Assembly: GCF_001642935.1 (NCBI RefSeq)
Contig: NZ_CP016761.1
Coordinates: 3,410,001 to 3,474,000 of the forward strand
Direction: 5' to 3'
Length of the DNA stretch: 64,000 nucleotides
DNA from: Fictibacillus arsenicus
GTDB taxonomy: Bacteria; Bacillota; Bacilli; Bacillales; Fictibacillaceae
Shown here: piece by piece, positions 1 to 64,000 of the stretch
Numbering within the stretch: the stretch's first letter is position 1
Layout: each line of letters starts with the position of its first letter
The notes under the pieces: generated by a model
What the model was told of the DNA's origin: nothing
The model's database searches: none
Seen by the model: the letters and a program-made list of their open reading frames with translations, nothing else
Position numbers and translations under genes: made by a program

Positions 1-756
1 TTTGAGACCGTACCAATTATTAAAAACAACCGTACTTTTGTTGAGATGAGGCCAATCTTTGCTGAAGCTGGTATTAAATTGTACTGGGATCAGAGCACTC
101 AAACGGTAACGGGTAAAAAGGATAATACGACGATTAAATTAACGCTTGGGAGCAAAACTGCTTATATTAACGGAAAAGCTGTTCAGTTGGATGCAGCACC
201 TTTTGCTAAAAACAATTACACGTTTGTACCGCTTCGATTTGTTGGAGAAGCGACAGGTTATAAAGTCGATTGGCGCAGCTCGTTTAATCTTATCCACATC
301 CATGAAGGAAAAGAGTTTATTGAAGACCGTGCATTTACAAAAGAACATTTAACGCCTGAGTTGCTTGAGACGTTAAGAGAAGGAAAATTCCCAGACTTCC
401 CGGTGACATGGGAAGACGGTGTGGGAGTTCTTTTAGACACTGCAGGTACTCCAAAGATTTTCAGGCCGGGAATCCCTGAAACAGAAGCATTCGAACAATG
501 GATGTATGGGGATTATTGGTTCAAACTAAAATCTAATCCTAGAAGTATTAGATCCATTATCGTCGAACCAACTCGTGCAACATTTACAGTTGATGAAGTA
601 TTAAATGCACTCGGTCCTGCAGAAAACATTTATGTGGATGATTACTCTGGTGATACAATTCATGCCTATTATGAAGGTTCCTATATGTATGAGTTTAGAT
701 CAAATGATGAAGGTAAAGTTGTTTCTATTAGCTTACAACCATGGAGTATTTATTAA
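1..756 (+). CDS. Stalk-domain (copper amine oxidase N-like) protein, 5' end outside window
   Basis: The reading frame is open from base 1, so the start lies upstream of the window. The visible N-terminal part reads as one copy of the copper-amine-oxidase N-terminal-like 'stalk' fold: a PIIKNNRTFVEMR opening, a WD turn, then a second half with FVPLRFVGEA and VDW. This module is common in secreted Bacillota proteins and does not imply amine oxidase activity. The last 80 or so residues (from about SIRSIIVEP) form a separate small domain resembling the C-terminal domain of YjgB/DUF4309-type extracellular proteins; that match is tentative. Probably an exported cell-surface protein. Confidence 0.75.
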   Translation, partial: FETVPIIKNNRTFVEMRPIFAEAGIKLYWDQSTQTVTGKKDNTTIKLTLGSKTAYINGKAVQLDAAPFAKNNYTFVPLRFVGEATGYKVDWRSSFNLIHIHEGKEFIEDRAFTKEHLTPELLETLREGKFPDFPVTWEDGVGVLLDTAGTPKIFRPGIPETEAFEQWMYGDYWFKLKSNPRSIRSIIVEPTRATFTVDEVLNALGPAENIYVDDYSGDTIHAYYEGSYMYEFRSNDEGKVVSISLQPWSIY

Positions 757-765
757 AGGGATATT

Positions 766-815
766 AAAAACCAGCTGCCGGATGCCTTACACATTCCGAA
801 AGCTGGTTTTCTTTT
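766..815. terminator. Bidirectional hairpin terminator
   Basis: AAAAACCAGCT at 766-776 pairs with AGCTGGTTTT at 801-810. A/T tracts on both sides serve the stalk-domain gene (+) and the VanZ-like gene (-), which converge here. Confidence 0.7.
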
Positions 816-1299
816 TAACTGGTCGGTTGCGGTATATGAAACTGGCAAGTGCGATTGCCGTTATGCCGCCTGCAATATCAATCACGACATCTTCAACATG
901 CGGTGTGCGGTTCTCGGTAAAGTTTTGATGCGTCTCATCGAATGCAGCGTATCCCGCTACCAACAGAAATGCCAAAACAGCTGATTTAATGGTAGTACTT
1001 CCGTATATACGCAAGGCACGGAACGCGAAGAATCCTAGAGCAAAGAACACGGTAAAGTGAGCACCTTTACGAATAAAGAACTCAATAAAATTCGCTGCAC
1101 CCTTCTTTTCAACGCTAACTTCAGATCCGGCATAATTTATTTTTACATCTTGATAGTTTTTTTCTACTTTTTCAAGATTCACATATTTACTGATTTCTGG
1201 CCGTATGTCTTGCTTTTGATAGGGCTGTGAGGATGAATAAAACACCCCTATTATAATTAAAAGTACTGGAATCCAGTGATAAACTTTATATAACCTCAT
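787..1299 (-). CDS. VanZ family membrane protein
   Basis: About 170 residues with an N-terminal membrane segment (HWIPVLLIIIGVFYSSSQP), a roughly 60-residue external loop, and further hydrophobic segments. The signature RKGAHFTVFFALGFFAFRA and the late DETHQNF...R...D..IDIAGG pattern are typical of VanZ-like proteins. The family's function is mostly unknown; VanZ itself is linked to low-level teicoplanin resistance. The ATG at 1299 was chosen over upstream in-frame codons because AAGGGAG lies 6 nt before it. Confidence 0.8.
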   Translation of the reverse strand: MRLYKVYHWIPVLLIIIGVFYSSSQPYQKQDIRPEISKYVNLEKVEKNYQDVKINYAGSEVSVEKKGAANFIEFFIRKGAHFTVFFALGFFAFRALRIYGSTTIKSAVLAFLLVAGYAAFDETHQNFTENRTPHVEDVVIDIAGGITAIALASFIYRNRPVKKKTSFRNV

Positions 1300-1403
1300 A
1301 AAAAACTCCCTTTTCTTCATTCGTTCTTCATTATACACGTCTAAGCCATTTTTTCTACGTTTTTAACAGCTTATCCAAAAGCAATTTCTTCAATAACCAT
1401 TAA

Positions 1404-1434
1404 AAAAGTATCTGCCTGAATGACAGATACCTTT
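1404..1434 (-). terminator. Rho-independent terminator
   Basis: On the minus strand GTATCTG pairs with CAGATAC (1408-1414 with 1424-1430), followed by a T run. It ends the DUF2584 gene transcript. Confidence 0.65.
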
Positions 1435-1446
1435 ATTTCTTAATTT

Positions 1447-1689
1447 TTAATTCACATTATGCAGATCAACTAGTTCATATGTAATCTGAGTTTTGTTTTC
1501 TCTCCATGTAATTTCGGTTACTTTTGCCTTACCAGCCGGCTGTGATTTTTCAGTTTTTTGTACGGTTTGAAGGTTGTTGAGCACATAGAGATGGTAGCCT
1601 TCTATCTCTAATTTAAAAGTGTTCCCTTCTATTCTTTTTTCAGAACCGTTCGTTAAAATACATGTATGCATCGTAAAAGGCATGTTCAT
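1447..1689 (-). CDS. DUF2584 family protein
   Basis: An 80-residue soluble protein. The pattern MP..MHTCILTNG-E-R--GNTFKLEIEGYHLY...KAKVTEITW...TQITYELV matches the small DUF2584 family of Bacillaceae as I remember it. No catalytic motif, cysteine pair or membrane segment is visible, and its function is unknown. It stands alone between a VanZ gene and its own terminator. Confidence 0.65.
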   Translation of the reverse strand: MNMPFTMHTCILTNGSEKRIEGNTFKLEIEGYHLYVLNNLQTVQKTEKSQPAGKAKVTEITWRENKTQITYELVDLHNVN

Positions 1690-1767
1690 TATTAAACACT
1701 CCCCACTTTATTTTCTTACTTCTATATTAAAAGATGCTGAATGGTTCGTCTAATTTTTACAAAAAAT

Positions 1768-1809
1768 AAAAAAGCCTGCAGCGGGGGAGGTTCCTTCCTC
1801 TGCAAGCTT
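1768..1809 (-). terminator. Rho-independent terminator
   Basis: On the minus strand GCTTGCAGAGGAAGG pairs with CCTCCCCCGCTGCAGGC and is followed by TTTTTT. It ends the four-helix membrane protein gene. Confidence 0.65.
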
Positions 1810-1817
1810 TACTGTTA

Positions 1818-2249
1818 TTATCGTGCTGTTTTTCTAAATTTAAATACAAATCCAACGATAAAAGATAAAATTGTCATGATAAATAACGATGTTGTGATCG
1901 TTGTAACGCCAGCATTCATGTTTAATGCATGATACACTTGTGCACTGATGCCAAACGGAATTGCAAAGAACAAGAACAGCATTCCAAAGATCGCGTTTTT
2001 CGTATTATACAATTTAGTCTTATGTGCGATGTCTAAAACTTTTAAGCTTAAGATCCAAAACGCGCTCGTAATCGACCAGAATAGGAGTATGGAAGAAATA
2101 AATGAAGTTGAAGTCAGTCCTAGAATTCGGTCGATGACCAAATTAATATTCCCCCATACCATCACTGTTTGATACAGTCCTAATGCAAATAGTGCCGCTA
2201 AGAAGATAAACGCAAATCCAAACCCTGATGTAATATGTTTCATCCCCAA
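1818..2249 (-). CDS. Four-TM membrane protein of unknown function
   Basis: A 143-residue hydrophobic protein with four predicted membrane segments (about residues 8-30, 45-70, 85-105 and 115-137) and a basic C-terminus (KFRKTAR). I do not recognise the family. The TTG at 2249 is the likely start because the AAGGAGAG site is about 6 nt away; the ATG two codons inside would be rather far from it. Confidence 0.6.
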   Translation of the reverse strand: MGMKHITSGFGFAFIFLAALFALGLYQTVMVWGNINLVIDRILGLTSTSFISSILLFWSITSAFWILSLKVLDIAHKTKLYNTKNAIFGMLFLFFAIPFGISAQVYHALNMNAGVTTITTSLFIMTILSFIVGFVFKFRKTAR

Positions 2250-2420
2250 ATATACTCTCCTTCCCTAATTCCGATAAAACGAAACCTAATATTCAAATTA
2301 TTTTACAATATTTTTTAGAAAATTGGAACCCTTTTTAGCTCTTAAAATGTAATTTCATTGTATTTCCGAATAAACAATATATGGTAACATAATTATAATA
2401 ACTAAATTGGAGGTGCAATA

Positions 2421-3107
2421 GTGAATACTAGAATTCCAGCCATGGAGATTGTGGATGGAACCATTATTGGTGTTTTACCTCAAGAGGCTTATGAAGATTT
2501 TCTCCCCCAGTGGATTGATTCCGAGGTAAATGAAAAAGTAGAACATAGGATGAAACAACTTTGTCCAAACTATATTGAGCTAATAAAAATTACTGAGTTA
2601 CATAAAATTGACCTAATAGATTTTGCAATTAAGATTGGGAATTATACAAAAGTTAAAACACTAGTACCTATTGATATGAGCACGAACGGAGAAGTTTATG
2701 TTAGCAATGATCACTTGAGCTACAACTTTGAGGATAGAAGTAAAAATAAAAAGGGGGCAACGGGATTGGGGAATATATATGATTCTAAACCAATGGATGG
2801 TACGATAATTGGAAAAGCGACTGAGAAAGAAAGAGAAGTATTAAAAGAAATTGATATAAAAATGGGTACATTAGAACGGCTATCTAACCACATTCAAGCA
2901 CAAGTTTCATTTGCAGATTTTAAAGAAATGTATAAAATGATTGAAGAAATTGAAAGAAAACGTGTTGAGTTCTGGCTTCCAATCTACAAACGATTAAATG
3001 CACATTGGGAGTGGAGTCTGTTTATTGACTACGCTAATGGAAACATATATGTTCAAAATTTTGAATTACCTTATTCAAAAGATGAAAATGAAGTTGATGA
3101 TGATTAA
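2421..3107 (+). CDS. Hypothetical soluble protein with two DGTIIG motifs
   Basis: A 228-residue protein starting at GTG after a good GGAGG site. It has no signal peptide or membrane segment. A short motif occurs twice: VDGTIIGVLPQEAYE near residue 11 and MDGTIIGKATEKERE near residue 125, each followed by a charged helical stretch. This suggests a duplicated unit. The C-terminus is acidic. The gene is visibly more AT-rich than its neighbours, which may mean recent acquisition. No family recognised. Confidence 0.6.
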   Translation: MNTRIPAMEIVDGTIIGVLPQEAYEDFLPQWIDSEVNEKVEHRMKQLCPNYIELIKITELHKIDLIDFAIKIGNYTKVKTLVPIDMSTNGEVYVSNDHLSYNFEDRSKNKKGATGLGNIYDSKPMDGTIIGKATEKEREVLKEIDIKMGTLERLSNHIQAQVSFADFKEMYKMIEEIERKRVEFWLPIYKRLNAHWEWSLFIDYANGNIYVQNFELPYSKDENEVDDD

Positions 3108-3152
3108 TAATTAAAAGGGGAACTGCTCAATGCAGCTCCCCTTTTAATTAAG
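3108..3152. terminator. Bidirectional hairpin terminator
   Basis: AATTAAAAGGGGAACTGC pairs with GCAGCTCCCCTTTTAATT between two converging genes. Confidence 0.75.
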
Positions 3153-3527
3153 AATTACCCTACTCTTCTTAATAATTCCTCCAATGTTTTGCTTTAGCAG
3201 TTCCGATTTTCTTGAGATTCCCTTTTCAAACTGTTCAATCGTTGTCTGGTCCCCGTTACTTTTTGTTCGCTGAACATTGATGATATCTTCCAGGTGACTT
3301 TTCACCGGCTCTTCTTCATGATCAGGCAGCTTACCGTTTTCTAACTTCATGATAAAAACAAAAGCATCCATGTCCCTATAGTTAAGTTCAATTTCGATTC
3401 CAATTTGATCGTTCACGTATAAGAAGGTTGTCTTCCAGCTCCCATCAGTTGCGACCGGTTCTAAAAATCCATAATCGTTTACAAGATAGGAGAAACTCTC
3501 TTCTGTTATTGATGAGAATAAATTCAT
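3144..3527 (-). CDS. Hypothetical protein
   Basis: A soluble protein of about 127 residues beginning MNLFSSITEESFSYL; the start is set by a GGAGGTG site 7-8 nt upstream. It contains aromatic beta-like segments (WKTTFLYVND, IGIEIELNYRDMDAFVFIMKLENG) and an acidic then basic helical C-terminus. It resembles the small cytosolic proteins often found near toxin/immunity genes, but nothing here supports that assignment. Function unknown. Confidence 0.55.
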   Translation of the reverse strand: MNLFSSITEESFSYLVNDYGFLEPVATDGSWKTTFLYVNDQIGIEIELNYRDMDAFVFIMKLENGKLPDHEEEPVKSHLEDIINVQRTKSNGDQTTIEQFEKGISRKSELLKQNIGGIIKKSRVILN

Positions 3528-3677
3528 TTGGTAACACCTCCATTTATTATAGTTATCCATTACTTAATTATTATCGTAAATTAATCCCTTACAGTTTACA
3601 TGGTTTCTTTACATAAAGATATTACTTATACTTCGCTCTGTTTGCGTCGACTCCTCTTTTAAGAGAAAAAAGGAAAT

Positions 3678-3728
3678 AAAAAACCACCAGGGGAGGAACA
3701 CGGCTTGATCCGTGTCCTTTCCTGGTGG
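3678..3728 (-). terminator. Rho-independent terminator with long stem
   Basis: On the minus strand CCACCAGG-AAAGGACACGG pairs with CCGTGTTCCTCCCCTGGTGG and is followed by TTTTTT. It lies downstream of the 5'-nucleotidase gene. Confidence 0.75.
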
Positions 3729-3740
3729 ACAAAATTGGTG

Positions 3741-3779
3741 TTTTTGTATTTGTATGGGGTCTGTCCCCAAGTACTATTC
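3741..3779 (-). repeat. Dispersed GGGGWCWGWCCCC element, copy 1
   Basis: It begins at the stop codon of the 5'-nucleotidase gene. Minus strand reads TAGTAC, TT, GGGGACAGACCCC, ATACAAATACAAAAA. A close copy sits at the same place after mnaA (11085-11124). Confidence 0.6.
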
Positions 3780-5924
3780 TTTTGTGATGCGGCCTTCGAT
3801 TTTAGGTTCTACTGTCTCTGCAGCTTTTACGTACTTAATTAATGCATCTAAGTCAGTAATGTTTACTGTTGGGTTAGCCCCGCTCTTAAGAACAGTGTAG
3901 CCGTCTCCACCAGTAGCCATAAAGTTGTTAACTGTCGCTGTGTACGTCGCATCTACATCGATTGGTGTACCGTCTTTAAGCTTAACTTCTTTCACTTCAC
4001 CAGTAACTTTTCCATCTTCACCCGTTGTAGAAGTATACGTGAACGTTAATCCAGAAACTTGAAGGATTTTAGCCGTTCCTGTTGCCCATTGTTGGTTTAA
4101 TAAGTCGATAACTTGTTGACCTGTTAATTCCATCGTTACGAGGTCATTACCAAATGGCTGAACTGTGAATAGCTCTTCCCAAGTAATTTCGCCTGCATCA
4201 ACACTTGCACGAACTCCGCCTGGGTTCATGAATGCAAAATCAGTTTCTGTTTGTGCAATCATAGAATCTGCGATCAGATTACCCATCAAGCTTTCGCCGT
4301 TTTCATTTAGATCTTTTGTGATTTCAATAGCAGCTGTTCCGATCACTTCGTTTAGTTTATCTTTTACTTGATCGTAAGTAGCATCTACCATTGCTTTAAT
4401 TTCTGCATCTGGTGTCATGCCCTCATGGAACGTAGTAATGATCTCTGCTGATTTTTTCACAATATCTCCTGTTTTCTTGTTGATTAACAAGTCGATATCA
4501 GAGAATGCAGTTCCAGAAGAGAAAGACTGCACGATCAATTTATTATCTACTAATGTATTTGTGTACTTATGGTTGTGTCCTGCGTAAATCACGTCAACTT
4601 CATCATCAACGGTATTCGCCATTTCAATGACTTCGCCTCTAGCGTTTGTTCCATCAACATTAGACTCGGCAGGGTTGTGAGAAAGAACAACAATGGATTC
4701 AACACCTTGATCTTTCAGCTCAGCTGCATATTTATTGATTGCTTCCACTTCATCCGTAAAGCTTACTCCTTCAACACCGCTCGGAATAACGATGCTTGGT
4801 GTTTCAGTTGTAACAACACCGATAAATCCAACTTCTACTCCGCCTACTTCGTAAACTACGTAAGGATCAAGAAGCGGTTCACCCGTTTCGTCTTCAATAA
4901 CGTTAGCTGCCACATATGGGAAGTCTGCTCCAGCAAAGTCACCAGTTGTTTCATGCTCTCCACCGAAGATAAGGCGAAGCATCTCGTCTACACCTTCATC
5001 AAACTCGTGGTTCCCTAAAGTACTAACGTTAAAGCCTAGTGTATTCATAATATCAATAGTAGGCTCGTCCTGAAGAAGAGCTGATGCTGGCGCACTCGCC
5101 CCTACAGAATCACCTGCAGAAACTTTTAATGTATTCTCCGGGTTTTCTGCTTCATGCTGTCTTAAATAAGCCGCTAGGTATTCAGCTCCACCCGCCATCT
5201 TATCTCCAACTTTTTTATATGTGTTGATCTGACCGTGGAAATCATTGATTCCTAATAGCTGAACTGAAACTAATGAACTCTTAAGCAAGTTATGAATAAC
5301 AGATGCACCTTCTGCACGTACTGTAATATCTTTAGGAGCTAGAGTCGTTTCCGTTTTTCCGTTGATCAAGCCATGTTCAACAGCAACACTTACTACTTCT
5401 TTCGCCCAAGAACTTACTTGATTCATATCTTTATACTCAGGTGTTTCCGTAGATTCTACTTTTGCACCTAAGTGATGCTCATATGCTCTAACAAGCATTG
5501 TGATCATTTCTTCACGCGTTAATGTTTTATTAGGATCAAGCTTCGTCTCAGTTGTTCCTTTAACAAGACCTGCAGCATAAGCGTTTGCAATGTCATTTGC
5601 AGCCCAAGCCGGAACATCTGTAAATGGTGTCTTTTCTTCCGTTGCTGGCAGATCCAATGCACGCGTAATGATTACGATAAATTGAGCACGCGTCAATTCA
5701 AGCTCTGGACCAAATTTGTTACCGCCTATACCTGCAACTAATCCTTCATTTGCTAATTCATGGATGACTTTGTTTGCCCAATGGGATTGTTTCACATCTG
5801 TAAATTTAATTGGTTCTTCTGCATTCACTACATCTTTCCAAGTGATCGGTGCAGCTAATACAGAAAGAGCCATCGTAGTGGCTAACATTGTACGGCTAAC
5901 TTTTGAAAATGGTTTTTTCGACAT
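3774..5924 (-). CDS. SLH-anchored 5'-nucleotidase / UshA-type metallophosphoesterase
   Basis: Exported protein of about 716 residues. The order is a signal peptide ending near VNA|EE, three SLH repeats (about residues 38-215: FTDV...W A, LTRAQF, LTREEM) that bind cell-wall polysaccharide, a calcineurin-like metallophosphatase domain (about 223-475) and a 5'-nucleotidase C-terminal domain (about 520-690). Metal motifs are present: GINDFHGQ, AGDSVG, GNHEFD, SHNP and GHNH. The C-domain carries the NPGGVR and TVQPFGND substrate-loop motifs. It probably dephosphorylates nucleotides or related esters at the cell surface. The second ATG (5924) fits the GGGGG ribosome site better than the first. Confidence 0.9.
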   Translation of the reverse strand: MSKKPFSKVSRTMLATTMALSVLAAPITWKDVVNAEEPIKFTDVKQSHWANKVIHELANEGLVAGIGGNKFGPELELTRAQFIVIITRALDLPATEEKTPFTDVPAWAANDIANAYAAGLVKGTTETKLDPNKTLTREEMITMLVRAYEHHLGAKVESTETPEYKDMNQVSSWAKEVVSVAVEHGLINGKTETTLAPKDITVRAEGASVIHNLLKSSLVSVQLLGINDFHGQINTYKKVGDKMAGGAEYLAAYLRQHEAENPENTLKVSAGDSVGASAPASALLQDEPTIDIMNTLGFNVSTLGNHEFDEGVDEMLRLIFGGEHETTGDFAGADFPYVAANVIEDETGEPLLDPYVVYEVGGVEVGFIGVVTTETPSIVIPSGVEGVSFTDEVEAINKYAAELKDQGVESIVVLSHNPAESNVDGTNARGEVIEMANTVDDEVDVIYAGHNHKYTNTLVDNKLIVQSFSSGTAFSDIDLLINKKTGDIVKKSAEIITTFHEGMTPDAEIKAMVDATYDQVKDKLNEVIGTAAIEITKDLNENGESLMGNLIADSMIAQTETDFAFMNPGGVRASVDAGEITWEELFTVQPFGNDLVTMELTGQQVIDLLNQQWATGTAKILQVSGLTFTYTSTTGEDGKVTGEVKEVKLKDGTPIDVDATYTATVNNFMATGGDGYTVLKSGANPTVNITDLDALIKYVKAAETVEPKIEGRITKE

Positions 5925-6178
5925 CTTCATCCCCCAAATTACAAATATTTTGAATTACCAAATTTAATTATATATTTATAGATTCATAATGGAAGAGTTT
6001 TCTTGTAAATTTTTTATTAATTTAGTAGATTTATGTATTTTCGTGTAACTTCACTTCATTAAAAGTTCTTGGAAACCCCTTTTAAATTTGTCTCCTTATG
6101 GTAAAATCATAAACGGCAGTAAAAATATGTCGAAAATTATCTTTATATACCAACTTTTATAAAAAAGAGGGAAATTTA

Positions 6179-7597
6179 ATGGTTTTTAGTAATTTAGTTT
6201 TTTTATTCATGTTTCTACCTATTGTTCTAGCAGCCTACTTTTTGCTGCCAAGAATGTTTAAGAACTTTATATTATTGCTCGCAAGTTTAATTTTTTACGC
6301 ATGGGGTGAGCCGAAATATGTCATCCTGATGCTCGTTTCAATCGTCATGAACTATATATTTGGTCTGATGGTACATAAGTTCCGAAACCAGATCGGTTAT
6401 AAAAAAATGACCGTTGCATTGGCTGTTATCGCCAATATCGGTTTATTGGGTTATTACAAATACAGCAACTTCCTGATTGAAAATATGAACAGCCTCTTCG
6501 ATTTAAATATCGCGAACGAACCTCTACCGTTGCCGATCGGGATCTCTTTTTTCACATTCCAAGCGATGAGTTATGTAATCGATGTTTATCGCCGTGATGC
6601 AGCGGTTCAGTCCAATATTTTTGATCTTGCACTTTATATCGCGCTGTTCCCGCAGCTCGTTGCCGGTCCTATTGTTCGTTACAACACGGTTGCTGATGAG
6701 ATCAAGAAACGTGTTCACAGCTTAGAGCTTTTTTCAGAAGGTGTTCGCCGATTTATCATCGGACTTTCCAAAAAGGTATTGATCGCTAACCCAATGGGTG
6801 AACTGGCAGATACTCTTTTTGCAATGAATCCGGGTGATATGAGTTCAGGTACGGCATGGCTTGGAATTCTGGCGTATACCCTACAGATTTACTTTGATTT
6901 TTCCGGTTACAGTGATATGGCGATCGGACTTGGTAAAATGTTTGGATTTAACTTCTTAGAGAACTTTAACTTCCCTTACATTTCACGCAGTATCGCAGAA
7001 TTCTGGAGAAGATGGCACATCTCACTTGGAAGCTGGTTCCGTGACTATGTGTACATCCCGCTTGGCGGAAACCGTAAAGGACCTTGGACGACATACAGAA
7101 ACCTGCTTATCGTTTGGACAATCACCGGTTTTTGGCATGGCGCAAGCTGGACGTTTATGGCGTGGGGCTTTTATTACGGAGTGATAATTAGTTTAGAACG
7201 CCTTGGCTTGAGTAAGATATTAGAAAAATTATGGCGACCGCTGCAGCACGTATACGTATTGCTGATCGTTATGATTGGATGGGTCTTTTTCCGTTCAGAC
7301 AGCTTTGATTATTCGTTTAACTACATTCAGACGCTGTTTGGGTTCAACGGAACACAAGCGCTTGATAATGCAACATTCCTTTACATGAATGATTACGGCT
7401 ATGTGTTTGTGTTAGGTGTTATCTTCAGCATGCCAGTTATGGATTGGCTTAAGAAGTTGTTATACCGAGAAAATAGTTTCATGGGCAGATATGCCGTTCC
7501 AATCGCCAGTCCTGTTGTTTATATGGGATTGCTTTTACTCGTAACGATGTTCCTAGTGAACTCAACATATAATCCATTTATCTATTTTAGATTCTAG
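6179..7597 (+). CDS. MBOAT family O-acyltransferase (AlgI/DltB-like)
   Basis: A 472-residue polytopic membrane protein with the MBOAT signatures FWRRWHISLGSWFRDYVYIPLGG (His280) and TGFWHGASW (His320, the usual catalytic histidine). AlgI-type proteins move acetyl groups across the membrane for O-acetylation of an exocellular polymer by a partner protein. The partner is very likely the DHHW gene 16 bp downstream, making a two-gene operon. Which polymer is modified cannot be told. The GAGGGAAA site precedes the ATG. Confidence 0.9.
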   Translation: MVFSNLVFLFMFLPIVLAAYFLLPRMFKNFILLLASLIFYAWGEPKYVILMLVSIVMNYIFGLMVHKFRNQIGYKKMTVALAVIANIGLLGYYKYSNFLIENMNSLFDLNIANEPLPLPIGISFFTFQAMSYVIDVYRRDAAVQSNIFDLALYIALFPQLVAGPIVRYNTVADEIKKRVHSLELFSEGVRRFIIGLSKKVLIANPMGELADTLFAMNPGDMSSGTAWLGILAYTLQIYFDFSGYSDMAIGLGKMFGFNFLENFNFPYISRSIAEFWRRWHISLGSWFRDYVYIPLGGNRKGPWTTYRNLLIVWTITGFWHGASWTFMAWGFYYGVIISLERLGLSKILEKLWRPLQHVYVLLIVMIGWVFFRSDSFDYSFNYIQTLFGFNGTQALDNATFLYMNDYGYVFVLGVIFSMPVMDWLKKLLYRENSFMGRYAVPIASPVVYMGLLLLVTMFLVNSTYNPFIYFRF

Positions 7598-7613
7598 AGC
7601 GAGGAGGGGAAAA

Positions 7614-8888
7614 ATGAAAACTGTTAGTAATATCGTTCTGTCTGTGTGTTTCTTAGCCTTCGTGTTCGGCATGGGCATCTTTATGGAATACACACCTGAC
7701 CGTGAACAATCGTATTATGAAAACCGGGTTCTGGCGACGGAACCAGAGATGAAACTTGATAAATTAGCCGACGGTTCATTCGTAAAAGAATATGAAAGCT
7801 ATTTTACCGATCAGTTCATTGAACGTGATGAATGGATCAAGATGTATCTAAACTGGCAGAAGATGACCGACCAGACTTACATCTATAAATATTTCATTAC
7901 GGATGACCGCTGGGTATTCCCTCAGCCTGTATCTGAATTCTCGAAAGGAAGCTTTGATAAATCCATCGCATCGATGAAGGAATTCAACGAGTACACAGCA
8001 AAAAAAGGCGTTGAGCTGTTCTACTTCTCGCTGCCTGACCGGAAAAACGTATTTGACGTTCCGTATCCATCGTATGCGGCGATGAACTTGACTGAAACGA
8101 ACAAAGATTATGTTTTGTCACGTTTTCCGCAAGAACCGATGCATGTCGTGGATCTGTCTAAGCCTTTCCGTGAAAAGTTCGATCAAGAACAATTGAAAGA
8201 TCTTTATTTTGTATCGGATCACCATTGGAACATGTCAGGTGCTTATGAAGGGTACAAGCTTATCCGCGAATCGCTGGCTAAACAATCGGAACACTATACA
8301 GATGGTGTGATCGATGAAGAGCTGTACAAGAAAACCTGCTATGACCACAAAAAGTTCATGGGCGGCTACAATAAGCAGCTGTATGGCATGATTGATCTGG
8401 ATCGTGAAAAGATCTGCCATATTGAGTCTAATGAATATGACCTTTCAACATTTGAACTTTATCTTGGTCCAGTTGCAAAGGAAACAAAAACAACGTGGGA
8501 TAAGATCTACGGTAAGGGACTTTCTGCAGAAGGTGAACTCGTGGATTATGGTACTGTTTTTACTGGAGATATGCGTGAATTTAACGTTATCAATCCAGCT
8601 AAAAAGGACGAAGGCAAGAAGCTGCTGATACTGAAGGATTCTTATGCGAACCCGTTAACTCAGCTTATGAGCCAGCATTATTATCAAACCACTTTCTACG
8701 ATATTCGTTATAACCAGGACCGGTCCGTTGTAGATTATATGGAGAAGCACGATTTTGACACAGTTGTTATCCTCTACAATAACGGAACTCTTTTCTCTAC
8801 CATGTATGACTTTGATCTCTCTGATAAAAAAGAACGAGAAGAGCAAGAGAAGAAAAATAAGAAGAATGATGATGAAGTCGTTTATTGA
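7614..8888 (+). CDS. DHHW family / AlgX-like extracellular SGNH-type acetyltransferase
   Basis: 424 residues with one N-terminal membrane anchor (FLAFVFGMGIFMEYTP) and a long extracellular part. The diagnostic VSDHHWNMSGAY motif (Asp202, His203, His204) and a later ILKDSYANPL block correspond to the catalytic His and Ser regions of AlgJ/AlgX-like proteins. Together with the preceding MBOAT it should form the transfer step of polysaccharide O-acetylation. The C-terminus is highly charged (DKKEREEQEKKNKKNDDE). Confidence 0.85.
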   Translation: MKTVSNIVLSVCFLAFVFGMGIFMEYTPDREQSYYENRVLATEPEMKLDKLADGSFVKEYESYFTDQFIERDEWIKMYLNWQKMTDQTYIYKYFITDDRWVFPQPVSEFSKGSFDKSIASMKEFNEYTAKKGVELFYFSLPDRKNVFDVPYPSYAAMNLTETNKDYVLSRFPQEPMHVVDLSKPFREKFDQEQLKDLYFVSDHHWNMSGAYEGYKLIRESLAKQSEHYTDGVIDEELYKKTCYDHKKFMGGYNKQLYGMIDLDREKICHIESNEYDLSTFELYLGPVAKETKTTWDKIYGKGLSAEGELVDYGTVFTGDMREFNVINPAKKDEGKKLLILKDSYANPLTQLMSQHYYQTTFYDIRYNQDRSVVDYMEKHDFDTVVILYNNGTLFSTMYDFDLSDKKEREEQEKKNKKNDDEVVY

Positions 8889-8889
8889 T

Positions 8890-8925
8890 ATGAGAAAGCC
8901 CTGCCTATTTGGCGGGGCTTTTTAT
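8890..8925. terminator. Bidirectional hairpin terminator
   Basis: AAAGCCCTGCC pairs with GGCGGGGCTTTTTATT between the converging DHHW and Nudix genes. Confidence 0.75.
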
Positions 8926-9392
8926 TATTTTGTTTGCAGCTCTTTTTGTGAGGAGAGAAATTCCTGGATGATAGGAATTTCTACTGGATTAATGTTAGAT
9001 GGAAGTTCGTTAAGCGGAAAGAATTGAAGAGATTGAACCTCGTGCTCATCCACTTTCAGGTCCCCTTCGTATTCCCTGCATATATAAGATGTAATGACAT
9101 TGTACACTTCGTCTCCATGAGGATATTTATAATAAAACTCTTCTCCGGAAAAGATGTTGAAAAAAGTGAGCTGCTTTGCGATTAGACCCGTTTCTTCATG
9201 AAGCTCTCTTTTGGCAGCTTCCTCTAAGCGTTCACCTGGCTCTATAGCGCCACCAGCTAATCCCCACGTATGATTGTCTGTTCTTAGTTGCATAAGAACT
9301 TCATTTTTTTCGTTAAGCAAAATTACATTTGCTCCGACCATGATGATCGGCTTTGTACCTACTAGTTTTCGTAAATCATGGATATATCCCAT
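8925..9392 (-). CDS. Nudix hydrolase
   Basis: 155 residues. A complete Nudix box lies at about residues 48-70: G-A-I-E-P-G-E, then REL-HEETGL, so all metal-binding glutamates are present. It starts MGYIHDLRKLVGTKPIIMVGANVIL, like Bacillus Nudix proteins of the YtkD/ADP-ribose pyrophosphatase-like kind. The substrate is not predictable. It is a single-gene unit. Confidence 0.9.
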   Translation of the reverse strand: MGYIHDLRKLVGTKPIIMVGANVILLNEKNEVLMQLRTDNHTWGLAGGAIEPGERLEEAAKRELHEETGLIAKQLTFFNIFSGEEFYYKYPHGDEVYNVITSYICREYEGDLKVDEHEVQSLQFFPLNELPSNINPVEIPIIQEFLSSQKELQTK

Positions 9393-9475
9393 AAAAGACT
9401 CCTTTTAGAATTTATTTTCTAAGTGGTTTTATATAAAATAAACTTATAGTAAAAATTATACAGGAGGGTACGGCC

Positions 9476-9838
9476 TTGAAAAAGATTATTTATTTCTCAT
9501 GCTGGTTAAGTATTTCCGTGACCTCTTCTTTTTCAATCTATCTCTTAAACCCTTCCCTTCAGAAGTTTCTATCCTCACATTATCCTTTTTCACATCATGT
9601 TTCAGAATTCGTTTTACTTTTTCTGTTAACGGTTGCACCTGTAGCGGCTTCAATTTATTTTGTTATTACACTTAAGGTCCACGTTCTATACATAACATTA
9701 ATTTTCACTCTGTCTTACATCCCAGTTACATTACTCTCTGAAAATCAACTGCAGCATTACTATATTTACTCGATTTTGTTAGTTTTCGTTATCGTTTTCA
9801 CACACCTCAAAAAATGGGTTATATTCAAAAGATTATAA
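9476..9838 (+). CDS. Small four-TM membrane protein
   Basis: 120 residues starting at TTG after CAGGAGGG. There are four hydrophobic segments (about 4-25, 45-66, 69-85 and 93-110) and a basic tail. No family recognised. Its stop lies 71 bp before the L,D-transpeptidase start, so cotranscription is possible. Confidence 0.55.
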   Translation: MKKIIYFSCWLSISVTSSFSIYLLNPSLQKFLSSHYPFSHHVSEFVLLFLLTVAPVAASIYFVITLKVHVLYITLIFTLSYIPVTLLSENQLQHYYIYSILLVFVIVFTHLKKWVIFKRL

Positions 9839-9909
9839 GGACTTTTCGTACTGGTGAACATTTAAAGGTTTCGGTACGATTAAATAAAAAGATAATAGAG
9901 GGTGAAATA

Positions 9910-10980
9910 ATGAAAAAAAGATTGATGTTGAGTGGAGCAGCTTTAGTATTATTGCTGAGCATTTTTGCTAAACCAGCTTCTGCTGGGGAATTTCCACGGC
10001 AAAAACTCATATCCAGCAAGTTTTTTAACGAATCTCAGATGATGATTGTGGAAGCAAACGGCTGGGAAACAAAATACGCAAAACTATCAACATACGAAAA
10101 AGTGAACGGAGTCTGGATGAAGGTGTTTGGCGATATGCCAGCGATGATTGGGTATAACGGATTTGCCCAAGTCATGAAAGAAGGCGGCGGTGCTTCTCCG
10201 ACTGGAATCTATAACATGGGGCTTGGATTTGGCTGGGCAGCGAAACCAGCTGACAGCAAATATCCCTACCGTCAAACCACCTCCTATGATTATTGGGTGG
10301 ATGATGTAACTTCACCTGAATACAACAAGTGGATTTATTTTAGCGGGAATCCTTACTCTCGCTGGAAGTCATTTGAGAGAATGAATCATCCATTGTACAA
10401 GTATGGTGCTGTTATTAAATACAATGAAAACCCGATTGTGGCTGGGAAAGGAAGCGCGATATTTCTGCATATGTGGAAAAGCTCTACTTCAGCTACAGCT
10501 GGATGTGTGGCCGTTTCAGAGGCAAACATGAAAACGTTGCTTACATGGATGGATTCAAAGAAAAAACCTTTGATCGTAATGGGACCTACATCTGAGATTG
10601 ATAGTTATTTATATGCTAGAAATGAAAAGCTGCATGAGATTGATGTGATGGTGAATGGAGTTATGCAAAATTATGATCAGCCAGCTGTTGCCATCGACGG
10701 TAGAACACTGTCTCCGTTAAGAGGAATCGGTGAAACATTAGGTGCAAAAGTAGAATGGGATGCTGCGACTGAAACAGTTAAAGCAGAGCTGGATGGAACA
10801 ACGGTAGAGTTTAAATATCTATCAAATGTCGTCAAAATAAATGGAGTAAACAAGGCGATTGATACAGCACCAATCAGCATCAATAACCGCATCGTCGTTC
10901 CGCTTCGATTCCTGTCAGAAGCTTTCGGTGCCGATGTGAAGTGGGATTCAAGTAAGAATGCAGTGGTGATAAATAAATAG
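9910..10980 (+). CDS. Secreted L,D-transpeptidase-like (YkuD) protein with C-terminal stalk domain
   Basis: 356 residues. Signal peptide MKKRLMLSGAALVLLLS ending at ASA|GE, YkuD-like catalytic domain (about 30-220) and a copper-amine-oxidase-N-like stalk module (about 240-356, SPLRGIGETLGAKVEWD and VVPLRFLSEAFGADVKWD). The catalytic region keeps His187 and Cys199 in HMWKSSTSATAGCVAVSE. The TAGC form replaces the SHGC of classical YkuD, as in a known subset of the superfamily. It probably acts on peptidoglycan. The ATG at 9910 follows GAGGGTG; the longer in-frame extension upstream has no site. Confidence 0.8.
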   Translation: MKKRLMLSGAALVLLLSIFAKPASAGEFPRQKLISSKFFNESQMMIVEANGWETKYAKLSTYEKVNGVWMKVFGDMPAMIGYNGFAQVMKEGGGASPTGIYNMGLGFGWAAKPADSKYPYRQTTSYDYWVDDVTSPEYNKWIYFSGNPYSRWKSFERMNHPLYKYGAVIKYNENPIVAGKGSAIFLHMWKSSTSATAGCVAVSEANMKTLLTWMDSKKKPLIVMGPTSEIDSYLYARNEKLHEIDVMVNGVMQNYDQPAVAIDGRTLSPLRGIGETLGAKVEWDAATETVKAELDGTTVEFKYLSNVVKINGVNKAIDTAPISINNRIVVPLRFLSEAFGADVKWDSSKNAVVINK

Positions 10981-11034
10981 AAGTTTAAAAGCGTTGTAAG
11001 ATTAAAATAGACCTTATAGAATAAAGAGCAATGA

Positions 11035-11084
11035 AAAAACCTCCACGTCAGCGGATGTGTCCGCCTGACGTGGAGGTTTTGTTG
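11035..11084. terminator. Strong bidirectional hairpin terminator
   Basis: AAAAAACCTCCACGTCAG(G)CGGA pairs with TCCGCCTGACGTGGAGGTTTT between the converging transpeptidase and mnaA genes. Confidence 0.8.
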
Positions 11085-11124
11085 TTTTGTATTTGTGTGG
11101 GGTCAGACCCCTACTTTTGTACTA
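11085..11124 (-). repeat. Dispersed GGGGWCWGWCCCC element, copy 2
   Basis: It begins at the mnaA stop codon. Minus strand reads TAGTAC, AAAAGTA, GGGGTCTGACCCC, ACACAAATACAAAA. The same arrangement is found after the 5'-nucleotidase gene. Confidence 0.6.
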
Positions 11125-12270
11125 TAGAACGCGGAAAGTATCTGGACGCTCTGTTGATTTACCGAAGTAATGCAGGATTGCTTCTACAATTCTACGGCTT
11201 GCTTCTCCATCACCGTATGGGTTAGATGCTTTAGACATCGATTCATATGCTGCGTCGTCCGTAAGCAGTTCCTTCGCTAGTCCGTAAATCGTTTCTTCAT
11301 CTGTTCCAGCAAGCTTTAATGTACCGGCTTCGATTCCTTCTGGACGCTCCGTTGTGTCACGAAGCACAAGAACCGGAACACCTAGTGATGGTGCTTCTTC
11401 TTGAACACCGCCGCTGTCCGTTAGAATGATGTGAGCACGAGATGCGAAGTTATGGAAATCTACAACTCCGAGAGGCTCGATTAAATGAATGCGGCTGTCA
11501 CCTTTTAGGATTTCGTCTGCTACTTCACGCACTGCAGGATTTAAGTGTACAGGATATACCACTTGTACATCTTCATGTTCGTTAACTAACCGCTTGATTG
11601 CACGGAACATGTTACGCATCGGATCACCCAAGTTTTCACGACGGTGAGCGGTTAACAGAATTAATCTGTCGTCACCTAACTTCTCAAGAACTTCATGAGA
11701 GTAATTATCTTTTACAGTCGTTTTTAATGCATCAATTGCGGTATTCCCTGTTACATAAATGCTGTCACTTGGCTTATTTTCGTTCATCAAGTTTTTAGCC
11801 GCTGTATCAGTCGGTGCAAAGTTCAAGTCTGAAATAACACCAGTCAGCTGACGGTTCATTTCTTCCGGATACGGAGAATATTTATTCCACGTACGAAGTC
11901 CTGCTTCAACGTGTCCAACTGCAATTTTGTTATAAAGTGCAGCAAGGCTCGCAACAAATGTAGTTGTCGTGTCGCCATGAACTAGGACAACGTCAGGCTT
12001 CTCATCCTGCATGATTTTATCTAACCCTTGAAGTGCACGAGTCGTCACTTCAATCAAAGATTGACGATCCTTCATGATATTTAAATCATGGTCTGGTGTC
12101 ACACCAAAAATCTCTAAAACTTGATCCAGCATTTCACGGTGCTGAGCCGTTACAGTTACAACGGATTCAATCTGTTCATTATATTTTTCTAACTCCAATA
12201 CAAGTGGTGCCATCTTAATCGCTTCCGGTCTTGTACCGAAGATTGTCATTACTTTTACTTTTTCAGCCAT
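11122..12270 (-). CDS. mnaA: UDP-N-acetylglucosamine 2-epimerase (non-hydrolysing)
   Basis: About 382 residues, full length for the WecB/MnaA family. It interconverts UDP-GlcNAc and UDP-ManNAc in the cytosol, supplying ManNAc for teichoic acid linkage units or secondary cell-wall polysaccharide. Motifs seen: FGTRPEAIKMAPL, HGDTTT, HVEAGLRT...PEEMNR, TAHRRENLG and DSGGVQEEAPSLG, the last carrying the nucleotide-binding and allosteric-site residues. An in-frame TTG two codons upstream (12276) is an alternative start with closer spacing to AAAGGAGAG. It is monocistronic with a strong terminator. Confidence 0.93.
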   Translation of the reverse strand: MAEKVKVMTIFGTRPEAIKMAPLVLELEKYNEQIESVVTVTAQHREMLDQVLEIFGVTPDHDLNIMKDRQSLIEVTTRALQGLDKIMQDEKPDVVLVHGDTTTTFVASLAALYNKIAVGHVEAGLRTWNKYSPYPEEMNRQLTGVISDLNFAPTDTAAKNLMNENKPSDSIYVTGNTAIDALKTTVKDNYSHEVLEKLGDDRLILLTAHRRENLGDPMRNMFRAIKRLVNEHEDVQVVYPVHLNPAVREVADEILKGDSRIHLIEPLGVVDFHNFASRAHIILTDSGGVQEEAPSLGVPVLVLRDTTERPEGIEAGTLKLAGTDEETIYGLAKELLTDDAAYESMSKASNPYGDGEASRRIVEAILHYFGKSTERPDTFRVL

Positions 12271-12446
12271 TCGCAAATTCTCTCCTTTAATCAGGACATA
12301 TGTATACCATTATGGGCGAAATACCCTTATTTCATGCTATCGTTTCATGGTTAATACGTCAATTTTTTGTTAAATTGAATTGTTTATATAGGAATTTGAT
12401 GGTAAAATTAATATGATTTTCTAAAATAATAAAATCGGAGGATTTA

Positions 12447-13157
12447 ATGAAAAAAACCTTACTATATTCAATTTTGGCCTTGGGTCTTATAGCTGCAAGT
12501 GTCGGCGGATATGTTTATTACATAATAAATGTGAAAACATACGACACAGCAGATAAAAAAGTTACCGAGATTACGGAGGAAGAATACAAGATTGATCTTC
12601 CTAGCGACAGTGTTACAACAGATGAACCAGTTCCACCTTCTGAAAATACGTCGACAGACAGTGATGATTCAAGTACTGATTCTAATTCAAATCAAGAACC
12701 ATCTGCCTCTTCTACAGAAAATGAACCAGAAAACGCAACGGCATCAACACAGCCAACTTCTTCTACTAACCATAATAATCATTCGCAGCCAAAACCTAAA
12801 AAGGTAACCGTACAACAAATAAAAAATAATTATCGTCCTGTATTTCAATCCTTGCAATCACAAGCAAATGGTAGACTTTCTGCTCTTGTTGGACATGCAG
12901 AATCAGAATACCGTACGAAAAAAGCGAATGGTGAAAAAATCAGAATCGGCTATTTTGTATCGAAGTATAAATCTGCAGGTGAAAACCTTGAGGCTAAAAC
13001 CGATCAAACATTTAACACCATCTATTCCGCACTTAAGAACGACCTAAAGAGAAACGGCTTTGATACAAAACATGCTGCAGAGTTCAAAACACAGTATGAG
13101 AACGAAAAAGAAGTAAGAAGAAATTCCTTATATTCACAAGTAAAAGACAGATTATAA
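12447..13157 (+). CDS. Membrane-anchored protein with Ser/Thr/Asn-rich linker, unknown function
   Basis: 236 residues. It has an N-terminal anchor (LLYSILALGLIAASVGGYVYYI), a low-complexity Ser/Thr/Asn/Pro-rich extracellular linker at about residues 50-115, and a basic helical C-terminal domain (about 118-236, VQQIKNNYRPVFQSLQ). The C-terminal part reads like the small helical domain of Bacillus extracytoplasmic proteins, but I cannot name it. The start follows CGGAGG. Confidence 0.6.
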   Translation: MKKTLLYSILALGLIAASVGGYVYYIINVKTYDTADKKVTEITEEEYKIDLPSDSVTTDEPVPPSENTSTDSDDSSTDSNSNQEPSASSTENEPENATASTQPTSSTNHNNHSQPKPKKVTVQQIKNNYRPVFQSLQSQANGRLSALVGHAESEYRTKKANGEKIRIGYFVSKYKSAGENLEAKTDQTFNTIYSALKNDLKRNGFDTKHAAEFKTQYENEKEVRRNSLYSQVKDRL

Positions 13158-13159
13158 GA

Positions 13160-13202
13160 TTGGAGGTATTGCACATGTAAGAGTGTAATACCTCTTTTTA
13201 GT
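13160..13202 (+). terminator. Rho-independent terminator
   Basis: GAGGTATTGCAC (13163-13174) pairs with GTGTAATACCTC (13183-13194), followed by TTTTTA. Confidence 0.75.
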
Positions 13203-13222
13203 TTTAGAATTATACTCTCGAC

Positions 13223-14749
13223 TCATCGACCTATTTTCTGTTTTAACTCCAGCTCAAACCCGATCTCAAACGTGCGGTTCCAAGGCAAAAACACTTTCCC
13301 AATTAACCCATTATAGTCCTTTTCATAAGAAGTTTTCTTTATGAACGAAGCAACTTCTCCCAAAAATTTCTCTTCCACTCTTTTCGCTAAATCGGGTGCA
13401 TCATCTTTCACTTCTGCTCGCACTTTTTGTCTCACAACCGTCTGATAAACATAGTCTTCCAGCAATCGGTACAGGATTTGTTCATCAATGAAATACTGAT
13501 TAACATCCACGTCTTTCATTTTTGCCAAGTGAACCATAGCTGCCTGGGCGACGACTGTTCCTAGTGTGTTGCCTGCTGTATTCCATGCGGCAAACCCACA
13601 CAATTCACGAACTTCCACTGCCGCCAACAGTTGCGGAATCATCGCGGGGTCAGCACCATTCGCATAAGCTACATCGGCCACTGCAACCAATTGCCCTTTA
13701 CTGATGTAATGTTTGATCCGCTGCACCCACTCGCCGATGTTCCGGTCTGCTGTATCGACTTCCCCTAAAAAAATCTGAATCGCTGGATCTCCCTGCCTTT
13801 TTCCTGGCACATTAACCGCGAGCAATACATCCGCTTCCCCAGGAGTCGCCTCTATAATACTGCCAAAAGCATATATTTGCCCCTTCACACTTTCCGCGAT
13901 TGGTCGGTCTTCATAAAGTGCATTGATTAGTGCGCCTTTTTCACCACTATAAAAAGAAAAGAAGGTAGGCTTTTGTATGTTCTCCAGCTCATAAATCATA
14001 CGTGCAACCAAGGAATTCGCCACTTCATCAGCACCCGGATAGATCGCTACTTTCGTAAAAAGCTCTTTCTCCAAAACTTCCCTTAAAAGCTTCTCCTGCT
14101 CCAAGATGTTCAGTCCATACTCAGAAGTGTCATCCTGCGGGAAAACGAGGCGATCGAGCCAGCCTTCTTCGATCCCTTTTAAGAGAGCCTGATTCAACTG
14201 ATAATTTTTCTCCCGCGTTTCCTTATAATCTTGTAAAATAGCTGACGGTATTTTTCCCTCCATCTCTTTTACAAGAAGCTGTGCTTCCTCTAAACCGGTC
14301 TTCAAAAATCGATGATACTGATACGAATACGCATAGATCTCTTTTCCATACTCAGACCAATACGGCTTCTCCTCCTCATTCACATAGTTATTGGAGATGC
14401 GCATTGTGGCACTGAACGCCATAACCGGTTTTTCAGGATACTTTTCCTTCAATTTTTTTATGAAAGTTAAACGACTGTTTAAAACGTCGTACGAATCTGT
14501 AGAGATTCTGGATGGAACAAGACCGCCATAGCAAAGCATGTCTGTTGAAATGACAAACCCATCAACTTCAGGTGCAACTCCCTTCACCCACTCGCGAACG
14601 GCATCAACATCCCCTGGTGTTTTTAAAAAACCAAGTATTTCTTTCGGGGGAATCACAACATCCCAGCCGCCAATTCTGGCAATCTGACCGGGCAAATCAC
14701 GCGTAACCGGCCTCGCGTCAACAGGAACAAGTGCAATCTTTTTATTCAT
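13223..14749 (-). CDS. DUF4127 family protein
   Basis: 508 residues, cytosolic. The opening KIALVPVDARPVTRDLP, then STDMLCYGGLVPSR, YPGADEVANSL, and the late AWNTAGNTLGT block match the DUF4127 family, whose biochemical role is not established. It is the last gene of the minus-strand glycan locus, 66 bp after yesL, and in this locus accompanies GHL10-type enzymes. A role in processing the imported saccharide is an inference from position only. Confidence 0.8.
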   Translation of the reverse strand: MNKKIALVPVDARPVTRDLPGQIARIGGWDVVIPPKEILGFLKTPGDVDAVREWVKGVAPEVDGFVISTDMLCYGGLVPSRISTDSYDVLNSRLTFIKKLKEKYPEKPVMAFSATMRISNNYVNEEEKPYWSEYGKEIYAYSYQYHRFLKTGLEEAQLLVKEMEGKIPSAILQDYKETREKNYQLNQALLKGIEEGWLDRLVFPQDDTSEYGLNILEQEKLLREVLEKELFTKVAIYPGADEVANSLVARMIYELENIQKPTFFSFYSGEKGALINALYEDRPIAESVKGQIYAFGSIIEATPGEADVLLAVNVPGKRQGDPAIQIFLGEVDTADRNIGEWVQRIKHYISKGQLVAVADVAYANGADPAMIPQLLAAVEVRELCGFAAWNTAGNTLGTVVAQAAMVHLAKMKDVDVNQYFIDEQILYRLLEDYVYQTVVRQKVRAEVKDDAPDLAKRVEEKFLGEVASFIKKTSYEKDYNGLIGKVFLPWNRTFEIGFELELKQKIGR

Positions 14750-14815
14750 CTCTCTTTACTCCTTTTTTCTGTAATCAAAAGAAAAAACGGCATTCCCATG
14801 AAATGTCCGTCTAAT

Positions 14816-15448
14816 TTAATGAGCTTCTTTCCGTTGCAATGCTAAATATTTTTGCTCTATATTTCTGAATACTTTTTGTCCAAGTATGGTTAAAAACATG
14901 GCTATGGTGCTGCCGCCTACTAAGATCAGCAGTCCCGAGAACACCACATACAGCAGCATCAGCAATCCTGTTCCAACCACTGCAATCAATCCGTAATGCA
15001 AATGGGACAAACACACAAACACGCTCTTTTTGATTCCTTCCCAAACCGGGACATTATAATGTGCGTAGACGGGGAAAAGGAAACACGCAATCATTCCTGC
15101 AAAAAAGCTAATTGCTAGAATAAGTATAGCCACTACACTCATGGTTTCATGTTCGATAAAAAAACGGTAATCTACATATAAAATACCGGTTACGAGAAGC
15201 AGGATTGCTCCCACACCTGTTCCTTTCAAAAATTGATTAAAAAAGCTTTCTTTAAAGGTCCGAAAAAGAGGGACATCTCCATTTTTCAAAAAGAGTTGCC
15301 TCGTGACAGAAAACATCGCCATGGTGGATGGAACTAGCCCGAATACAACGAGGCCAAGTAACGAGAACAGCACCCAATAGAACTGGATCAGGACGAGGCG
15401 CACCAGCCATTCACAAAGTACGTTCATTTTTCCCATAACACCATTCAT
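14816..15448 (-). CDS. YesL/DUF624 family membrane protein
   Basis: 210 residues with about five membrane segments. The pattern LIQFYWVLFSLLGLVVFGLVPSTMAMFSVTRQ is the characteristic start of YesL-like (DUF624) proteins, which sit beside sugar ABC transporters in Bacillus and Paenibacillus. Here it follows the second permease by 18 bp. It may assist the importer; the molecular role is unknown. Confidence 0.8.
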   Translation of the reverse strand: MNGVMGKMNVLCEWLVRLVLIQFYWVLFSLLGLVVFGLVPSTMAMFSVTRQLFLKNGDVPLFRTFKESFFNQFLKGTGVGAILLLVTGILYVDYRFFIEHETMSVVAILILAISFFAGMIACFLFPVYAHYNVPVWEGIKKSVFVCLSHLHYGLIAVVGTGLLMLLYVVFSGLLILVGGSTIAMFLTILGQKVFRNIEQKYLALQRKEAH

Positions 15449-15466
15449 GAAGATTCCCCCTTTCTC

Positions 15467-16363
15467 TTAACCTTTTACCGCGCTGGAGTAAGCACTTTTG
15501 ATGAAGTAGCTTTGGAAAGCTATAAACACGATTAAAATTGGAATCAAGGCAATGAGCGCCCCTGCTGCAATTAAACGAGTGTTTGAAACGAACGTTCCTT
15601 TTAGCTCATACAATCCGACGGTTAACGGATACATGCTAGAGTCCTCAAGGATCAGGAGCGGCCATAGGAAGTTGTTCCATGCCCCGATAAACTTTAAGAT
15701 TGCTAGTGTCGCGAGCATTGGTTTTACCATTGGAAGCAAGATGTGCCACCAGATCTGCCAAGCGTTAGCGCCATCGATAATAGCTGACTCATCAAGTTCT
15801 TTAGGTATTGCGATAAACGCTTGCCGCATGAGGAAAATGGCGAACGCGCTGACGACACCAGGCAGGATTACACCAGAATACGTTCCGATCAAGCCGAGCT
15901 TTGAGATCGTCAAGTAAACAGGAATCATCGTTACTTCGCCAGGGATCATCATCGTGGCTAGGATGGTCATGAACACGAGATTTTTTCCTTTAAAATTCAT
16001 ACGTGCCAGCGGAAAAGCCGCCAGTGAACAAAAGAATAATGGCAAAAGCACACCCCAAAAGGACAGAACCACTGAGTTCCATAAATATAAAGGCAGATTC
16101 AATGTGTTCCATACGGTGACAAAATTTTCGAATGTAAGGTTCTCCGGAATAAAATTAGGCGGATAGGAAAAGATTGTCTCGTTCTGCCCTTTAAGTGATG
16201 TTGATACCGTCCATAAGAAGGGCATGATCGTGACCACCGCGAGAAGGGTTAAAAGCGTATAAGAGATTCCCCAGCGCAATAAATTTCTTCGGTGTTTTAA
16301 AGATAGCTTTCTCGATTTTTTCACTTGAATCTTCGGCTGCAGTTCCACAGTTTTTAGTTCCAT
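15467..16363 (-). CDS. Carbohydrate ABC transporter permease (MalG/LacG type)
   Basis: 298 residues with six membrane segments and the EAA loop ELDESAIIDGANAWQIWWHILLP before the fifth. It is the inner-membrane partner of the preceding permease and binding protein. No ATPase gene is present in the locus, as is usual for these CUT1 systems that share a common MsmX-type ATPase. The start follows GGGAGGTGA. Confidence 0.92.
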   Translation of the reverse strand: MELKTVELQPKIQVKKSRKLSLKHRRNLLRWGISYTLLTLLAVVTIMPFLWTVSTSLKGQNETIFSYPPNFIPENLTFENFVTVWNTLNLPLYLWNSVVLSFWGVLLPLFFCSLAAFPLARMNFKGKNLVFMTILATMMIPGEVTMIPVYLTISKLGLIGTYSGVILPGVVSAFAIFLMRQAFIAIPKELDESAIIDGANAWQIWWHILLPMVKPMLATLAILKFIGAWNNFLWPLLILEDSSMYPLTVGLYELKGTFVSNTRLIAAGALIALIPILIVFIAFQSYFIKSAYSSAVKG

Positions 16364-16375
16364 TTTGTCACCTCC

Positions 16376-17230
16376 CTATTGTTGTGTCGTGTCCAGCGCA
16401 CGTTTGTTTATCAGCGTTAAGATGAGGATTATGACAAATAAGATCGTTGAGACTGCACTTGCATAACCCATTTCGAGATCTGTGAATGCTTTTTCGAAAA
16501 TCATGTAGACGAGAGTTGTGGTAGATCCGATCGGTCCGCCTGCTGTCATCGTTAACATGAGCGTGAACTCTTTAAACGCTGACATGGTGGAGATAACGGT
16601 AACGAAGAAGATAATCGGCTTCAGGCTTGGAAACGTAATGTAGATATGTTTTGCCCAAAAGCCCGCACCGTCCAGTTCAGCCGCTTCGTAAAGATCTTTT
16701 GAAACGGACTGCAAACCGGCGAGGTAAAAGAGCATGTAATAACCTAGCCCCTGCCAAACCGTTACGATTGCCAAACTTGGCATGGCGGTGAATTTATCAG
16801 TCAGCCAGTCGACCGGGTTGATTCCTACTGAATGAAGAGCTGCATTAAAAAGTCCGTCACTCTTAAACATCCACGTCCAAAGAATTGCTGTTACAACAAC
16901 GGAAACGAGTGCCGGAAAGTAAAAAATCAACCGGTATACTTTAATTCCCATTAGCTGCTGGTTCACGAGTATCGCTAGAAAAACCGGGATCACGATTAAA
17001 GCTGGTGTAACGAGAATCCAATAATAGAACGTGTTCCAGAGCGCGTTCCAGAAATCTTCGTCCGAGAAGGCTCTCGAAAAGTTCTCTATGCCGACCCATT
17101 CGATCGGCTGGAAGACATTATAGTTTGTGAAACTAAGGCCAAGTGCCGCAATCGCCGGAATGATACTGAACGTGAGCAGCAGGACACCTGTAGGGATCAA
17201 AAACAACCAAGCTGTTCTAGCTTTATACAT
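16376..17230 (-). CDS. Carbohydrate ABC transporter permease (MalF/LacF type)
   Basis: 284 residues with six membrane segments and the EAA-like loop DLYEAAELDGAGFWAKHIYITFP. It pairs with the downstream MalG-type permease (12 bp apart). It is separated from the binding-protein gene by about 290 bp containing a strong hairpin and a 21-bp repeat array. Confidence 0.92.
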   Translation of the reverse strand: MYKARTAWLFLIPTGVLLLTFSIIPAIAALGLSFTNYNVFQPIEWVGIENFSRAFSDEDFWNALWNTFYYWILVTPALIVIPVFLAILVNQQLMGIKVYRLIFYFPALVSVVVTAILWTWMFKSDGLFNAALHSVGINPVDWLTDKFTAMPSLAIVTVWQGLGYYMLFYLAGLQSVSKDLYEAAELDGAGFWAKHIYITFPSLKPIIFFVTVISTMSAFKEFTLMLTMTAGGPIGSTTTLVYMIFEKAFTDLEMGYASAVSTILFVIILILTLINKRALDTTQQ

Positions 17231-17277
17231 GAAATGCCCCCCTTTCTTTCTACTAAAAAGAGCTACTAATGAAACTT

Positions 17278-17310
17278 GGCTGACGCCAAGCCGTATGCGT
17301 CAGCCTTTTT
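17278..17310 (+). terminator. Strong GC-rich hairpin between binding-protein and permease genes
   Basis: GGCTGACGC (17278-17286) pairs with GCGTCAGCC (17297-17305). The T run follows on the plus strand although the flanking genes are on the minus strand. It may protect the 3' end of the binding-protein mRNA or reduce read-through. Confidence 0.5.
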
Positions 17311-17337
17311 GTTCATTATGGAATTGCGTTGACTGCA

Positions 17338-17505
17338 TCTATGCACCGTAATGTGAGGTCTATGAACCAAAGTTCGTCTTCTATGCACCAAAGTGATTAG
17401 TCTATGCACTCAATCTACAGCTCTATGCGCTAAAAGCCGTTCTATGCACCTAAACTCGACTTCTATGCACCAAACGAGAGGTTCTATGCGCACATGCTGC
17501 CTCGC
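17338..17505 (+). repeat. Phased 8-unit array, core TCTATGCACC (array 1)
   Basis: Cores start at 17338, 17359, 17380, 17401, 17422, 17441, 17462 and 17483, so the intervals are 21,21,21,21,19,21,21. The 9-11 nt linkers differ in every unit. It lies between two genes of one transport operon. Confidence 0.85.
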
Positions 17506-17520
17506 ACGCACACTCAACTT

Positions 17521-18777
17521 CTACTTCAACAGCTTATTAATCTCCGTCTCAGCATCTTTCAATGCCTGCTCCGGATCTTTATCTTCCAGCAATACTTTCT
17601 GGAATTCTTCTTGAACCGCTTTGTTGATTTGAGAGATGTTCTCTACCGGCGGGAATAGGTTCGCGCCTTTTTCCAGCTGTTTTGCAGCTAGGTAGCGTCC
17701 CTTATCTGCCGGGTCTTTTGCTTCTTTAACATCCGTGTAGAACTCATCCTCTGTTGCTTCAATAACCGATGGAAGAATCGGTACGATTTTACCGAATGCA
17801 AGCTGGTTCTCAGCGTTCGTTACGAACTTCGCGAACTTGATCGCTGCTTCTGGATGTTTTGTTTTCTCAGCAACTGCAACGTTCATGATTCCTACGTGGA
17901 TCTTTTCTTCAGAACCTAGGATCGCCGGTGATGCATCAGACTTCGCATACACTTCAGGCGACAAGTCTTTTACCTGTCTGAACAGCTGTGGTCCAATGTT
18001 CCACCATGCCAGTTTCTCTTGCGCGAATGCTTCATTATGCTTGTATGTGCCTAAAACCGCTTCTTTCGGAATCAAACCGTCATCATAGCGCTGTTTAAAC
18101 TCTTTAAAAATTTCAAGTGCTTTCGGGTTGTTGATCGCAGCACTCTTTAAGTCTTCAGAGACAATATCTGCTCCGTTCGCTGGCAGATAAACGTGGATGT
18201 CTTTAACTAGATGCCCGATTGCACCTGTTTTTTCCTTAATCACTTTCGACATTTCCCACGCTTCTTCCTCTGTTGTTGGAGGATTATCGTAGCCGGCTTT
18301 CTTTAAAAGTTCTTTATTGTACAGAACAACACCTGTTGAAAGGTACCATGGCAATGCATACGTCCCATCTTCAAGTTTTCCTGCATCCCAGATGCCTGGG
18401 AAGAAGTCGTCCTTAACGTCTTTTGTATCTTTTTCTAGGTTTTTAACTGCGCCAAGGGCAGCTAGTTTTTTCAGGTAATCGGTGTTCAGGTTCATAACAT
18501 CACCAAGCTGACCAGAAGCTGCCGCAGTAAGCGTTTTCTTTTCTACTTGATCAAAAGGAATGTCCTGCCACTTCACTTTAATGTTTGGATTTTCTTTCTC
18601 AAAATCTGCGATCATGCCGTTGATGTAATCATCGAAAGTAGGGCTTAATGAAATGGTCCAAAATGTAATTTCTGCTTTTTCATCCTTCGCTCCGCCACTG
18701 GACGAGTCATTACAAGCGGTTAGAGCTAAGAGTGAGAAAATCATGACGAATGCCAACACTTTTTTTACGTGCTTCAC
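17521..18777 (-). CDS. Extracellular sugar-binding lipoprotein of ABC importer
   Basis: 418 residues, GTG start after GGGGG. Lipoprotein signal ends at the LTAC lipobox (Cys22), followed by a Ser/Gly linker and a family-1 solute-binding domain (FWTISLSPTFDDYINGMIADFEKENPNIKVKW). It captures the locus's saccharide outside the cell and delivers it to the two permeases downstream. Confidence 0.92.
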   Translation of the reverse strand: MKHVKKVLAFVMIFSLLALTACNDSSSGGAKDEKAEITFWTISLSPTFDDYINGMIADFEKENPNIKVKWQDIPFDQVEKKTLTAAASGQLGDVMNLNTDYLKKLAALGAVKNLEKDTKDVKDDFFPGIWDAGKLEDGTYALPWYLSTGVVLYNKELLKKAGYDNPPTTEEEAWEMSKVIKEKTGAIGHLVKDIHVYLPANGADIVSEDLKSAAINNPKALEIFKEFKQRYDDGLIPKEAVLGTYKHNEAFAQEKLAWWNIGPQLFRQVKDLSPEVYAKSDASPAILGSEEKIHVGIMNVAVAEKTKHPEAAIKFAKFVTNAENQLAFGKIVPILPSVIEATEDEFYTDVKEAKDPADKGRYLAAKQLEKGANLFPPVENISQINKAVQEEFQKVLLEDKDPEQALKDAETEINKLLK

Positions 18778-18924
18778 TTTACATCCCCCTCATTTTTTCA
18801 AAATGACTAGCATGTTTCCAACCCGTAAAAAAGGAATTTTGTTTCCTAAAATTTGATAAAGAAGAAAAATTCCTCCACTTTCTTAATTTTAAGATAATAC
18901 TGACAATTTTGTCAACGGCTGTTT

Positions 18925-20121
18925 TCACTGTTTTATAGAGGGCTTTTTAACTAAATCCCACCATTGAAAGCTATTAAAGTGGCTTGTATCAAACAGCATC
19001 ACACCGGCTGACCTTTCTTTGCACATCTTAATCGCTTTTAAAAACTGTTCTGGATTTTTTTCATAGTCTTTAAGATAGAGAGAGGCAACAACAGGTGTCT
19101 TTCCGTTCAACGTCTTTAGACTCACATCAATTCCACCCTCAACACTGTACCAGTCGGCTGGCTTTTGATTGGCAATCGCCTCGTCCTTCGTCACATCCGG
19201 ATAATAGCAGCCGGTCATGATGAAATCGAGCTCATCACCATAGCCAGTTACATGGTAGGTTTCAGAAGTCCAATCGTAATCCGGCTGGAACGTGTTGCTG
19301 CCCCAGTTCACACCTTCGTGATAATAAAGCGGATGCCACGACCCCACATAGATGCTGAATAATAGATTCGAATTTCTCTTCTTAACGATTTTCTTTGCTT
19401 TTTTTACATATTCTGTGATGTTTCCCGCGCGCCATTCAGCCCATTTATTAAAATAGGTCCCCCTGGCTAGCTCTCCTTCTGTTGTAAAAGAGAGGATATC
19501 TTCCGGCCAATTTTTCAGCTTCTCTCCTGTAAAATCTTCAAATCTATTTCTGCTGAAATCGCTAAAATCGCCATAAACGTTCGGGTATCTGCAGCGGTCG
19601 AGCACAACGCCATCTACATCATAGTTTTCCACGACTTCTTGTAGTATAGAAAGCTCGTAATCTTCCACTTCAGGAAGGATTGGGTTCACCCAGACCGCGT
19701 ATTCACTGCTGTCTTCCGCTGCAACAAATTCTCCTTTTTTACGAGAAGGTTCGTATTGATAAAAGATCGTCTGCCACTCTTTTTTCTCATACGCTACACC
19801 TTCTTCCGCTGCTTTCTCGCCTTCTGCAAAAACATCGAGGTTCGCAAGTACAATAAACCCTTCTTGATGCCCGAGCTCCAGCATCTCTTTTAAGAAGTCC
19901 CTCCCCCTCCACACATCATAGCGGCCGTCTTGTACAGAACTTACGTGCGACGCGATAGAACTTGGATATGTCACCTGGCCAAAAGGAATCTTCGCATCAA
20001 TGACAAGCCTTGTTACACCAGCATTTTTCGCATTTTTTATGAACGTCTTTTGATTTTCTTTTGAAGCTAGATAGTCAGCATTCGCGATGAAATCAACCCA
20101 CAAAATGGTTGTTTCTTTCAA
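18925..20121 (-). CDS. Cytosolic glycosyl hydrolase-like (GHL10/DUF187) protein
   Basis: 398 residues without signal peptide. TIM-barrel-like sequence with NPILPEVEDYELSILQEVV, DVDGVVLDRCRYPN and DFIMTGCYYPDVT matches the GHL10-type (family-10-glycosidase-like) group. It is a paralogue of the secreted protein at 27479-29161; the two share long stretches such as the YVGSW, EGVNW and DFIMTG blocks. Its TTG start overlaps the stop of the upstream esterase gene by 4 bp, indicating translational coupling. It probably cleaves imported oligosaccharide. Confidence 0.8.
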   Translation of the reverse strand: MKETTILWVDFIANADYLASKENQKTFIKNAKNAGVTRLVIDAKIPFGQVTYPSSIASHVSSVQDGRYDVWRGRDFLKEMLELGHQEGFIVLANLDVFAEGEKAAEEGVAYEKKEWQTIFYQYEPSRKKGEFVAAEDSSEYAVWVNPILPEVEDYELSILQEVVENYDVDGVVLDRCRYPNVYGDFSDFSRNRFEDFTGEKLKNWPEDILSFTTEGELARGTYFNKWAEWRAGNITEYVKKAKKIVKKRNSNLLFSIYVGSWHPLYYHEGVNWGSNTFQPDYDWTSETYHVTGYGDELDFIMTGCYYPDVTKDEAIANQKPADWYSVEGGIDVSLKTLNGKTPVVASLYLKDYEKNPEQFLKAIKMCKERSAGVMLFDTSHFNSFQWWDLVKKPSIKQ

Positions 20122-21071
20122 CTCTCTGTCACCCTTTCTGTTACGTATTCAGAAAGCATTGTTATAAGATGATCTGTATGGCTTATACTTCCTGGAAGGT
20201 CGTGGCCAGAGAATGGATAATAAATGATGTCCTTTTCAGTCGTTATCAGGTTATAAACACCATAGATGGTCTGTGGAGGACAGATCGAATCTTTGCCTCC
20301 TGCTGAAAATCGCACTGGACAATTGATATTCTCCACCAAGTTCTTATTATCAAAATAAGATAACGTTTTAAACACTTGTTTAAGCTGATTCGGATATTGA
20401 CGAAGAAATTGCTCTACTGAGACAAGCGAGCCTTCCATTTTCAACTGGATTGCGAGCGGAAGGTCACACATATTTGGTACATCGGCGATCACAAATGACG
20501 CTCGATTATCCAATCCGGCAACGGCAAGCGCAATACCTCCTCCCATACTTGCACCATAAATTACAATCCTTTCATGATCCAGTTCAGGCAGCGTTTCGAT
20601 TACATCCATCGCACGGATCACATCCATATAAACGTGACGGTAATAATAAGTGCGCGGATCCAGAATACCTTGCGTTACCCAAGAACCCGTTCCGCCAGCG
20701 GGATAACTGCCGTTCGCTGATTCCCCGTGACCTCTCGTGTCGAGTGCAACTACCGCATAACCCATCATGAGGTATTTTGCGTAATTAGCGATTGACCCTT
20801 TGTTTCCGCCATACCCATGTAAAACGAGCAAGCATGGTAAGTTTTCTTTTACAGAATCAGGTTTCAAGTAAAAACCTGCAATATCTGTTCCATTAAACCC
20901 ATTAAACGTTAGTTTTTGAGCATGAATACTTGAAATCGGGTAAGGAATGTCAGTAAGTCGGACCTCAAGTGGTTGTTTCTTAGACTCGAGTTTAGTCTCT
21001 TCCCAAAACGCATCAAAATCTGATTCACGGGTACTTTCAGGTACATAATCTTTCCACAGTTCATCTATCAC
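20118..21071 (-). CDS. CE7-like acetyl esterase (acetylxylan esterase/cephalosporin-C deacetylase family)
   Basis: 317 residues of alpha/beta hydrolase fold. HGYGGNKG is the oxyanion region, RGHGES the family motif, GASMGGG carries the nucleophile serine, KDSICPP the acid and SGHDLP the histidine. CE7 enzymes remove O-acetyl groups from sugars or small oligosaccharides inside the cell. A second CE7-like gene lies at 23661-24593. GTG start after GGAGGTGA. Confidence 0.82.
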   Translation of the reverse strand: MIDELWKDYVPESTRESDFDAFWEETKLESKKQPLEVRLTDIPYPISSIHAQKLTFNGFNGTDIAGFYLKPDSVKENLPCLLVLHGYGGNKGSIANYAKYLMMGYAVVALDTRGHGESANGSYPAGGTGSWVTQGILDPRTYYYRHVYMDVIRAMDVIETLPELDHERIVIYGASMGGGIALAVAGLDNRASFVIADVPNMCDLPLAIQLKMEGSLVSVEQFLRQYPNQLKQVFKTLSYFDNKNLVENINCPVRFSAGGKDSICPPQTIYGVYNLITTEKDIIYYPFSGHDLPGSISHTDHLITMLSEYVTERVTES

Positions 21072-21086
21072 GAAAAAGTCACCTCC

Positions 21087-22658
21087 TTACACGGCATGAA
21101 TAACTGGCCATTGAAGTTCGATCCCTTGCTGTGTGAGCATTTTTTGAAATTCTTTTAACAATGGATCATGGTTTCGAACATATCTTGGAATCGTACCCTT
21201 TTGAAGCGAGTAGCCAGCAAGATAACCAGCCACTTCCCCAATGTTCCATTCAACCGGATGAAGCCTGTAGCAGCCGTTTGTAATATGAGTCGTTCCGATA
21301 TTCTTACAAGCAGGAATCAGATTCTGAAATTGAACCGGTATAAAACTGCCAAGCGGAATTTGAAACGGCAAGGATGAAATATCGATATAGTTGTCTCCAC
21401 CTGTACTAGGATGAAGATCAATGCGATAGCACCCGATTCCAACAGAGTCTTCATACTGGACAGCACCGTTTTCTCCGCGAATCTCTGCACTTAAATGCTG
21501 CTCCAGCACAGTAAATTCAGCTTGGATTCTGCGGGATTCGCGGATATACGGATACATCGCAAGTCCGTCTTCCGTCCCGACAACGTCAGGTCTCACCTTC
21601 AATCCTGGATAACCTTCCCCGCCATCTGGCCGCGGAGCTTCAGTTTGCATCCAATATAAAAGCGACAAACTCAGGTCTTTTGCTTGTTTTAGATGAAGTC
21701 TGCGTTCGCTTTCTTCAATTTCAAAAACAGGTCCTAACAGATAATCATTTTGCGGCCAATTTATTAAACTAATATCATGAGGAAATTCGTTGTTGTCAAA
21801 TTGAGAGGAATCGATTAATCGTCGATAGTGAAAAAGTGAGAATTGATTGGCGTTCGGCATGAGTGAATATGTGATGGGTTTTAAGCTGATCGGCTGAGGT
21901 GCTGTCCAGCTTAATAGCCGATCCGGCCAAACGTTAGGCTGGTAATCCCGCCAGAAGGAATAGGATTCTGGTTTTTCAATCGTATGGTCTTCTCCTTCGC
22001 GATAATCAACAGCAAAACAGTGAGTAATTGCCTGCATATTAAGAGGCTCAGGATCACCTGTAACAGCATTTGGTTCATCCGTTTGTGCCTGGGATTCTGC
22101 CCCTGTCACGTATGGAACATTGGCGAGTGGCAGCACATCACCGCAATCAGTTCCATCGAGAAAATAAGTTCCTACTAATACAAGTTCAGATTGAGTGGTT
22201 TCATGAATGACTGTTGCGGCTTTTATGTAGTCTCCGTCACAATGAACAGAAGTGATTCTATGCTCGGTTAAAATAGTAATAAGTCCGTTATGTACGTATG
22301 GAGCAAGCATTTCTTGGAGAACTTGCAGTGCCGCTTTAGGTTCATGTGAAATCCGGCTGACGATTGCATTACCAGGGTTGAACATGAGATGGCGGTGTTC
22401 TGTCTTTACCGAATACCGGCTCAAATAATGTTCCCGTACTTTTTGGCGGAACATACGATAACTTTGTGTGCAGCCGAACTGTTCGATCCATGGGTGTTCA
22501 TCCGGTGGTACGGCTTGGCTCGTCAGTTGTCCGCCGATCCATTTCGTTTCTTCTGTCAGGATGACTTTGTAGCCCATTCTGCACGCAGATAGTGCGGCTG
22601 CACATCCTCCAGTACTTCCACCAATAATCACAATATCTGCTGATTTTTCAACCTTCAT
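21087..22658 (-). CDS. FAD-dependent oxidoreductase
   Basis: About 523 residues. An N-terminal dinucleotide-binding site IVIIGGSTGGCAAALSACRMG, then GGQLTSQAVPPDEH, and a C-terminal ACKNIGTTHITNGCYRLHPVEWNIGEVAG characterise the FAD-dependent oxidoreductase family (PF12831-like) found in glycan loci. The ATG at 22658 follows GGAAGGTG and overlaps the ROK gene's 3' end by 11 bp. It may oxidise or reduce the sugar being degraded; the substrate is unknown. Confidence 0.8.
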   Translation of the reverse strand: MKVEKSADIVIIGGSTGGCAAALSACRMGYKVILTEETKWIGGQLTSQAVPPDEHPWIEQFGCTQSYRMFRQKVREHYLSRYSVKTEHRHLMFNPGNAIVSRISHEPKAALQVLQEMLAPYVHNGLITILTEHRITSVHCDGDYIKAATVIHETTQSELVLVGTYFLDGTDCGDVLPLANVPYVTGAESQAQTDEPNAVTGDPEPLNMQAITHCFAVDYREGEDHTIEKPESYSFWRDYQPNVWPDRLLSWTAPQPISLKPITYSLMPNANQFSLFHYRRLIDSSQFDNNEFPHDISLINWPQNDYLLGPVFEIEESERRLHLKQAKDLSLSLLYWMQTEAPRPDGGEGYPGLKVRPDVVGTEDGLAMYPYIRESRRIQAEFTVLEQHLSAEIRGENGAVQYEDSVGIGCYRIDLHPSTGGDNYIDISSLPFQIPLGSFIPVQFQNLIPACKNIGTTHITNGCYRLHPVEWNIGEVAGYLAGYSLQKGTIPRYVRNHDPLLKEFQKMLTQQGIELQWPVIHAV

Positions 22659-23637
22659 AAGATGCACCTTCCTTCTGAACATTTTTGCTGTACAAAAAGC
22701 ATTGATATGCAGCGCCGATCACGCCTGCTTCGTCTCCAAACGCTGCTTTTGCAAAAGAAACAGATTGAACAAGTGATGAAATACCAAGGTTTCGTACACG
22801 ATTCTGTAAATCCTGATTAATCCAGTTATGTTGATCAATGATCCCGCCTCCCAAAACAAGAAGAGAAGGATTGAATGCGTGAATGATGTTAACGGTTCCG
22901 TAGGCAAGGGCGTCCATCGAATCATCTAAAACTGATTTGGCATGTTGTTTTCCTTCGTATGCCCATTGAAACACATCACGTGCAGTTATGTTTTCAATCG
23001 ATCCGTCGTAGAGCTCAGGTTTTTTTATGAGGTACTGTTTCATTTGATTGGCGATTCCGGTTCCAGAAGCATACGCCTCGAGGCAACCATTATAGCCGCA
23101 GTTACACTCAGGACCGTTTCGATCAACCGACATATGGCCAAGTTCTGCCGCCCCTCCCCATTCTCCGTGCAAAAGCTTTCCTTCTTGAATAACCGCTCCG
23201 CCAATTCCTGTTCCAAGTGTTAAAAAAACGACGTTATCATATCCTTTCGCCGCACCAAGATACGATTCAGCGAGAGCCACTACATTCACATCATTATCAA
23301 TCCAGGCCGGGAACCCAAATAAGCGCTGCATTTCTTGTTTAAGCGGTATATCGTTCCAGTATTTAATATTCGATGTTCCGCTTCTGACGATTCCTTTTTT
23401 AAAGTCGATCTGACCCGCGGTACCGATCCCGATGCCTTTTAACGTCGGCAACCTTAACTTATTTGCTTCTTTTAAAAGATTATTTATTAACTGCTGCAGC
23501 TGAAAGATGATATGTTCTTTTCCTTCTGTTGCCGTTGGGACGATCTGTTTATATAGGACCTCGCCCTGATTCGTCACAAGTCCCGCAACGATTTTTGTTC
23601 CTCCGATATCAATGCCGATACTGACATCTCGATTCAT
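22648..23637 (-). CDS. ROK family sugar kinase (NanK/GlcK-like)
   Basis: About 329 residues. Phosphate loop GIDIGGTKIVAGL, catalytic DNDVN, then LGTGIGGAV, the zinc-binding ELGHM...CNCGYNGCLEAYASG pattern and a late LGGGI loop show an active ROK kinase without an HTH domain. Beside a ManNAc-6-P epimerase, N-acetylmannosamine kinase activity is the most attractive guess; glucokinase is also possible. The start was chosen from GGGGTG 8 nt before ATG. Confidence 0.87.
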   Translation of the reverse strand: MNRDVSIGIDIGGTKIVAGLVTNQGEVLYKQIVPTATEGKEHIIFQLQQLINNLLKEANKLRLPTLKGIGIGTAGQIDFKKGIVRSGTSNIKYWNDIPLKQEMQRLFGFPAWIDNDVNVVALAESYLGAAKGYDNVVFLTLGTGIGGAVIQEGKLLHGEWGGAAELGHMSVDRNGPECNCGYNGCLEAYASGTGIANQMKQYLIKKPELYDGSIENITARDVFQWAYEGKQHAKSVLDDSMDALAYGTVNIIHAFNPSLLVLGGGIIDQHNWINQDLQNRVRNLGISSLVQSVSFAKAAFGDEAGVIGAAYQCFLYSKNVQKEGASYEG

Positions 23638-23660
23638 ACGTCCACACCCCTTAAGACGTT

Positions 23661-24593
23661 TTACAACAAATACTTTGCGATCCATTCCAGACGGCGTTCT
23701 TCTTTAAAGTGATTTGGCTCATGGCCGTAGTCCGGATAAATGTCGATCTCTTTTGTTTTCGAAGACAAGTGATTAAATGCAGCAAACACCGTTTCAGCAG
23801 GTGTCACAGTGTCTTTTAATCCGATACTCATAAGAACCGGACATGAGATATCCGGACAAAAGTTCATCGCATCCACATAGGAAAGGTTTTTCATGATTTT
23901 CTCATAGGTATCTCGTGTCGGGTTGTTGTATTTAAAATACTGCACTACCTCGACATACGGCCCGCCTAGAGCAATCTCTACTCCTTTCTCAATATGAGAA
24001 AGAAATGGAAAATCAGAGATTGCGAGTTTGATGTCGGAATCTAATCCTGCCGCTGCAAGCGCCAGACCTCCGCCTTGTGACTCACCCATCACAGCTAGCC
24101 GTGCAGAATCTATGAAATTTAATGATTTTACCCAAGATAGATAGGCAACCATGTCGTCATACACATGCACGTAATAATAGTTTTGGAGATTCTGAATATC
24201 GTTCGTCATCCAACCCGGAAGATAGTTTCCTCTATTATAATGAGCATGGTCTGGTGAAACTCCCTGACCTCTGAGCTCAAAACAAAAGACTGCGACTCCC
24301 ATCAGTGCATATTTTAAAAACTCATGAACCGCTCCCCGTCCTGCTGTATATCCGTGAAAATGTACGACGGCCGGATACGATTTTTGATTGCTGTTCGGTG
24401 TGATCATCCAGCTTCTGATCGGTGTTCCGTCTCGGCAAGTAAATGTAACATCTGCCACTTTTACTTGTATCACCGGATAGTCATCGAGCCAATTTACCGT
24501 GACATCAGGCTGAAAAGATACCTTTCGTTTTTCCCAAAAAGTATGAAAGTCGGACTGTCTCGTTAAAACAGGCTTATAGTTTTTAAGATTCAT
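23661..24593 (-). CDS. CE7-like acetyl esterase, second copy
   Basis: About 310 residues. Motifs ELRGQGVS, GESQGGGLALAAAG (nucleophile serine), LKDTVTP (Asp) and DYGHE (His) match classical CE7 esterases better than the paralogue at 20118-21071. It suggests that the imported glycan is acetylated. ATG 24593 lies 9 nt after GGGGTGA; a GTG at 24605 is an alternative. Confidence 0.87.
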   Translation of the reverse strand: MNLKNYKPVLTRQSDFHTFWEKRKVSFQPDVTVNWLDDYPVIQVKVADVTFTCRDGTPIRSWMITPNSNQKSYPAVVHFHGYTAGRGAVHEFLKYALMGVAVFCFELRGQGVSPDHAHYNRGNYLPGWMTNDIQNLQNYYYVHVYDDMVAYLSWVKSLNFIDSARLAVMGESQGGGLALAAAGLDSDIKLAISDFPFLSHIEKGVEIALGGPYVEVVQYFKYNNPTRDTYEKIMKNLSYVDAMNFCPDISCPVLMSIGLKDTVTPAETVFAAFNHLSSKTKEIDIYPDYGHEPNHFKEERRLEWIAKYLL

Positions 24594-24614
24594 AAGGCTC
24601 TTCACCCCATCGAT

Positions 24615-25478
24615 TTAATACATCTTATCCAGAACAGCCTTTGCCGTTTTTTCAATTGCTTGAATGGATTGTTCTTTTTGTTGTAAGAGAACAACCGTTG
24701 TTAGAATATCGAGAAGATGAAGCTGGGCCATCTTCGCTGCGAAAGAGCCTCCTTGAAGCGGTGTTTCTCTGGAAGCCGCGAGCAAGATTTCATCAGCGTA
24801 TTTCGTGATCGGTGAACGGTTATGGTTCGTAAGGCAGATCACAAAAGCTCCATTTTCTTTTGCGATACGTACGGCGTCCACGAGATCCTTCGTGCTGCCA
24901 GATGTTGAGATGCCGATCACGACATCCTCTTTTGTTGCAAGTGCCGCATTCATGGCAATGATATGTGAATCCACCGAACAATCAACATTGAAGCCTATTC
25001 GCATAAAACGGTACTTCGCATCAGTTGCAGTTATTCCTGATGAGCCTACTCCAAAAAAGGAAATCTTGCGTGCACTTAATAATTTCTGCGCGACTTTTTC
25101 CAGATTGTTCTGGTTCATTAAACCAAGGGTATCCTGAATAAAACCTGTATTTTGTGATGTGATTTTTTTCGCGATTACATCAATGCTGTCTGTATCTTCA
25201 ATTTTTCCGTAAACCGATTCATTCGGATTTACAAGGTTTTGTGCGACTGCGAGCTTGAATTCCTGATAGCCTTTGTAACCAAGCTTCCGGCAAAAACGGA
25301 TAACCGTCGTTTCCCCGACATCTGCTTTTTCAGAGAGATCCGTAACCGAGTAATAAACGGCTTCGTGTGTATCGGCTGTAATCACATCAGCTACCTTTTG
25401 CTCTGCTTTTGTGAGCGATTTATAGATGCTTGGAATTAAAACGAGTGGACTCGCGGTTTGTAAGGTTGCAATTTTCAT
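24615..25478 (-). CDS. MurR/RpiR family transcriptional regulator
   Basis: 287 residues. N-terminal RpiR-type HTH (SLTKAEQKVADVI, then VGETTVIRFCRKLGYKGYQEFK) followed by an SIS sugar-phosphate isomerase-like domain (about 125-260, FFGVGSSGITATDAKYRF and GISTSGSTKDLVDA). Such regulators sense phosphosugars, often amino-sugar phosphates. It sits inside the glycan locus next to nanE and probably controls it. Confidence 0.9.
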   Translation of the reverse strand: MKIATLQTASPLVLIPSIYKSLTKAEQKVADVITADTHEAVYYSVTDLSEKADVGETTVIRFCRKLGYKGYQEFKLAVAQNLVNPNESVYGKIEDTDSIDVIAKKITSQNTGFIQDTLGLMNQNNLEKVAQKLLSARKISFFGVGSSGITATDAKYRFMRIGFNVDCSVDSHIIAMNAALATKEDVVIGISTSGSTKDLVDAVRIAKENGAFVICLTNHNRSPITKYADEILLAASRETPLQGGSFAAKMAQLHLLDILTTVVLLQQKEQSIQAIEKTAKAVLDKMY

Positions 25479-25575
25479 TGAATAAGTGCTCCTTTCACTG
25501 GCACGACTATTTTTTTAAAAACGTTCCGCCATTTCACCAGCTCAAAGGTTTTATAGCTTGTTGGAAAATGACGAA

Positions 25576-26283
25576 TCACGTAATATTTCGATTTAAAAGA
25601 GTAACTTCCTCTACAAATCGTTTTGTAATTAACTGCGGCCGGGTGATGGCTGAGCCTACTACGACCGAGAAGGCACCTAGCTCGAGTGCTTTTTTGGCTT
25701 GTGCAGGTGTTGAGATTCTTCCTTCTGCAATGACAGGGACTTTCCCAAGTTTAGATAGCTGCTTGATCAGTTCAAAATCGGGTTCTTTCATTTGAGGACT
25801 GTAAGGCGTGTAGCCGGAAAGGGTGGTTGAAATAAAATCAGCACCCAGCTCGATTGCCATGATTCCTTCTTCAAACGTGGATATGTCCGCCATGATATAC
25901 GCTTTAGATTGTTGACGGATATAGTCCACCATTTCTTCCAAACTGAGGTTTCCTGGTCTTTGGCGGGAAGTCGCATCAATGGTAACAACCTCCGTCTTCG
26001 CATCTAACAACTCTTGCACTTCTTTCAATGTAGGCGTGATAAAAACGTCGCTGTCTGGATAATCTCGTTTTACGATGCCGATCATCGGCAGCTGGATTAC
26101 GTTTTTTATGGCGATTATGTCTTCTTTACTGTTCGCCCGAATAGCCGCTGCCCCGCCTTGTTCTGCTGCGATCGCCATTTTTGCCATAATATCTGATCCG
26201 TGCAGTGGTTCATCTGAAAGCGCCTGGCAAGACACGATGATTCTCCCTTTGATTTGCTGCATCAGTTCTTGCTTACTTATCAT
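25576..26283 (-). CDS. nanE: N-acetylmannosamine-6-phosphate 2-epimerase
   Basis: About 235 residues, the usual size. RIIVSCQALSDEPLHGSDIMAKMAIAAEQGGAAAIRAN, GIVKRDYPDSDVFITPT, VTIDATSRQRP and IAEGRIST...GAFSVVVGSAITRP are NanE hallmarks, including the catalytic lysine of GIVKRD. It converts ManNAc-6-P to GlcNAc-6-P. No NanA lyase or NagA/NagB is in the window. The ATG at 26283 follows AAGAGGTG. Confidence 0.93.
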   Translation of the reverse strand: MISKQELMQQIKGRIIVSCQALSDEPLHGSDIMAKMAIAAEQGGAAAIRANSKEDIIAIKNVIQLPMIGIVKRDYPDSDVFITPTLKEVQELLDAKTEVVTIDATSRQRPGNLSLEEMVDYIRQQSKAYIMADISTFEEGIMAIELGADFISTTLSGYTPYSPQMKEPDFELIKQLSKLGKVPVIAEGRISTPAQAKKALELGAFSVVVGSAITRPQLITKRFVEEVTLLNRNIT

Positions 26284-26307
26284 GTACACACCTCTTTTAG
26301 ACACAAT

Positions 26308-27117
26308 TTATGTTTTAATAATCAAGCCATCATAAGCAACTTCAATATCATGCGGCTGAAAAATCTGGATTAAATCCTCATGCAGAAGACCGATGTTATG
26401 AGAAAAGTGAGTCACATACACTTTGGATTGATCAGATAAAACATTACTTTGCTGAAGCCTGTTTTTGGTCTCGATTACCGCATTTACGTTCATGTGGTTT
26501 CGATACTCCTGCAGGTTGCCGTTCGTACAATCGAGCAGTGCGATGTCAACTTTGGTGTTTTCAAGCCAGATCCACGTTTCATCTGGAAACCAACCCGTAT
26601 CATGACCATACAGCAGCGAGGTGTTTCCTTTTTTTATGTGGAATAGCAAGCACGTTTCAATCTGGTTGTGATCAGCCAGCAATGGAGTTACTAATGCATC
26701 TCCAATTTGATGGGTTTGAAATGGTTTCAATAGATGTAGCTTAACATGTTCGTTTTGTTTTTTTAGCGTTTGTGAGCATTTTGCCAATGCTGCATCATTC
26801 CCATGTATATGGAGCGGATATTTTACGCCATGTGCGTAACCCGGGAGTCTCATGTTCAAGTCCTCTGGATAAAAGTGATCATGATGTGTATGCGTGAAAA
26901 GGAGGTGCTCGATCTTGGAAAGGTCTAGGGCATCACACAAAACATGGTGTAGCGTATCTGGTGGAAAATCAATTTTGATCGTGTCGTCTATAATGGCAGA
27001 GGTCCGTGTACGGATGTTCTTGCCGCCAAGCTGTCTAGCTTTTAGGCAGTGTTCACACCTGCAAAAGAGTGCTGGAAACCCTTCTGATGCAGCTGTACCT
27101 AAAATATGGAGTTTCAA
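26308..27117 (-). CDS. MBL-fold metallohydrolase, PhnP-like
   Basis: 269 residues, TTG start after AGGAGG. Metallo-beta-lactamase metal motif HTHHDHFYPED, later HDTG and a C-terminal HFSHNIG; the CRCEHC cluster near residue 19 resembles the structural zinc site of PhnP-type cyclic phosphodiesterases. First gene after the array at 27.2 kb and 24 bp before nanE, so likely part of the amino-sugar operon. Substrate unknown. Confidence 0.8.
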   Translation of the reverse strand: MKLHILGTAASEGFPALFCRCEHCLKARQLGGKNIRTRTSAIIDDTIKIDFPPDTLHHVLCDALDLSKIEHLLFTHTHHDHFYPEDLNMRLPGYAHGVKYPLHIHGNDAALAKCSQTLKKQNEHVKLHLLKPFQTHQIGDALVTPLLADHNQIETCLLFHIKKGNTSLLYGHDTGWFPDETWIWLENTKVDIALLDCTNGNLQEYRNHMNVNAVIETKNRLQQSNVLSDQSKVYVTHFSHNIGLLHEDLIQIFQPHDIEVAYDGLIIKT

Positions 27118-27138
27118 ATGTGATCCTCCTTTTATTAT

Positions 27139-27306
27139 TTTTACGTTTGGCGCATAGAGAAGTAGTTTTAGTGCATAGAAACTTGTTTTCGGTGCATAGA
27201 TTCTTAATTTTAGTTCTTAGAAGGCTGTTTGGTGCATAGCAATGCTGGTTTGACGCATAGGAAAGTAGTTTTAGTGCATAGAACGTCTATTTAGGTGTAT
27301 AGACAA
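27139..27306 (-). repeat. Phased 8-unit array, core TGCATAGA on plus strand (array 2)
   Basis: GCATAG or its variants start at 27152, 27173, 27194, 27215 (TCTTAG), 27234, 27255, 27276 and 27297 (GTATAG). Intervals are 21,21,21,19,21,21,21. It occupies most of the 361-bp gap between the secreted GHL10 gene and the MBL gene. Confidence 0.85.
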
Positions 27307-27437
27307 AAGTTTGCGGCCAAAAAATACTCAATTTGCTAAAAAGAAAAATCTCCTCCAAAATATTTATTATTTATGGATATTTCTTTCATTTAGGTTTAGT
27401 TTAAACTATTTCGAACATTCTAACAACTATATGTGTG

Positions 27438-27475
27438 AAAAAACTCCCCGGCATTTTTGCAGCGGGGAGTCTTCA
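27438..27475 (-). terminator. Rho-independent terminator
   Basis: On the minus strand ACTCCCCG pairs with CGGGGAGT around a TGCAAAAATGC loop, followed by TTTTTTC. It ends the secreted GHL10 gene. Confidence 0.75.
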
Positions 27476-27478
27476 TTT

Positions 27479-29161
27479 TTATTTATCTTCTCGCACAAGG
27501 TCCATGTACTTTTTAATGTGGTGCGGCGATTCGGATTCCTCTGCAAACTCCTCTTCAACGATGTACCACCAGTCGAACATTTCCAGGTAGATCAGGTCAA
27601 AAATCATGATTCCGTGCGTTTTTTCAACTGCCATCTGGAGAGCGCGTCTAAACGTTTCCGGATCGTTGATGTATTGATTTAAATAAAGGCTGCCGTAATT
27701 GAATGTAGAATAATTGATCGCATCCATCGCAACCTCTGCTGATCCTTCGACGCTGTGCCAATCTGGTCTGCCAGACGCAACCGCCTCTTCCTTCGTTACA
27801 TCAACAAAATAGTTACCCGTCATAATAAAATCAAGTGTTTCAGCGTACCCCTTTGAATGGTAGTCCGGACTTGCCCAGTCATATTCCGGATAGTGCGTTC
27901 GGCTAGCCCAGTTCACACCCTCGTTGTAATATTCCGGATACCAGCTGCCTACATACGTACTGAAAAATGTTTCAGGTTCTTTTTTATGAATGAGGTTTTC
28001 AGCTTTTCGGAAAAACGATTGAATGTTACCTGCACGCCATTCAATCCATTTTTGGTAAAGCGGTCCTGGAACATTCTTTCTTTCGTAGTTTTCTACTGTA
28101 ATCTCAAAAATGTCAGTCGGCCAATTTTCCACTTTCTTGCCGATATAAGCTTCGAACTTTTCACGGCTTAAGTCACTGAAGTCAGCGTAAACATTGGAAT
28201 AACGCGCACGGTCCAGAACGATTCCGTCAACATCATAGTTATCGATTAATTCCTCAATGATGCTTAGTTCGTATCTTTGAACATCGTCTCTGATCGGATT
28301 AACAAAAGTAGAGTGAGACGGCGTATAATCCTGTCCTTTTACAAATTTCGTTTCCATTTCTGAAACCGAAACGGTATCGCCAACTTTCAGATGTTCCAGC
28401 ATCCATGTGCGAGCTTTTCCATTTCCGGAAATTACATAGCCGTTATCAGGAACTTCGACCGGAGGAGCACCTGTCGTGTTACGGTCGCTTACTTGAGTGA
28501 TCACATCATCAACGACCTGAACTTCAACACCCCAACGGTTTGTTGGTGTTACCTCATATTCTGACGGTGTGTAAAGGATCATATTATCTGAATTACGAGT
28601 TGCATTAATACCCGTTAGTTCAAATGAAGAGCCATCTGCAGCTTTTACTTTTTGCACGGCAGTATAGTATGTAGTCTGCCACTCAGGATGCAGCATAGCA
28701 GGTCCGTCTTGATATGTTGTACTTGCTTCTGAGAATGTATTGATTGCAGCATGAACTTTGATATCATGTTTTTTTGCTTCTGTAATTACAGCTTGTAAGA
28801 GATCATAGTTTTCTGGATAGCCTTGATATTTAGGAATGTTAGATGTGCTGATGTGCGGAGCAATTTCACTGTTGTAGGCAACAAATCCTGTTGAGTTTTT
28901 GATGTCGAGAATAATGGTATCAATGTTTGCATTTGCGGTTTTCTCTACAATGTTTTTTACCTTTTCTGGTGTATCGAGGTTGAACAAGTTCGCTGATAGA
29001 TCGTACCATAAGATTCTTGATTTCTTGTCGTCCTTTTCGACGAGCTTTGTTAACTCTCTGATCCGTTTTTTGTCATTGTCTTTCTTGGCTAGGGTGGTTT
29101 GAGGGATCATCGTTGTGAAAACTAAAGCAAAAGCGACCAACATGAAAAATATTCTTTTCAT
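27479..29161 (-). CDS. Secreted glycosyl hydrolase-like (GHL10/DUF187) protein
   Basis: 560 residues with a signal peptide ending near TLA|KK. TIM-barrel blocks ILWYDLSANLFNLDTPEKV, DVDGIVLDRARYSNVYADFSD and DFIMTGNYFVDVT are shared with the cytosolic paralogue at 18925-20121. It additionally carries an insertion of about 90 residues (about 190-285, rich in V, D and T) that the cytosolic copy lacks. It probably hydrolyses the polymer outside the cell before ABC uptake. Own terminator downstream. Confidence 0.8.
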   Translation of the reverse strand: MKRIFFMLVAFALVFTTMIPQTTLAKKDNDKKRIRELTKLVEKDDKKSRILWYDLSANLFNLDTPEKVKNIVEKTANANIDTIILDIKNSTGFVAYNSEIAPHISTSNIPKYQGYPENYDLLQAVITEAKKHDIKVHAAINTFSEASTTYQDGPAMLHPEWQTTYYTAVQKVKAADGSSFELTGINATRNSDNMILYTPSEYEVTPTNRWGVEVQVVDDVITQVSDRNTTGAPPVEVPDNGYVISGNGKARTWMLEHLKVGDTVSVSEMETKFVKGQDYTPSHSTFVNPIRDDVQRYELSIIEELIDNYDVDGIVLDRARYSNVYADFSDLSREKFEAYIGKKVENWPTDIFEITVENYERKNVPGPLYQKWIEWRAGNIQSFFRKAENLIHKKEPETFFSTYVGSWYPEYYNEGVNWASRTHYPEYDWASPDYHSKGYAETLDFIMTGNYFVDVTKEEAVASGRPDWHSVEGSAEVAMDAINYSTFNYGSLYLNQYINDPETFRRALQMAVEKTHGIMIFDLIYLEMFDWWYIVEEEFAEESESPHHIKKYMDLVREDK

Positions 29162-29334
29162 TCCTTATCCTCCCTTTTCTGTAATTGTCTAAATATTAGC
29201 ATAATTTGTAATCAGAAAGTGGAGTTTTTCTCCAAAATAGTTCTTGTAAACGGAAAAAACCTTCTTTTTGACTAGGAAAAGGAAGATGTAGTTTAAAAGC
29301 AGGACCGATGGACTAAGTGGGGCTTTTAGAAGTG

Positions 29335-29495
29335 AGATTGGTTTATAGAATAGAATGTTTGGTGCATAGAGCATATCTGTTAGTGCATAGAAACGGCTAT
29401 TCGGTGTATAGAATTGTGATTCGTGCATAGGAGACTTTTTTGGTGCATAGGCAATCTTCTTTAGTGCATAGAGCTCAAGATTCTGTGCATAGACT
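29335..29495 (-). repeat. Phased 8-unit array, core TGCATAGA on plus strand (array 3)
   Basis: Units start at 29343 (TTATAG), 29364, 29385, 29406 (GTATAG), 29425, 29445, 29466 and 29487. Intervals are 21,21,21,19,20,21,21. A weaker ninth unit may lie near 29324. It fills the 432-bp divergent region between the secreted GHL10 and NERD genes, where no gene is seen. Confidence 0.85.
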
Positions 29496-29593
29496 TTCAT
29501 ACACAACCATTTATGGAAAGATTAATGTAACAGCAGGAGTTTATACTTTATCTGTAGAAATAAAAATAAACAAAAGGAGTGTGATACAATGAA

Positions 29594-30571
29594 ATGATTA
29601 TGAAAGAGCGTAAAACACCAGTTGTTATCTTGATATTAGAGAGGCTTCTAAATCGGCTTCACCCCTTAGACCCGAGAAGACCTGAGATAGAAGAAGAACT
29701 AGCAAAATTCTTATCGGGTCATAAAGGAGAACAAGCTCTGGATTTTTATTTAAATGATCTTCCTCAAAAAGAATTCTTCATTTTTCACAACCTTCGCCTC
29801 CTCCAGAACACTAGCTACTTTCAGCTCGACATACTTATTCTCACTCAGTATTACTTTTTGATAATCGAAGTGAAGAACTTTTCAGGTATCCTCTATTTTG
29901 ATCAAAACTTCTATCAACTAATTAGGACTATCAATGGTAAAGAAGAAACCTTTCCTGATCCCATTTCACAGGTAAAAAGGCAACAATTCTGCTTAAAAGA
30001 ATGGTTGAAAGATCATCATTTTACGAACATCCCCGTTGAATCCCTTGTTGTCGTCAGCAATTCTCAAACCCAAATTAGAGTTCCCACTGGCCGAACTGAT
30101 ATTTACAAGATGGTTACCCACAAAATTCATCTTACTGAAAGGATTCGTTTCTATGATCGTAAACATAAGGATGAGCAAATTCCGAAAAAAGACCTTCGAA
30201 AACTCTCCAAAATACTTTTAAAGAATCACACCACCCCAACTCCGAATGTGCTCCAAAAATATAACATTTCAAATGAAGATATTATTAAAGGAGTAGCTTG
30301 TCCCAGTTGTGGCGTTATCCCTATGATACGATGCCATAAAAAATGGGTGTGCACCACATGTAAATTTGATTCAAAAACAGCATATGTACAGGCTTTGCGA
30401 GATTACTTCCTTCTAATTAGTCCAACCATCACTAATAGTCAGTGTCGCGATTTTTTGAAATTAAAGTCTCGCAATACAGCTAGAAATCTCCTTATGGACC
30501 TGAACCTTTCTACTTCAGGACAACTAAGGCATACAAAATACCATTTGAAGTTTGATGATATCTTTGATTAA
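29594..30571 (+). CDS. NERD-domain protein with C-terminal zinc ribbon
   Basis: 325 residues. An N-terminal nuclease-related domain: HKGEQALDFYL, then FQLDILILT...FLIIEVKNFSG, which keeps the D...E-x-K nuclease-like core, and a later Q-x6-Q segment (QVKRQQFCLKEWL). A CPSCG...CTTC zinc ribbon lies at about 236-256, followed by a C-terminal helical part. NERD proteins are thought to act in DNA processing. The strongest ribosome site points to ATG 29589, which gives only Met-Lys-stop and overlaps this gene's start. Confidence 0.8.
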   Translation: MIMKERKTPVVILILERLLNRLHPLDPRRPEIEEELAKFLSGHKGEQALDFYLNDLPQKEFFIFHNLRLLQNTSYFQLDILILTQYYFLIIEVKNFSGILYFDQNFYQLIRTINGKEETFPDPISQVKRQQFCLKEWLKDHHFTNIPVESLVVVSNSQTQIRVPTGRTDIYKMVTHKIHLTERIRFYDRKHKDEQIPKKDLRKLSKILLKNHTTPTPNVLQKYNISNEDIIKGVACPSCGVIPMIRCHKKWVCTTCKFDSKTAYVQALRDYFLLISPTITNSQCRDFLKLKSRNTARNLLMDLNLSTSGQLRHTKYHLKFDDIFD

Positions 30572-30579
30572 TGAATGTA

Positions 30580-30745
30580 AGTTTCGGTGCATAGAACTGT
30601 TAGTTCTGCGCATAGAAAAGTGTTTTCAACGCATAGAATTTTGTTTGGTGCATTGACCTAGTTTTTCCGTGCATAAACTATCCACTTTGGTGCATAGAAC
30701 TAAAGTTTCTGTGCATAGAGACAGGATAAAAGTGCATAGACCAAA
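30580..30745 (-). repeat. Phased 8-unit array, core TGCATAGA on plus strand (array 4)
   Basis: Units start at 30589, 30610, 30631, 30650 (GCATTG), 30671 (GCATAA), 30692, 30713 and 30734. Intervals are 21,21,19,21,21,21,21. It lies between two converging genes. Confidence 0.85.
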
Positions 30746-30782
30746 AAATAAGCCCCTTGCAAATCAAGGGGCTTTATCCTCA
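30745..30782. terminator. Bidirectional hairpin terminator
   Basis: AAGCCCCTTG pairs with CAAGGGGCTT, with A/T tracts on both sides, between the NERD gene and the Gfo/Idh gene. Confidence 0.75.
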
Positions 30783-30785
30783 ATA

Positions 30786-31763
30786 TTATATTTTCACGAT
30801 TCTCCCAAGTTTTGAGGACTTATATGCAGCAATTCCTACTTCCATCGCCTTTAATCCATCATATCCTGTAATCGATGGCGGCTGCTTTTCCCTAATAGAT
30901 TTTATAAAATCCTCAACCAGCCCAAGATCCATGTCGTTTCCGAAAAAAGCATTCTCAACCGGCCTCTCCCCGTCCTTGTTATAGATCCGAACGTATTCTT
31001 TAAATGCGTCAACCGAAACCGTGCCCTCCGTTCCGATCACTTCGATCGTTACATCTCCCCAAATGGGGTAGTTCGGAGTTCGAGACCAGCTGGCATCATG
31101 AGAAGCGATGATGCCGCCCTGAAAGGTTAACGTGAGCAAGCCCGCATCATCAATGTCACCCTCGTGAAAAAAGGTATCCACTTCAGCAGTCACTTCTTTT
31201 ACTTCCTGACCGGACAGCCATCTCATGATATCAACCATATGAACAGTATGGTCAAATACCGCTCCACCGCCGGAAAGAGCCGAATCTATAAACCATCCGC
31301 CAGGGTTTTGACCCCGGTTCGTAGTTCGGAAAGACAGAATCTCTCCAATCGCCCCTGAGTCCACATAACTTTTCAATTGTTGAATCGGTTCTGAAAAACG
31401 TACCGGAAAAGCGGTCTGTAACATGACGTCATGTTGTTTACAGACAGCTATCATTTCTTCAGCTTCTTCAACCGAAACGGCGATTGGTTTTTCACAAAGA
31501 ATATGCTTTCCAGCTTTAGCCGCGGCAACCACCATTTCGCAGTGCTTTGCGTTTTCACTGCAGATGATGACCGCCTCCATATCTTGTGCAAGGAACTTTT
31601 CCATGTCATTAAAAAAAGAACAATTGTACCGAGTTGCTGCCTCTCTGCCTCGTTCATCCAGAGTATCGTAAATGGCGGTCAGCTCTACATCAGGCAGCTG
31701 CTCCAAACTGCTTGCATAACTATATGCATGCATGTGAGCAAAACTCATGATTCCCACTTTCAT
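30786..31763 (-). CDS. Gfo/Idh/MocA family oxidoreductase
   Basis: About 325 residues. Rossmann N-terminus starting MKVGIMSFAHMHAYSYASSL, an atypical nucleotide loop with S-F-A-H in place of GxGxxG. It keeps the catalytic EKP motif (GKHILCEKPIAVS) and GGGAVFDHTVHMVDIMRWLSG. It probably oxidises or reduces a sugar or inositol derivative with NAD(P). Last gene of the second sugar locus. ATG 31763 follows GGGGGTG. Confidence 0.87.
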   Translation of the reverse strand: MKVGIMSFAHMHAYSYASSLEQLPDVELTAIYDTLDERGREAATRYNCSFFNDMEKFLAQDMEAVIICSENAKHCEMVVAAAKAGKHILCEKPIAVSVEEAEEMIAVCKQHDVMLQTAFPVRFSEPIQQLKSYVDSGAIGEILSFRTTNRGQNPGGWFIDSALSGGGAVFDHTVHMVDIMRWLSGQEVKEVTAEVDTFFHEGDIDDAGLLTLTFQGGIIASHDASWSRTPNYPIWGDVTIEVIGTEGTVSVDAFKEYVRIYNKDGERPVENAFFGNDMDLGLVEDFIKSIREKQPPSITGYDGLKAMEVGIAAYKSSKLGRIVKI

Positions 31764-31768
31764 GTAGT

Positions 31769-32461
31769 TCACCCCCGGACTTCATGTTTGATGTCAAGCT
31801 CAAGACAAGTCATGAGTTTTCGAAGTTCCTCATTTAGTGATGAAGTAATTTCAACAGCTCCTTCCAGCCGAAAATCTTTTTCAATCTGCGGTATATTACT
31901 CGCCCTAAAAGCCTTAGCATGCTTTGACTCGTACTCTAAAATCCCTTCTCTCCCGCTCCATTCGAGATCTAACTCTTCAGAAATATGAGGAGAAGAAAGG
32001 TATTCGTAATGCCCCATTGATTTGTTCGAGAAACGAATAGTAACAATACGATGAGTAGTCTTTGAAGGTTCATGCGCTATGCTAACTCCAGAAATTCTGG
32101 AAATTGGAGAAATAGTTTGTGTAATCATATAAAGATCGCTGACCAGATCGCCTGTTTTAGTTTTTGATGATGTATTTTTGCTACGTTTCATACGAAGCAC
32201 ACCATTTTCCGTCCAGTTTCGTTCTTTTAATAGTTTTATAAAAGCAATAAACGAAGAATCTTGGGTTAAAGGAAACACAAGTGACGCACCCCGATTCTTA
32301 AGCTTAGACAATAATTCACTCTTATTTTTCAGCAATTCTACATAAAAAGGAGCATGAACATAAAGCGGACAATCTGCAGCAATCGCTTCCTGTATAGAGT
32401 CATACACTGTATGTCCATCACTGCTTATAATTTCGTTATCTGCTACAACGATTAAGTTCAA
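31769..32461 (-). CDS. Degenerate Gfo/Idh/MocA-like protein lacking cofactor and catalytic motifs
   Basis: 230 residues, TTG start after GGAGGTG. It has no recognisable domain at first sight, but its segments align in order with the flanking Gfo/Idh proteins. DCPLYVHAPFYVE falls where GKHVLVEKPLCTT is, GASLVFPLTQDSSFIAFIKLL where the GKVLQVGFVRRYAKNTKLVK block is, VTIRFSNKSMG where LIRFENGAS is, and GREGILEY where GDKGGLEL is. The GxGxxG region and the catalytic EKP are missing. The frame is intact, so it may be a structural or regulatory partner rather than a pseudogene. Confidence 0.55.
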   Translation of the reverse strand: MNLIVVADNEIISSDGHTVYDSIQEAIAADCPLYVHAPFYVELLKNKSELLSKLKNRGASLVFPLTQDSSFIAFIKLLKERNWTENGVLRMKRSKNTSSKTKTGDLVSDLYMITQTISPISRISGVSIAHEPSKTTHRIVTIRFSNKSMGHYEYLSSPHISEELDLEWSGREGILEYESKHAKAFRASNIPQIEKDFRLEGAVEITSSLNEELRKLMTCLELDIKHEVRG

Positions 32462-32464
32462 CCG

Positions 32465-33310
32465 TCACACCTCCTGACCAGCCAGCAACTTTCTTATTCG
32501 GTTAACAGAATCTCGGACTGCCACCTTTGCGTCATCGTATCCTTCATACTCCAAAGATAGCCAAGTGTCCACGCGGTCTCTCTTTAAGTTTGAGATAATC
32601 TCCGAAAGTACAACTTCTCCGTCACCCGGGATCACACCAATCCAATACTTTTCACCGAGTCCTTTAAACCCGGAATGTGTGTCCCCTGAATTTCGCAGCC
32701 TGAAATCCTTAAAATGAACATGCGCAATTTCATTTTTTAACTTTTGATAGGCTGCTAGCGGATTATCTTCAACTAACAAGAAGTTACCTGTATCAAAAGT
32801 AGATTTCACATTAGGACTTCCCACTTCGGCTAAAATCTCTTTAACCTGCTCACTTTTCCCAGCCAGCATTCCATGGTTTTCAATCGCCAGCATAACACCT
32901 TGCGTTTCAGCATACTTAGCACACTCTATTAATGAAGAAATGATCCATTCCTTGCCGATCGCATAGTCCATATTCGGTGTTAAATCTCCGCAAAAGACTC
33001 TGACACAACGAGTGTTTAAACGCTTAGCTGTATCCACAGCATCTTTCACCTTCTGGATCTCGCTTTTTCGTTCTTCTGCGGTTTCCTTAACAAAATCGTT
33101 CGATACATCATAACAAGACACTTCCAGAGGAGAATGCTCCAAATACTCAATAACTTCCTTCAGTTCCTCCTCTTTGTTCTTCCAATAAAAATCGAGCAGT
33201 TCCACTCCGTCCAAGTTTAGAGTTTCGGCAAATCGGCAAAAGTCGATCGCATTCCAGTTTTCCTTTTTTACGACAGAATGCAAACTGTACATACTCACAC
33301 TAACCTTCAT
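32465..33310 (-). CDS. Sugar phosphate isomerase/epimerase (IolE/xylose isomerase-like TIM barrel)
   Basis: 281 residues. KVSVSMYSLHSVV, LNLDGVELLDFYW, LAIENHGMLAG, STFDTGNFLL, HVHFKDFR and a late W-LSLEYEGYDD match the AP-endonuclease-2-like isomerase family, with metal ligands Glu, Asp, His and Glu in place. Likely acts on keto-sugars produced by the neighbouring oxidoreductases. Confidence 0.87.
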   Translation of the reverse strand: MKVSVSMYSLHSVVKKENWNAIDFCRFAETLNLDGVELLDFYWKNKEEELKEVIEYLEHSPLEVSCYDVSNDFVKETAEERKSEIQKVKDAVDTAKRLNTRCVRVFCGDLTPNMDYAIGKEWIISSLIECAKYAETQGVMLAIENHGMLAGKSEQVKEILAEVGSPNVKSTFDTGNFLLVEDNPLAAYQKLKNEIAHVHFKDFRLRNSGDTHSGFKGLGEKYWIGVIPGDGEVVLSEIISNLKRDRVDTWLSLEYEGYDDAKVAVRDSVNRIRKLLAGQEV

Positions 33311-33324
33311 GAAAATCTCTCCTT

Positions 33325-34377
33325 TTATAGAAGTACTTCTTTTCCAAGGCTGGCTGATTCATAAGCACCACACAGCATCTTCATCACTTCAAGCCCGTCT
33401 TCTACAGGACTTAATGTGGTTGTTTTTCCTAAACAGCTAGAAACAAAATGGTCGATCTCACTTTGAAACGCCTCTTCAAACTGGAAATTTAAGTGGTCGA
33501 TCTGCGGGGTGATATTGATGATCGTGTCATGTTTTTCAGTGGTCATCGCAAGCTGCGGTTCCAGCTCTAATCCCCCTTTATCACCGTACAACCTCACGGC
33601 GACTTCATCTTTTACGGCATGCAACGTAAAACTGACATCGACGTATAGGGAAGCTCCGTTTTCAAACCGAATGAGTGCGGTTGCCAAATCTTCAACAGAA
33701 TTAAGAGAAGCATCAAAATCAGAAGCTTTATAGAAAGATAGGTTTTGAATGTTAGCACGGTTGCCTAACTTGGAGTACGTATGACCACTTACAGATACAG
33801 GCTTCGGCCGCCCCATCAAGTACCAGCAAATATCAATCATGTGTACGCCAAGATCCATTAGGGGACCTCCTCCTGAACGGTCTTTATCTGAAAACCAGCC
33901 GCCAGGGTTTCCGAGTCGTCTGATGCATGAAGCTTTCGCGTAGTACAGCTCGCCAAAATCTCCGTTATCCAAAAAGGATTTTACGAGTTTCGTATTTTTA
34001 GCGTACCTTCTCACGAATCCGACCTGTAAAACTTTCCCGCTCTTCTTTGCTGCCTCTTCAACTCTCTTCGCTTCGTCCACGGTCGTACATAGTGGCTTTT
34101 CTACAAGTACATGTTTCCCTGCTTCTAAAGCTGCAATCGCGATTTCAGCATGTGTTGCGTTCCACGTACAAATGCTTACCGCATCTACATCTTTATCTGC
34201 CAGAAGTTCTGGATAAGATGTGTAAAGGTTTGAAACATTATAGACTTTCCCCGTATTTTCCAATCGGCTTTGATTCATATCGCAAAACGCAATGAGCTTT
34301 GCTTCTTGGTTGTTTGCATACGGTTTAATATGAAAATCAGAGATCGAACCAAGTCCAATCACACCCACTTTAAGCAT
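33325..34377 (-). CDS. Gfo/Idh/MocA family oxidoreductase
   Basis: 350 residues with a standard VGVIGLGSISDFHI nucleotide loop, GKHVLVEKPLCTT catalytic lysine and GGGPLMDLGVHMIDICWYLMG. Canonical member, in contrast to the degenerate protein two genes downstream. NAD(P)-dependent sugar or cyclitol oxidation is the probable role. Confidence 0.9.
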   Translation of the reverse strand: MLKVGVIGLGSISDFHIKPYANNQEAKLIAFCDMNQSRLENTGKVYNVSNLYTSYPELLADKDVDAVSICTWNATHAEIAIAALEAGKHVLVEKPLCTTVDEAKRVEEAAKKSGKVLQVGFVRRYAKNTKLVKSFLDNGDFGELYYAKASCIRRLGNPGGWFSDKDRSGGGPLMDLGVHMIDICWYLMGRPKPVSVSGHTYSKLGNRANIQNLSFYKASDFDASLNSVEDLATALIRFENGASLYVDVSFTLHAVKDEVAVRLYGDKGGLELEPQLAMTTEKHDTIINITPQIDHLNFQFEEAFQSEIDHFVSSCLGKTTTLSPVEDGLEVMKMLCGAYESASLGKEVLL

Positions 34378-34416
34378 GAGTGACTCCTCCCTTTTCGTTT
34401 AAACGTTTTCGGAACA

Positions 34417-35457
34417 TCATCCTGTTTCGTTTCGCTCAATAAGACGATCACTTTCTATACCAAATTCGATTACTTTTGTTAAAACGGAAGACTTCTTATC
34501 CTTTAGCTGAAGATAGGCAGAAGACACATCCTCCAAAGGAACAACATCGTTCAAGTAAGGTGCAACTTTAAGCCGATTTTCGCTAAGAAGACGAATATAT
34601 TCCTCGACGTTTCTCCCCTCTGTCCATCGAATAAAACCATAAGGATAATCGGTAGCACTTCTCTCATAAAGCGGATCGTATCTCCCGGGACCTCCAGCCC
34701 GTGCAATTAATATTTGCGCTTCTTTTCCAAACATCAAGTCACGTGGGAAATTCGGTTCAATATCCCCAACAATCACGGCTTTTCCTTTATCACGAATCCA
34801 ATTCAAACATTCCTTCGTTAGTGTAGATTCCTTGCCACCCGCGCATAAAAGAACGGCATCAGCCCCGAATCCTTTTGTTTTAGCTGAGATTGCGTTCTTT
34901 AAATCCTCAATCGTTGTATAGGATTCAACTCCTGTTATATCCTGAAATAGATTAGATCGTTCAGCAGAAATATCATAAGGCAACACTTGATATCCGGCAG
35001 CCAGCGCAATTTGACCGATCAACTGGCCTAAAATCCCCAAGCCAGCTACAACGACTGATTCCCCAAATTGCAGGTTACCCACTCGAAGTGAATGAATCGC
35101 GATTGCTCCTAATCCAGCGAGTGCTGCCTCTTTTGGATCAACGGATCGAGGAATGGAGCTGCAAAGCGTTTTAGGTACGAGCAAATATTCAGCGTGCTTC
35201 ACATAAGGGGCACCATAACAAGCAACCATCTCGTTTTCCAAAAAAGATTCAGTATGCTTGCCGCATTTCACAACTGTTCCTACCGCACTATATCCGAGCG
35301 ACCTTTTTGCATCCATACTCAGAGCTAGCAAGCCTAGTTCCGTTCCAGGACTGATTGCTGAATAAGAAGTCTTGATCAGCAGATAGCCATCTTTCATTTC
35401 CGGGATGGTTTCATCCATGATTTCTACTTTTCCATCAACAGCTACAACACTTTTCAT
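34417..35457 (-). CDS. MDR-family dehydrogenase without canonical zinc ligands
   Basis: 346 residues. GroES-like N-terminal half and Rossmann half (VVVAGLGILGQLIGQIAL). The usual catalytic-zinc Cys/His set is replaced: the position of C-G-T-D reads SPGTE and no four-cysteine lobe is seen. This is the pattern of the zinc-free or 'bi-domain' oxidoreductase-like branch. It lies between the hybrid regulator and the Gfo genes and probably takes part in sugar oxidation. Confidence 0.8.
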   Translation of the reverse strand: MKSVVAVDGKVEIMDETIPEMKDGYLLIKTSYSAISPGTELGLLALSMDAKRSLGYSAVGTVVKCGKHTESFLENEMVACYGAPYVKHAEYLLVPKTLCSSIPRSVDPKEAALAGLGAIAIHSLRVGNLQFGESVVVAGLGILGQLIGQIALAAGYQVLPYDISAERSNLFQDITGVESYTTIEDLKNAISAKTKGFGADAVLLCAGGKESTLTKECLNWIRDKGKAVIVGDIEPNFPRDLMFGKEAQILIARAGGPGRYDPLYERSATDYPYGFIRWTEGRNVEEYIRLLSENRLKVAPYLNDVVPLEDVSSAYLQLKDKKSSVLTKVIEFGIESDRLIERNETG

Positions 35458-35469
35458 ATAAACCCTCCC

Positions 35470-36879
35470 TTAACGAACATTCTGGATTTTATCTGAAGGT
35501 TGATTAAGCTTTGTTTCAACTCTTTTACATAACAGCTCGCCACTGATGAAACCAGACCAATAAAGGCGAAGTTCATTTGTAATCTCCAACAGTTCCTCAA
35601 AGTTCAGTCCAAGCTGATCATAAAGACGGAATGTAGGAATGGTCTCGCGGAAAAGCTTGAAACGAGGCGGCTGGTACACCTGTTCACCGCCTGTTTTTTC
35701 AGCCATATGCTTAACAGCTGGTATACTAAGCGTTTCCGTACGAATAATCTCCTGGCATTCATCAGAAGTCATGAACTTCACCCATGTTTTAGCGGCTTCA
35801 AGTCTTGTAGATTGCTTATTAATGGCCATTCCAATCATGAGCAGCAGTGTACGTGCATCCTCTAAGTATGGAAGAGGAGCAATATCATATCGAATCTCAT
35901 CTTCTTTCATTTGGTTCAAACTAAAGTATGAAGACATAATCATCGATACTTTCCCTTCTAGAAAAAGTTTTTCAGCATCTTTATCACTGTCAGATAGAAG
36001 GTTTTGAACCATTTCTTGCTTTCTAAACAGCTCTCGGCATAGATTTATGCAATTCATGAATTTTTCTTTATCAAAAATCACTGATCCATCTAAGTTCCTT
36101 GAAAAACTTACTCCATTCTGAAAAAGGAAGATCGGCCATCGGTTCACGGATAGTGAATGAAAATAAAACCCGCAATGTTTTTCAGCGTTTTTTGCCTCAG
36201 TAAGCTGGTTCGCAGCTTGTATGACATCATCCCATTGCCAGCCGCTATCTGGAACGGCTAGATTTGCCTCCTCAAAATGCTGTTGGTTATAGCAAAGAAC
36301 AATCGGTGAATAAATAAAAGGTTTAACATATTGCTCTTTTCGCTGGAACGGTTTTTCTAAAAAAGGATACACGGTCTTTTCCGCTGCAACCGGTTCAAAC
36401 AGCTCTTCGCTAACACTTCCAAACGCGCAAAAGTCATTATAGTTGATCGTAACGACGTCAATGATGTCATTAACAAAGAAATCGTATACCGTCTGCTGAT
36501 AGTGATCATAGGAAATAGCAATCGTTTGCACTTTTATTAACGGATACCTTTCCTCAAACGCCTGAATGACTTTCGAAAGTGCAGCTTCTTGTTTAATAGA
36601 TGGATAGTAACCTAAACGAAGAATGACTTGATCATAAGGCTTATTAGAAACAACAAGGTTTCCGATCCTGGATTTCTTAACAATCAAGCCTTGCTTCACT
36701 AATTCTTCTAATCCTTTGCGAACTGAGTTTTTACTTAAATCAAACCGTTCTGCTAATGCCAGTTCAGAAGGCAGAAAGTCCCCTACTTCGAACTCGCTAT
36801 TCATGATTTGTTCCTTCGTTGTTTCAATAAAAGTATCTAATTTTTGATTAAATTCTTCTCGGCTCTTTTTTTCACTCAT
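35470..36879 (-). CDS. GntR-type regulator fused to an ABC solute-binding domain
   Basis: About 469 residues. Residues about 8-75 form a GntR winged helix (FEVGDFLPSELALAERFDLSKNSVRKGLEELVKQGLI). About 85-440 read as a family-1 extracellular sugar-binding protein (VIQAFEERYPLIKVQTI, then YVKPFIYSPIVLCYNQQHFEEA), but with no signal peptide or lipobox. The binding fold is therefore used inside the cell as a ligand sensor. It is encoded directly after the importer, 27 bp from the permease gene, and likely controls this locus. The start follows GGAAGG. Confidence 0.85.
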   Translation of the reverse strand: MSEKKSREEFNQKLDTFIETTKEQIMNSEFEVGDFLPSELALAERFDLSKNSVRKGLEELVKQGLIVKKSRIGNLVVSNKPYDQVILRLGYYPSIKQEAALSKVIQAFEERYPLIKVQTIAISYDHYQQTVYDFFVNDIIDVVTINYNDFCAFGSVSEELFEPVAAEKTVYPFLEKPFQRKEQYVKPFIYSPIVLCYNQQHFEEANLAVPDSGWQWDDVIQAANQLTEAKNAEKHCGFYFHSLSVNRWPIFLFQNGVSFSRNLDGSVIFDKEKFMNCINLCRELFRKQEMVQNLLSDSDKDAEKLFLEGKVSMIMSSYFSLNQMKEDEIRYDIAPLPYLEDARTLLLMIGMAINKQSTRLEAAKTWVKFMTSDECQEIIRTETLSIPAVKHMAEKTGGEQVYQPPRFKLFRETIPTFRLYDQLGLNFEELLEITNELRLYWSGFISGELLCKRVETKLNQPSDKIQNVR

Positions 36880-36905
36880 GCTAAAACCTTCCTTATCATG
36901 CAAAT

Positions 36906-37715
36906 CTATTTCAGCCCGCTAAGAGCTATGCCTTTTACAAAATATCGTTGAAAAAACAAAAAGATTAAGAATGTCGGGATGAACGACAGAAGCGATCCAG
37001 CCATTTCCACTCCGAAGTTTCCTTCTTTCGTCAGCAAGGACGCTAACCCTACCGTAACAGGATACATATCTTGACTTGTCGTAAAAATCAGAGGTGTTAA
37101 GAGATCGTTCCAGTTGGAGATAAAAGCAAACGTACCGACTGTCGCAATAACAGGCTTCGAAAGCGGCAGCATGATCTTAAAAAAGATCGTAAAGTCCCCT
37201 GCTCCATCAATTCTAGCCGCTTCTTCCAAATCCTTTGGAAGAGTCTGCATATATTGCCTAACAAAAAACACACCGAGTATTCCCCATATTTCAGGAACGA
37301 TTAACGGTAAATATGTGTTGATCCAGCCGAATTCACTAAACATGATATAACGTGGAATGATCAACAGCTGACTCGGCAGCATAATAACAGCCATCATCGT
37401 CCAAAAGATTATATTTTTAAAAGGAAACTCTTTTTTAGCAAAGATATAGCCTAATACAGCAGCAAAAAACATCTGGGCAAATACCGGAATAACTGTAATT
37501 ATCGTTGAATTAATGATCCATCTAATAAACTCCGCATTTTTCAAAATATAAGTGAAGTTTTCTATCGTAATTTCTTCAGAAAACCACAAGAACGGATTGC
37601 TGGTTGGTATCCTCATTTTTAAGATTGAACCAAATGCCATGATGAGGAACGGAATGACAAAGCATAGCGCAATTCCTACTAAGGGAACATATGTCCAACG
37701 AGCACTTTTTTGCAT
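36906..37715 (-). CDS. Carbohydrate ABC transporter permease (MalG type)
   Basis: 269 residues with six membrane segments and the EAA loop DLEEAARIDGAGDFTIFFKIMLP. Partner of the MalF-type permease immediately upstream (12 bp). Confidence 0.92.
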   Translation of the reverse strand: MQKSARWTYVPLVGIALCFVIPFLIMAFGSILKMRIPTSNPFLWFSEEITIENFTYILKNAEFIRWIINSTIITVIPVFAQMFFAAVLGYIFAKKEFPFKNIIFWTMMAVIMLPSQLLIIPRYIMFSEFGWINTYLPLIVPEIWGILGVFFVRQYMQTLPKDLEEAARIDGAGDFTIFFKIMLPLSKPVIATVGTFAFISNWNDLLTPLIFTTSQDMYPVTVGLASLLTKEGNFGVEMAGSLLSFIPTFLIFLFFQRYFVKGIALSGLK

Positions 37716-37727
37716 ACTCTCCCTCCT

Positions 37728-38687
37728 TTACTTGTAATCTACTTCTTTTCCAAAATAGCGTTTTTGAATTAACGAAAGACCAAAGATAATGAAGAACAGT
37801 ACATACGCCAGCACACTCGCATAACCAAGACGAAGCGAGGTGAAGCCTTGATGGTACAAATAATAAACGATCGTAGTCGTTGAATAATTCGGTCCACCGC
37901 TCGTTAGCAAAAATGCTGAATCAAAGATCTGAAACGAACCGATCGATGTGATGATCGCGACATAAAAATGAATAGGAAGAAGCAGCGGAAACGTAATCTT
38001 CCAAAATAGTTTCCAGCGATTTGCCCCATCAATCCTGGCAGCTTCATAGTATTCTTCGGGTATTGACTGCAACCCCGCATAATAATAGATCATTGTACTC
38101 CCGCAAACTTTGAAAATACTAAGTCCCGCTAAAACGATTAGAGCCTGCGCTGAACTCGATAAAAATAGCTGAGTATCGATTCCGAAGTTATGCAAAAGTA
38201 CGTTTACGAGACCGGATTCAGTTCCTTTAAACAGCCATGACCAAATTCCTGAAATCACTACAAATGACGTTACAACTGGTAAAAAGAAGATCCCTTTAAA
38301 GATGGCACTCCCTTTTTTCCCTTGATTGATGAGTAGTGCCAGCCCCAGGCCAAGCGCCATGGTAGGAACAATATAATAGAGAGAAAATAAAATCGTATTC
38401 CATATCGCTTTCCACGCAAGTTCATCCGATAAAAAAGCAATCCAGTTATCAAGACCTATGAACTCGGCCTCCCCAATAATCGGCCACTTCATAAAGGTGA
38501 TATATAGACTGAAAAGAATCGGATACAAATGAAAAATAGCAAAGTGGATAAGGATCGGTACCAAAAAGATATAAACGATGGCATGTTTTTTGAAATTCAG
38601 AATCACTTTTTTAGAAAAACTAGTTTTTGAGTGATTCTGAAGAGGCATTCCGACATCTGTATCGTAGGCTAACTTTGACTCCTTCAC
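37728..38687 (-). CDS. Carbohydrate ABC transporter permease (MalF type)
   Basis: 319 residues, GTG start. Cytosolic N-terminus of about 30 residues, six membrane segments and the EAA loop EYYEAARIDGANRWKLFWKITFP. Follows the binding-protein gene after an intergenic hairpin. Confidence 0.92.
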   Translation of the reverse strand: MKESKLAYDTDVGMPLQNHSKTSFSKKVILNFKKHAIVYIFLVPILIHFAIFHLYPILFSLYITFMKWPIIGEAEFIGLDNWIAFLSDELAWKAIWNTILFSLYYIVPTMALGLGLALLINQGKKGSAIFKGIFFLPVVTSFVVISGIWSWLFKGTESGLVNVLLHNFGIDTQLFLSSSAQALIVLAGLSIFKVCGSTMIYYYAGLQSIPEEYYEAARIDGANRWKLFWKITFPLLLPIHFYVAIITSIGSFQIFDSAFLLTSGGPNYSTTTIVYYLYHQGFTSLRLGYASVLAYVLFFIIFGLSLIQKRYFGKEVDYK

Positions 38688-38721
38688 TCAAACAACTCCT
38701 TGCTTCAGATTTACCTGAATA

Positions 38722-38752
38722 AAAGAAAAGGAGGATTGACTCCTCCCCTCAC
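38722..38752 (-). terminator. Hairpin after the binding-protein gene
   Basis: On the minus strand GGAGGAGTC-AATCCTCC followed by TTTTCTTTT. It is an intra-operon attenuator-like stem that would favour binding protein over permease expression. Confidence 0.6.
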
Positions 38753-38753
38753 T

Positions 38754-40025
38754 TTATTTTCCCATTTCTTCTTCTATCGCTTTAGCGACAGCATCAGCAG
38801 CTTCTTTAGGGCTCTTTGTCCCTTCCATCATTGCTTGAAGTTCAGCTTGAATCTTTGGCATGACGACACGGGCTACCGGATGAATAACGCCAGGGTTGGC
38901 GTATTGAACATACTCCGTCATCTTCGCCATATCTTTATCACCGTCATAGATAGAAGTAGCTGATTTTCTAGCAGGGATAAATTTAGCCAATTCGTTAAAC
39001 GCTTCAGAACTTTCTTTATTTGTCATCTCTTTAACAAGCTGTGCCGCAAGTTCTTTGTTTTTAGAAGTTGTTGGAACAACAAACATTCCCGTTGTACCGA
39101 AAGTTGCCATCTTTTCTTGTTTTAAAGGAGGTCCAATCACATAATCGTTAAATCCTTTTTCTCTTAAAGCTGCAATCGTTCCGCCAGAACCCCAAACCGC
39201 TAAAATTTTCCCTTCAACAAAAGGAGTGAAGTGTTCTAGTGTATTGATCGAATCCTTTGGAATGAAGCCCTCTTTATACCACTTGTTAATTCTCTCAAAT
39301 GCCTCAACACCGTCTTTGTTGTTAATTTTTACTTTTCCGTCCTTCGAGATCACTTCTCCGCCGGATTGCCACACTAACGGATATAACGTAGCGTTCGCTG
39401 TATTTGCACCTTCAAATGAGCGGGCAAAGTATCCTTTATCTTTTGCTTTTTGAGCTAATTGATCAAATTCTTCCCACGTTTCAGGAAGGTCGTTCGGATC
39501 CGCACCGATCTCTTCAAGAATTTTGGTGTTATACATATAGGTTTGCACTTCACGTAAGAGTGGCAATCCATATATTTCGTCCTTGTATGTTACTGCATCG
39601 ATTGAACTCTGTTCAAAATCTTCTTTATCCCAGTCATCACCTAAAAGATCCGTGATTGGCGTTAGTACTCCTTGATCGGCAAACTGTGCCATAATATCTG
39701 GAATTAGATAGAAAACATCAGGACCTTGATTAGCCGCTAAAGCTGTAAGTATTTTTTGTTCACGGTTTGCCCATGGAATCTCTTCAAATTTTACTTTTAC
39801 ATTCGGGTATTTTTTTTTGAATGATGCCGCCATGTTGTCAAAAACCTCATTTTGTTTATCCTTCAGTTCTTGATTCACATAAGGATGAATCCATACCGTT
39901 AAGGTCGCGGAAGTGTTTTTATCCACCTTCTTTCCGCTCGCCGACTCGCTTTCATCCGAACAAGCAGCCATCGTGAAAATCAGGATCAGCGCCAAAAACA
40001 TCATCCCAAACTTCTTCCATCCCAT
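38754..40025 (-). CDS. Extracellular sugar-binding lipoprotein of ABC importer
   Basis: About 423 residues. Lipoprotein signal MGWKKFGMMFLALILIF ending at the MAAC lipobox, then a family-1 binding domain (TLTVWIHPYVNQELKDKQNEVFDNMAASF, FEEIPWANREQKILTALAANQGPDVFYL). The start at 40025, after AAGGGGG, excludes a spurious 27-residue upstream extension. Two palindromic operator candidates lie upstream. Confidence 0.92.
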   Translation of the reverse strand: MGWKKFGMMFLALILIFTMAACSDESESASGKKVDKNTSATLTVWIHPYVNQELKDKQNEVFDNMAASFKKKYPNVKVKFEEIPWANREQKILTALAANQGPDVFYLIPDIMAQFADQGVLTPITDLLGDDWDKEDFEQSSIDAVTYKDEIYGLPLLREVQTYMYNTKILEEIGADPNDLPETWEEFDQLAQKAKDKGYFARSFEGANTANATLYPLVWQSGGEVISKDGKVKINNKDGVEAFERINKWYKEGFIPKDSINTLEHFTPFVEGKILAVWGSGGTIAALREKGFNDYVIGPPLKQEKMATFGTTGMFVVPTTSKNKELAAQLVKEMTNKESSEAFNELAKFIPARKSATSIYDGDKDMAKMTEYVQYANPGVIHPVARVVMPKIQAELQAMMEGTKSPKEAADAVAKAIEEEMGK

Positions 40026-40075
40026 TTGCCAATTCCCCCTTTTAGGTTGTTTGACTTCTCTATCCACTCCTGGTT

Positions 40076-40090
40076 CATATCTGGTATATG
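40076..40090 (-). promoter_or_regulatory. Operator candidate CATAT-N5-ATATG, site 1
   Basis: A perfect 5-bp inverted repeat with CTGGT centre, about 50 bp before the binding-protein start. The ACCAGATAT core recurs at 40197 and 45251. Confidence 0.5.
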
Positions 40091-40196
40091 AGTTAATCAT
40101 AATCAAACATGCTAATAATTGTCAATATTATTTTTATTTTCTGAAAACTTTATTTAGTCTTCTTTATTTCAGCAGTTTGCTAGCATCTTTAATGGT

Positions 40197-40211
40197 CATA
40201 TACCAGATATA
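40197..40211 (-). promoter_or_regulatory. Operator candidate CATAT-N5-ATATA, site 2
   Basis: CATAT-ACCAG-ATATA, in inverted orientation to site 1 and about 120 bp away, allowing looping by a dimeric GntR regulator. Confidence 0.45.
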
Positions 40212-40224
40212 ATCTAATTCAAAA

Positions 40225-43197
40225 CTACTCTTCTATAAGTTTAGAAAGATCAGTAAGCAGCGTTTCTTTCACCGTGGTTTGATCGGTTTCCCACTTATCA
40301 ACATGTTGCTTCATTACTTCAAGATGATGAAAATACTCCTCAAGGTTTCCATTCTCTTGAGGATGCTTTACTTGTCGAATATGGTTCGTTAATTTTTTAT
40401 AAAGATTGTGCGGGATGATTTGTTCTGTATGCAACTGAGTAATATAACCTTCTAGTGAGTCCGTGGTTACAGCAACATGAATTTCAACTTCATTAGAGGT
40501 AAAGGTTTTTCCATTCCATGACACTTGGGCAGTAATTGTTGCAGTCCCAGGATTTTGAGCAACCAGCTTTCCGTCTTCAGCCTTTACAACCTCTTTATTA
40601 GAAGATGTAATTACCGCATCTTCAAACTGAATCTTATCTTCATTGCCAAGTGTTCCAGAAACATGGTAGGAAGTGGTATCTCCTCTTGTTAATGTGTTGG
40701 TATCAACTGTTAAATTAATTTCCCTTAGAATTTCTGATGTCTTTACTCTTTCATAAAAACCAAAATCATCAAAGTAAGCATCTGTTAAGGCATATGAAGT
40801 GCTTAACGCAAACACTCTTGCAAAAACCACGCCTTCTGGAGCTGTAATCCGTTGTTCAACTTTTTGCCAGCTTCCAAAACCGCTTTTAACTTGAATTGCT
40901 TCTTCTTTTACTTGTTTTCCACTAGAATCATACATGCGAACGAGTAAACTTGGCGTTCCGCTTTCTATGAACATCATCACTTCACCTTTATATTCCTTTC
41001 CGGGCTGAACCGGGATCGGATCACTATATACAGCAACAGATTGGTTACGGAGCTGATCCATTATTTTTAAACTCTTGCTGCCAGAAAAAGCTTTTTCAGA
41101 TGAAATCTCGTATTTATAAGCGTCACCTGTTCCAAACATGTTCGTCCAGCCGGACAGGTCTTCTTCAAAACTGCTGTTTTCTACCGGAATTTCTTCCCAA
41201 TCGTACTCTCCCGGATCAACGACTTCTATTTTGGATAAAATCGTCCGGTTATCCAATCTGGAGTAATAAATATCTCCATCTTCACCAATTGCAAAAGATA
41301 CCGTATTCACGACAAACTTAGATGCTAACGTCTCAGGATCAATAACAAACAATTTGCCTGCAATATTAGCATAAAGCAATCCATTCTCAGACCATTGAAG
41401 ATGCGATGCTGACCAGCCTTCTTGGGATGGTATGATATTTCTGCTTTTAACCACATCTAACGTTTCAGGATCGAGTGCAAAGATATACCCTTGTGACGTT
41501 CCCCAGATGTAGCCGTCATTTTTCCCTTCGATCAATTCACCGATAAGCTCCGGTTTTTCAAGACCGGCAATCACCAAATTAGATTCTTTAATTTTTTGTT
41601 TCGTTTCAGGATCCCAAATAAACAGCTTGCCTTGTTCTTCGGTAGGTGAGCTTCCTAGACCGCCGCGAATGGTCGTCGAACCAAACACTTTGCCGTCTTT
41701 ATAGACAAGACCACTTATGCTTTGATTTTGAACAACATTACGAAACACTTCGTAATGCCTGCCATCAGAAACCGTTAAGGCTCCGCCAAGTTTTCCATAA
41801 GTCGCCATACTGCCGGTGTATAATTTTCCATCACCGCTATCCATAACATGAAGTCTGTCTTGTTCATTTTCGATAACAAACAGTTTTTCAGGTTTTCCAT
41901 AAGGGTCTGTTTCAGGAGCAATCATCTGAACACTGCCTTCGGGATACACACCAAAATACACTTTGTTGTTCAGTGAATGAATGACATCTGCTTGTCCTAA
42001 ACTGATGATTTTGTTCTCACCCGTTTTTGGATTAAAAACTGCTCCTGTAGCCCCAGTCATTCCGCTAATATACATCTTATCTTCTGAGTAGCTGAAAATC
42101 TTATTAATAACATTCGCAGTTGCCGGTACAACGTCTTTGTATTGAACAACTTTTTGAGTTTCAATATTAAAAAACGTCACAGTACCATTAAAAGTTATCG
42201 TTGCAAGACTCTTCCCTGGAAGCTGACTGTCTCCTTCTATCTCAACCCAATCTGCTCCTCGAAGGCCGCTAGAGTATGCCATTGGAGTCGTTCCTATTTC
42301 TTTTGTTGATAGGTCTATATATTTTAAGGTTCCATCCGCAACAAAATAGACTTTATGATCAAGTGAATCTGTGACATGGAGACCTGACACATTCGACATC
42401 ACAACGTCCAGCCATCGCTGTTCGGCAATGTCGTAAACATACATATTTTTAGTCTCTGAATACCTTGCAAAAATATAACGATCATCCACCACATTTATAT
42501 CGTAAACAAATCCTGATTCAGTTTCAGGAATACCCGCTGAGATATCTTCCTTTTCACCAGTCTCAACATTTAGCTTCATGATTTTTCTATGCGCTGTACC
42601 GGCATAAACGAAGCCGTTGTGATAGTCCATCGATCTTACATACTCTTGGCTGATCTCGCCTATCATTTTTCCGTAATCTCTTAATTCCTGCGTTTCATAG
42701 TTGTATTGAAAAACCTTTCCGCCAGGGAATGTTCCAACGTAAGCATTGCTATCTTCATCTACAGCTAATGCCCATTGAGAAGATTCAGGAATTCTGACAA
42801 GAGGCGTTACGGCTTTTGTTTCGGGTGAATACCCCCACAGATGAGAGCCTGCTGCAATATAAACCGTTCCATTTGGAGCAACTTCATGATGCCAAGAATC
42901 AGCAGCTCCTTCTAACGGCAGGCTTCGTACCAACTTATTTTCATCGAGGTCGATGACATTAAACATGGCAGGTACGCTTTTTGAAGTTGTATACAAAACA
43001 TCATGTCCATCTTCTTTCCCTGCAGCACCGTCATAGATTGTAGGTTGGCCGCTCAATGGTGCAGTCAGATCTTTTGAAGGTGAAAACTCTGGAAGTACGG
43101 TTTCTTCTGCATCAACCGGAGAGTTGTAGTTGAATGAAAAAGCAGAAATGAAAAGAAAGAGACACATTAGCAAACTAGCAATTTTAGTTATTTTCAT
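40225..43197 (-). CDS. Secreted multidomain beta-propeller protein with FIMAH-like C-terminus
   Basis: 990 residues. Signal peptide ending near VDA|EE; beta-propeller region of about 650 residues with repeated units such as AYVGTFPGGKVFQYNYET and FVYAGTAHRKIMKLNVETG; a carbohydrate-binding-like jelly roll (about 690-840, NSSFEEDLSGWTNMFG); a bacterial Ig-like segment (about 850-910); and a C-terminal helical domain (about 915-990) resembling the FIMAH domain of Bacillus exoenzymes. Probably recognises or degrades the locus polysaccharide outside the cell. Tandem paralogue upstream. Confidence 0.75.
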   Translation of the reverse strand: MKITKIASLLMCLFLFISAFSFNYNSPVDAEETVLPEFSPSKDLTAPLSGQPTIYDGAAGKEDGHDVLYTTSKSVPAMFNVIDLDENKLVRSLPLEGAADSWHHEVAPNGTVYIAAGSHLWGYSPETKAVTPLVRIPESSQWALAVDEDSNAYVGTFPGGKVFQYNYETQELRDYGKMIGEISQEYVRSMDYHNGFVYAGTAHRKIMKLNVETGEKEDISAGIPETESGFVYDINVVDDRYIFARYSETKNMYVYDIAEQRWLDVVMSNVSGLHVTDSLDHKVYFVADGTLKYIDLSTKEIGTTPMAYSSGLRGADWVEIEGDSQLPGKSLATITFNGTVTFFNIETQKVVQYKDVVPATANVINKIFSYSEDKMYISGMTGATGAVFNPKTGENKIISLGQADVIHSLNNKVYFGVYPEGSVQMIAPETDPYGKPEKLFVIENEQDRLHVMDSGDGKLYTGSMATYGKLGGALTVSDGRHYEVFRNVVQNQSISGLVYKDGKVFGSTTIRGGLGSSPTEEQGKLFIWDPETKQKIKESNLVIAGLEKPELIGELIEGKNDGYIWGTSQGYIFALDPETLDVVKSRNIIPSQEGWSASHLQWSENGLLYANIAGKLFVIDPETLASKFVVNTVSFAIGEDGDIYYSRLDNRTILSKIEVVDPGEYDWEEIPVENSSFEEDLSGWTNMFGTGDAYKYEISSEKAFSGSKSLKIMDQLRNQSVAVYSDPIPVQPGKEYKGEVMMFIESGTPSLLVRMYDSSGKQVKEEAIQVKSGFGSWQKVEQRITAPEGVVFARVFALSTSYALTDAYFDDFGFYERVKTSEILREINLTVDTNTLTRGDTTSYHVSGTLGNEDKIQFEDAVITSSNKEVVKAEDGKLVAQNPGTATITAQVSWNGKTFTSNEVEIHVAVTTDSLEGYITQLHTEQIIPHNLYKKLTNHIRQVKHPQENGNLEEYFHHLEVMKQHVDKWETDQTTVKETLLTDLSKLIEE

Positions 43198-43220
43198 TTT
43201 TTCCTCCCATGTTTTTAGTT

Positions 43221-45191
43221 TTAACGCACATACCGATACAAATCTGTGCCGCGGCTAAAATAGAGATTGCCATTTCTGTCTTTTGCAAACAAGGCAGCAT
43301 CGTTGTTAAGAATCTCAACTTCCCAGGTTGTCGGGTTGAATTTAAACAGTTTTCCAAGTGTACTTCCGTAAAAATTCCCATCTGTATCTAATTGAAGAAA
43401 AGCACCTCTCCAGTAATGGCCTACACCGCTCCAGCTGAACGGGAACAGCTCTTTTGTCTGGACAACTTCTCTTGTTAGTGGATCAAACTTAAAGATCTTA
43501 CCCGGACTCATTCCCCACAGGTTTCCTGCATCATCAAACGCAAGTGCTCCTATTCCTTTTTCGCCTGGCAACGGAATCGTTTCATAGATTTTTTCTTTTT
43601 TGGCAGGATCAAAGATAAATAATTTCGCTTCTGTTTCTGTCGGTGTGATGCCCAAGCCTCCTGATACACTTGTACCGCCATACACCAATCCATTTTTATA
43701 ATGCAACGAGATCACACTTTGGTTTTCCACGACATTTCGGTAGACTTCATATGAACTTGTTGCTTCATCCATAACAGTTAGTGCACCACCTAGTTTTCCA
43801 TAGGTAGGGACTGTTCCAAAAAACACCTTCCCATCACCTTCTGCCATACCAAACGGACGATCTTGATCATATTCTTTCAATGAGAATAACTTTTTAGGAT
43901 TCGTGGCTTCATCCACTTTTGAAGCGTCATGATCATAGGGCAAGTCAGGATCATAGCGATATATTACGCCGCCAGTATAAACACCAAGGTAAAGGTATTT
44001 ATCCGTAGATATCATATTTTCTGCTTGTCCAAAACCTGAAAAACTCGTGATCTTATTATCGGTAACTGAATATTTCGCAAATCCTCCTGAAAGATATCCG
44101 CTTGTATAGATATTTCCGTCAGGACCAGCACCGATGGATTGAATGCTGATCGGCTGACCTTCCATTTGGGCTTGCATCATTTTTGACTGACCGGATTTAG
44201 GGTTGTAGACCCAATACGTCCCGTTAAAAAGCATGCTTGTCAGGCTGGGCCCCCGGAACCCAGGTTCATCTAGGTGAATCCACCCAAAACCTTTATTGGA
44301 CCAAGTATCCTTAAAACCAGTTGGGGTCAATTCTTGAGTCTTCAAATCATAGGAATACACTTCGTTCTGTTTGTTAAAGTAAACAAGGTTTTTCGGACCC
44401 GCTGGAGATACTTTTACTCCTTTAACGCCAGGGATTTCATCAATCCATTCTTTCTTTCTCAAGTCATAAACAAGGAGAGTGCTAGAATCGGTTAGCCTGG
44501 CAAACATGTAATGTTTTATAATGTCTAAATCGTATACGAACTTTTCATTTTGGTAAGATTCTGGGAGTGGAATTTCTTCTTTTTCATTCGTGGCAGGATC
44601 GAATTTAATGAGATGGGCATGTGCACCCATACCGACATACACTTTTCCTTTATAAAGATCTAGACTTCTGGAATACTGCTCACCTTCTACCATTGGTCCA
44701 TAATCAGTAAATTCTTTTGTTGCGGGGTCATACATAAAAATTTTACCGTTCGGGAAAGTCCCACCGTATATTCGGCCTTCTTCATCAGATTTGATGTGCC
44801 ATAACGTGGATTCAGTCGAGAGTGCTTTCCCTAAGTTTTCAACTTGGTCTACATCTGGGTGATATAGATATAGATTTGCTCCTCCTGCAATGTAAACGCT
44901 ACCAAAAGGGTCCGTAACTGCCCCCCAAGCTTGAGAAGCTCCTTCTAGCGGGTGAACAGAAATCTTTGTCCCCGTTTTTGCATCAATAACGTTCAGCATC
45001 GCAGGGTTTCCGTTAGAAACTGCAAAAATAGCTTCCTCACCATTTGGTCCTGTTCCATATGTAGTGCTTAAAATTCCTATTGAGTAATGGGGTGTCCCAA
45101 GCTTTTCAACTACCCCAGCTGCATGAGTTGTGATCGGACTTATTAATGGAACAAGCATGGTAAGGACGAGCAAAAAAACAAAACGCTTCAT
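43221..45191 (-). CDS. Secreted beta-propeller protein
   Basis: 656 residues. Signal peptide MKRFVFLLVLTMLVPLISP ending near THA|AG, then only the propeller region. Units such as IYGGTFPNGKIFMYDPATKEFTDYGPM and the KLGGALTVMDEATSSYEVYRN block align with the downstream 990-residue protein, so the two arose by duplication. First gene of the second sugar locus; an ACCAGATAT operator candidate lies 60 bp upstream. Confidence 0.75.
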   Translation of the reverse strand: MKRFVFLLVLTMLVPLISPITTHAAGVVEKLGTPHYSIGILSTTYGTGPNGEEAIFAVSNGNPAMLNVIDAKTGTKISVHPLEGASQAWGAVTDPFGSVYIAGGANLYLYHPDVDQVENLGKALSTESTLWHIKSDEEGRIYGGTFPNGKIFMYDPATKEFTDYGPMVEGEQYSRSLDLYKGKVYVGMGAHAHLIKFDPATNEKEEIPLPESYQNEKFVYDLDIIKHYMFARLTDSSTLLVYDLRKKEWIDEIPGVKGVKVSPAGPKNLVYFNKQNEVYSYDLKTQELTPTGFKDTWSNKGFGWIHLDEPGFRGPSLTSMLFNGTYWVYNPKSGQSKMMQAQMEGQPISIQSIGAGPDGNIYTSGYLSGGFAKYSVTDNKITSFSGFGQAENMISTDKYLYLGVYTGGVIYRYDPDLPYDHDASKVDEATNPKKLFSLKEYDQDRPFGMAEGDGKVFFGTVPTYGKLGGALTVMDEATSSYEVYRNVVENQSVISLHYKNGLVYGGTSVSGGLGITPTETEAKLFIFDPAKKEKIYETIPLPGEKGIGALAFDDAGNLWGMSPGKIFKFDPLTREVVQTKELFPFSWSGVGHYWRGAFLQLDTDGNFYGSTLGKLFKFNPTTWEVEILNNDAALFAKDRNGNLYFSRGTDLYRYVR

Positions 45192-45250
45192 TTTTCAAAC
45201 CTCCTAAAATGGAATATTTGAACACGGAAGCAGGTTTAATTCACTCTGGG

Positions 45251-45267
45251 TTATATCTGGTTCACAA
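45251..45267 (-). promoter_or_regulatory. Operator candidate with ACCAGATAT core, site 3
   Basis: Minus strand reads TTGTGAACCAGATATAA, about 60 bp before the first propeller gene. It shares the centre of sites 1 and 2 but has only half of the palindrome. Confidence 0.4.
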
Positions 45268-45479
45268 CAATCATACAAGAGGATTTGACACCTATCAACA
45301 TACTTTTCTGAAAATTTAGAAATATGGTAATAAAGAATGGTAATCGTGATTAACTGTAGGTATAAAGATGGGGTGATGTGATCATTTAGGTGGAGAGAGG
45401 TTGTTTTAGGTGCCTCGATTGCCGTTTAGTTCGTCGCCAAATGTTTGGTTCTTATGGAACTGTCCGATAATATGTGAAT

Positions 45480-45640
45480 GGTGCATAGACTAGCTATTTT
45501 GGTGCATAGAGCGTCACTATCAGCGCATAGAAATTGGAAATACGCATAGCAGCTTTTTTATGGAGCATAGAAAGGCAAATCCAGTGCTTAGACCCCTTTT
45601 TTCAGTGCATAGGATGATAGATTTGATGCATAGACTTCCA
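45480..45640 (-). repeat. Phased 8-unit array, core TGCATAGA on plus strand (array 5)
   Basis: Units start at 45483, 45504, 45525, 45544, 45565, 45586 (GCTTAG), 45607 and 45628. Intervals are 21,21,19,21,21,21,21, identical to array 4. It lies in the 513-bp gap between pbpC-like and the first propeller gene; the rest of that gap holds site 3, a terminator and no gene. Confidence 0.85.
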
Positions 45641-45648
45641 TAAAATAA

Positions 45649-45708
45649 AAAAAGGCTGACACCAAAAGGTCACATTACACTCCCTTTTAGGTCAGCCCCT
45701 TTTTTTAT
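45649..45708 (-). terminator. Terminator of the PBP gene
   Basis: On the minus strand GGGGCTGACC and GGTGTCAGCC flank an A/T-rich loop and are followed by TTTTTTT. The stem is GGCTGAC with GTCAGCC. Confidence 0.65.
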
Positions 45709-47720
45709 TGACTAAAGTTCTCTTCAAACACTTTTTTCACTTTTGGTACAAGGTAATGACTGCCGCCTCTTCCTTTTACATCTTCAATCATCATGGTAAC
45801 AAGAAGTGACGGATCCTCTGTGTTGTATGCAACAAACCAGCCAAGTTCCATTCCGTTTTTATCTTCTTTACTTTTCTTGAGTTCAGCTGTCCCGGTCTTT
45901 CCGGCAAGAGGCAGTTTTGGCATATATGCCTCATGTGCCGTTCCGTTTGAGCTCGTAACAACTTTCGTCAGGTCTTCACGAATGATTTTTACGGTTTCAG
46001 GCGAGATCACATTTTCTTTCCAGATGGCTGGATCAGTTTTGGATTGATCCAGTTTTGGCGCTAACAAGTTTCCGTTATTTAAAAACGGCGTATAGGAAAG
46101 TCCCACGTGAAGTGCACTCATTTGAATTTTCCCCTGGCCGTACCCGCTGTCAGCTAGCTGGACCTCAGTCATTCCTTCCTCTCCCATTGTAGATTTTTCA
46201 AATGGGAACGAGACTGGAACCTCTTCTCCAAATCCAAATTTCTTTAATCCACTCACAAATTGTTCCTGCCCTAAATCTAGAGCCTCTTGCGCAAAGTAAA
46301 TATTATCAGAGTATATTAACGCTTTTTCAAGGTTAACACTAGGCACTGCACTTACTCGGGTTACGTGGTAGTTCCCCCACGACTCACCCTTCTTCCACGT
46401 TTTCCCATTCACTTTCATAACATCATTCGGATCCAGAGTTCCGTTCTCCAGACCGATTGCCGCCGTTACCGGTTTAAGTGTGGAACCTGGTGCGTATGTG
46501 TATTTAAAGCGGTTCATTTTAGGGTTCTTGGGATCATTCGCCCACTTTTTCCTTGTTTCTCCTGAAATCCCAAGCGTATACTCGTTCGGATTGTAAGACG
46601 GACTGTTCACGAGTGCGAGCACTTCACCGGTTTTTGGATGGATAGCGGATGATGTACCCACATCTCCTTTGAGCTGTGAATAGATGGACTGCTGAACTTG
46701 GGCTTTGATTGTCGTTTTAACGTCCTCTCCATTTACGACTTCTTTTTCCGCCAAGACTGCTTTTTCTTCCTTATCACTTGTTAAAATTTTGATAATGCCG
46801 CCTGATTTTCCACGCAGCTGTTCCTCGTACACCTGTTCAAGACCTGCTTTTCCGACCCAGTCTTGCGTGGTGTATCCCTTTCCTTTTAACCTTTTCAGAT
46901 CATCCGCGCTAACTGGACCGATATAGCCGGTAAGATGCGCAGCCGCTTCCTTCAGCGGATAAATACGCGTTTCACTTTTCGGAGATTTCACACCCTCTAA
47001 TTTGACCGCATCATGTATCTTCGGATTATCCGTCTCCATTTTCTTTATTGGCACGCCGTAGTCTGGCTTCACCCAAGGCTGATCTATTTTTTCCTGTATT
47101 TCTTCCGGTGTCATTCCTAAAATTTTTGCTAAAGGTTCAATCGTTTTGCTCTCGTCTTTCGGCAATTCTTGCGGAACAATCGTAACTTCATACGCTGTTC
47201 CGTTAAATGCTAAAGGATTTCCTTCTCGATCTAAAATCTCACCTCTTTTAGGAGAAATGCTTGACGCTGAAATCCGGTCACCTTCCTCCATTTCAGGAAA
47301 GATGTGCGACGTGTTCCATTGCATTTTCCAAGCTTCAGAATCCTTCGTTTCCTCTAGATTCATCTTCATTTGATGCGTATATTCAATCGGTCCAGCGAGT
47401 GTATCCATCTTAACCGAATAAGAAAGACTCGCTTTCTCGCTTTCTCCCTCTTTTTTGTCTTTGGAAGGCTTCAATTCCACCTCTAGATTTTCAGCTTCTA
47501 TGCCGCCATATATATCACTGTAGCGTTTTACGAAGTCTTCTTTTGAGATTTTTTTCTTAGACTCTGAATCTAGCATTTCATACATATTCTCAAAATCGTT
47601 TTTTTGCCATAAAGCTGTGTATTTCTTTAATGTATCCTCAGGTTTTGGAGGCTCTGAGCACCCCGTTAAAAGGATGAAACAAAAGCTTGCTAATAACATG
47701 ATTTTGTAAAGATTTTTCAA
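45705..47720 (-). CDS. pbpC: Penicillin-binding protein, PBP3/MecA-like class B transpeptidase (lipoprotein)
   Basis: About 671 residues. Lipoprotein signal ending LLTGC, an NTF2-like MecA_N domain (about 25-140), a PBP dimer domain (about 150-310) and a transpeptidase domain with all three active-site motifs: STLK (YAPGSTLKPV), SDN (YSDNIYFAQ) and KTGT (AGKTGTAEL). It cross-links peptidoglycan outside the membrane. The TTG at 47720, 7 nt after AAAGGAG, is the likely start; the longer ORF extension is unsupported. Gene symbol by analogy with B. subtilis PBP3. Confidence 0.88.
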   Translation of the reverse strand: MKNLYKIMLLASFCFILLTGCSEPPKPEDTLKKYTALWQKNDFENMYEMLDSESKKKISKEDFVKRYSDIYGGIEAENLEVELKPSKDKKEGESEKASLSYSVKMDTLAGPIEYTHQMKMNLEETKDSEAWKMQWNTSHIFPEMEEGDRISASSISPKRGEILDREGNPLAFNGTAYEVTIVPQELPKDESKTIEPLAKILGMTPEEIQEKIDQPWVKPDYGVPIKKMETDNPKIHDAVKLEGVKSPKSETRIYPLKEAAAHLTGYIGPVSADDLKRLKGKGYTTQDWVGKAGLEQVYEEQLRGKSGGIIKILTSDKEEKAVLAEKEVVNGEDVKTTIKAQVQQSIYSQLKGDVGTSSAIHPKTGEVLALVNSPSYNPNEYTLGISGETRKKWANDPKNPKMNRFKYTYAPGSTLKPVTAAIGLENGTLDPNDVMKVNGKTWKKGESWGNYHVTRVSAVPSVNLEKALIYSDNIYFAQEALDLGQEQFVSGLKKFGFGEEVPVSFPFEKSTMGEEGMTEVQLADSGYGQGKIQMSALHVGLSYTPFLNNGNLLAPKLDQSKTDPAIWKENVISPETVKIIREDLTKVVTSSNGTAHEAYMPKLPLAGKTGTAELKKSKEDKNGMELGWFVAYNTEDPSLLVTMMIEDVKGRGGSHYLVPKVKKVFEENFSQ

Positions 47721-47796
47721 AACAGATCTCCTTTCTTTAAACATTTGTTCAAGTATAACAAAAGGCATGGTAATAAATGTATGATAGTTCCATGAT

Positions 47797-47842
47797 AAAA
47801 AAATCACCTTATGAGCAAAAACTGACTCATAAAGTGATTATA
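47797..47842 (-). terminator. Rho-independent terminator
   Basis: On the minus strand AATCACTTTATGAG pairs with CTCATAAGGTGATT and is followed by TTTTTT. It ends the NlpC/P60 gene. Confidence 0.75.
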
Positions 47843-47855
47843 AGGATAACATAGA

Positions 47856-49142
47856 TTAATAATTTACGCGCTTCGAACCGAGATAACGATCCTGCCAATA
47901 CGCATAATTCAAATTGCTTATCGTTACACCTGTGCTGGATCCTGCATGCACAAACTGGTTGTTTCCGATATAGACACCTGCATGCGATGGACCTGTTGTG
48001 TATGTTTCAAAGAATACGAGATCACCAACTGCAGGTTCCTTAACTGATGTTGTAGCATTCCACATTTGAGCAACCGTTCGTGGAAGCGACACACCTTCTT
48101 TCCCAAAAATATATTGAAGGAAGCCGCTGCAATCAAAGCCTTGCGGAGTCGTGCCTGCCCATACATATGGTGTGCCCATAAGCTCAGCCGCATTCGCAAT
48201 AATATTGATCGTAATCTGATCAGAAGTTTTAGGCGTTTCACCTTTTTGTTTTTCTACTTCTGTCATTTTATCTAAAACTGTTTTCGTTACGATCCCCGTT
48301 ACAGGTAACCCATAAGCTTTCTGGAACTTCTCTACACTTTCCTCTGTTACCGCTCCAAAATAGTCCGTGATCATCGGGTATGTAAAGAATCCCAAATTTT
48401 TCAGGCGTGTTTGCAGCTGCTTTACTTCCGGAGCTGTCATGCCGAATTTTAATTCTTTCACCTTGTTTTGTGGAGGATGTGGAGCTGGTTTAGTTGGTGC
48501 TGGTGGTGTTGCCGGTTTAGGCGCAGCAGGTTTTGGTTGTGCTGCAGGTTGCTGCACTGGATTTTTCTTTGCGGCAACTGCCTTCGAAATCCGGTCTAAT
48601 GTCGTTGCATCTGCAACCCCTGTCGCTTTTAGCTTTTGGCTGTTCTGGAATTTCCGAACCGCTTCCGTTGTTATCGTTCCATAATAATCAGTTGTTTTAT
48701 AATATGTAAAAAAGCCGAGAAACTTCAGATCTTGCTGAAGCTTCATTACAGCTTGTCCTGTAGAATGAAGCTTTAATTCTTTTGAAGAAGGTGGTACAAC
48801 AGTTTGAACCGGCTGCTTTTTGGGCGGTCCCTCTTGAAAAGAATTCTCTAAAAGCTTTTTGTAAGTTTGTTTTCCAACGATCCCATCAACCACAAGACCA
48901 TTCGCTTTCTGAAAATCCATGACTGCCTTTTTGGTTACCGGTCCAAAATAGGTAGTCGTTTGCTGCTCTTTAAAAAATCCTTTCTCTTTTAAAAGGGATT
49001 GGAGTTGTTTCACGTCATTATGATTGATTCCTTGCTTTAAGGTCACATCGCCTAAAGCAGCTTCACCAACGAGAGGAACAGCAAAAAAAGCACCAGCAAA
49101 CGCAGAAGTCATCACTAACCGTTTCACCACTGTGTTATCCAT
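47856..49142 (-). CDS. Cell-wall hydrolase: three peptidoglycan-binding domains and NlpC/P60
   Basis: About 428 residues. Signal peptide, three PG_binding_1 modules (about 35-95, 120-180 and 225-285, each with D-YFG/YYG...V-KFQ), a Pro/Ala/Lys-rich linker between the second and third, and a C-terminal NlpC/P60 endopeptidase with the Cys-His-His set (FDCSGF, PSHAGVYIG, FVHAGSS). It cleaves peptide stems of peptidoglycan. ATG 49142 follows GAAGGAGG. Two TTGGTATACAA-like boxes lie upstream. Confidence 0.9.
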   Translation of the reverse strand: MDNTVVKRLVMTSAFAGAFFAVPLVGEAALGDVTLKQGINHNDVKQLQSLLKEKGFFKEQQTTTYFGPVTKKAVMDFQKANGLVVDGIVGKQTYKKLLENSFQEGPPKKQPVQTVVPPSSKELKLHSTGQAVMKLQQDLKFLGFFTYYKTTDYYGTITTEAVRKFQNSQKLKATGVADATTLDRISKAVAAKKNPVQQPAAQPKPAAPKPATPPAPTKPAPHPPQNKVKELKFGMTAPEVKQLQTRLKNLGFFTYPMITDYFGAVTEESVEKFQKAYGLPVTGIVTKTVLDKMTEVEKQKGETPKTSDQITINIIANAAELMGTPYVWAGTTPQGFDCSGFLQYIFGKEGVSLPRTVAQMWNATTSVKEPAVGDLVFFETYTTGPSHAGVYIGNNQFVHAGSSTGVTISNLNYAYWQDRYLGSKRVNY

Positions 49143-49270
49143 GTTTTCCTCCTTCAAAGTCCCGTTTATTACATATATCGGCAATTATGGATATTTATTT
49201 AAACTATAATCTAAAAGTTCCGCATTACACTAATTGAGAATATTAACAGAAAATTTTCACGAATCAGTTA

Positions 49271-49285
49271 TATGGTATACCAAAT
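49271..49285. promoter_or_regulatory. GGTATACC box, FadR-type operator candidate
   Basis: TATGGTATACCAAAT, containing a perfect GGTATACC palindrome, between the NlpC/P60 gene and the 28-residue peptide gene. Confidence 0.45.
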
Positions 49286-49332
49286 CATATATATAACTTA
49301 AAATTAATCGAAAATATAGACATTTGCACCTA

Positions 49333-49347
49333 TTTGGTATACAATAT
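49333..49347. promoter_or_regulatory. TTTGGTATACAATAT box, operator candidate
   Basis: Matches the boxes at 50109, 50208, 52015 and 59030. About 60 bp before the 28-residue peptide gene. Confidence 0.5.
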
Positions 49348-49409
49348 GATTAAGTTGATAGTGATTATCAATTAAAAAGCTACTATTAACAGGTACAGGG
49401 GGAAACGAT

Positions 49410-49496
49410 ATGTTCAAATATTTATTCGGCTCAAAAAAAGTGCAAAAACTTGTTGACCGTAAAATGAACATTTTAAAAAACATTATTAAATACTAA
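49410..49496 (+). CDS. 28-residue cationic peptide
   Basis: Starts MFKYLFGSKKVQKL and ends KNIIKY, preceded by AGGGGG seven bases upstream and followed within 20 bp by a strong terminator. It is lysine-rich with a single acidic residue and would form an amphipathic helix. The organised unit (operator box, ribosome site, ORF, terminator) argues for a real gene. Function unknown; a membrane-active or regulatory peptide are possibilities. Confidence 0.55.
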   Translation: MFKYLFGSKKVQKLVDRKMNILKNIIKY

Positions 49497-49510
49497 GAAA
49501 TAAATAAACA

Positions 49511-49550
49511 TTAAAGAAACCCGTCTCCTTTAAGAGGCGGGTTTCCTATG
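49511..49550. terminator. Bidirectional hairpin terminator
   Basis: GAAACCCGTCTC pairs with GAGGCGGGTTTC between the peptide gene and the CxxH/CxxC gene. Confidence 0.75.
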
Positions 49551-49712
49551 AATCTTTTTAATTTCATAACCAATGGATTGATGAGAATAATAAACATTTA
49601 ATCGTGCATCTTTTTGGCAAAAGCAGCATGGCGCTTTTTGCGACACTTCTTTAATATGAGGAAGTACTAAAATCTGTAAGGCTTTTCTGACATGATTCTG
49701 GCATACCAGCAT
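49530..49712 (-). CDS. CxxH/CxxC small protein (putative zinc binding)
   Basis: 60 residues. CQNH near the N-terminus and CCFC in the middle, with KALQ-LV and a VYYSH segment, agree with the short Bacillus 'CxxH/CxxC protein' family of unknown function. Four ligands could bind zinc. The gene overlaps the terminator region of the opposing peptide gene. Confidence 0.6.
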   Translation of the reverse strand: MLVCQNHVRKALQILVLPHIKEVSQKAPCCFCQKDARLNVYYSHQSIGYEIKKIHRKPAS

Positions 49713-49733
49713 TAGCAGGATCCTCCCTTACAT

Positions 49734-50078
49734 TTAAGTTGTAGTTATAGGCGTTTTAGGGTGTACGACTTTTCTTCGCTGAACCATTTTTGTAATTTCT
49801 TTATCCCAGCTAAGTTCAACATCACCATTCACAAACGTCTGGCACCCCAGTCGATACCCTTGGCCAAGAAGCTCTTCACCTACTTTTTTTTTCTCAACAG
49901 GTTTAATCTTATCTGTATGTTCCAGTCCTTTTTCAATTTTACAAACACATGTCCCACAGTTTCCTCCTCCGCACCGGTTCGGAAGTTCACCATCATACCT
50001 TAAAGACATTCTTAAAATATTGGAGTTTTCAGGTACCTCAATCTTTTTATCACTCGTTAAGTAATGAATAGTGGGCAT
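49734..50078 (-). CDS. 2Fe-2S ferredoxin (plant/adrenodoxin-type)
   Basis: 114 residues. Cluster motif C-GGGN-C-GT-C (RCGGGNCGTCVCK) and distal GCQT give the four cysteine ligands. It carries electrons in the cytosol, probably to the diiron oxygenase-like enzyme of the same regulon. Its promoter overlaps an operator box. Divergent to the aspartate-dehydrogenase-like gene. Confidence 0.88.
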   Translation of the reverse strand: MPTIHYLTSDKKIEVPENSNILRMSLRYDGELPNRCGGGNCGTCVCKIEKGLEHTDKIKPVEKKKVGEELLGQGYRLGCQTFVNGDVELSWDKEITKMVQRRKVVHPKTPITTT

Positions 50079-50108
50079 TGATTTGACCTCCTGTTTTCTT
50101 TTCTATTC

Positions 50109-50146
50109 TTGGTATACAATATACCATATCAACAATAGTATGACAA
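50109..50146 (-). promoter_or_regulatory. Promoter with overlapping operator for the ferredoxin gene
   Basis: Minus strand: TTGTCA (50141-50146), 17-bp spacer, TATATT (50118-50123). The operator TTGGTATACAATATACCA (50109-50126) covers the -10. Confidence 0.6.
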
Positions 50147-50179
50147 TATTAAATTTTCAGATAATTACACCTAGAGTCA

Positions 50180-50227
50180 TTGACTTGCATACTCCTTGCT
50201 CTATAATTTAGGTATACAATATACAAT
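50180..50227 (+). promoter_or_regulatory. Promoter and operator for the aspartate-dehydrogenase-like gene
   Basis: TTGACT (50180-50185), 16-bp spacer, TATAAT (50202-50207), then the box TTAGGTATACAATATACAAT (50208-50227) at the expected transcription start, consistent with repression. Confidence 0.65.
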
Positions 50228-50247
50228 TACTCTTTTGGAGGTGCTTC

Positions 50248-51054
50248 ATGCTTAAAGTTGGATTGATCGGATACGGGGCGATAGGAAAGGATTTAGCAAC
50301 TTATTTTGATAGAGAACATGGACTGAATGCAAAAATTACGGGGATTCTCGTTCGATCACCTGAAAAAATATCTATTCCTCCAAACGAACGGTGTGTAATC
50401 ACTAATGAAGAGGATACATTTTTCTCTTTGGGTTTAGATGTAGTTGTAGAAGCAGCTGGACATCAGTCAGTCCAACAGTATGGAGTAATGGCGTTAGCCA
50501 AGGGTGCTCATCTTGTCATCGTATCGGTTGGTGCATTAACAGATGACGAACTGTTCTCTTCATTAAAAGAGGCAGCTGTCGCTTCAAAAAAACAGCTTAT
50601 TATACCTTCAGCTGCGATTGCCGGACTTGATCGGATAAATGCGGCTTCAAACCACACACTTGAAGAAGTGAAGCTAGTAAGCCGAAAGCCCCCTCGTGCG
50701 TGGTATGGCACCTTTGTTGAAGAAAAAGTAGATTTAAAGACGATAAAAGAGCCGTTTTGTGTTTTTGATGGTTATGCCCGGGAATCAGCAAAACTCTTTC
50801 CAGAAAGCGTGAATGTTTCAGCAGCATTAAGTCTGGCAGGAATGGGATTCGACCAAACCAAAGTTCAGGTTTTTGTTGATCCTACCATTGAAAAGAACTC
50901 ACATGAGGTTACCGCTAAGGGACACTTTGGTGAGGTTTCCGTAAAAGTACAAAACACACCGCTGCTGGATAACCCAAAATCAAGTTATATTGTGTCAATG
51001 AGTATTGTTAAAGCCTTAAAAAATTTGAGTGCACCTGTTGTGATCGGGGTATAA
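50248..51054 (+). CDS. L-aspartate dehydrogenase-like protein (NadX/DUF108 family)
   Basis: 268 residues. N-terminal Rossmann loop VGLIGYGAIGKDLA, C-terminal DUF108 features FPESVNVSAALSLAGMGFDQTKV, HFGEVSVKVQNTP and PKSSYIVSMSIV. Family members oxidise L-aspartate to iminoaspartate with NAD(P); those in catabolic clusters may act on other amines. No nadA or nadC is near, so a catabolic role is likelier than NAD synthesis. Confidence 0.85.
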   Translation: MLKVGLIGYGAIGKDLATYFDREHGLNAKITGILVRSPEKISIPPNERCVITNEEDTFFSLGLDVVVEAAGHQSVQQYGVMALAKGAHLVIVSVGALTDDELFSSLKEAAVASKKQLIIPSAAIAGLDRINAASNHTLEEVKLVSRKPPRAWYGTFVEEKVDLKTIKEPFCVFDGYARESAKLFPESVNVSAALSLAGMGFDQTKVQVFVDPTIEKNSHEVTAKGHFGEVSVKVQNTPLLDNPKSSYIVSMSIVKALKNLSAPVVIGV

Positions 51055-51080
51055 GAGAGTAAAAGCAGGTATACGCCAGC

Positions 51081-51243
51081 TCTATGCACCAAAATGAAAA
51101 CTCTATGTACCGATTTTACAGATCTATGCGCGGAACGAATTAGTCTATGCACCGAAGTAATCTCTCTATGCACCAAACTGCTTTCTATGCGCTGAACTAG
51201 ATGTTCTATGCACTAAAAATGCCTATCTATGCACCAGTGTCAC
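51081..51243 (+). repeat. Phased 8-unit array, core TCTATGCACC (array 6)
   Basis: Units start at 51081, 51102, 51123, 51144, 51165, 51184, 51205 and 51226. Intervals are 21,21,21,21,19,21,21, identical to array 1. It lies between two converging genes. Confidence 0.85.
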
Positions 51244-51276
51244 ACCAAGCCTCCTGCATAACTACCCTAAACGTAA

Positions 51277-51325
51277 AAAAGAGCTGAGAAAACAGAATCG
51301 TTCTGTTATCTCTGCTCTTTTTCTT
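51277..51325. terminator. Bidirectional hairpin terminator
   Basis: AAAAAAGAGC-GAGA-AACAG pairs with CTGTT-TCTC-GCTCTTTTT between the converging aspartate-dehydrogenase-like and GntR genes. Confidence 0.7.
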
Positions 51326-51986
51326 TTAATCGATTTAAGAAACCGATGTAAGCTTTTTTGGAGTTTTCAATATGAATTTTCGTTAAGTATTCACCCATCT
51401 CAACTTCCTTGTTGCGGACAGCTTTCATGATCTCCAGATGCTCTTTCATCGATTCTTCTTTTCGGCCCGGTGTTTCGTAGCTTGAATTAGCGAAGATTCG
51501 AATATAATCCGTTAAACCGGAAAGGATCTCATGCAGCTTTGGACTTTTGGCAGCTGTATGAATGATCTTGTTCGTCTCCAAGTGCAGCTGTGAGATTTCT
51601 TCTTCTGTTTTGCCTTCCAAGTTTTGAAGTTTTTCTATCATACCGTCAAATTCAGCTTGTGTACGCTCATCCATTTTCTGTGCAGCTAGCTTTGACGCTA
51701 ATACCTCAAGCGAAGATAGAATAGTGAAAACCTCAATAACCTCTTCTTCAGATATACGTTCAACGACGACACCTTTGCGCGGCACCGTTTTAACAAAACC
51801 TTGTGATTCTAATCTAAAAAGAGCTTCACGAATAGGAGTACGACTGATGCTGAGTTTTTCGGCAAGCTCTCGTTCTACTAGCCGGTCACCTGCTTTGTAC
51901 TCTCCGTCAAGGATCATATCTTTTAAATATCTGTATGCGCGTTCTCGGATGGACAATAAATCTTCTTGTGCCCACTTATTTTGCAT
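51306..51986 (-). CDS. FadR-type GntR repressor (HTH + FCD domain)
   Basis: About 226 residues. Winged helix (YKAGDRLVERELAEKLSISRTPIREALFRLESQGFVKTVPRKG) and an all-helical FCD ligand domain (about 90-215) with its usual acidic and histidine metal positions. It is proposed to bind the TTGGTATACAAAATACAA-like boxes of this region, including one at its own promoter. ATG 51986 follows AGGTGGAG. Confidence 0.9.
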   Translation of the reverse strand: MQNKWAQEDLLSIRERAYRYLKDMILDGEYKAGDRLVERELAEKLSISRTPIREALFRLESQGFVKTVPRKGVVVERISEEEVIEVFTILSSLEVLASKLAAQKMDERTQAEFDGMIEKLQNLEGKTEEEISQLHLETNKIIHTAAKSPKLHEILSGLTDYIRIFANSSYETPGRKEESMKEHLEIMKAVRNKEVEMGEYLTKIHIENSKKAYIGFLNRLKEKEQR

Positions 51987-52014
51987 AATAAAACACTCCA
52001 CCTGTCGTTTGCTG

Positions 52015-52055
52015 TTTGGTATACAAATTATAGCTTTAATTTTTTATAAGAGCAA
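52015..52055 (-). promoter_or_regulatory. Autoregulated promoter of the GntR gene
   Basis: Minus strand TTGCTC (52050-52055), 17-bp spacer, TATAAT (52027-52032), immediately followed by TTTGTATACCAAA (box at 52015-52032). Confidence 0.6.
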
Positions 52056-52068
52056 TTGATGTCACTTG

Positions 52069-52599
52069 TTAATGTAAAAATATACCTCCATAAAATAATG
52101 AAGCGACAATAACGAGTGCTGGGTGAACCTTTATTTTTTCAAGGAGCAGCAGGCTTCCTAAACCTAGTACCAATAAGTGGAGAACCCCAATTTCATCAAA
52201 TGCTGTTAAAAAGAACTGAAAAGCCAGTACGCCTAAAAGAATCGCAATGACCGGCTGAACCGATTTTGTCATCCACTTCACCTGTGGTGCTTTTTTAAAT
52301 CGGTTAACGAATGCGAACAAGATAATAACAGCGATTGCGGATGGAGCAATGGTTGCGATCAGTGCAATAAATAGACCGGGTACTCCGCCGATCTCATAGC
52401 CGATATACCCTCCCATTTTGGTAGCGATCGGACCTGGGAGTACGTTTGCCATCGCCAATAAATCTCCGAACTCTTTTAGTGTGAGCCACTTATACTGATT
52501 AACCACTTCATTTTGAATAAGAGGAATGGTTGATGGTCCTCCTCCATACCCGAGCAGGTTCGAAATAAAAAATGCCCAGAAGATGTCCCAGTATATCAT
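52069..52599 (-). CDS. Chromate transporter half (ChrA domain protein), second
   Basis: 176 residues with about five membrane segments. The motif YGGGPSTIPLIQNEVVNQY and GDLLAMANVLPGPIATKMGGYIGY is the CHR signature. Overlaps the upstream half by 4 bp, so the pair is translated together, replacing one long two-domain ChrA. In a metabolite regulon it may export an anion other than chromate. Confidence 0.85.
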   Translation of the reverse strand: MIYWDIFWAFFISNLLGYGGGPSTIPLIQNEVVNQYKWLTLKEFGDLLAMANVLPGPIATKMGGYIGYEIGGVPGLFIALIATIAPSAIAVIILFAFVNRFKKAPQVKWMTKSVQPVIAILLGVLAFQFFLTAFDEIGVLHLLVLGLGSLLLLEKIKVHPALVIVASLFYGGIFLH

Positions 52600-53195
52600 A
52601 GCTCTTCCTCCCTGCTTCTCATGACTTGCTTTCGTGTGAATAAAGTCTTGCCGCTCTCTTTATACGTACTCCAAACAAAGGCACTCGTTAAAAAGAGAAT
52701 GATCACAAATCCCGGATGCAGATTTAGAAATTCAATCACACAAAGGGAGAATAGCGACATGCCGATCATCCATTTGCTGCCGAGCCCCTGACGGCCTTTT
52801 TGAAAGAATTGATAAGCCATGACCGCAAGCATCACTCCGACAACTGGTGCTACACCGTTAATCATTCCTTTTACAACTGCAGATGATTTAAAGGTATACA
52901 AAACACCTAACAACCCAAGCATTCCAATAAGCGACGGGACGATATGAGCCATGATGGCAACAAAAGCACCAAGCGGTCCTTTTATTTTATAGCCTACATA
53001 GGCCGCCATCTTTGTAGCAATCGGTCCGGGAAGTGTGTTTGCAAGTGCCAGCGATTCCCCGAATTCTTCTTCTGTCATCCACTTATATTTTTTTACTGCT
53101 TCATATTCAATGAGCGGAATCGTGGAAGGTCCTCCACCATATCCTGTTACACCTGTTCTGGCAAAACCTACACATAAATCCCAATATGTGCGCAA
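52596..53195 (-). CDS. Chromate transporter half (ChrA domain protein), first
   Basis: 199 residues, TTG start. CHR motif YGGGPSTIPLIEYEAVKKYKW and LALANTLPGPIATKMAAYVGY, about five membrane segments and a basic C-terminus. Same family as the downstream half; together they should form a heterodimeric transporter. Confidence 0.85.
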   Translation of the reverse strand: MRTYWDLCVGFARTGVTGYGGGPSTIPLIEYEAVKKYKWMTEEEFGESLALANTLPGPIATKMAAYVGYKIKGPLGAFVAIMAHIVPSLIGMLGLLGVLYTFKSSAVVKGMINGVAPVVGVMLAVMAYQFFQKGRQGLGSKWMIGMSLFSLCVIEFLNLHPGFVIILFLTSAFVWSTYKESGKTLFTRKQVMRSREEEL

Positions 53196-53237
53196 AAAAA
53201 CACCTTCTTTCTTGATGTTAAATAGGAGACAGAATAA

Positions 53238-53275
53238 ACGGAGGGATATTCTCTATGTTACTAGAAAATATCCCG
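53238..53275 (-). terminator. Intercistronic hairpin
   Basis: On the minus strand GGGATATTTTC pairs with GAGAATATCCC without a T run. It lies between the GlcG-like gene and the chrA pair and may be an mRNA processing or attenuation element. Confidence 0.4.
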
Positions 53276-53282
53276 CGTCCTT

Positions 53283-53762
53283 TTATACCTTTATATCCGC
53301 TTCAACCAATACAGGATGTCCTGTTTCCAATAAAAGATCATGTAATGCTTGCAATGCCGCAGTTCCAACAGCTGTATCCTGCTCGCCGTTCCCGCCGGAG
53401 ATGCCGACTCCTCCAACCACTTCTCCATTGACTACGATCGGAAACCCTCCTACGAATACAGCAAACTTCCCCCCGAGCATATGCTGTATACCAAACGCTT
53501 CATTTCCTGGTAGTGCGGGTCCATTAGGATAATGATTAAACAGGTGCGTGGATCTTTTATGCCCTGCAGCAGTAAACGCCTTGGCGATCGCGATTTCTGG
53601 TCCCGTGATGCGCGCTCCGTTCATTCTTTCTAACGCAATCACATATCCTCCATCATCAACGATCGCAATCGTTTCCAGTACGTTGATCTCTTCCGCTTTT
53701 TGCTTGGCAGCTTCAATCATGATTTTTGCTTCTTCTAATTCTAATTTAATGGCCGTTCTCAC
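53283..53762 (-). CDS. GlcG/HbpS family (DUF336) protein
   Basis: 159 residues, GTG start. LETIAIVDDGGYVIALERMNGARI, IAIAKAFTAA and GGFPIVVNGEVVGGVGISGGNGEQD are typical of the GlcG/HbpS family, whose members bind haem or corrinoids or accompany glycolate and diol catabolic enzymes. Its role here is not known; it lies 30 bp after the aldehyde dehydrogenase gene. Confidence 0.85.
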   Translation of the reverse strand: MRTAIKLELEEAKIMIEAAKQKAEEINVLETIAIVDDGGYVIALERMNGARITGPEIAIAKAFTAAGHKRSTHLFNHYPNGPALPGNEAFGIQHMLGGKFAVFVGGFPIVVNGEVVGGVGISGGNGEQDTAVGTAALQALHDLLLETGHPVLVEADIKV

Positions 53763-53792
53763 TGCTATCTCCCCCTTAACCTCATTGCTAGA

Positions 53793-55256
53793 TTAATAGC
53801 CTACATAAACCGTTTTTGTTTGTGTGAAAAATTCCAGCCCCACTCTGCCTGACTCTCGGAACGTGGATGTACTGGATTTTTTCAATCCCCCAAACGGAGC
53901 ATTCATCAAGTTGCCGGTTGTTGTCCGGTTCACTTTAACCGTTCCAGCCTGAATATCTTTTATGAAGCCTTCCGCACGTGCGATATTTTGAGTCACGATG
54001 GAAGCAGAAAGACCATATTCTACAGAATTGGCAATCGAAATGGATTCCTCATACGAATCAGCCTCGATGACCGCAACAACCGGTCCAAAAATCTCTTCTT
54101 GAGCGATTCTCATGTCTGATGTCACGTTGGAAAAAACGGCTGGACTTACGTAGTAGCCTTTTTCAAAATCAGAAGAAGTGAGATGCTCCCCTCCGTATTC
54201 AAGAGTCGCTCCCTCCTCGACTCCGATCTGGATATAGTTCAGTACATTTTTTAACTGTTTTTCGTTAGCCAGCGGTCCTAAAAAGGCATCCTTATTAAAC
54301 CCATTACCAATAGTAAGCTCTTTTGTTTTTTGAACGAGTTTTTCTACAAACGCTTCTTTCACCGATTTCATGACGATCACCCGGCTCGTACCTGTACAAG
54401 CCTGCCCAGTGAGCGAAAATCCTCCATTAATCGTGAGCTTTACGGCTTCGTCGAGATCCGCATCTTCCATGACGATAAGCGGATTCTTTCCGCCAAGCTC
54501 CATCTGCGTTCTCGTTGTCAGAGAGACTGTCCGGTGAATGTCTTCACCAGCATGCGTTGATCCGGTAAACGTGACAGCCCTGATCGCCGGGTGGTTAACC
54601 AGCACCTTTCCGATTTTAGTAGAAGAACCCGTAACAAAGTTCAGTACGCCTGGCGGTAGACCCGCTTCATGCAGAGCTTCTACCAGACGATACGCCACGA
54701 GTGGTGTATCTGATGACGGCTTGAAAACGACCGTGTTGCCTGTAATTAATGCCGGTGCAATTTTTCTAGCCGGAATGGATAACGGAAAGTTCCACGGCGT
54801 AATAACGGATATTACACCAAGCGGCTCTCGTTCGGTATACACTCTCATTTTAGGATCATCGCTCGGAAACGTCTCACCCGTAAACGTTTGACCTTCCACC
54901 GCATAAAAACGCAGTGTATCAGCCGAACGCTTCACTTCTCCTAAACTAGCTTTATATGGTTTTCCTTCCTCGCGTGTTAATTCTTCTGCTATTTGATCCA
55001 GCCGGCTTTCAAGAATATCAGCAGCTTTATTTAATAGAGAAGCTCTTTTTGCTGGAGATAACGCCGCCCAGTTCGGAAATGCTTTCGCAGCAGCTTCGAT
55101 AGCCTGTGTGGCTTCTGCTTCGGTTGATGCTTGAAAGTAACCGACCGCTTGCTCTTTATCAGCTGGATTAAGACTTGCGAATGTTTCACCAGTCCCGGTG
55201 TTAACCCACTGGCCATTGATGTAGTTTTCATATGTCCGTACTTGTGTGGATAACAT
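53793..55256 (-). CDS. NAD(P)-dependent aldehyde dehydrogenase
   Basis: 487 residues, full length. TPWNFPLSIPARKIAPAL, FKPSSDTP, FTGSTHAGEDI, the catalytic glutamate in ELGGKNP and the catalytic cysteine in GQACTGTSR are all present. Closest in style to 2,5-dioxovalerate/ketoglutarate semialdehyde dehydrogenases such as B. subtilis GucD. It may oxidise an aldehyde released by the diiron enzyme upstream. Confidence 0.9.
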   Translation of the reverse strand: MLSTQVRTYENYINGQWVNTGTGETFASLNPADKEQAVGYFQASTEAEATQAIEAAAKAFPNWAALSPAKRASLLNKAADILESRLDQIAEELTREEGKPYKASLGEVKRSADTLRFYAVEGQTFTGETFPSDDPKMRVYTEREPLGVISVITPWNFPLSIPARKIAPALITGNTVVFKPSSDTPLVAYRLVEALHEAGLPPGVLNFVTGSSTKIGKVLVNHPAIRAVTFTGSTHAGEDIHRTVSLTTRTQMELGGKNPLIVMEDADLDEAVKLTINGGFSLTGQACTGTSRVIVMKSVKEAFVEKLVQKTKELTIGNGFNKDAFLGPLANEKQLKNVLNYIQIGVEEGATLEYGGEHLTSSDFEKGYYVSPAVFSNVTSDMRIAQEEIFGPVVAVIEADSYEESISIANSVEYGLSASIVTQNIARAEGFIKDIQAGTVKVNRTTTGNLMNAPFGGLKKSSTSTFRESGRVGLEFFTQTKTVYVGY

Positions 55257-55285
55257 GCAAAATCTTCCTTTCTATATCGTAATAA

Positions 55286-55326
55286 AAATGATGGCAGCTT
55301 CCCTCATGATCGAGAAACTGCCTTTA
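55286..55326 (-). terminator. Hairpin between diiron enzyme and aldehyde dehydrogenase genes
   Basis: On the minus strand GGCAGTTTC pairs with GGAAGCTGCC, then ATCATTTTTATT. Partial termination would set the ratio of the two proteins. Confidence 0.55.
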
Positions 55327-55357
55327 ATAAGGTACGCTATTTTAGTAGATTAAGATT

Positions 55358-56077
55358 TTACGATTTTACCGGATCCAAGTCCTTCGCAACATAAGTGTTG
55401 TAAAGTCCGTCCATATACATACGGCGCATCTTAGCACCCGTTCTTACCACTTCCAGGCAGCGCTGCTGAAGTTCTACTGTGTCAGCACAATCGAGTACGA
55501 TCTTGTATCCGCGCTCACCGTGGATTTCATCGGATACGATGTGCAGATCGAAAAATTCAATCTCTTCGTCGTTAAATCCGTATTTTTCTCTTAAAATCGG
55601 TGTCTGTTTGCGATAGATATCAGGTACTTGAGACTCTAAGCCGACTACAAGAGCAGCTGTTGCAACAACAAAGTTCTCTCTCATCGCAACGGCGTAACAC
55701 CAGCTTTGCAGCCCTAATGTTGTTGGTGCAATATTATGCGGATCTTCTACTCTTTCACGTGTTGTACCGCACGTTTCTGCAAAACGAATCAATAGATCTG
55801 TATGGCGATCCGCTGCTATTTCTTCTTCATACATGTTTTGAAGTGTAAAATCTTTTGCATCTGTATATTTTTCAGGAGTGCTAGCATAAATGTACGCCAG
55901 ATAATCCGCAAATGGCCCTACATAGTGGTAATGGTTTTCAGCCCACCGTGCAAAATGTTCACGAGATAACTTACCAGTAGCCCATGCTTCTGTAAAAGGT
56001 GCTTTCTGACTGTGATTACCTTTGATCGCTTCTTCTAATTGTTTACGGAACTCATCTTTTGATAACAACTCTGCCAT
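55358..56077 (-). CDS. Heme-oxygenase-like diiron oxidase (HDO), PqqC/CADD-like fold
   Basis: 239 residues. The all-helical PqqC/TenA-like fold is apparent. The six metal ligands that define diiron members (as in CADD and UndA) are visible: E85-x6-H92, E148 and H179-x3-D183-x2-H186. PqqC itself lacks this set. Known HDOs use O2 and a reducing system to cleave or N-oxygenate amino acids and fatty acids; two ferredoxins and an aldehyde dehydrogenase are in the same regulon. ATG 56077 follows AAGGAGGAG. Confidence 0.8.
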   Translation of the reverse strand: MAELLSKDEFRKQLEEAIKGNHSQKAPFTEAWATGKLSREHFARWAENHYHYVGPFADYLAYIYASTPEKYTDAKDFTLQNMYEEEIAADRHTDLLIRFAETCGTTRERVEDPHNIAPTTLGLQSWCYAVAMRENFVVATAALVVGLESQVPDIYRKQTPILREKYGFNDEEIEFFDLHIVSDEIHGERGYKIVLDCADTVELQQRCLEVVRTGAKMRRMYMDGLYNTYVAKDLDPVKS

Positions 56078-56104
56078 TGTGAATCTCCTCCTTAGAATAG
56101 TAAC

Positions 56105-56200
56105 CTTTGGTATGTATGCTATCTTCACACCAAATTGGTATTTTGTATTTGGTATACCAATTTTAACCCTATACTACCTTGTGTCTTTTATCAATGTCAA
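56105..56200 (-). promoter_or_regulatory. Promoter and three operator boxes of the diiron enzyme gene
   Basis: Minus strand TTGACA (56195-56200), 18-bp spacer, TAGTAT (56171-56176). Downstream lie boxes TTGGTATACCAAATA (about 56147-56163), AATACAAAATACCAATT (about 56134-56150) and GCATACATACCAAAG (56105-56119). Confidence 0.6.
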
Positions 56201-56233
56201 CCCTTTTGTATGAATTTTCTAACTATTTTTGAG

Positions 56234-57646
56234 TTACCAGATTAATATGGCCAAAAATGTAGCCAGGAAGAGCCCCGTTAGTACAGGGAAAAAGTTTTTA
56301 CGAGCCAGCTCCAATATCGGAACCCCGCAAAATCCAGCAACTGCAACTAGTGATGACCATGCAATAATGGTTCCCCCGCCTGTCCAGATCGCACCCATCT
56401 GGCCGATCGCTGCCAATGTAGTCGGATCAATGCCTGTCCCAGTATGAAGAGCTCCAGATAATGCTCCTGTTAACGGCAACCCAGAAAAACCTGATCCATC
56501 TAAACCTGTGATAATACCAATTATTAAGATGCCGAATGCCGTTAGGAACCCATTTTGCGGAATGGTGCTTTGTGCTACTTGTACAAGATCAAACAAGAAC
56601 GCTGGCTTTGCAGCATCTTCTGCTAAGGAAAGGATCCCTGCCGCAAAATCACCTGATCCTAGGAAAAAGAATCCTGCTATCGGGATTACTGGCCCCATCG
56701 CACGAAACGCAAAAACAAAACCTTCTGTAATATAGTCACTGATCTTGTCCAATGCATGCATCCGTGCAAAAGCCGTGCTTGCTAGAACTAACAACACGAT
56801 CGCTACTCCGCCAACGAAAGCCGCTCCATCGCCGCCTTCAAGTGCAACGGATGTACCGCCTAGTTTGGTAGAGAACATATAAAGCATGACGCCAAGCATA
56901 GACAAAGGAACTAATACGGCAAACACTTTCCCCCACATGTTCAGTTCTTTATCAGAAATGTATTTTTCCGTTGCCGCTGATACTTGCGATGCTGTCTCAA
57001 GATCAAGTTGCATATTGTATGCGCTTACAGAATCCGATAGATTGCGATTTTCTGCTTCATTCGGTTTCTTGATCTCTTTTCTAATTAAAAGATAGGTGAT
57101 ACTTAATGCTGTAGTACCAGTAAACAAAGACAAAACGAAAGCTTTTGTTGCGACTATATCTGTCGAGACACCTGCTGCTTTAGCAGACAGCATAGGTGCA
57201 ACCTGCATGATATAGTCTGATGACAGTGCCATCCCTTGCCCTGCCATCGCAACCGCCATTGCTGCTCCCATCGCAGGAAGTCCTGCACGAATAGCAGCAG
57301 GTACTAACAGTGCGCAGATTAACGGAATTGCAGGAGTCGGCCAGAAAAATAGAGAGATAACAAACGTGATTCCGATGAGCACCAGATAGGCAACATGGTC
57401 CTTTAATGATTTCAAAAGGGCAACCATGAATGTAATAATGAGAAAAATACTGAATAATTCTTTCGCCGCAACTAAATTGGCATTGAAGACAGCTTTTAAT
57501 CCGCCCACCATAGATCCTGTATAAACCCACGCAACAAGCATCGTTCCAAGCAATGTCGGCAGCACGACGCCTTTACGAAACAGCATCGTCGTAATAACGG
57601 CCAATGTGACAAATGCATACAACCAATGAGCAAATGTTAACTCCAT
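56234..57646 (-). CDS. Polytopic secondary transporter, substrate unknown
   Basis: 470 residues with about 11-12 membrane segments and a central hydrophilic loop (about 190-235). TPAIPLICALLVPAAIRAGLPAMGAAMAVAMAGQGMALS and the late GLDGSGFSGLPLTGALSGALHTGTG re-entrant-like segment resemble ion-transporter-superfamily permeases. It ends upstream of the diiron gene's operators and follows the creatininase gene by 40 bp. Probably imports the regulon's substrate. Confidence 0.7.
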   Translation of the reverse strand: MELTFAHWLYAFVTLAVITTMLFRKGVVLPTLLGTMLVAWVYTGSMVGGLKAVFNANLVAAKELFSIFLIITFMVALLKSLKDHVAYLVLIGITFVISLFFWPTPAIPLICALLVPAAIRAGLPAMGAAMAVAMAGQGMALSSDYIMQVAPMLSAKAAGVSTDIVATKAFVLSLFTGTTALSITYLLIRKEIKKPNEAENRNLSDSVSAYNMQLDLETASQVSAATEKYISDKELNMWGKVFAVLVPLSMLGVMLYMFSTKLGGTSVALEGGDGAAFVGGVAIVLLVLASTAFARMHALDKISDYITEGFVFAFRAMGPVIPIAGFFFLGSGDFAAGILSLAEDAAKPAFLFDLVQVAQSTIPQNGFLTAFGILIIGIITGLDGSGFSGLPLTGALSGALHTGTGIDPTTLAAIGQMGAIWTGGGTIIAWSSLVAVAGFCGVPILELARKNFFPVLTGLFLATFLAILIW

Positions 57647-57686
57647 ACGAGCACCTTCTTCCCATTCATTTTAATAAAAAGGAAAA

Positions 57687-58451
57687 TCAGATTCTTATCG
57701 TTGTTAACTCCAGTATTTCTTTGATTGTTGTTTCTACATTGTTCAGTGCTTCTTCTACAATTTCTTTGCCTATTTCTTCACTAGCTTGAGTAGCGTCCCC
57801 AATACATCCATTCGCTGTCATTTCTTCATATTGGTACGGACCTTGAACCGCTTTGTTCGGTCTTAGCTCCTTCCAGATTCCTGGCTGGATATCCCCCTTT
57901 TCAAGACGGTTGATTTTTACTAGATGAGGGGCAAGATACAACGCTTCTGATACTTCACGTTCGCAGCTGTGTCCGTACAATGGTGACTTTACATATTGTG
58001 ATATGGCTGTTTTAGCCGATGCAGTTGTCTTGGAGTAATAAACCTTTACATCTAGTTCTCTGGAGAGTTCCAGACTTGCTACACTTAACGTAGATTGATT
58101 TCCGCCATGTGCATTTAATAATAAAAATTGTGATATTCCATGGTGTTTAAGAGATTCGATCATGTCTTTCAAAATTGAAATGAGTGTTGATGGCCGAAGA
58201 GAAATCGTTCCGGCAAAATTGAGATGATGATGGGATACTCCCATGTTGACTGTTGGAGCAACGATTACATTAGGAAAAAGCCTTTCAGCAAGCTTGTTGG
58301 CCATTTTTTCAGCGAGAACAGCATCACAGCTCTCAAGCATGTGCGGACCATGCTGTTCATGGGCACCAACTGGAATGATTGCCAGCTTAACCGTTTTTAA
58401 AGCTTCTTCTACTTCTGGATAGGTCATTTCCGTCAAGAGATAGGAATTCAC
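57687..58451 (-). CDS. Creatininase family amidohydrolase
   Basis: 254 residues, GTG start. Metal motifs VGAHEQHGPHM, a D in SCDAVLAE, NAHGGNQ, and the glutamate of YGHSCEREVSEAL correspond to the two-metal centre of creatininase-like hydrolases, which open cyclic amides or cleave formamides. It probably performs a C-N hydrolysis step in this pathway. Confidence 0.88.
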   Translation of the reverse strand: MNSYLLTEMTYPEVEEALKTVKLAIIPVGAHEQHGPHMLESCDAVLAEKMANKLAERLFPNVIVAPTVNMGVSHHHLNFAGTISLRPSTLISILKDMIESLKHHGISQFLLLNAHGGNQSTLSVASLELSRELDVKVYYSKTTASAKTAISQYVKSPLYGHSCEREVSEALYLAPHLVKINRLEKGDIQPGIWKELRPNKAVQGPYQYEEMTANGCIGDATQASEEIGKEIVEEALNNVETTIKEILELTTIRI

Positions 58452-58488
58452 TTTAGTTCACTCCTTTCTTGTTAGCTAGATTAAGAGG

Positions 58489-58821
58489 TTATTTAGCGGT
58501 CACTTTGGAATATTGTATACCTTTCATGTTAAAATTTTTATCCTGAATCAGTTCCAGGTCATCCTTTACCGTCAGCTGGCAAGTTAAACGGAATCCTTCA
58601 TCGAGCTTATCACCGAGCATTTTTTCTTCTTTCCAGTTTGGTGGATCTAACTGCTCCGCTCCTTTAGATATCTGCGATACACACTTTGTGCACTTTCCAA
58701 TTCCGCATCCATAACGCAGTTTCGGAAATTGTTTGATTCCGGCTAATACGACTAGATTACTATTTTCCTTTACCTCTTGTTCAATAATTTCCCCATCTTG
58801 AACTAAGCGAACTGTTGGCAT
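58489..58821 (-). CDS. 2Fe-2S ferredoxin, second copy
   Basis: About 110 residues. Ligands in GCGIGKCTKCVS and TCQL give C-x4-C-x2-C...C. It is distinct from the ferredoxin at 49734-50078 (about one third identical by eye). ATG 58821 follows AAGAGGTG. A GTATAC box lies within its last codons, ahead of the creatininase gene. Confidence 0.87.
   Translation of the reverse strand: MPTVRLVQDGEIIEQEVKENSNLVVLAGIKQFPKLRYGCGIGKCTKCVSQISKGAEQLDPPNWKEEKMLGDKLDEGFRLTCQLTVKDDLELIQDKNFNMKGIQYSKVTAK
58509..58524 (-). promoter_or_regulatory. Candidate internal operator box before the creatininase gene
   Basis: Minus strand AAAGGTATACAATATT inside the ferredoxin 3' end. It matches the regulon box well but overlaps coding sequence, so it may be chance. 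Confidence 0.3.
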
Positions 58822-58993
58822 TTTGTACACCTCTTTCCTTGTTATTATAGTTTAAAATGTTTTCAATTTTCAGAAACTTAGTTTTGATTATATCATTCGT
58901 ATTTGGTTTGTAAAACGGAATTTTAGAAAAAATGAGTTGATATGACTGGAATAAGGTCTTTTTTACTAAAAATTCAATATATTCAAAATTCGT

Positions 58994-59050
58994 TTGATTT
59001 ACTCTTCTGGATTGAGTAGAATGGGAGTGTATGGTATACAAAATACAATA
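58994..59050 (+). promoter_or_regulatory. Promoter and operator of the 59064 gene
   Basis: TTGATT (58994-58999), 17-bp spacer, TAGAAT (59017-59022), then the box TATGGTATACAAAATACAAT (59030-59049) over the start of transcription. Confidence 0.6.
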
Positions 59051-59063
59051 GTGAGGTGTAGAT

Positions 59064-59399
59064 ATGGGAAAGTATATTATTTTGACGAATAAAGATACGT
59101 ATCAAACGACGATCGAAAGCAAAGGACTTGAGCCGGTAGAAACTTATGACTTTATCTTTTTTGAAGAAATAAAAGCAAGCTACACCATTGCCAAAGTAAC
59201 AGATGATTCTATTAAAATTCGATTATATGAAAAGTATGAAGGAAAAGAGTTTGTAAATGAAATTAGAGTTAAGTTCTTTGAATCCTTTGAAACGGTAGAG
59301 GATGCGAGGGCAGAACTCGATGAGATGGTAGCCGCTTCTGGTTCTGGTCCAGACTCAAAATATACGAAGCTAGTACTCAGAGAATCTACAGCAGTATAA
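59064..59399 (+). CDS. Small cytosolic protein of the FadR-type regulon, unknown function
   Basis: 111 residues without cysteine, signal peptide or membrane segment. Predicted alternating beta strands (KYIILTNKDTY, YDFIFFEEI, SIKIRLYEKYE, EIRVKFFESFE) and one helix (VEDARAELDEMVA). I do not recognise it. A well-placed operator and promoter, and its divergence from the second ferredoxin gene, tie it to the pathway; it might be an accessory subunit of the oxygenase system. Confidence 0.6.
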   Translation: MGKYIILTNKDTYQTTIESKGLEPVETYDFIFFEEIKASYTIAKVTDDSIKIRLYEKYEGKEFVNEIRVKFFESFETVEDARAELDEMVAASGSGPDSKYTKLVLRESTAV

Positions 59400-59401
59400 G
59401 A

Positions 59402-59444
59402 AGCAAAAAGCAGTCCCCTAGTATGCGGGGACTGCTTTTCTTAT
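59402..59444. terminator. Bidirectional hairpin terminator
   Basis: AAAAAGCAGTCCCC pairs with GGGGACTGCTTTT between converging genes. Confidence 0.75.
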
Positions 59445-60823
59445 GCGATGAGTTGTAATAAAAAGATAAAGCTCATTAATAACAAGAGATAAGAAATCGT
59501 AAAAGGCGCGTTCCAATTCGATATCTTGTACGGGCTTTCTTCCACAATGGTCGCCATCAAGCCGATGGTTGCATTAAATGGTCCCATTAAGAACGCTCCC
59601 ACTGCTCCTCCAAGCATCGATAAAGTCAGCAGCTGGCTGGAAATTTGAAGAGCATTTGGATCCAGCGCTTCAGCCATCAACGCAATCGCTACAGCTGGAT
59701 GCAATCCCATGAATGCTAGAATGAGAGGAACCAGCGGAAGCAGCACCAAGAACGACTCAACTCCTATTGAATCTTTTACCTGCAGCAATCCGGTGTTGAA
59801 TACATGATCGGTGTTCGAAAATTTCATCGCTGATATGAAGAATCCCGCAGATAAAAAAATCACAAACTGTCCGCTCATTTTTACAACATGCGTCTGAAAA
59901 TGTTCTTTTGTCCCTTTTAAAAACAACCTCCCTTTACGAAGAAGGATGCTCCACGATAAAGCTACTGGAATGACGAGCAGCGTCACGATAAAAAGAAAGC
60001 TAAACGATGATTTGACTTCGATGATTGAAACGATAACATTAAAGATGATAAGTGCAATCAAAATATGAAACAGCCGGCTTGTACGATTCGTTTGCTGCGG
60101 TACAAATTCTGCAGCAGCGGCAGTTTCTTTATCCGTAACGTATCCTGCTTTTACATTTTTATTATATTGGCGAGTTGCGAGCAGCCAATCCAACCCTATC
60201 CCCATCAAGCTAAGCGGGACCAAATACGGCAGCATGGAAACCCAGCTTACTCCGTTCATCTCAATTACGATCCCTACGATAGGCGTAACTGGCGTCCATA
60301 ATAGAGGCATTGAAAAACCATGCGTGATGGCCCTGCTCATGAACCGATATTCATTAGCCACAGAGTAATTCGAAAGAGAAGGTTTTATCGCATGATACGT
60401 CATGGGCAAACTTGCTAAATTAATAAAGCTGCTGAAGAAATAAGATAAGCCAGAGGTCATCATGTAAAGCTGCTTCGGGTTTTTTACCTTTTTACTGATA
60501 ATCTCTTGAATAGAAGAAGCATAGTTCCCCAGACGGATCGGATAAGCTAGAAGCGGAACAACCATAAATAGACACAGAAGATTGAGCATCGGTCCGAATG
60601 ACAGGATGTAATCTTTCCACTGTGCTCCGCTTGTCCAAAGCATAGCTAGTCCAACCATTAAAAAGATAGAGCTGATCACCTGGACCGTCTTCCCCACCCG
60701 GTTAAAAGAGAGCGCTACGATCAATAAACAAAGAATAGAAACCACCAGATTTAATGCACTGCTTGGGATAGCAACGGACAGTAAATATAAGATCATACAG
60801 CTGATAAATAATAAATGATGCAT
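59441..60823 (-). CDS. Polytopic permease, ion-transporter-superfamily-like
   Basis: 460 residues with about 11-12 membrane segments, a cytosolic loop near residues 215-235, and repeated S/P/G-rich stretches (SSFINLASLPMTYHA, GFSMPLLWTPVTPIVGI, LGGAVGAFLMGPFNATIG) typical of anion permeases. It precedes no regulon box. It is 100 bp after the argininosuccinate-lyase-like gene, which suggests uptake of that enzyme's substrate. Confidence 0.7.
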   Translation of the reverse strand: MHHLLFISCMILYLLSVAIPSSALNLVVSILCLLIVALSFNRVGKTVQVISSIFLMVGLAMLWTSGAQWKDYILSFGPMLNLLCLFMVVPLLAYPIRLGNYASSIQEIISKKVKNPKQLYMMTSGLSYFFSSFINLASLPMTYHAIKPSLSNYSVANEYRFMSRAITHGFSMPLLWTPVTPIVGIVIEMNGVSWVSMLPYLVPLSLMGIGLDWLLATRQYNKNVKAGYVTDKETAAAAEFVPQQTNRTSRLFHILIALIIFNVIVSIIEVKSSFSFLFIVTLLVIPVALSWSILLRKGRLFLKGTKEHFQTHVVKMSGQFVIFLSAGFFISAMKFSNTDHVFNTGLLQVKDSIGVESFLVLLPLVPLILAFMGLHPAVAIALMAEALDPNALQISSQLLTLSMLGGAVGAFLMGPFNATIGLMATIVEESPYKISNWNAPFTISYLLLLMSFIFLLQLIA

Positions 60824-60902
60824 AGAATCACCACTTGCTGCTTATTTTTCTGAATTATATTACAAAAGGATTGTGATGGGAAGTCTTTGGAACAGAATAT
60901 GT

Positions 60903-60927
60903 AAAACCTGCCAGAGAGTAGCAGGTT
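60903..60927 (-). terminator. Hairpin after the lyase gene
   Basis: On the minus strand GAACCTGC-TACTCTCTG-GCAGGTTTT, a short stem immediately after the lyase stop codon. Confidence 0.5.
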
Positions 60928-62441
60928 CAATATTTAATATCAGCCATCCATTTTTCCACTGCTTCTTGCAGCTTTCGTTTAGCGGATGACAGTCTGTTCT
61001 TTTCTTCTGTTAACTGAGTTTCAAGTTGAGATAAAAAATTCCTTCTTTCCTTTGCCATTCTGTTTACTTCATCAGGGTTCGGACCGCCTTGAATGTTTCG
61101 TTTTTTTATAAATTCGATTGGACAAATGATCTTGTTCCACTCTTCCTGTCTCAAAGAGACATTGCACCGTTTTTTTATTTCTTCGTTTACCGTCCGAAAA
61201 GGGATTTCGTTTAGTTGAAGCTTTTCTTGTGAACATTTTTTTGCGATGCTACTTGCGATTTGATGAGCACTTCGAAAAGCAACGTTTTTATCTCGCGCTA
61301 GTACGTCCGCTAGTTCGGTTATTGTGATACATGAGGTTTTCGCCTGGTTGAGTGCTCGTTGTTTGTCGACCTCCATTGTCCGGATAACAGCATGCATGAG
61401 TTGAATGACCCGGTTCGCTTTTTCGTAGCTTCTGTAAAGGTGCGGCTGAAGATCATCTTCCGTATCCACGATGTCACCGAATGGCGTGTTGTGAATCATT
61501 TGAATGGCTGCGAGTGCTTCGCCTGCTGAAGAACTGGCCAGTGAACGTGAGTGCTCGATGGAAACTGGATTTCTTTTTTGAGGCATGATACTGCTGATTT
61601 GAACGTAAGGATCGGCTACTTTGATGATGTTGTGTTCTCGGGTAACAAGCTGGAGGAAGTCTTGTATCCATCTGCCGCAGTTGACCATCATGGACAGAAC
61701 AGCCGTTGCGGACTCTACGAGATAATCCGCACCAGCTATGGCATCATAAGAATTTTCGACGAGTTCACTGAAACCTAGAAGTTCGCAGACTCTTTTTCTG
61801 TTTATGGGGAAGCCGGTTGTAGATAAAGCGGCCGCACCCATTGGCGAACGATTTACAGTTTCATAAGCGTACCAAAGTCTATTTATGTCACGGAGAAATA
61901 CATCTAAAATGGCTGTTAAGTAATGTCCTAATGTTGTAGGCTGCGCTGGTTGGGTGTGGGTATAGGCTGTTATAATGGTTTCGGCATGTTCTCCTATCTG
62001 TTCTAGGAGAGCATCCGTCAGAAGCTGAGAACTTTCCAACAGCACCAAGATATGTTCTCGTAAAACGAGCCTGTACATGGCAACACCCATGTCGTTTCGG
62101 CTTCGGGCGATGTGCATTTTCCCTGCAAGGTCCGGACCAATTTCTTCACTGATCTTATGTTCCATCATAAAAAAGAGGTCTTCAAACTGAGGATCGTATT
62201 CGAGTTTTTGGTAGTCGGTTTTAGCGACTGCTTCAACTCCTTGCAGAATTACACCCGCTTCTTTTTTATCTAAAATACCTTGTTCAGCAAGCATCACAAC
62301 ATGTGCACGGTGTATTTGAAACATTTGTTTAAATAAGTAGTCCCGCTGATCGTTAAAAACAGGACGAAGCAGATGATCGACGTATGTTTTTCCTGGAAAA
62401 GATGTGCCTTCAGCTTTTATAAAATCATCTTTAGATGGCAT
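60927..62441 (-). CDS. Argininosuccinate lyase-like fumarase/aspartase superfamily enzyme
   Basis: 504 residues. ARSRNDMGVAMYRL, THTQPAQPTTLGHYL and the signature loop SSIMPQKRNP are all present, so a C-N lyase releasing fumarate is expected. It is longer than ordinary ArgH (about 460) with a charged helical tail (about 450-504), and there is no argG nearby; it stands with a permease. EDDS lyase, a known ASL relative of similar length that splits aspartate-type chelators, is an alternative reading. Symbol withheld. Confidence 0.82.
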   Translation of the reverse strand: MPSKDDFIKAEGTSFPGKTYVDHLLRPVFNDQRDYLFKQMFQIHRAHVVMLAEQGILDKKEAGVILQGVEAVAKTDYQKLEYDPQFEDLFFMMEHKISEEIGPDLAGKMHIARSRNDMGVAMYRLVLREHILVLLESSQLLTDALLEQIGEHAETIITAYTHTQPAQPTTLGHYLTAILDVFLRDINRLWYAYETVNRSPMGAAALSTTGFPINRKRVCELLGFSELVENSYDAIAGADYLVESATAVLSMMVNCGRWIQDFLQLVTREHNIIKVADPYVQISSIMPQKRNPVSIEHSRSLASSSAGEALAAIQMIHNTPFGDIVDTEDDLQPHLYRSYEKANRVIQLMHAVIRTMEVDKQRALNQAKTSCITITELADVLARDKNVAFRSAHQIASSIAKKCSQEKLQLNEIPFRTVNEEIKKRCNVSLRQEEWNKIICPIEFIKKRNIQGGPNPDEVNRMAKERRNFLSQLETQLTEEKNRLSSAKRKLQEAVEKWMADIKY

Positions 62442-62580
62442 GTTTTCACTCCTTATAAAAAGGAATATTTATTGTAATTAGTGTATGGATTGGGTGAATG
62501 ATTGGGAACTCGTATAACTTGGAATCGAAAGGTGCTGTGTTAAGGGATTTACGGTACGTGTTCTTGTATTTATTACACGT

Positions 62581-62700
62581 TCGCTCAAAATAGTTGACCT
62601 ACGCTCAAACACTCTGACTTTCGCTCAAAAATCTTGAGTACCGCTCAAAATACCTTACTACCGCTCAAAAACTCATTTTTACGCTCAAAATATAGTTTAG
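62581..62700 (+). repeat. Phased 6-unit array, core CGCTCAAA, exact 20-bp period (array 7)
   Basis: CGCTCAAA starts at 62582, 62602, 62622, 62642, 62662 and 62682, with unrelated 12-nt linkers. It lies in the 345-bp gap upstream of the lyase gene; the rest of that gap shows only a terminator. Confidence 0.85.
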
Positions 62701-62735
62701 CAGCAAAATTTATTCATTCCTGTTAGGTAAAACAG

Positions 62736-62770
62736 GTTATAAAAACCCAAAAGATGAATACCTTCACCTC
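62736..62770 (-). terminator. Rho-independent terminator
   Basis: On the minus strand CCCAAGAG pairs with CTTTTGGG, followed by TTTTTATA. It lies downstream of the DJ-1/PfpI gene. Confidence 0.6.
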
Positions 62771-62786
62771 TTGGGCATCTTTTTAC

Positions 62787-63311
62787 TTATTTCGCTTCTA
62801 AAACCGCAATAAACTCTCTCATATAATCCGGCAAATCAGGCGGACGGCGGCTTGAAACGAGGTGACCGTCAACTACTACCGGCTCATCGATCCACTCGGA
62901 ACCTGCATTCTCCATATCATCCTTGATTCCAGGTGTGCTCGTTACTTTTTTACCGTTTAACACTTTTGCAGAGATTAGCACCCAGCCGGCATGGCAGATC
63001 TGCCCGATAGGCTTCTTTTCTTGTTCCATGTGTTGAACCATTTCAAGAACTTCAGGAAAACGGCGCAGCTTGTCCGGTGCCCAGCCGCCTGGGACGAGGA
63101 TTGCATCATAATCGGCAGCATTCACATCACCGAACGCGAAATCCGCTTCAGCAGGTACACCATATTTTCCGATGTACGTTTCCCCTGCCTTTTCACCAGC
63201 AAGTTCCACAATAGCACCTTCTTCACGCAACCGAAGAATAGGATACCATAACTCCAGATCCTCGAAATCATGATGAACAAGGCTGATTACTTTTTTACCT
63301 TTTAAACGCAT
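62787..63311 (-). CDS. DJ-1/PfpI family protein (type-1 glutamine amidotransferase-like)
   Basis: 174 residues. Nucleophile elbow GQICHAGW (Cys106), with Glu17 in HHDFEDLEL and a GGWAPDKLRRFPEV segment, as in the YhbO/PfpI branch. Members are reported as proteases, chaperones or protein deglycases in stress protection. The ATG at 63311 follows GGAGGTG; upstream in-frame starts overlap the ribosome site. Confidence 0.88.
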   Translation of the reverse strand: MRLKGKKVISLVHHDFEDLELWYPILRLREEGAIVELAGEKAGETYIGKYGVPAEADFAFGDVNAADYDAILVPGGWAPDKLRRFPEVLEMVQHMEQEKKPIGQICHAGWVLISAKVLNGKKVTSTPGIKDDMENAGSEWIDEPVVVDGHLVSSRRPPDLPDYMREFIAVLEAK

Positions 63312-63429
63312 GTTTAACATCACCTCCACTACCTATATTTCCTATTCAGCGTAACATTAATCTTTATTTGGTTGATAGTGTGATGGTAGCATATGTATAA
63401 ACTAATTTATAAAAAGTGGAGGTTAAAAA

Positions 63430-63516
63430 GTGAACGGGAGAAAAATAGCAGGTATCGTTTCATTCTTCGTGGCTTTCATAGCATCATTTTTAATTGTACA
63501 GTGGATATTGTCATAG
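63430..63516 (+). CDS. 28-residue single-span membrane peptide
   Basis: GTG start after GTGGAGG. Basic N-terminus (MNGRKIAG) and one hydrophobic span ending VQWILS, with a terminator two bases after the stop. The compact ribosome site-ORF-terminator layout supports a real small-protein gene. A longer overlapping frame (63393-63593) lacks a ribosome site. Confidence 0.6.
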   Translation: MNGRKIAGIVSFFVAFIASFLIVQWILS

Positions 63517-63547
63517 TAAAACCCGGAGATTTTCTTCCGGGTTTTAT
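63517..63547 (+). terminator. Rho-independent terminator
   Basis: AAACCCGGA (63518-63526) pairs with TCCGGGTTTT (63536-63545). Confidence 0.75.
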
Positions 63548-63616
63548 TGTTTCGTATGTGATTGTAAGACCCGGTTTAAGGGGACATTTATGAAGTTTGA
63601 AGGATTTCACGTGGGG

Positions 63617-63910
63617 TTAGTTTTGTTGTTTCAACTCGAAGATTTCGCGATCGTGTTCTGCAATCTTAAAATCATAATACTTTAAATCGCTTTTTCGAAC
63701 CATATTTTCTTCGATGTTTGTTACTCTTTCTTCGATGTTTGTTACTCTTTCTTCGATGTTTGTTACTCTTTCTTCTATGTTGGTTAATCTTTCTTCAATG
63801 TTTGCTACTCTTACTTTTAAATCTGCAACATCAGCTGTTAGCTCCAAAACGCTTTGTTGTGTTTGCTGAGTTATTTCTAAAATCTTTTGTATCATTTCTT
63901 TTTCGCTCAT
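63617..63910 (-). CDS. Small coiled-coil protein with NIEERVT heptad repeats
   Basis: 97 residues. Residues about 30-70 consist of near-identical heptads (NIEERLT, then NIEERVT three times), encoded by 21-bp direct repeats, forming a parallel coiled coil. No membrane segment. ATG 63910 follows AAAGGAGGTG. Such proteins occur in Bacillus genomes without known function; repeat number may vary between strains. Confidence 0.7.
   Translation of the reverse strand: MSEKEMIQKILEITQQTQQSVLELTADVADLKVRVANIEERLTNIEERVTNIEERVTNIEERVTNIEENMVRKSDLKYYDFKIAEHDREIFELKQQN
63715..63780 (-). repeat. 21-bp coding tandem repeats
   Basis: The unit TTCTTCGATGTTTGTTACTC is repeated three times with few differences, plus flanking diverged copies. 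Here the whole unit is conserved, unlike the intergenic arrays. Confidence 0.8.
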
Positions 63911-64000
63911 TATATACACCTCCTTTGTATCATTATATCAAAACGGCTTCCTAATTACGTTAATATTATTAAACAAATGTTTCAATTAGCTGCGCAGAAT

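Follow-up and report, generated by a model that had tools for sequence, protein, structure and literature searches.

Chromosomal genes for nuclease-type proteins with a NERD domain and phased arrays of short motifs, each gene with motifs of its own type, apparently form a widespread partnership that has gone undescribed. An array of its own motif with 20/21-bp phasing was found beside 85 of 103 NERD loci (69 of 85 in one set and 16 of 18 in another); two genes are counted twice in this total (L440 and L443 repeat L301 and L302), so that the figure for different genes is 83 of 101. The other 18 of the 103 loci showed no array at the threshold used. A literature search, with coverage short of bioRxiv and most subscription journals, found no paper on NERD proteins with phased arrays.

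Arrays with a TCTATG core are described here from a window of 64,000 nucleotides, bases 3410001-3474000 of the 4,055,461-base chromosome of Fictibacillus arsenicus (genome G000). We consider it rather likely that these arrays supply the DNA side of a nuclease-array partnership, in which the NERD protein binds them and their dispersal resembles that of RAYT/REP systems.

Architecture of the arrays in the window

Six intergenic arrays of eight TCTATG-cored units each, reported in a first-pass annotation made from the letters alone, were all found again in the window: A1 (17338..17495, plus strand), A2 (27146..27303, minus), A3 (29337..29493, minus), A4 (30583..30740, minus), A5 (45477..45634, minus) and A6 (51081..51238, plus), the last being the array of the original observation. 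As had been described, the cores of A1-A6 are set 21 bp apart with one 19-bp step per array. A1, A4, A5 and A6 have in common the interval series 21,21,21,21,19,21,21 (5+3 units). In A2 (4+4 units) and A3 the short step stands one place along, with series of 21,21,21,19,21,21,21 and 21,21,20,19,21,21,21, respectively, and A3 is the one array for which an extra 20-bp step had been noted. The core 13-mer with up to three mismatches occurs 61 times in the window, compared with a mean of 23.4 (sd 5.0, largest value 36) in 100 dinucleotide shuffles.

The spacing had been equated with two helical turns, which suits the TCTATG family but not its sister families, where steps are 20 or mixed 20/21 bp. 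The linkers had been called unrelated. Between units of one array this holds, mean identity being 0.23-0.32 in A1-A6, but A1 aligns end to end (by eye) with several F. phosphorivorans arrays, which indicates that the arrays are diverged copies of one element. At these within-array identities, none of the six arrays repeats the whole unit, linker included, as a simple tandem repeat does. Ordinary, functionless tandem repeats grown by slippage would look like several sister arrays that are near-perfect 20-bp tandems (L309, L325, L331 and L333); in the TCTATG arrays, however, only the linkers have drifted apart, and cores and spacing are preserved. We give this explanation next to no chance. The near-perfect 20-bp tandems beside NERD genes, at these four loci and at L296, are possibly newborn arrays that have yet to undergo linker divergence.

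The 21-bp period hints at heptapeptide coding, a reading that was rejected by eye: some arrays (A6 and those of G006) contain in-frame stops, and the 19-bp step shifts the frame. A known RNA was also discarded as a candidate, the window giving no Rfam match at gathering scores. A 21-bp tandem repeat (CGATGTTTGTTACTCTTTCTT) at window 63711 to about 63807 (plus strand) was caught by the chain finder and is apparently unrelated to the arrays.

A NERD gene between two arrays

The gene at 29594..30571 (plus strand) lies between A3, on its 5' side, and A4, which starts 11 bp past its 3' end; with an array on each side, it ties the array family together. Its 325-aa nuclease-type product has a NERD domain (PF08378) as its sole Pfam match (E 2e-23, 83.5 bits against a gathering cut-off of 22.1), a CxxC/CxxC zinc-finger pattern whose four cysteines are invariant or nearly so, and a helical C-terminal part. 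Residues E46, D79, E92 and K94 are invariant in 50 aligned relatives, and we take them to be the E / D / ExK nuclease residues of the NERD family motif. A structure model of the protein (mean pLDDT 60.9) is too weak for firm matches; many of its top matches in the PDB are PD-(D/E)XK-type nucleases (Bax1, Can2, Hjc, McrBC), with a best E-value of only 0.024. The NERD profile, searched against the PDB, gave no good relative; its best match was a ribosomal zinc protein (E 0.18).

With a cut-off of E 1e-20, relatives of the protein were found in 218 of the 299 genomes sampled from the order and in 82 of 116 genera. If the partnership is real, this chromosomal nuclease family acquires a testable role, and the NERD domain a candidate sequence-specific DNA partner. 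Within Fictibacillus, paralogues were matched in 18 of 18 genomes, with 4 to 10 matches each, some of them fragments.

NERD domains are also present in defence proteins and are listed in PMC10952713 for Mokosh type I and Nhi-like defence. An anti-phage or anti-plasmid function would have the nuclease wait on the chromosomal arrays until foreign DNA sets it free or activates it. The NERD protein (P0001) does match MkoA (2e-8; the match spans 28-199 of 1607), PglW (7e-5; 14.9 bits, cut-off 990) and MAD6 (1e-11; 43.9 bits, cut-off 460), in each case with the NERD part only, and membership in Mokosh, BREX or MAD was rejected because none of the matches is full-length. The presence of several chromosomal paralogues per genome argues against a defence function, and so do the searches of mobile DNA: 72,556 plasmid and 50,697 phage records, screened for a plasmid or phage origin, yielded no relative with 80% coverage of the protein, and viral contigs gave no match with the NERD protein as query. 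We regard defence as an improbable explanation. The viral contigs likewise contained no match to the TCTATG array pattern or to the palindromic tail pattern described below.

Phased arrays adjoin NERD genes in many genera

The set of 85 loci draws 36 from the genus, namely 6 on the window's chromosome and the top 30 of a longer paralogue list; a further 46 come from other genera (20 of which were hand-picked for diversity from the listing of relatives) and 3 from Bhargavaea. Only the three in Bhargavaea were located by way of their arrays, all others by protein similarity. The 18 further loci are all from the genus and have 420-bp flanks, against 450-bp flanks for the 85. Flank motifs vary among NERD paralogues, examples being ATTGGACAGATTA, AAGTGGACAGTA, TTTATAAGTC, TTATGCTCG and TTTGAGCGAA.

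In the other genera, where loci were chosen by protein similarity, 29 of 46 reach four units. By windows, the count at these same 46 loci is 31 of 92 beside NERD and 2 of 91 at a distance of 950-1400 bp (Fisher 9e-9; the far windows are shorter, with a mean of 348 bp against up to 450 bp near the gene). This near/far comparison replaced an earlier control with 300 G000 genes, 45 of which reach four units, because that region contains real arrays. At 20 of 26 other-genera loci the flank score was unmatched by any of 100 shuffles, and in Bhargavaea the arrays adjoin NERD genes that are about 29-30% identical.

Iteron and parC-type arrays of plasmids are direct repeats about two helical turns apart, and the arrays described here have an iteron-like look. 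They might therefore bind an unrelated protein, such as a partition or iteron-type factor, with NERD genes as passengers that landed beside them, as the NERD genes without an array might also suggest. Yet the association recurs in many genera with different motifs and fades within about 1 kb of NERD. The arrays differ from those of plasmids in being chromosomal, in having many dispersed copies and in their association with a NERD nuclease gene, and no partition or replication protein (Rep, ParR-type) was found among ten Pfam-scanned genes adjoining the window arrays. The passenger explanation appears highly improbable.

The distribution of TCTATG arrays over the genomes also bears on the proposed partnership. 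Arrays number 5 or more in six genomes that have a NERD gene of at least 64% identity (or, in G006, a more distant but array-flanked one) and 2 in each of four genomes without such a gene; in eight genomes none was found. A matching gene is thus present in 6 of 10 array-bearing and 0 of 8 array-less genomes (Fisher 0.013, although the species are not independent).

It is only in NERD pairs sharing more than about 50% identity that similar proteins go with similar motifs. When all 2346 pairs are taken together, there is no significant correlation (Spearman 0.05, a value reached by 104 of 500 permutations), and co-evolution of motif and protein across all pairs was accordingly rejected. NERD genes and arrays do not pair strictly one with one: TGAGCG copies are numerous in G014, yet this motif flanks none of its seven NERD genes examined, and G000 has A-class TCTATG arrays (see below), with A-class flanks at none of its NERD loci examined.

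TCTATG arrays across the chromosome and the genus

A genome-wide search with a four-unit pattern (up to three mismatches) yielded 36 matches in the chromosome and none with a reversed control; two of the 36 represent the unrelated tandem repeat near window 63712. Ten arrays were identified in the whole G000 chromosome, seven of C class, with cores TCTATGCACC, and three of A class, with cores TCTATGAGTC/AACC. One A-class array has just 4 units found. With a four-unit pattern and up to one mismatch, arrays were detected in 10 of 18 Fictibacillus genomes and were not found in the remaining 8.

An exact step series is present in 56 eight-unit stretches, 49 with 21,21,21,21,19,21,21 and 7 with 21,21,21,19,21,21,21; these stretches were drawn from 83 chains in the fetched DNA, a few of which are spurious, split or joined. 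The five arrays of G006 have five or six units each and lack the 19-bp step. In the 56 stretches, each of core bases 1-6 has an information content of 1.0-2.0 bits, whichever of the three classes is considered. The class is set by core positions 7-9, which are C, A or G, then mostly a purine, then mostly a pyrimidine. An A-rich tail follows the core, and linker positions carry less than 0.5 bit. Between species, corresponding arrays have an identity of 0.83-1.00 in TCTATG and of 0.29-0.96 in the linkers.

Unit number and spacing thus proved non-random genome-wide, as the first-pass annotation had predicted. It had also held that the linkers are no part of a longer ordinary repeat; this was not contradicted outright, yet linker homology in some arrays identifies them as copies of one longer element. 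Its suggestion of selection for protein binding is supported by the retention of cores while linkers change, by the preserved spacing and by the location of the arrays beside one DNA-acting protein family.

Comparison of individual sites

At the A1 site an array is present at the corresponding position in G007, G013 and G014. At the A2 site an A-class array occurs in G013 and G014, and about 3 units can be seen by eye in G007. A5 is missing in G007, as is the adjoining stretch of about 11 kb, which in G000 occupies window 34378-45705.

A6 lies within 219 bp (51055-51273) that are absent from G007, where the flanking DNA is about 96% identical; the G007 gap spans from a stop codon to the next terminator-like hairpin. 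No array was found at the A6 site in G016, and the other 15 genomes had no neighbouring gene at the threshold used. No near-identical copy that could have been a donor was found in the 18 Fictibacillus genomes. A recent gain of A6, to which its absence from G007 and G016 pointed, is not supported, no close donor having been found among them, and a loss in G007 is a possible explanation for its absence there.

Core class differs between species at five corresponding sites that have flanking DNA in common, the sites having been both chosen and read by eye. Linker identity averages 0.41 in ten orthologous pairs of different class and 0.32 (sd 0.077) in 149 non-orthologous pairs. When linkers were ranked at one site, the true partners (0.56 and 0.52) were not singled out from the others (0.54 and 0.52). 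In view of this result, whole-array replacement is a possible alternative to in-place switching of core class.

The arrays occupy 30 convergent and 8 divergent intergenic regions, compared with 26 and 38 among G000 gaps of at least 150 bp (Fisher 2e-4; the count includes arrays that occupy one site in several species and so lack independence). The placement listing runs to 80 rows, of which one is a spurious low-scoring chain (L226 +); one array (L249) is split in two, and in 77 rows genes were found on both sides. TCTATG arrays also lie near their NERD gene: 6 of 10 in G000 and 6 of 11 in G014 are within 50 kb of it, where random expectation is 0.25 and 0.33. Such clustering round the gene may also reflect a local function.

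A structural or insulating role of the arrays is the main rival to the partnership with a nuclease. The arrays would then be cis-regulatory or chromosome-organising sites on which NERD or a partner polymerises, insulating gene ends, blocking read-through or shaping the nucleoid, and their spread would be incidental. The retention of cores and spacing at the same intergenic sites across species, the avoidance of divergent regions and the clustering near the NERD gene all agree with such a role. It accounts less well for the 8 of 18 species in which TCTATG arrays were not found, for the absence of A6 from a close relative and for the intact nuclease site, judged by its residues, which would be superfluous in a purely structural protein. 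On balance we consider this role unlikely.

Dispersal of the sister TGAGCG family

The window contains one TGAGCG array (62551..62687, minus strand) of 6 units with 20-bp steps and a palindromic tail (62551-62579). A second G000 NERD gene, located outside the window at chromosome positions 3516100-3517056, has TGAGCG arrays on both sides and is proposed to be the partner of the window TGAGCG array. The palindromic tail has 44 exact copies across the G000 chromosome and none with the reversed control. Of 29 tails whose surroundings were read, 22 stand behind a TGAGCG array and the other 7 behind arrays of the TGCGTG or GGGCG/GGGTG types. Since the palindrome is common to several core classes, another factor may be involved. 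Tails on other core classes were seen at L392, L393, L401, L403, L405, L408 and L318; the G000 positions of other-class tails are 245897, 388053, 867662, 984090, 1028105, 1305073 and 3480304.

Pairwise identity is 82-93% among five TGAGCG copies (at 619, 757, 820, 3484 and 3504 kb) and 78-81% between these five and another with five units (753 kb); with two other tailed arrays it is 52-64%. When 500-bp flanks of the tails were compared by blastn (406 pairs), 6 pairs had a common upstream stretch (43-93 bp) and 3 a common downstream stretch (35-69 bp); apart from one further pair, the copies concerned are those at 72, 619, 820 and 3484 kb. Of the six near-identical copies, three (619, 820 and 3484 kb) have flank stretches of 52-93 bp in common, so that a second repeat adjoins them and may have carried them. 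The copies at 753, 757 and 3504 kb have no common flank. In three relatives, a first look gave 121-129 TGAGCG candidates each, of which 40 per relative were scored. The first-pass annotation had offered copying by a dedicated mechanism as an alternative to protein binding. The near-identical copies at separate sites support this for the TGAGCG family; the TCTATG arrays, with no near-identical donor for A6 found in 18 genomes, do not.

Directly upstream of some TGAGCG arrays, in the flanks of the copies at 72, 619, 820 and 3484 kb (L391, L395, L400 and L318), there is another dispersed repeat that includes a stretch resembling GCTCGCTTTCCGCGGGGCG.

The strand of the tail varies with the replichore, at 17 plus and 4 minus before 2.03 Mb and 5 plus and 18 minus after it (Fisher 2e-4), on the assumption of an origin at 0, which was suggested by the GC skew of the fetched stretches. 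The upstream gene points towards the array in 25 of 29 tails (null 0.454), and the strand bias may therefore be secondary to gene direction. That the upstream gene reads towards the array is a further point in favour of the regulatory or structural role. As for distance from the TGAGCG NERD gene, 9 of 44 tails are within 50 kb of it and the others are found chromosome-wide. Gene-centred clustering was consequently set aside for this family as partial only, the median distance not being unusual (1171 of 20000 random sets).

Proposed mechanism and relation to known systems

In the mechanism that we propose, a chromosomal NERD protein with a PD-(D/E)XK-type nuclease core, a zinc finger and a helical C-terminal region would read a core of about 10-13 bp and assemble on 4-18 cores set 20-21 bp apart; in TCTATG arrays, the 19-bp step would split the assembly site into two blocks (5+3 or 4+4). 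Arrays adjoining the NERD gene would be home sites, and the other intergenic arrays, mostly just past gene ends, would be copies of the home array spread with the help of the nuclease. Such copies may last while the nuclease still recognises them. A change in NERD specificity would give rise to new core classes, with old classes persisting as relics. From comparison of sequences we infer binding by NERD, assembly on the array, cutting, nuclease-dependent copying or mobilisation, and a benefit to the host.

RAYT/REP (REPIN) systems offer the closest parallels to this mechanism in the following respects. They are known in pseudomonads and stenotrophomonads, and PMC3686654 describes orthologous genes flanked by different repeat classes, relics that remain after gene change or loss, and high repeat copy numbers that accompany a matching gene. 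REP sequences are palindromes of 20-40 bp that bear a GTAG-type tag (PMC3733652). At the NERD loci, too, short repeats of a matching type lie on the flanks of a nuclease-type gene in the chromosome, with intergenic copies dispersed, and there are likewise different repeat classes beside orthologous genes as well as putative relic repeats. The differences lie in the protein, a putative PD-(D/E)XK-type nuclease and not a Y1 HUH tyrosine transposase, in the repeats, which are phased direct-repeat arrays of 4-18 cores and not single palindromes or inverted doublets, and in the presence of several families per genome. In contrast to the palindromic repeats of REP, the one palindrome observed here is the tail that TGAGCG-type families carry. 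As both nuclease type and repeat form differ, the NERD-array system is not a member of RAYT/REP. We tentatively entertain, as a real possibility, the broader view that NERD genes and phased arrays constitute an unrecognised genome-resident element found throughout the Bacillales, a non-HUH counterpart of RAYT/REP, with break-and-repair copying to gene ends, fast switching of specificity and relics. An independent counterpart of this kind would make it possible to ask in Gram-positives why bacteria keep a nuclease together with dispersed repeats.

CRISPR arrays also consist of repeats with unrelated sequence between them. The present arrays differ in having 10-13 bp cores, linkers of about 8 bp, dispersed copies and, in the TCTATG family, a fixed unit number; CRISPR-Cas was rejected, with no cas gene among ten flanking genes and no Rfam match at gathering scores in the window. 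The FLSHclust paper (PMC10910872) reports six non-CRISPR interspaced repeat systems, of which those with an AddB-like nuclease/helicase and with GGDEF have transcribed arrays; the sole mention of NERD in its main text is in the legend of a figure, which groups it with putative CRISPR auxiliary genes. As described there, the non-CRISPR systems resemble ours in having regular repeats, variable spacers and a nucleic-acid-acting protein beside them, and the AddB-like and GGDEF systems differ from ours, in which the proposed protein partner is the NERD nuclease.

NERD paralogues, each beside its own candidate binding sites, would provide a natural series for learning how these proteins read DNA. 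In other NERD families, several 5' arrays (L428, L429, L435, L437 and L442) are followed by a TTCGACA or CGACA-like stretch, which is perhaps the end signal of their arrays.
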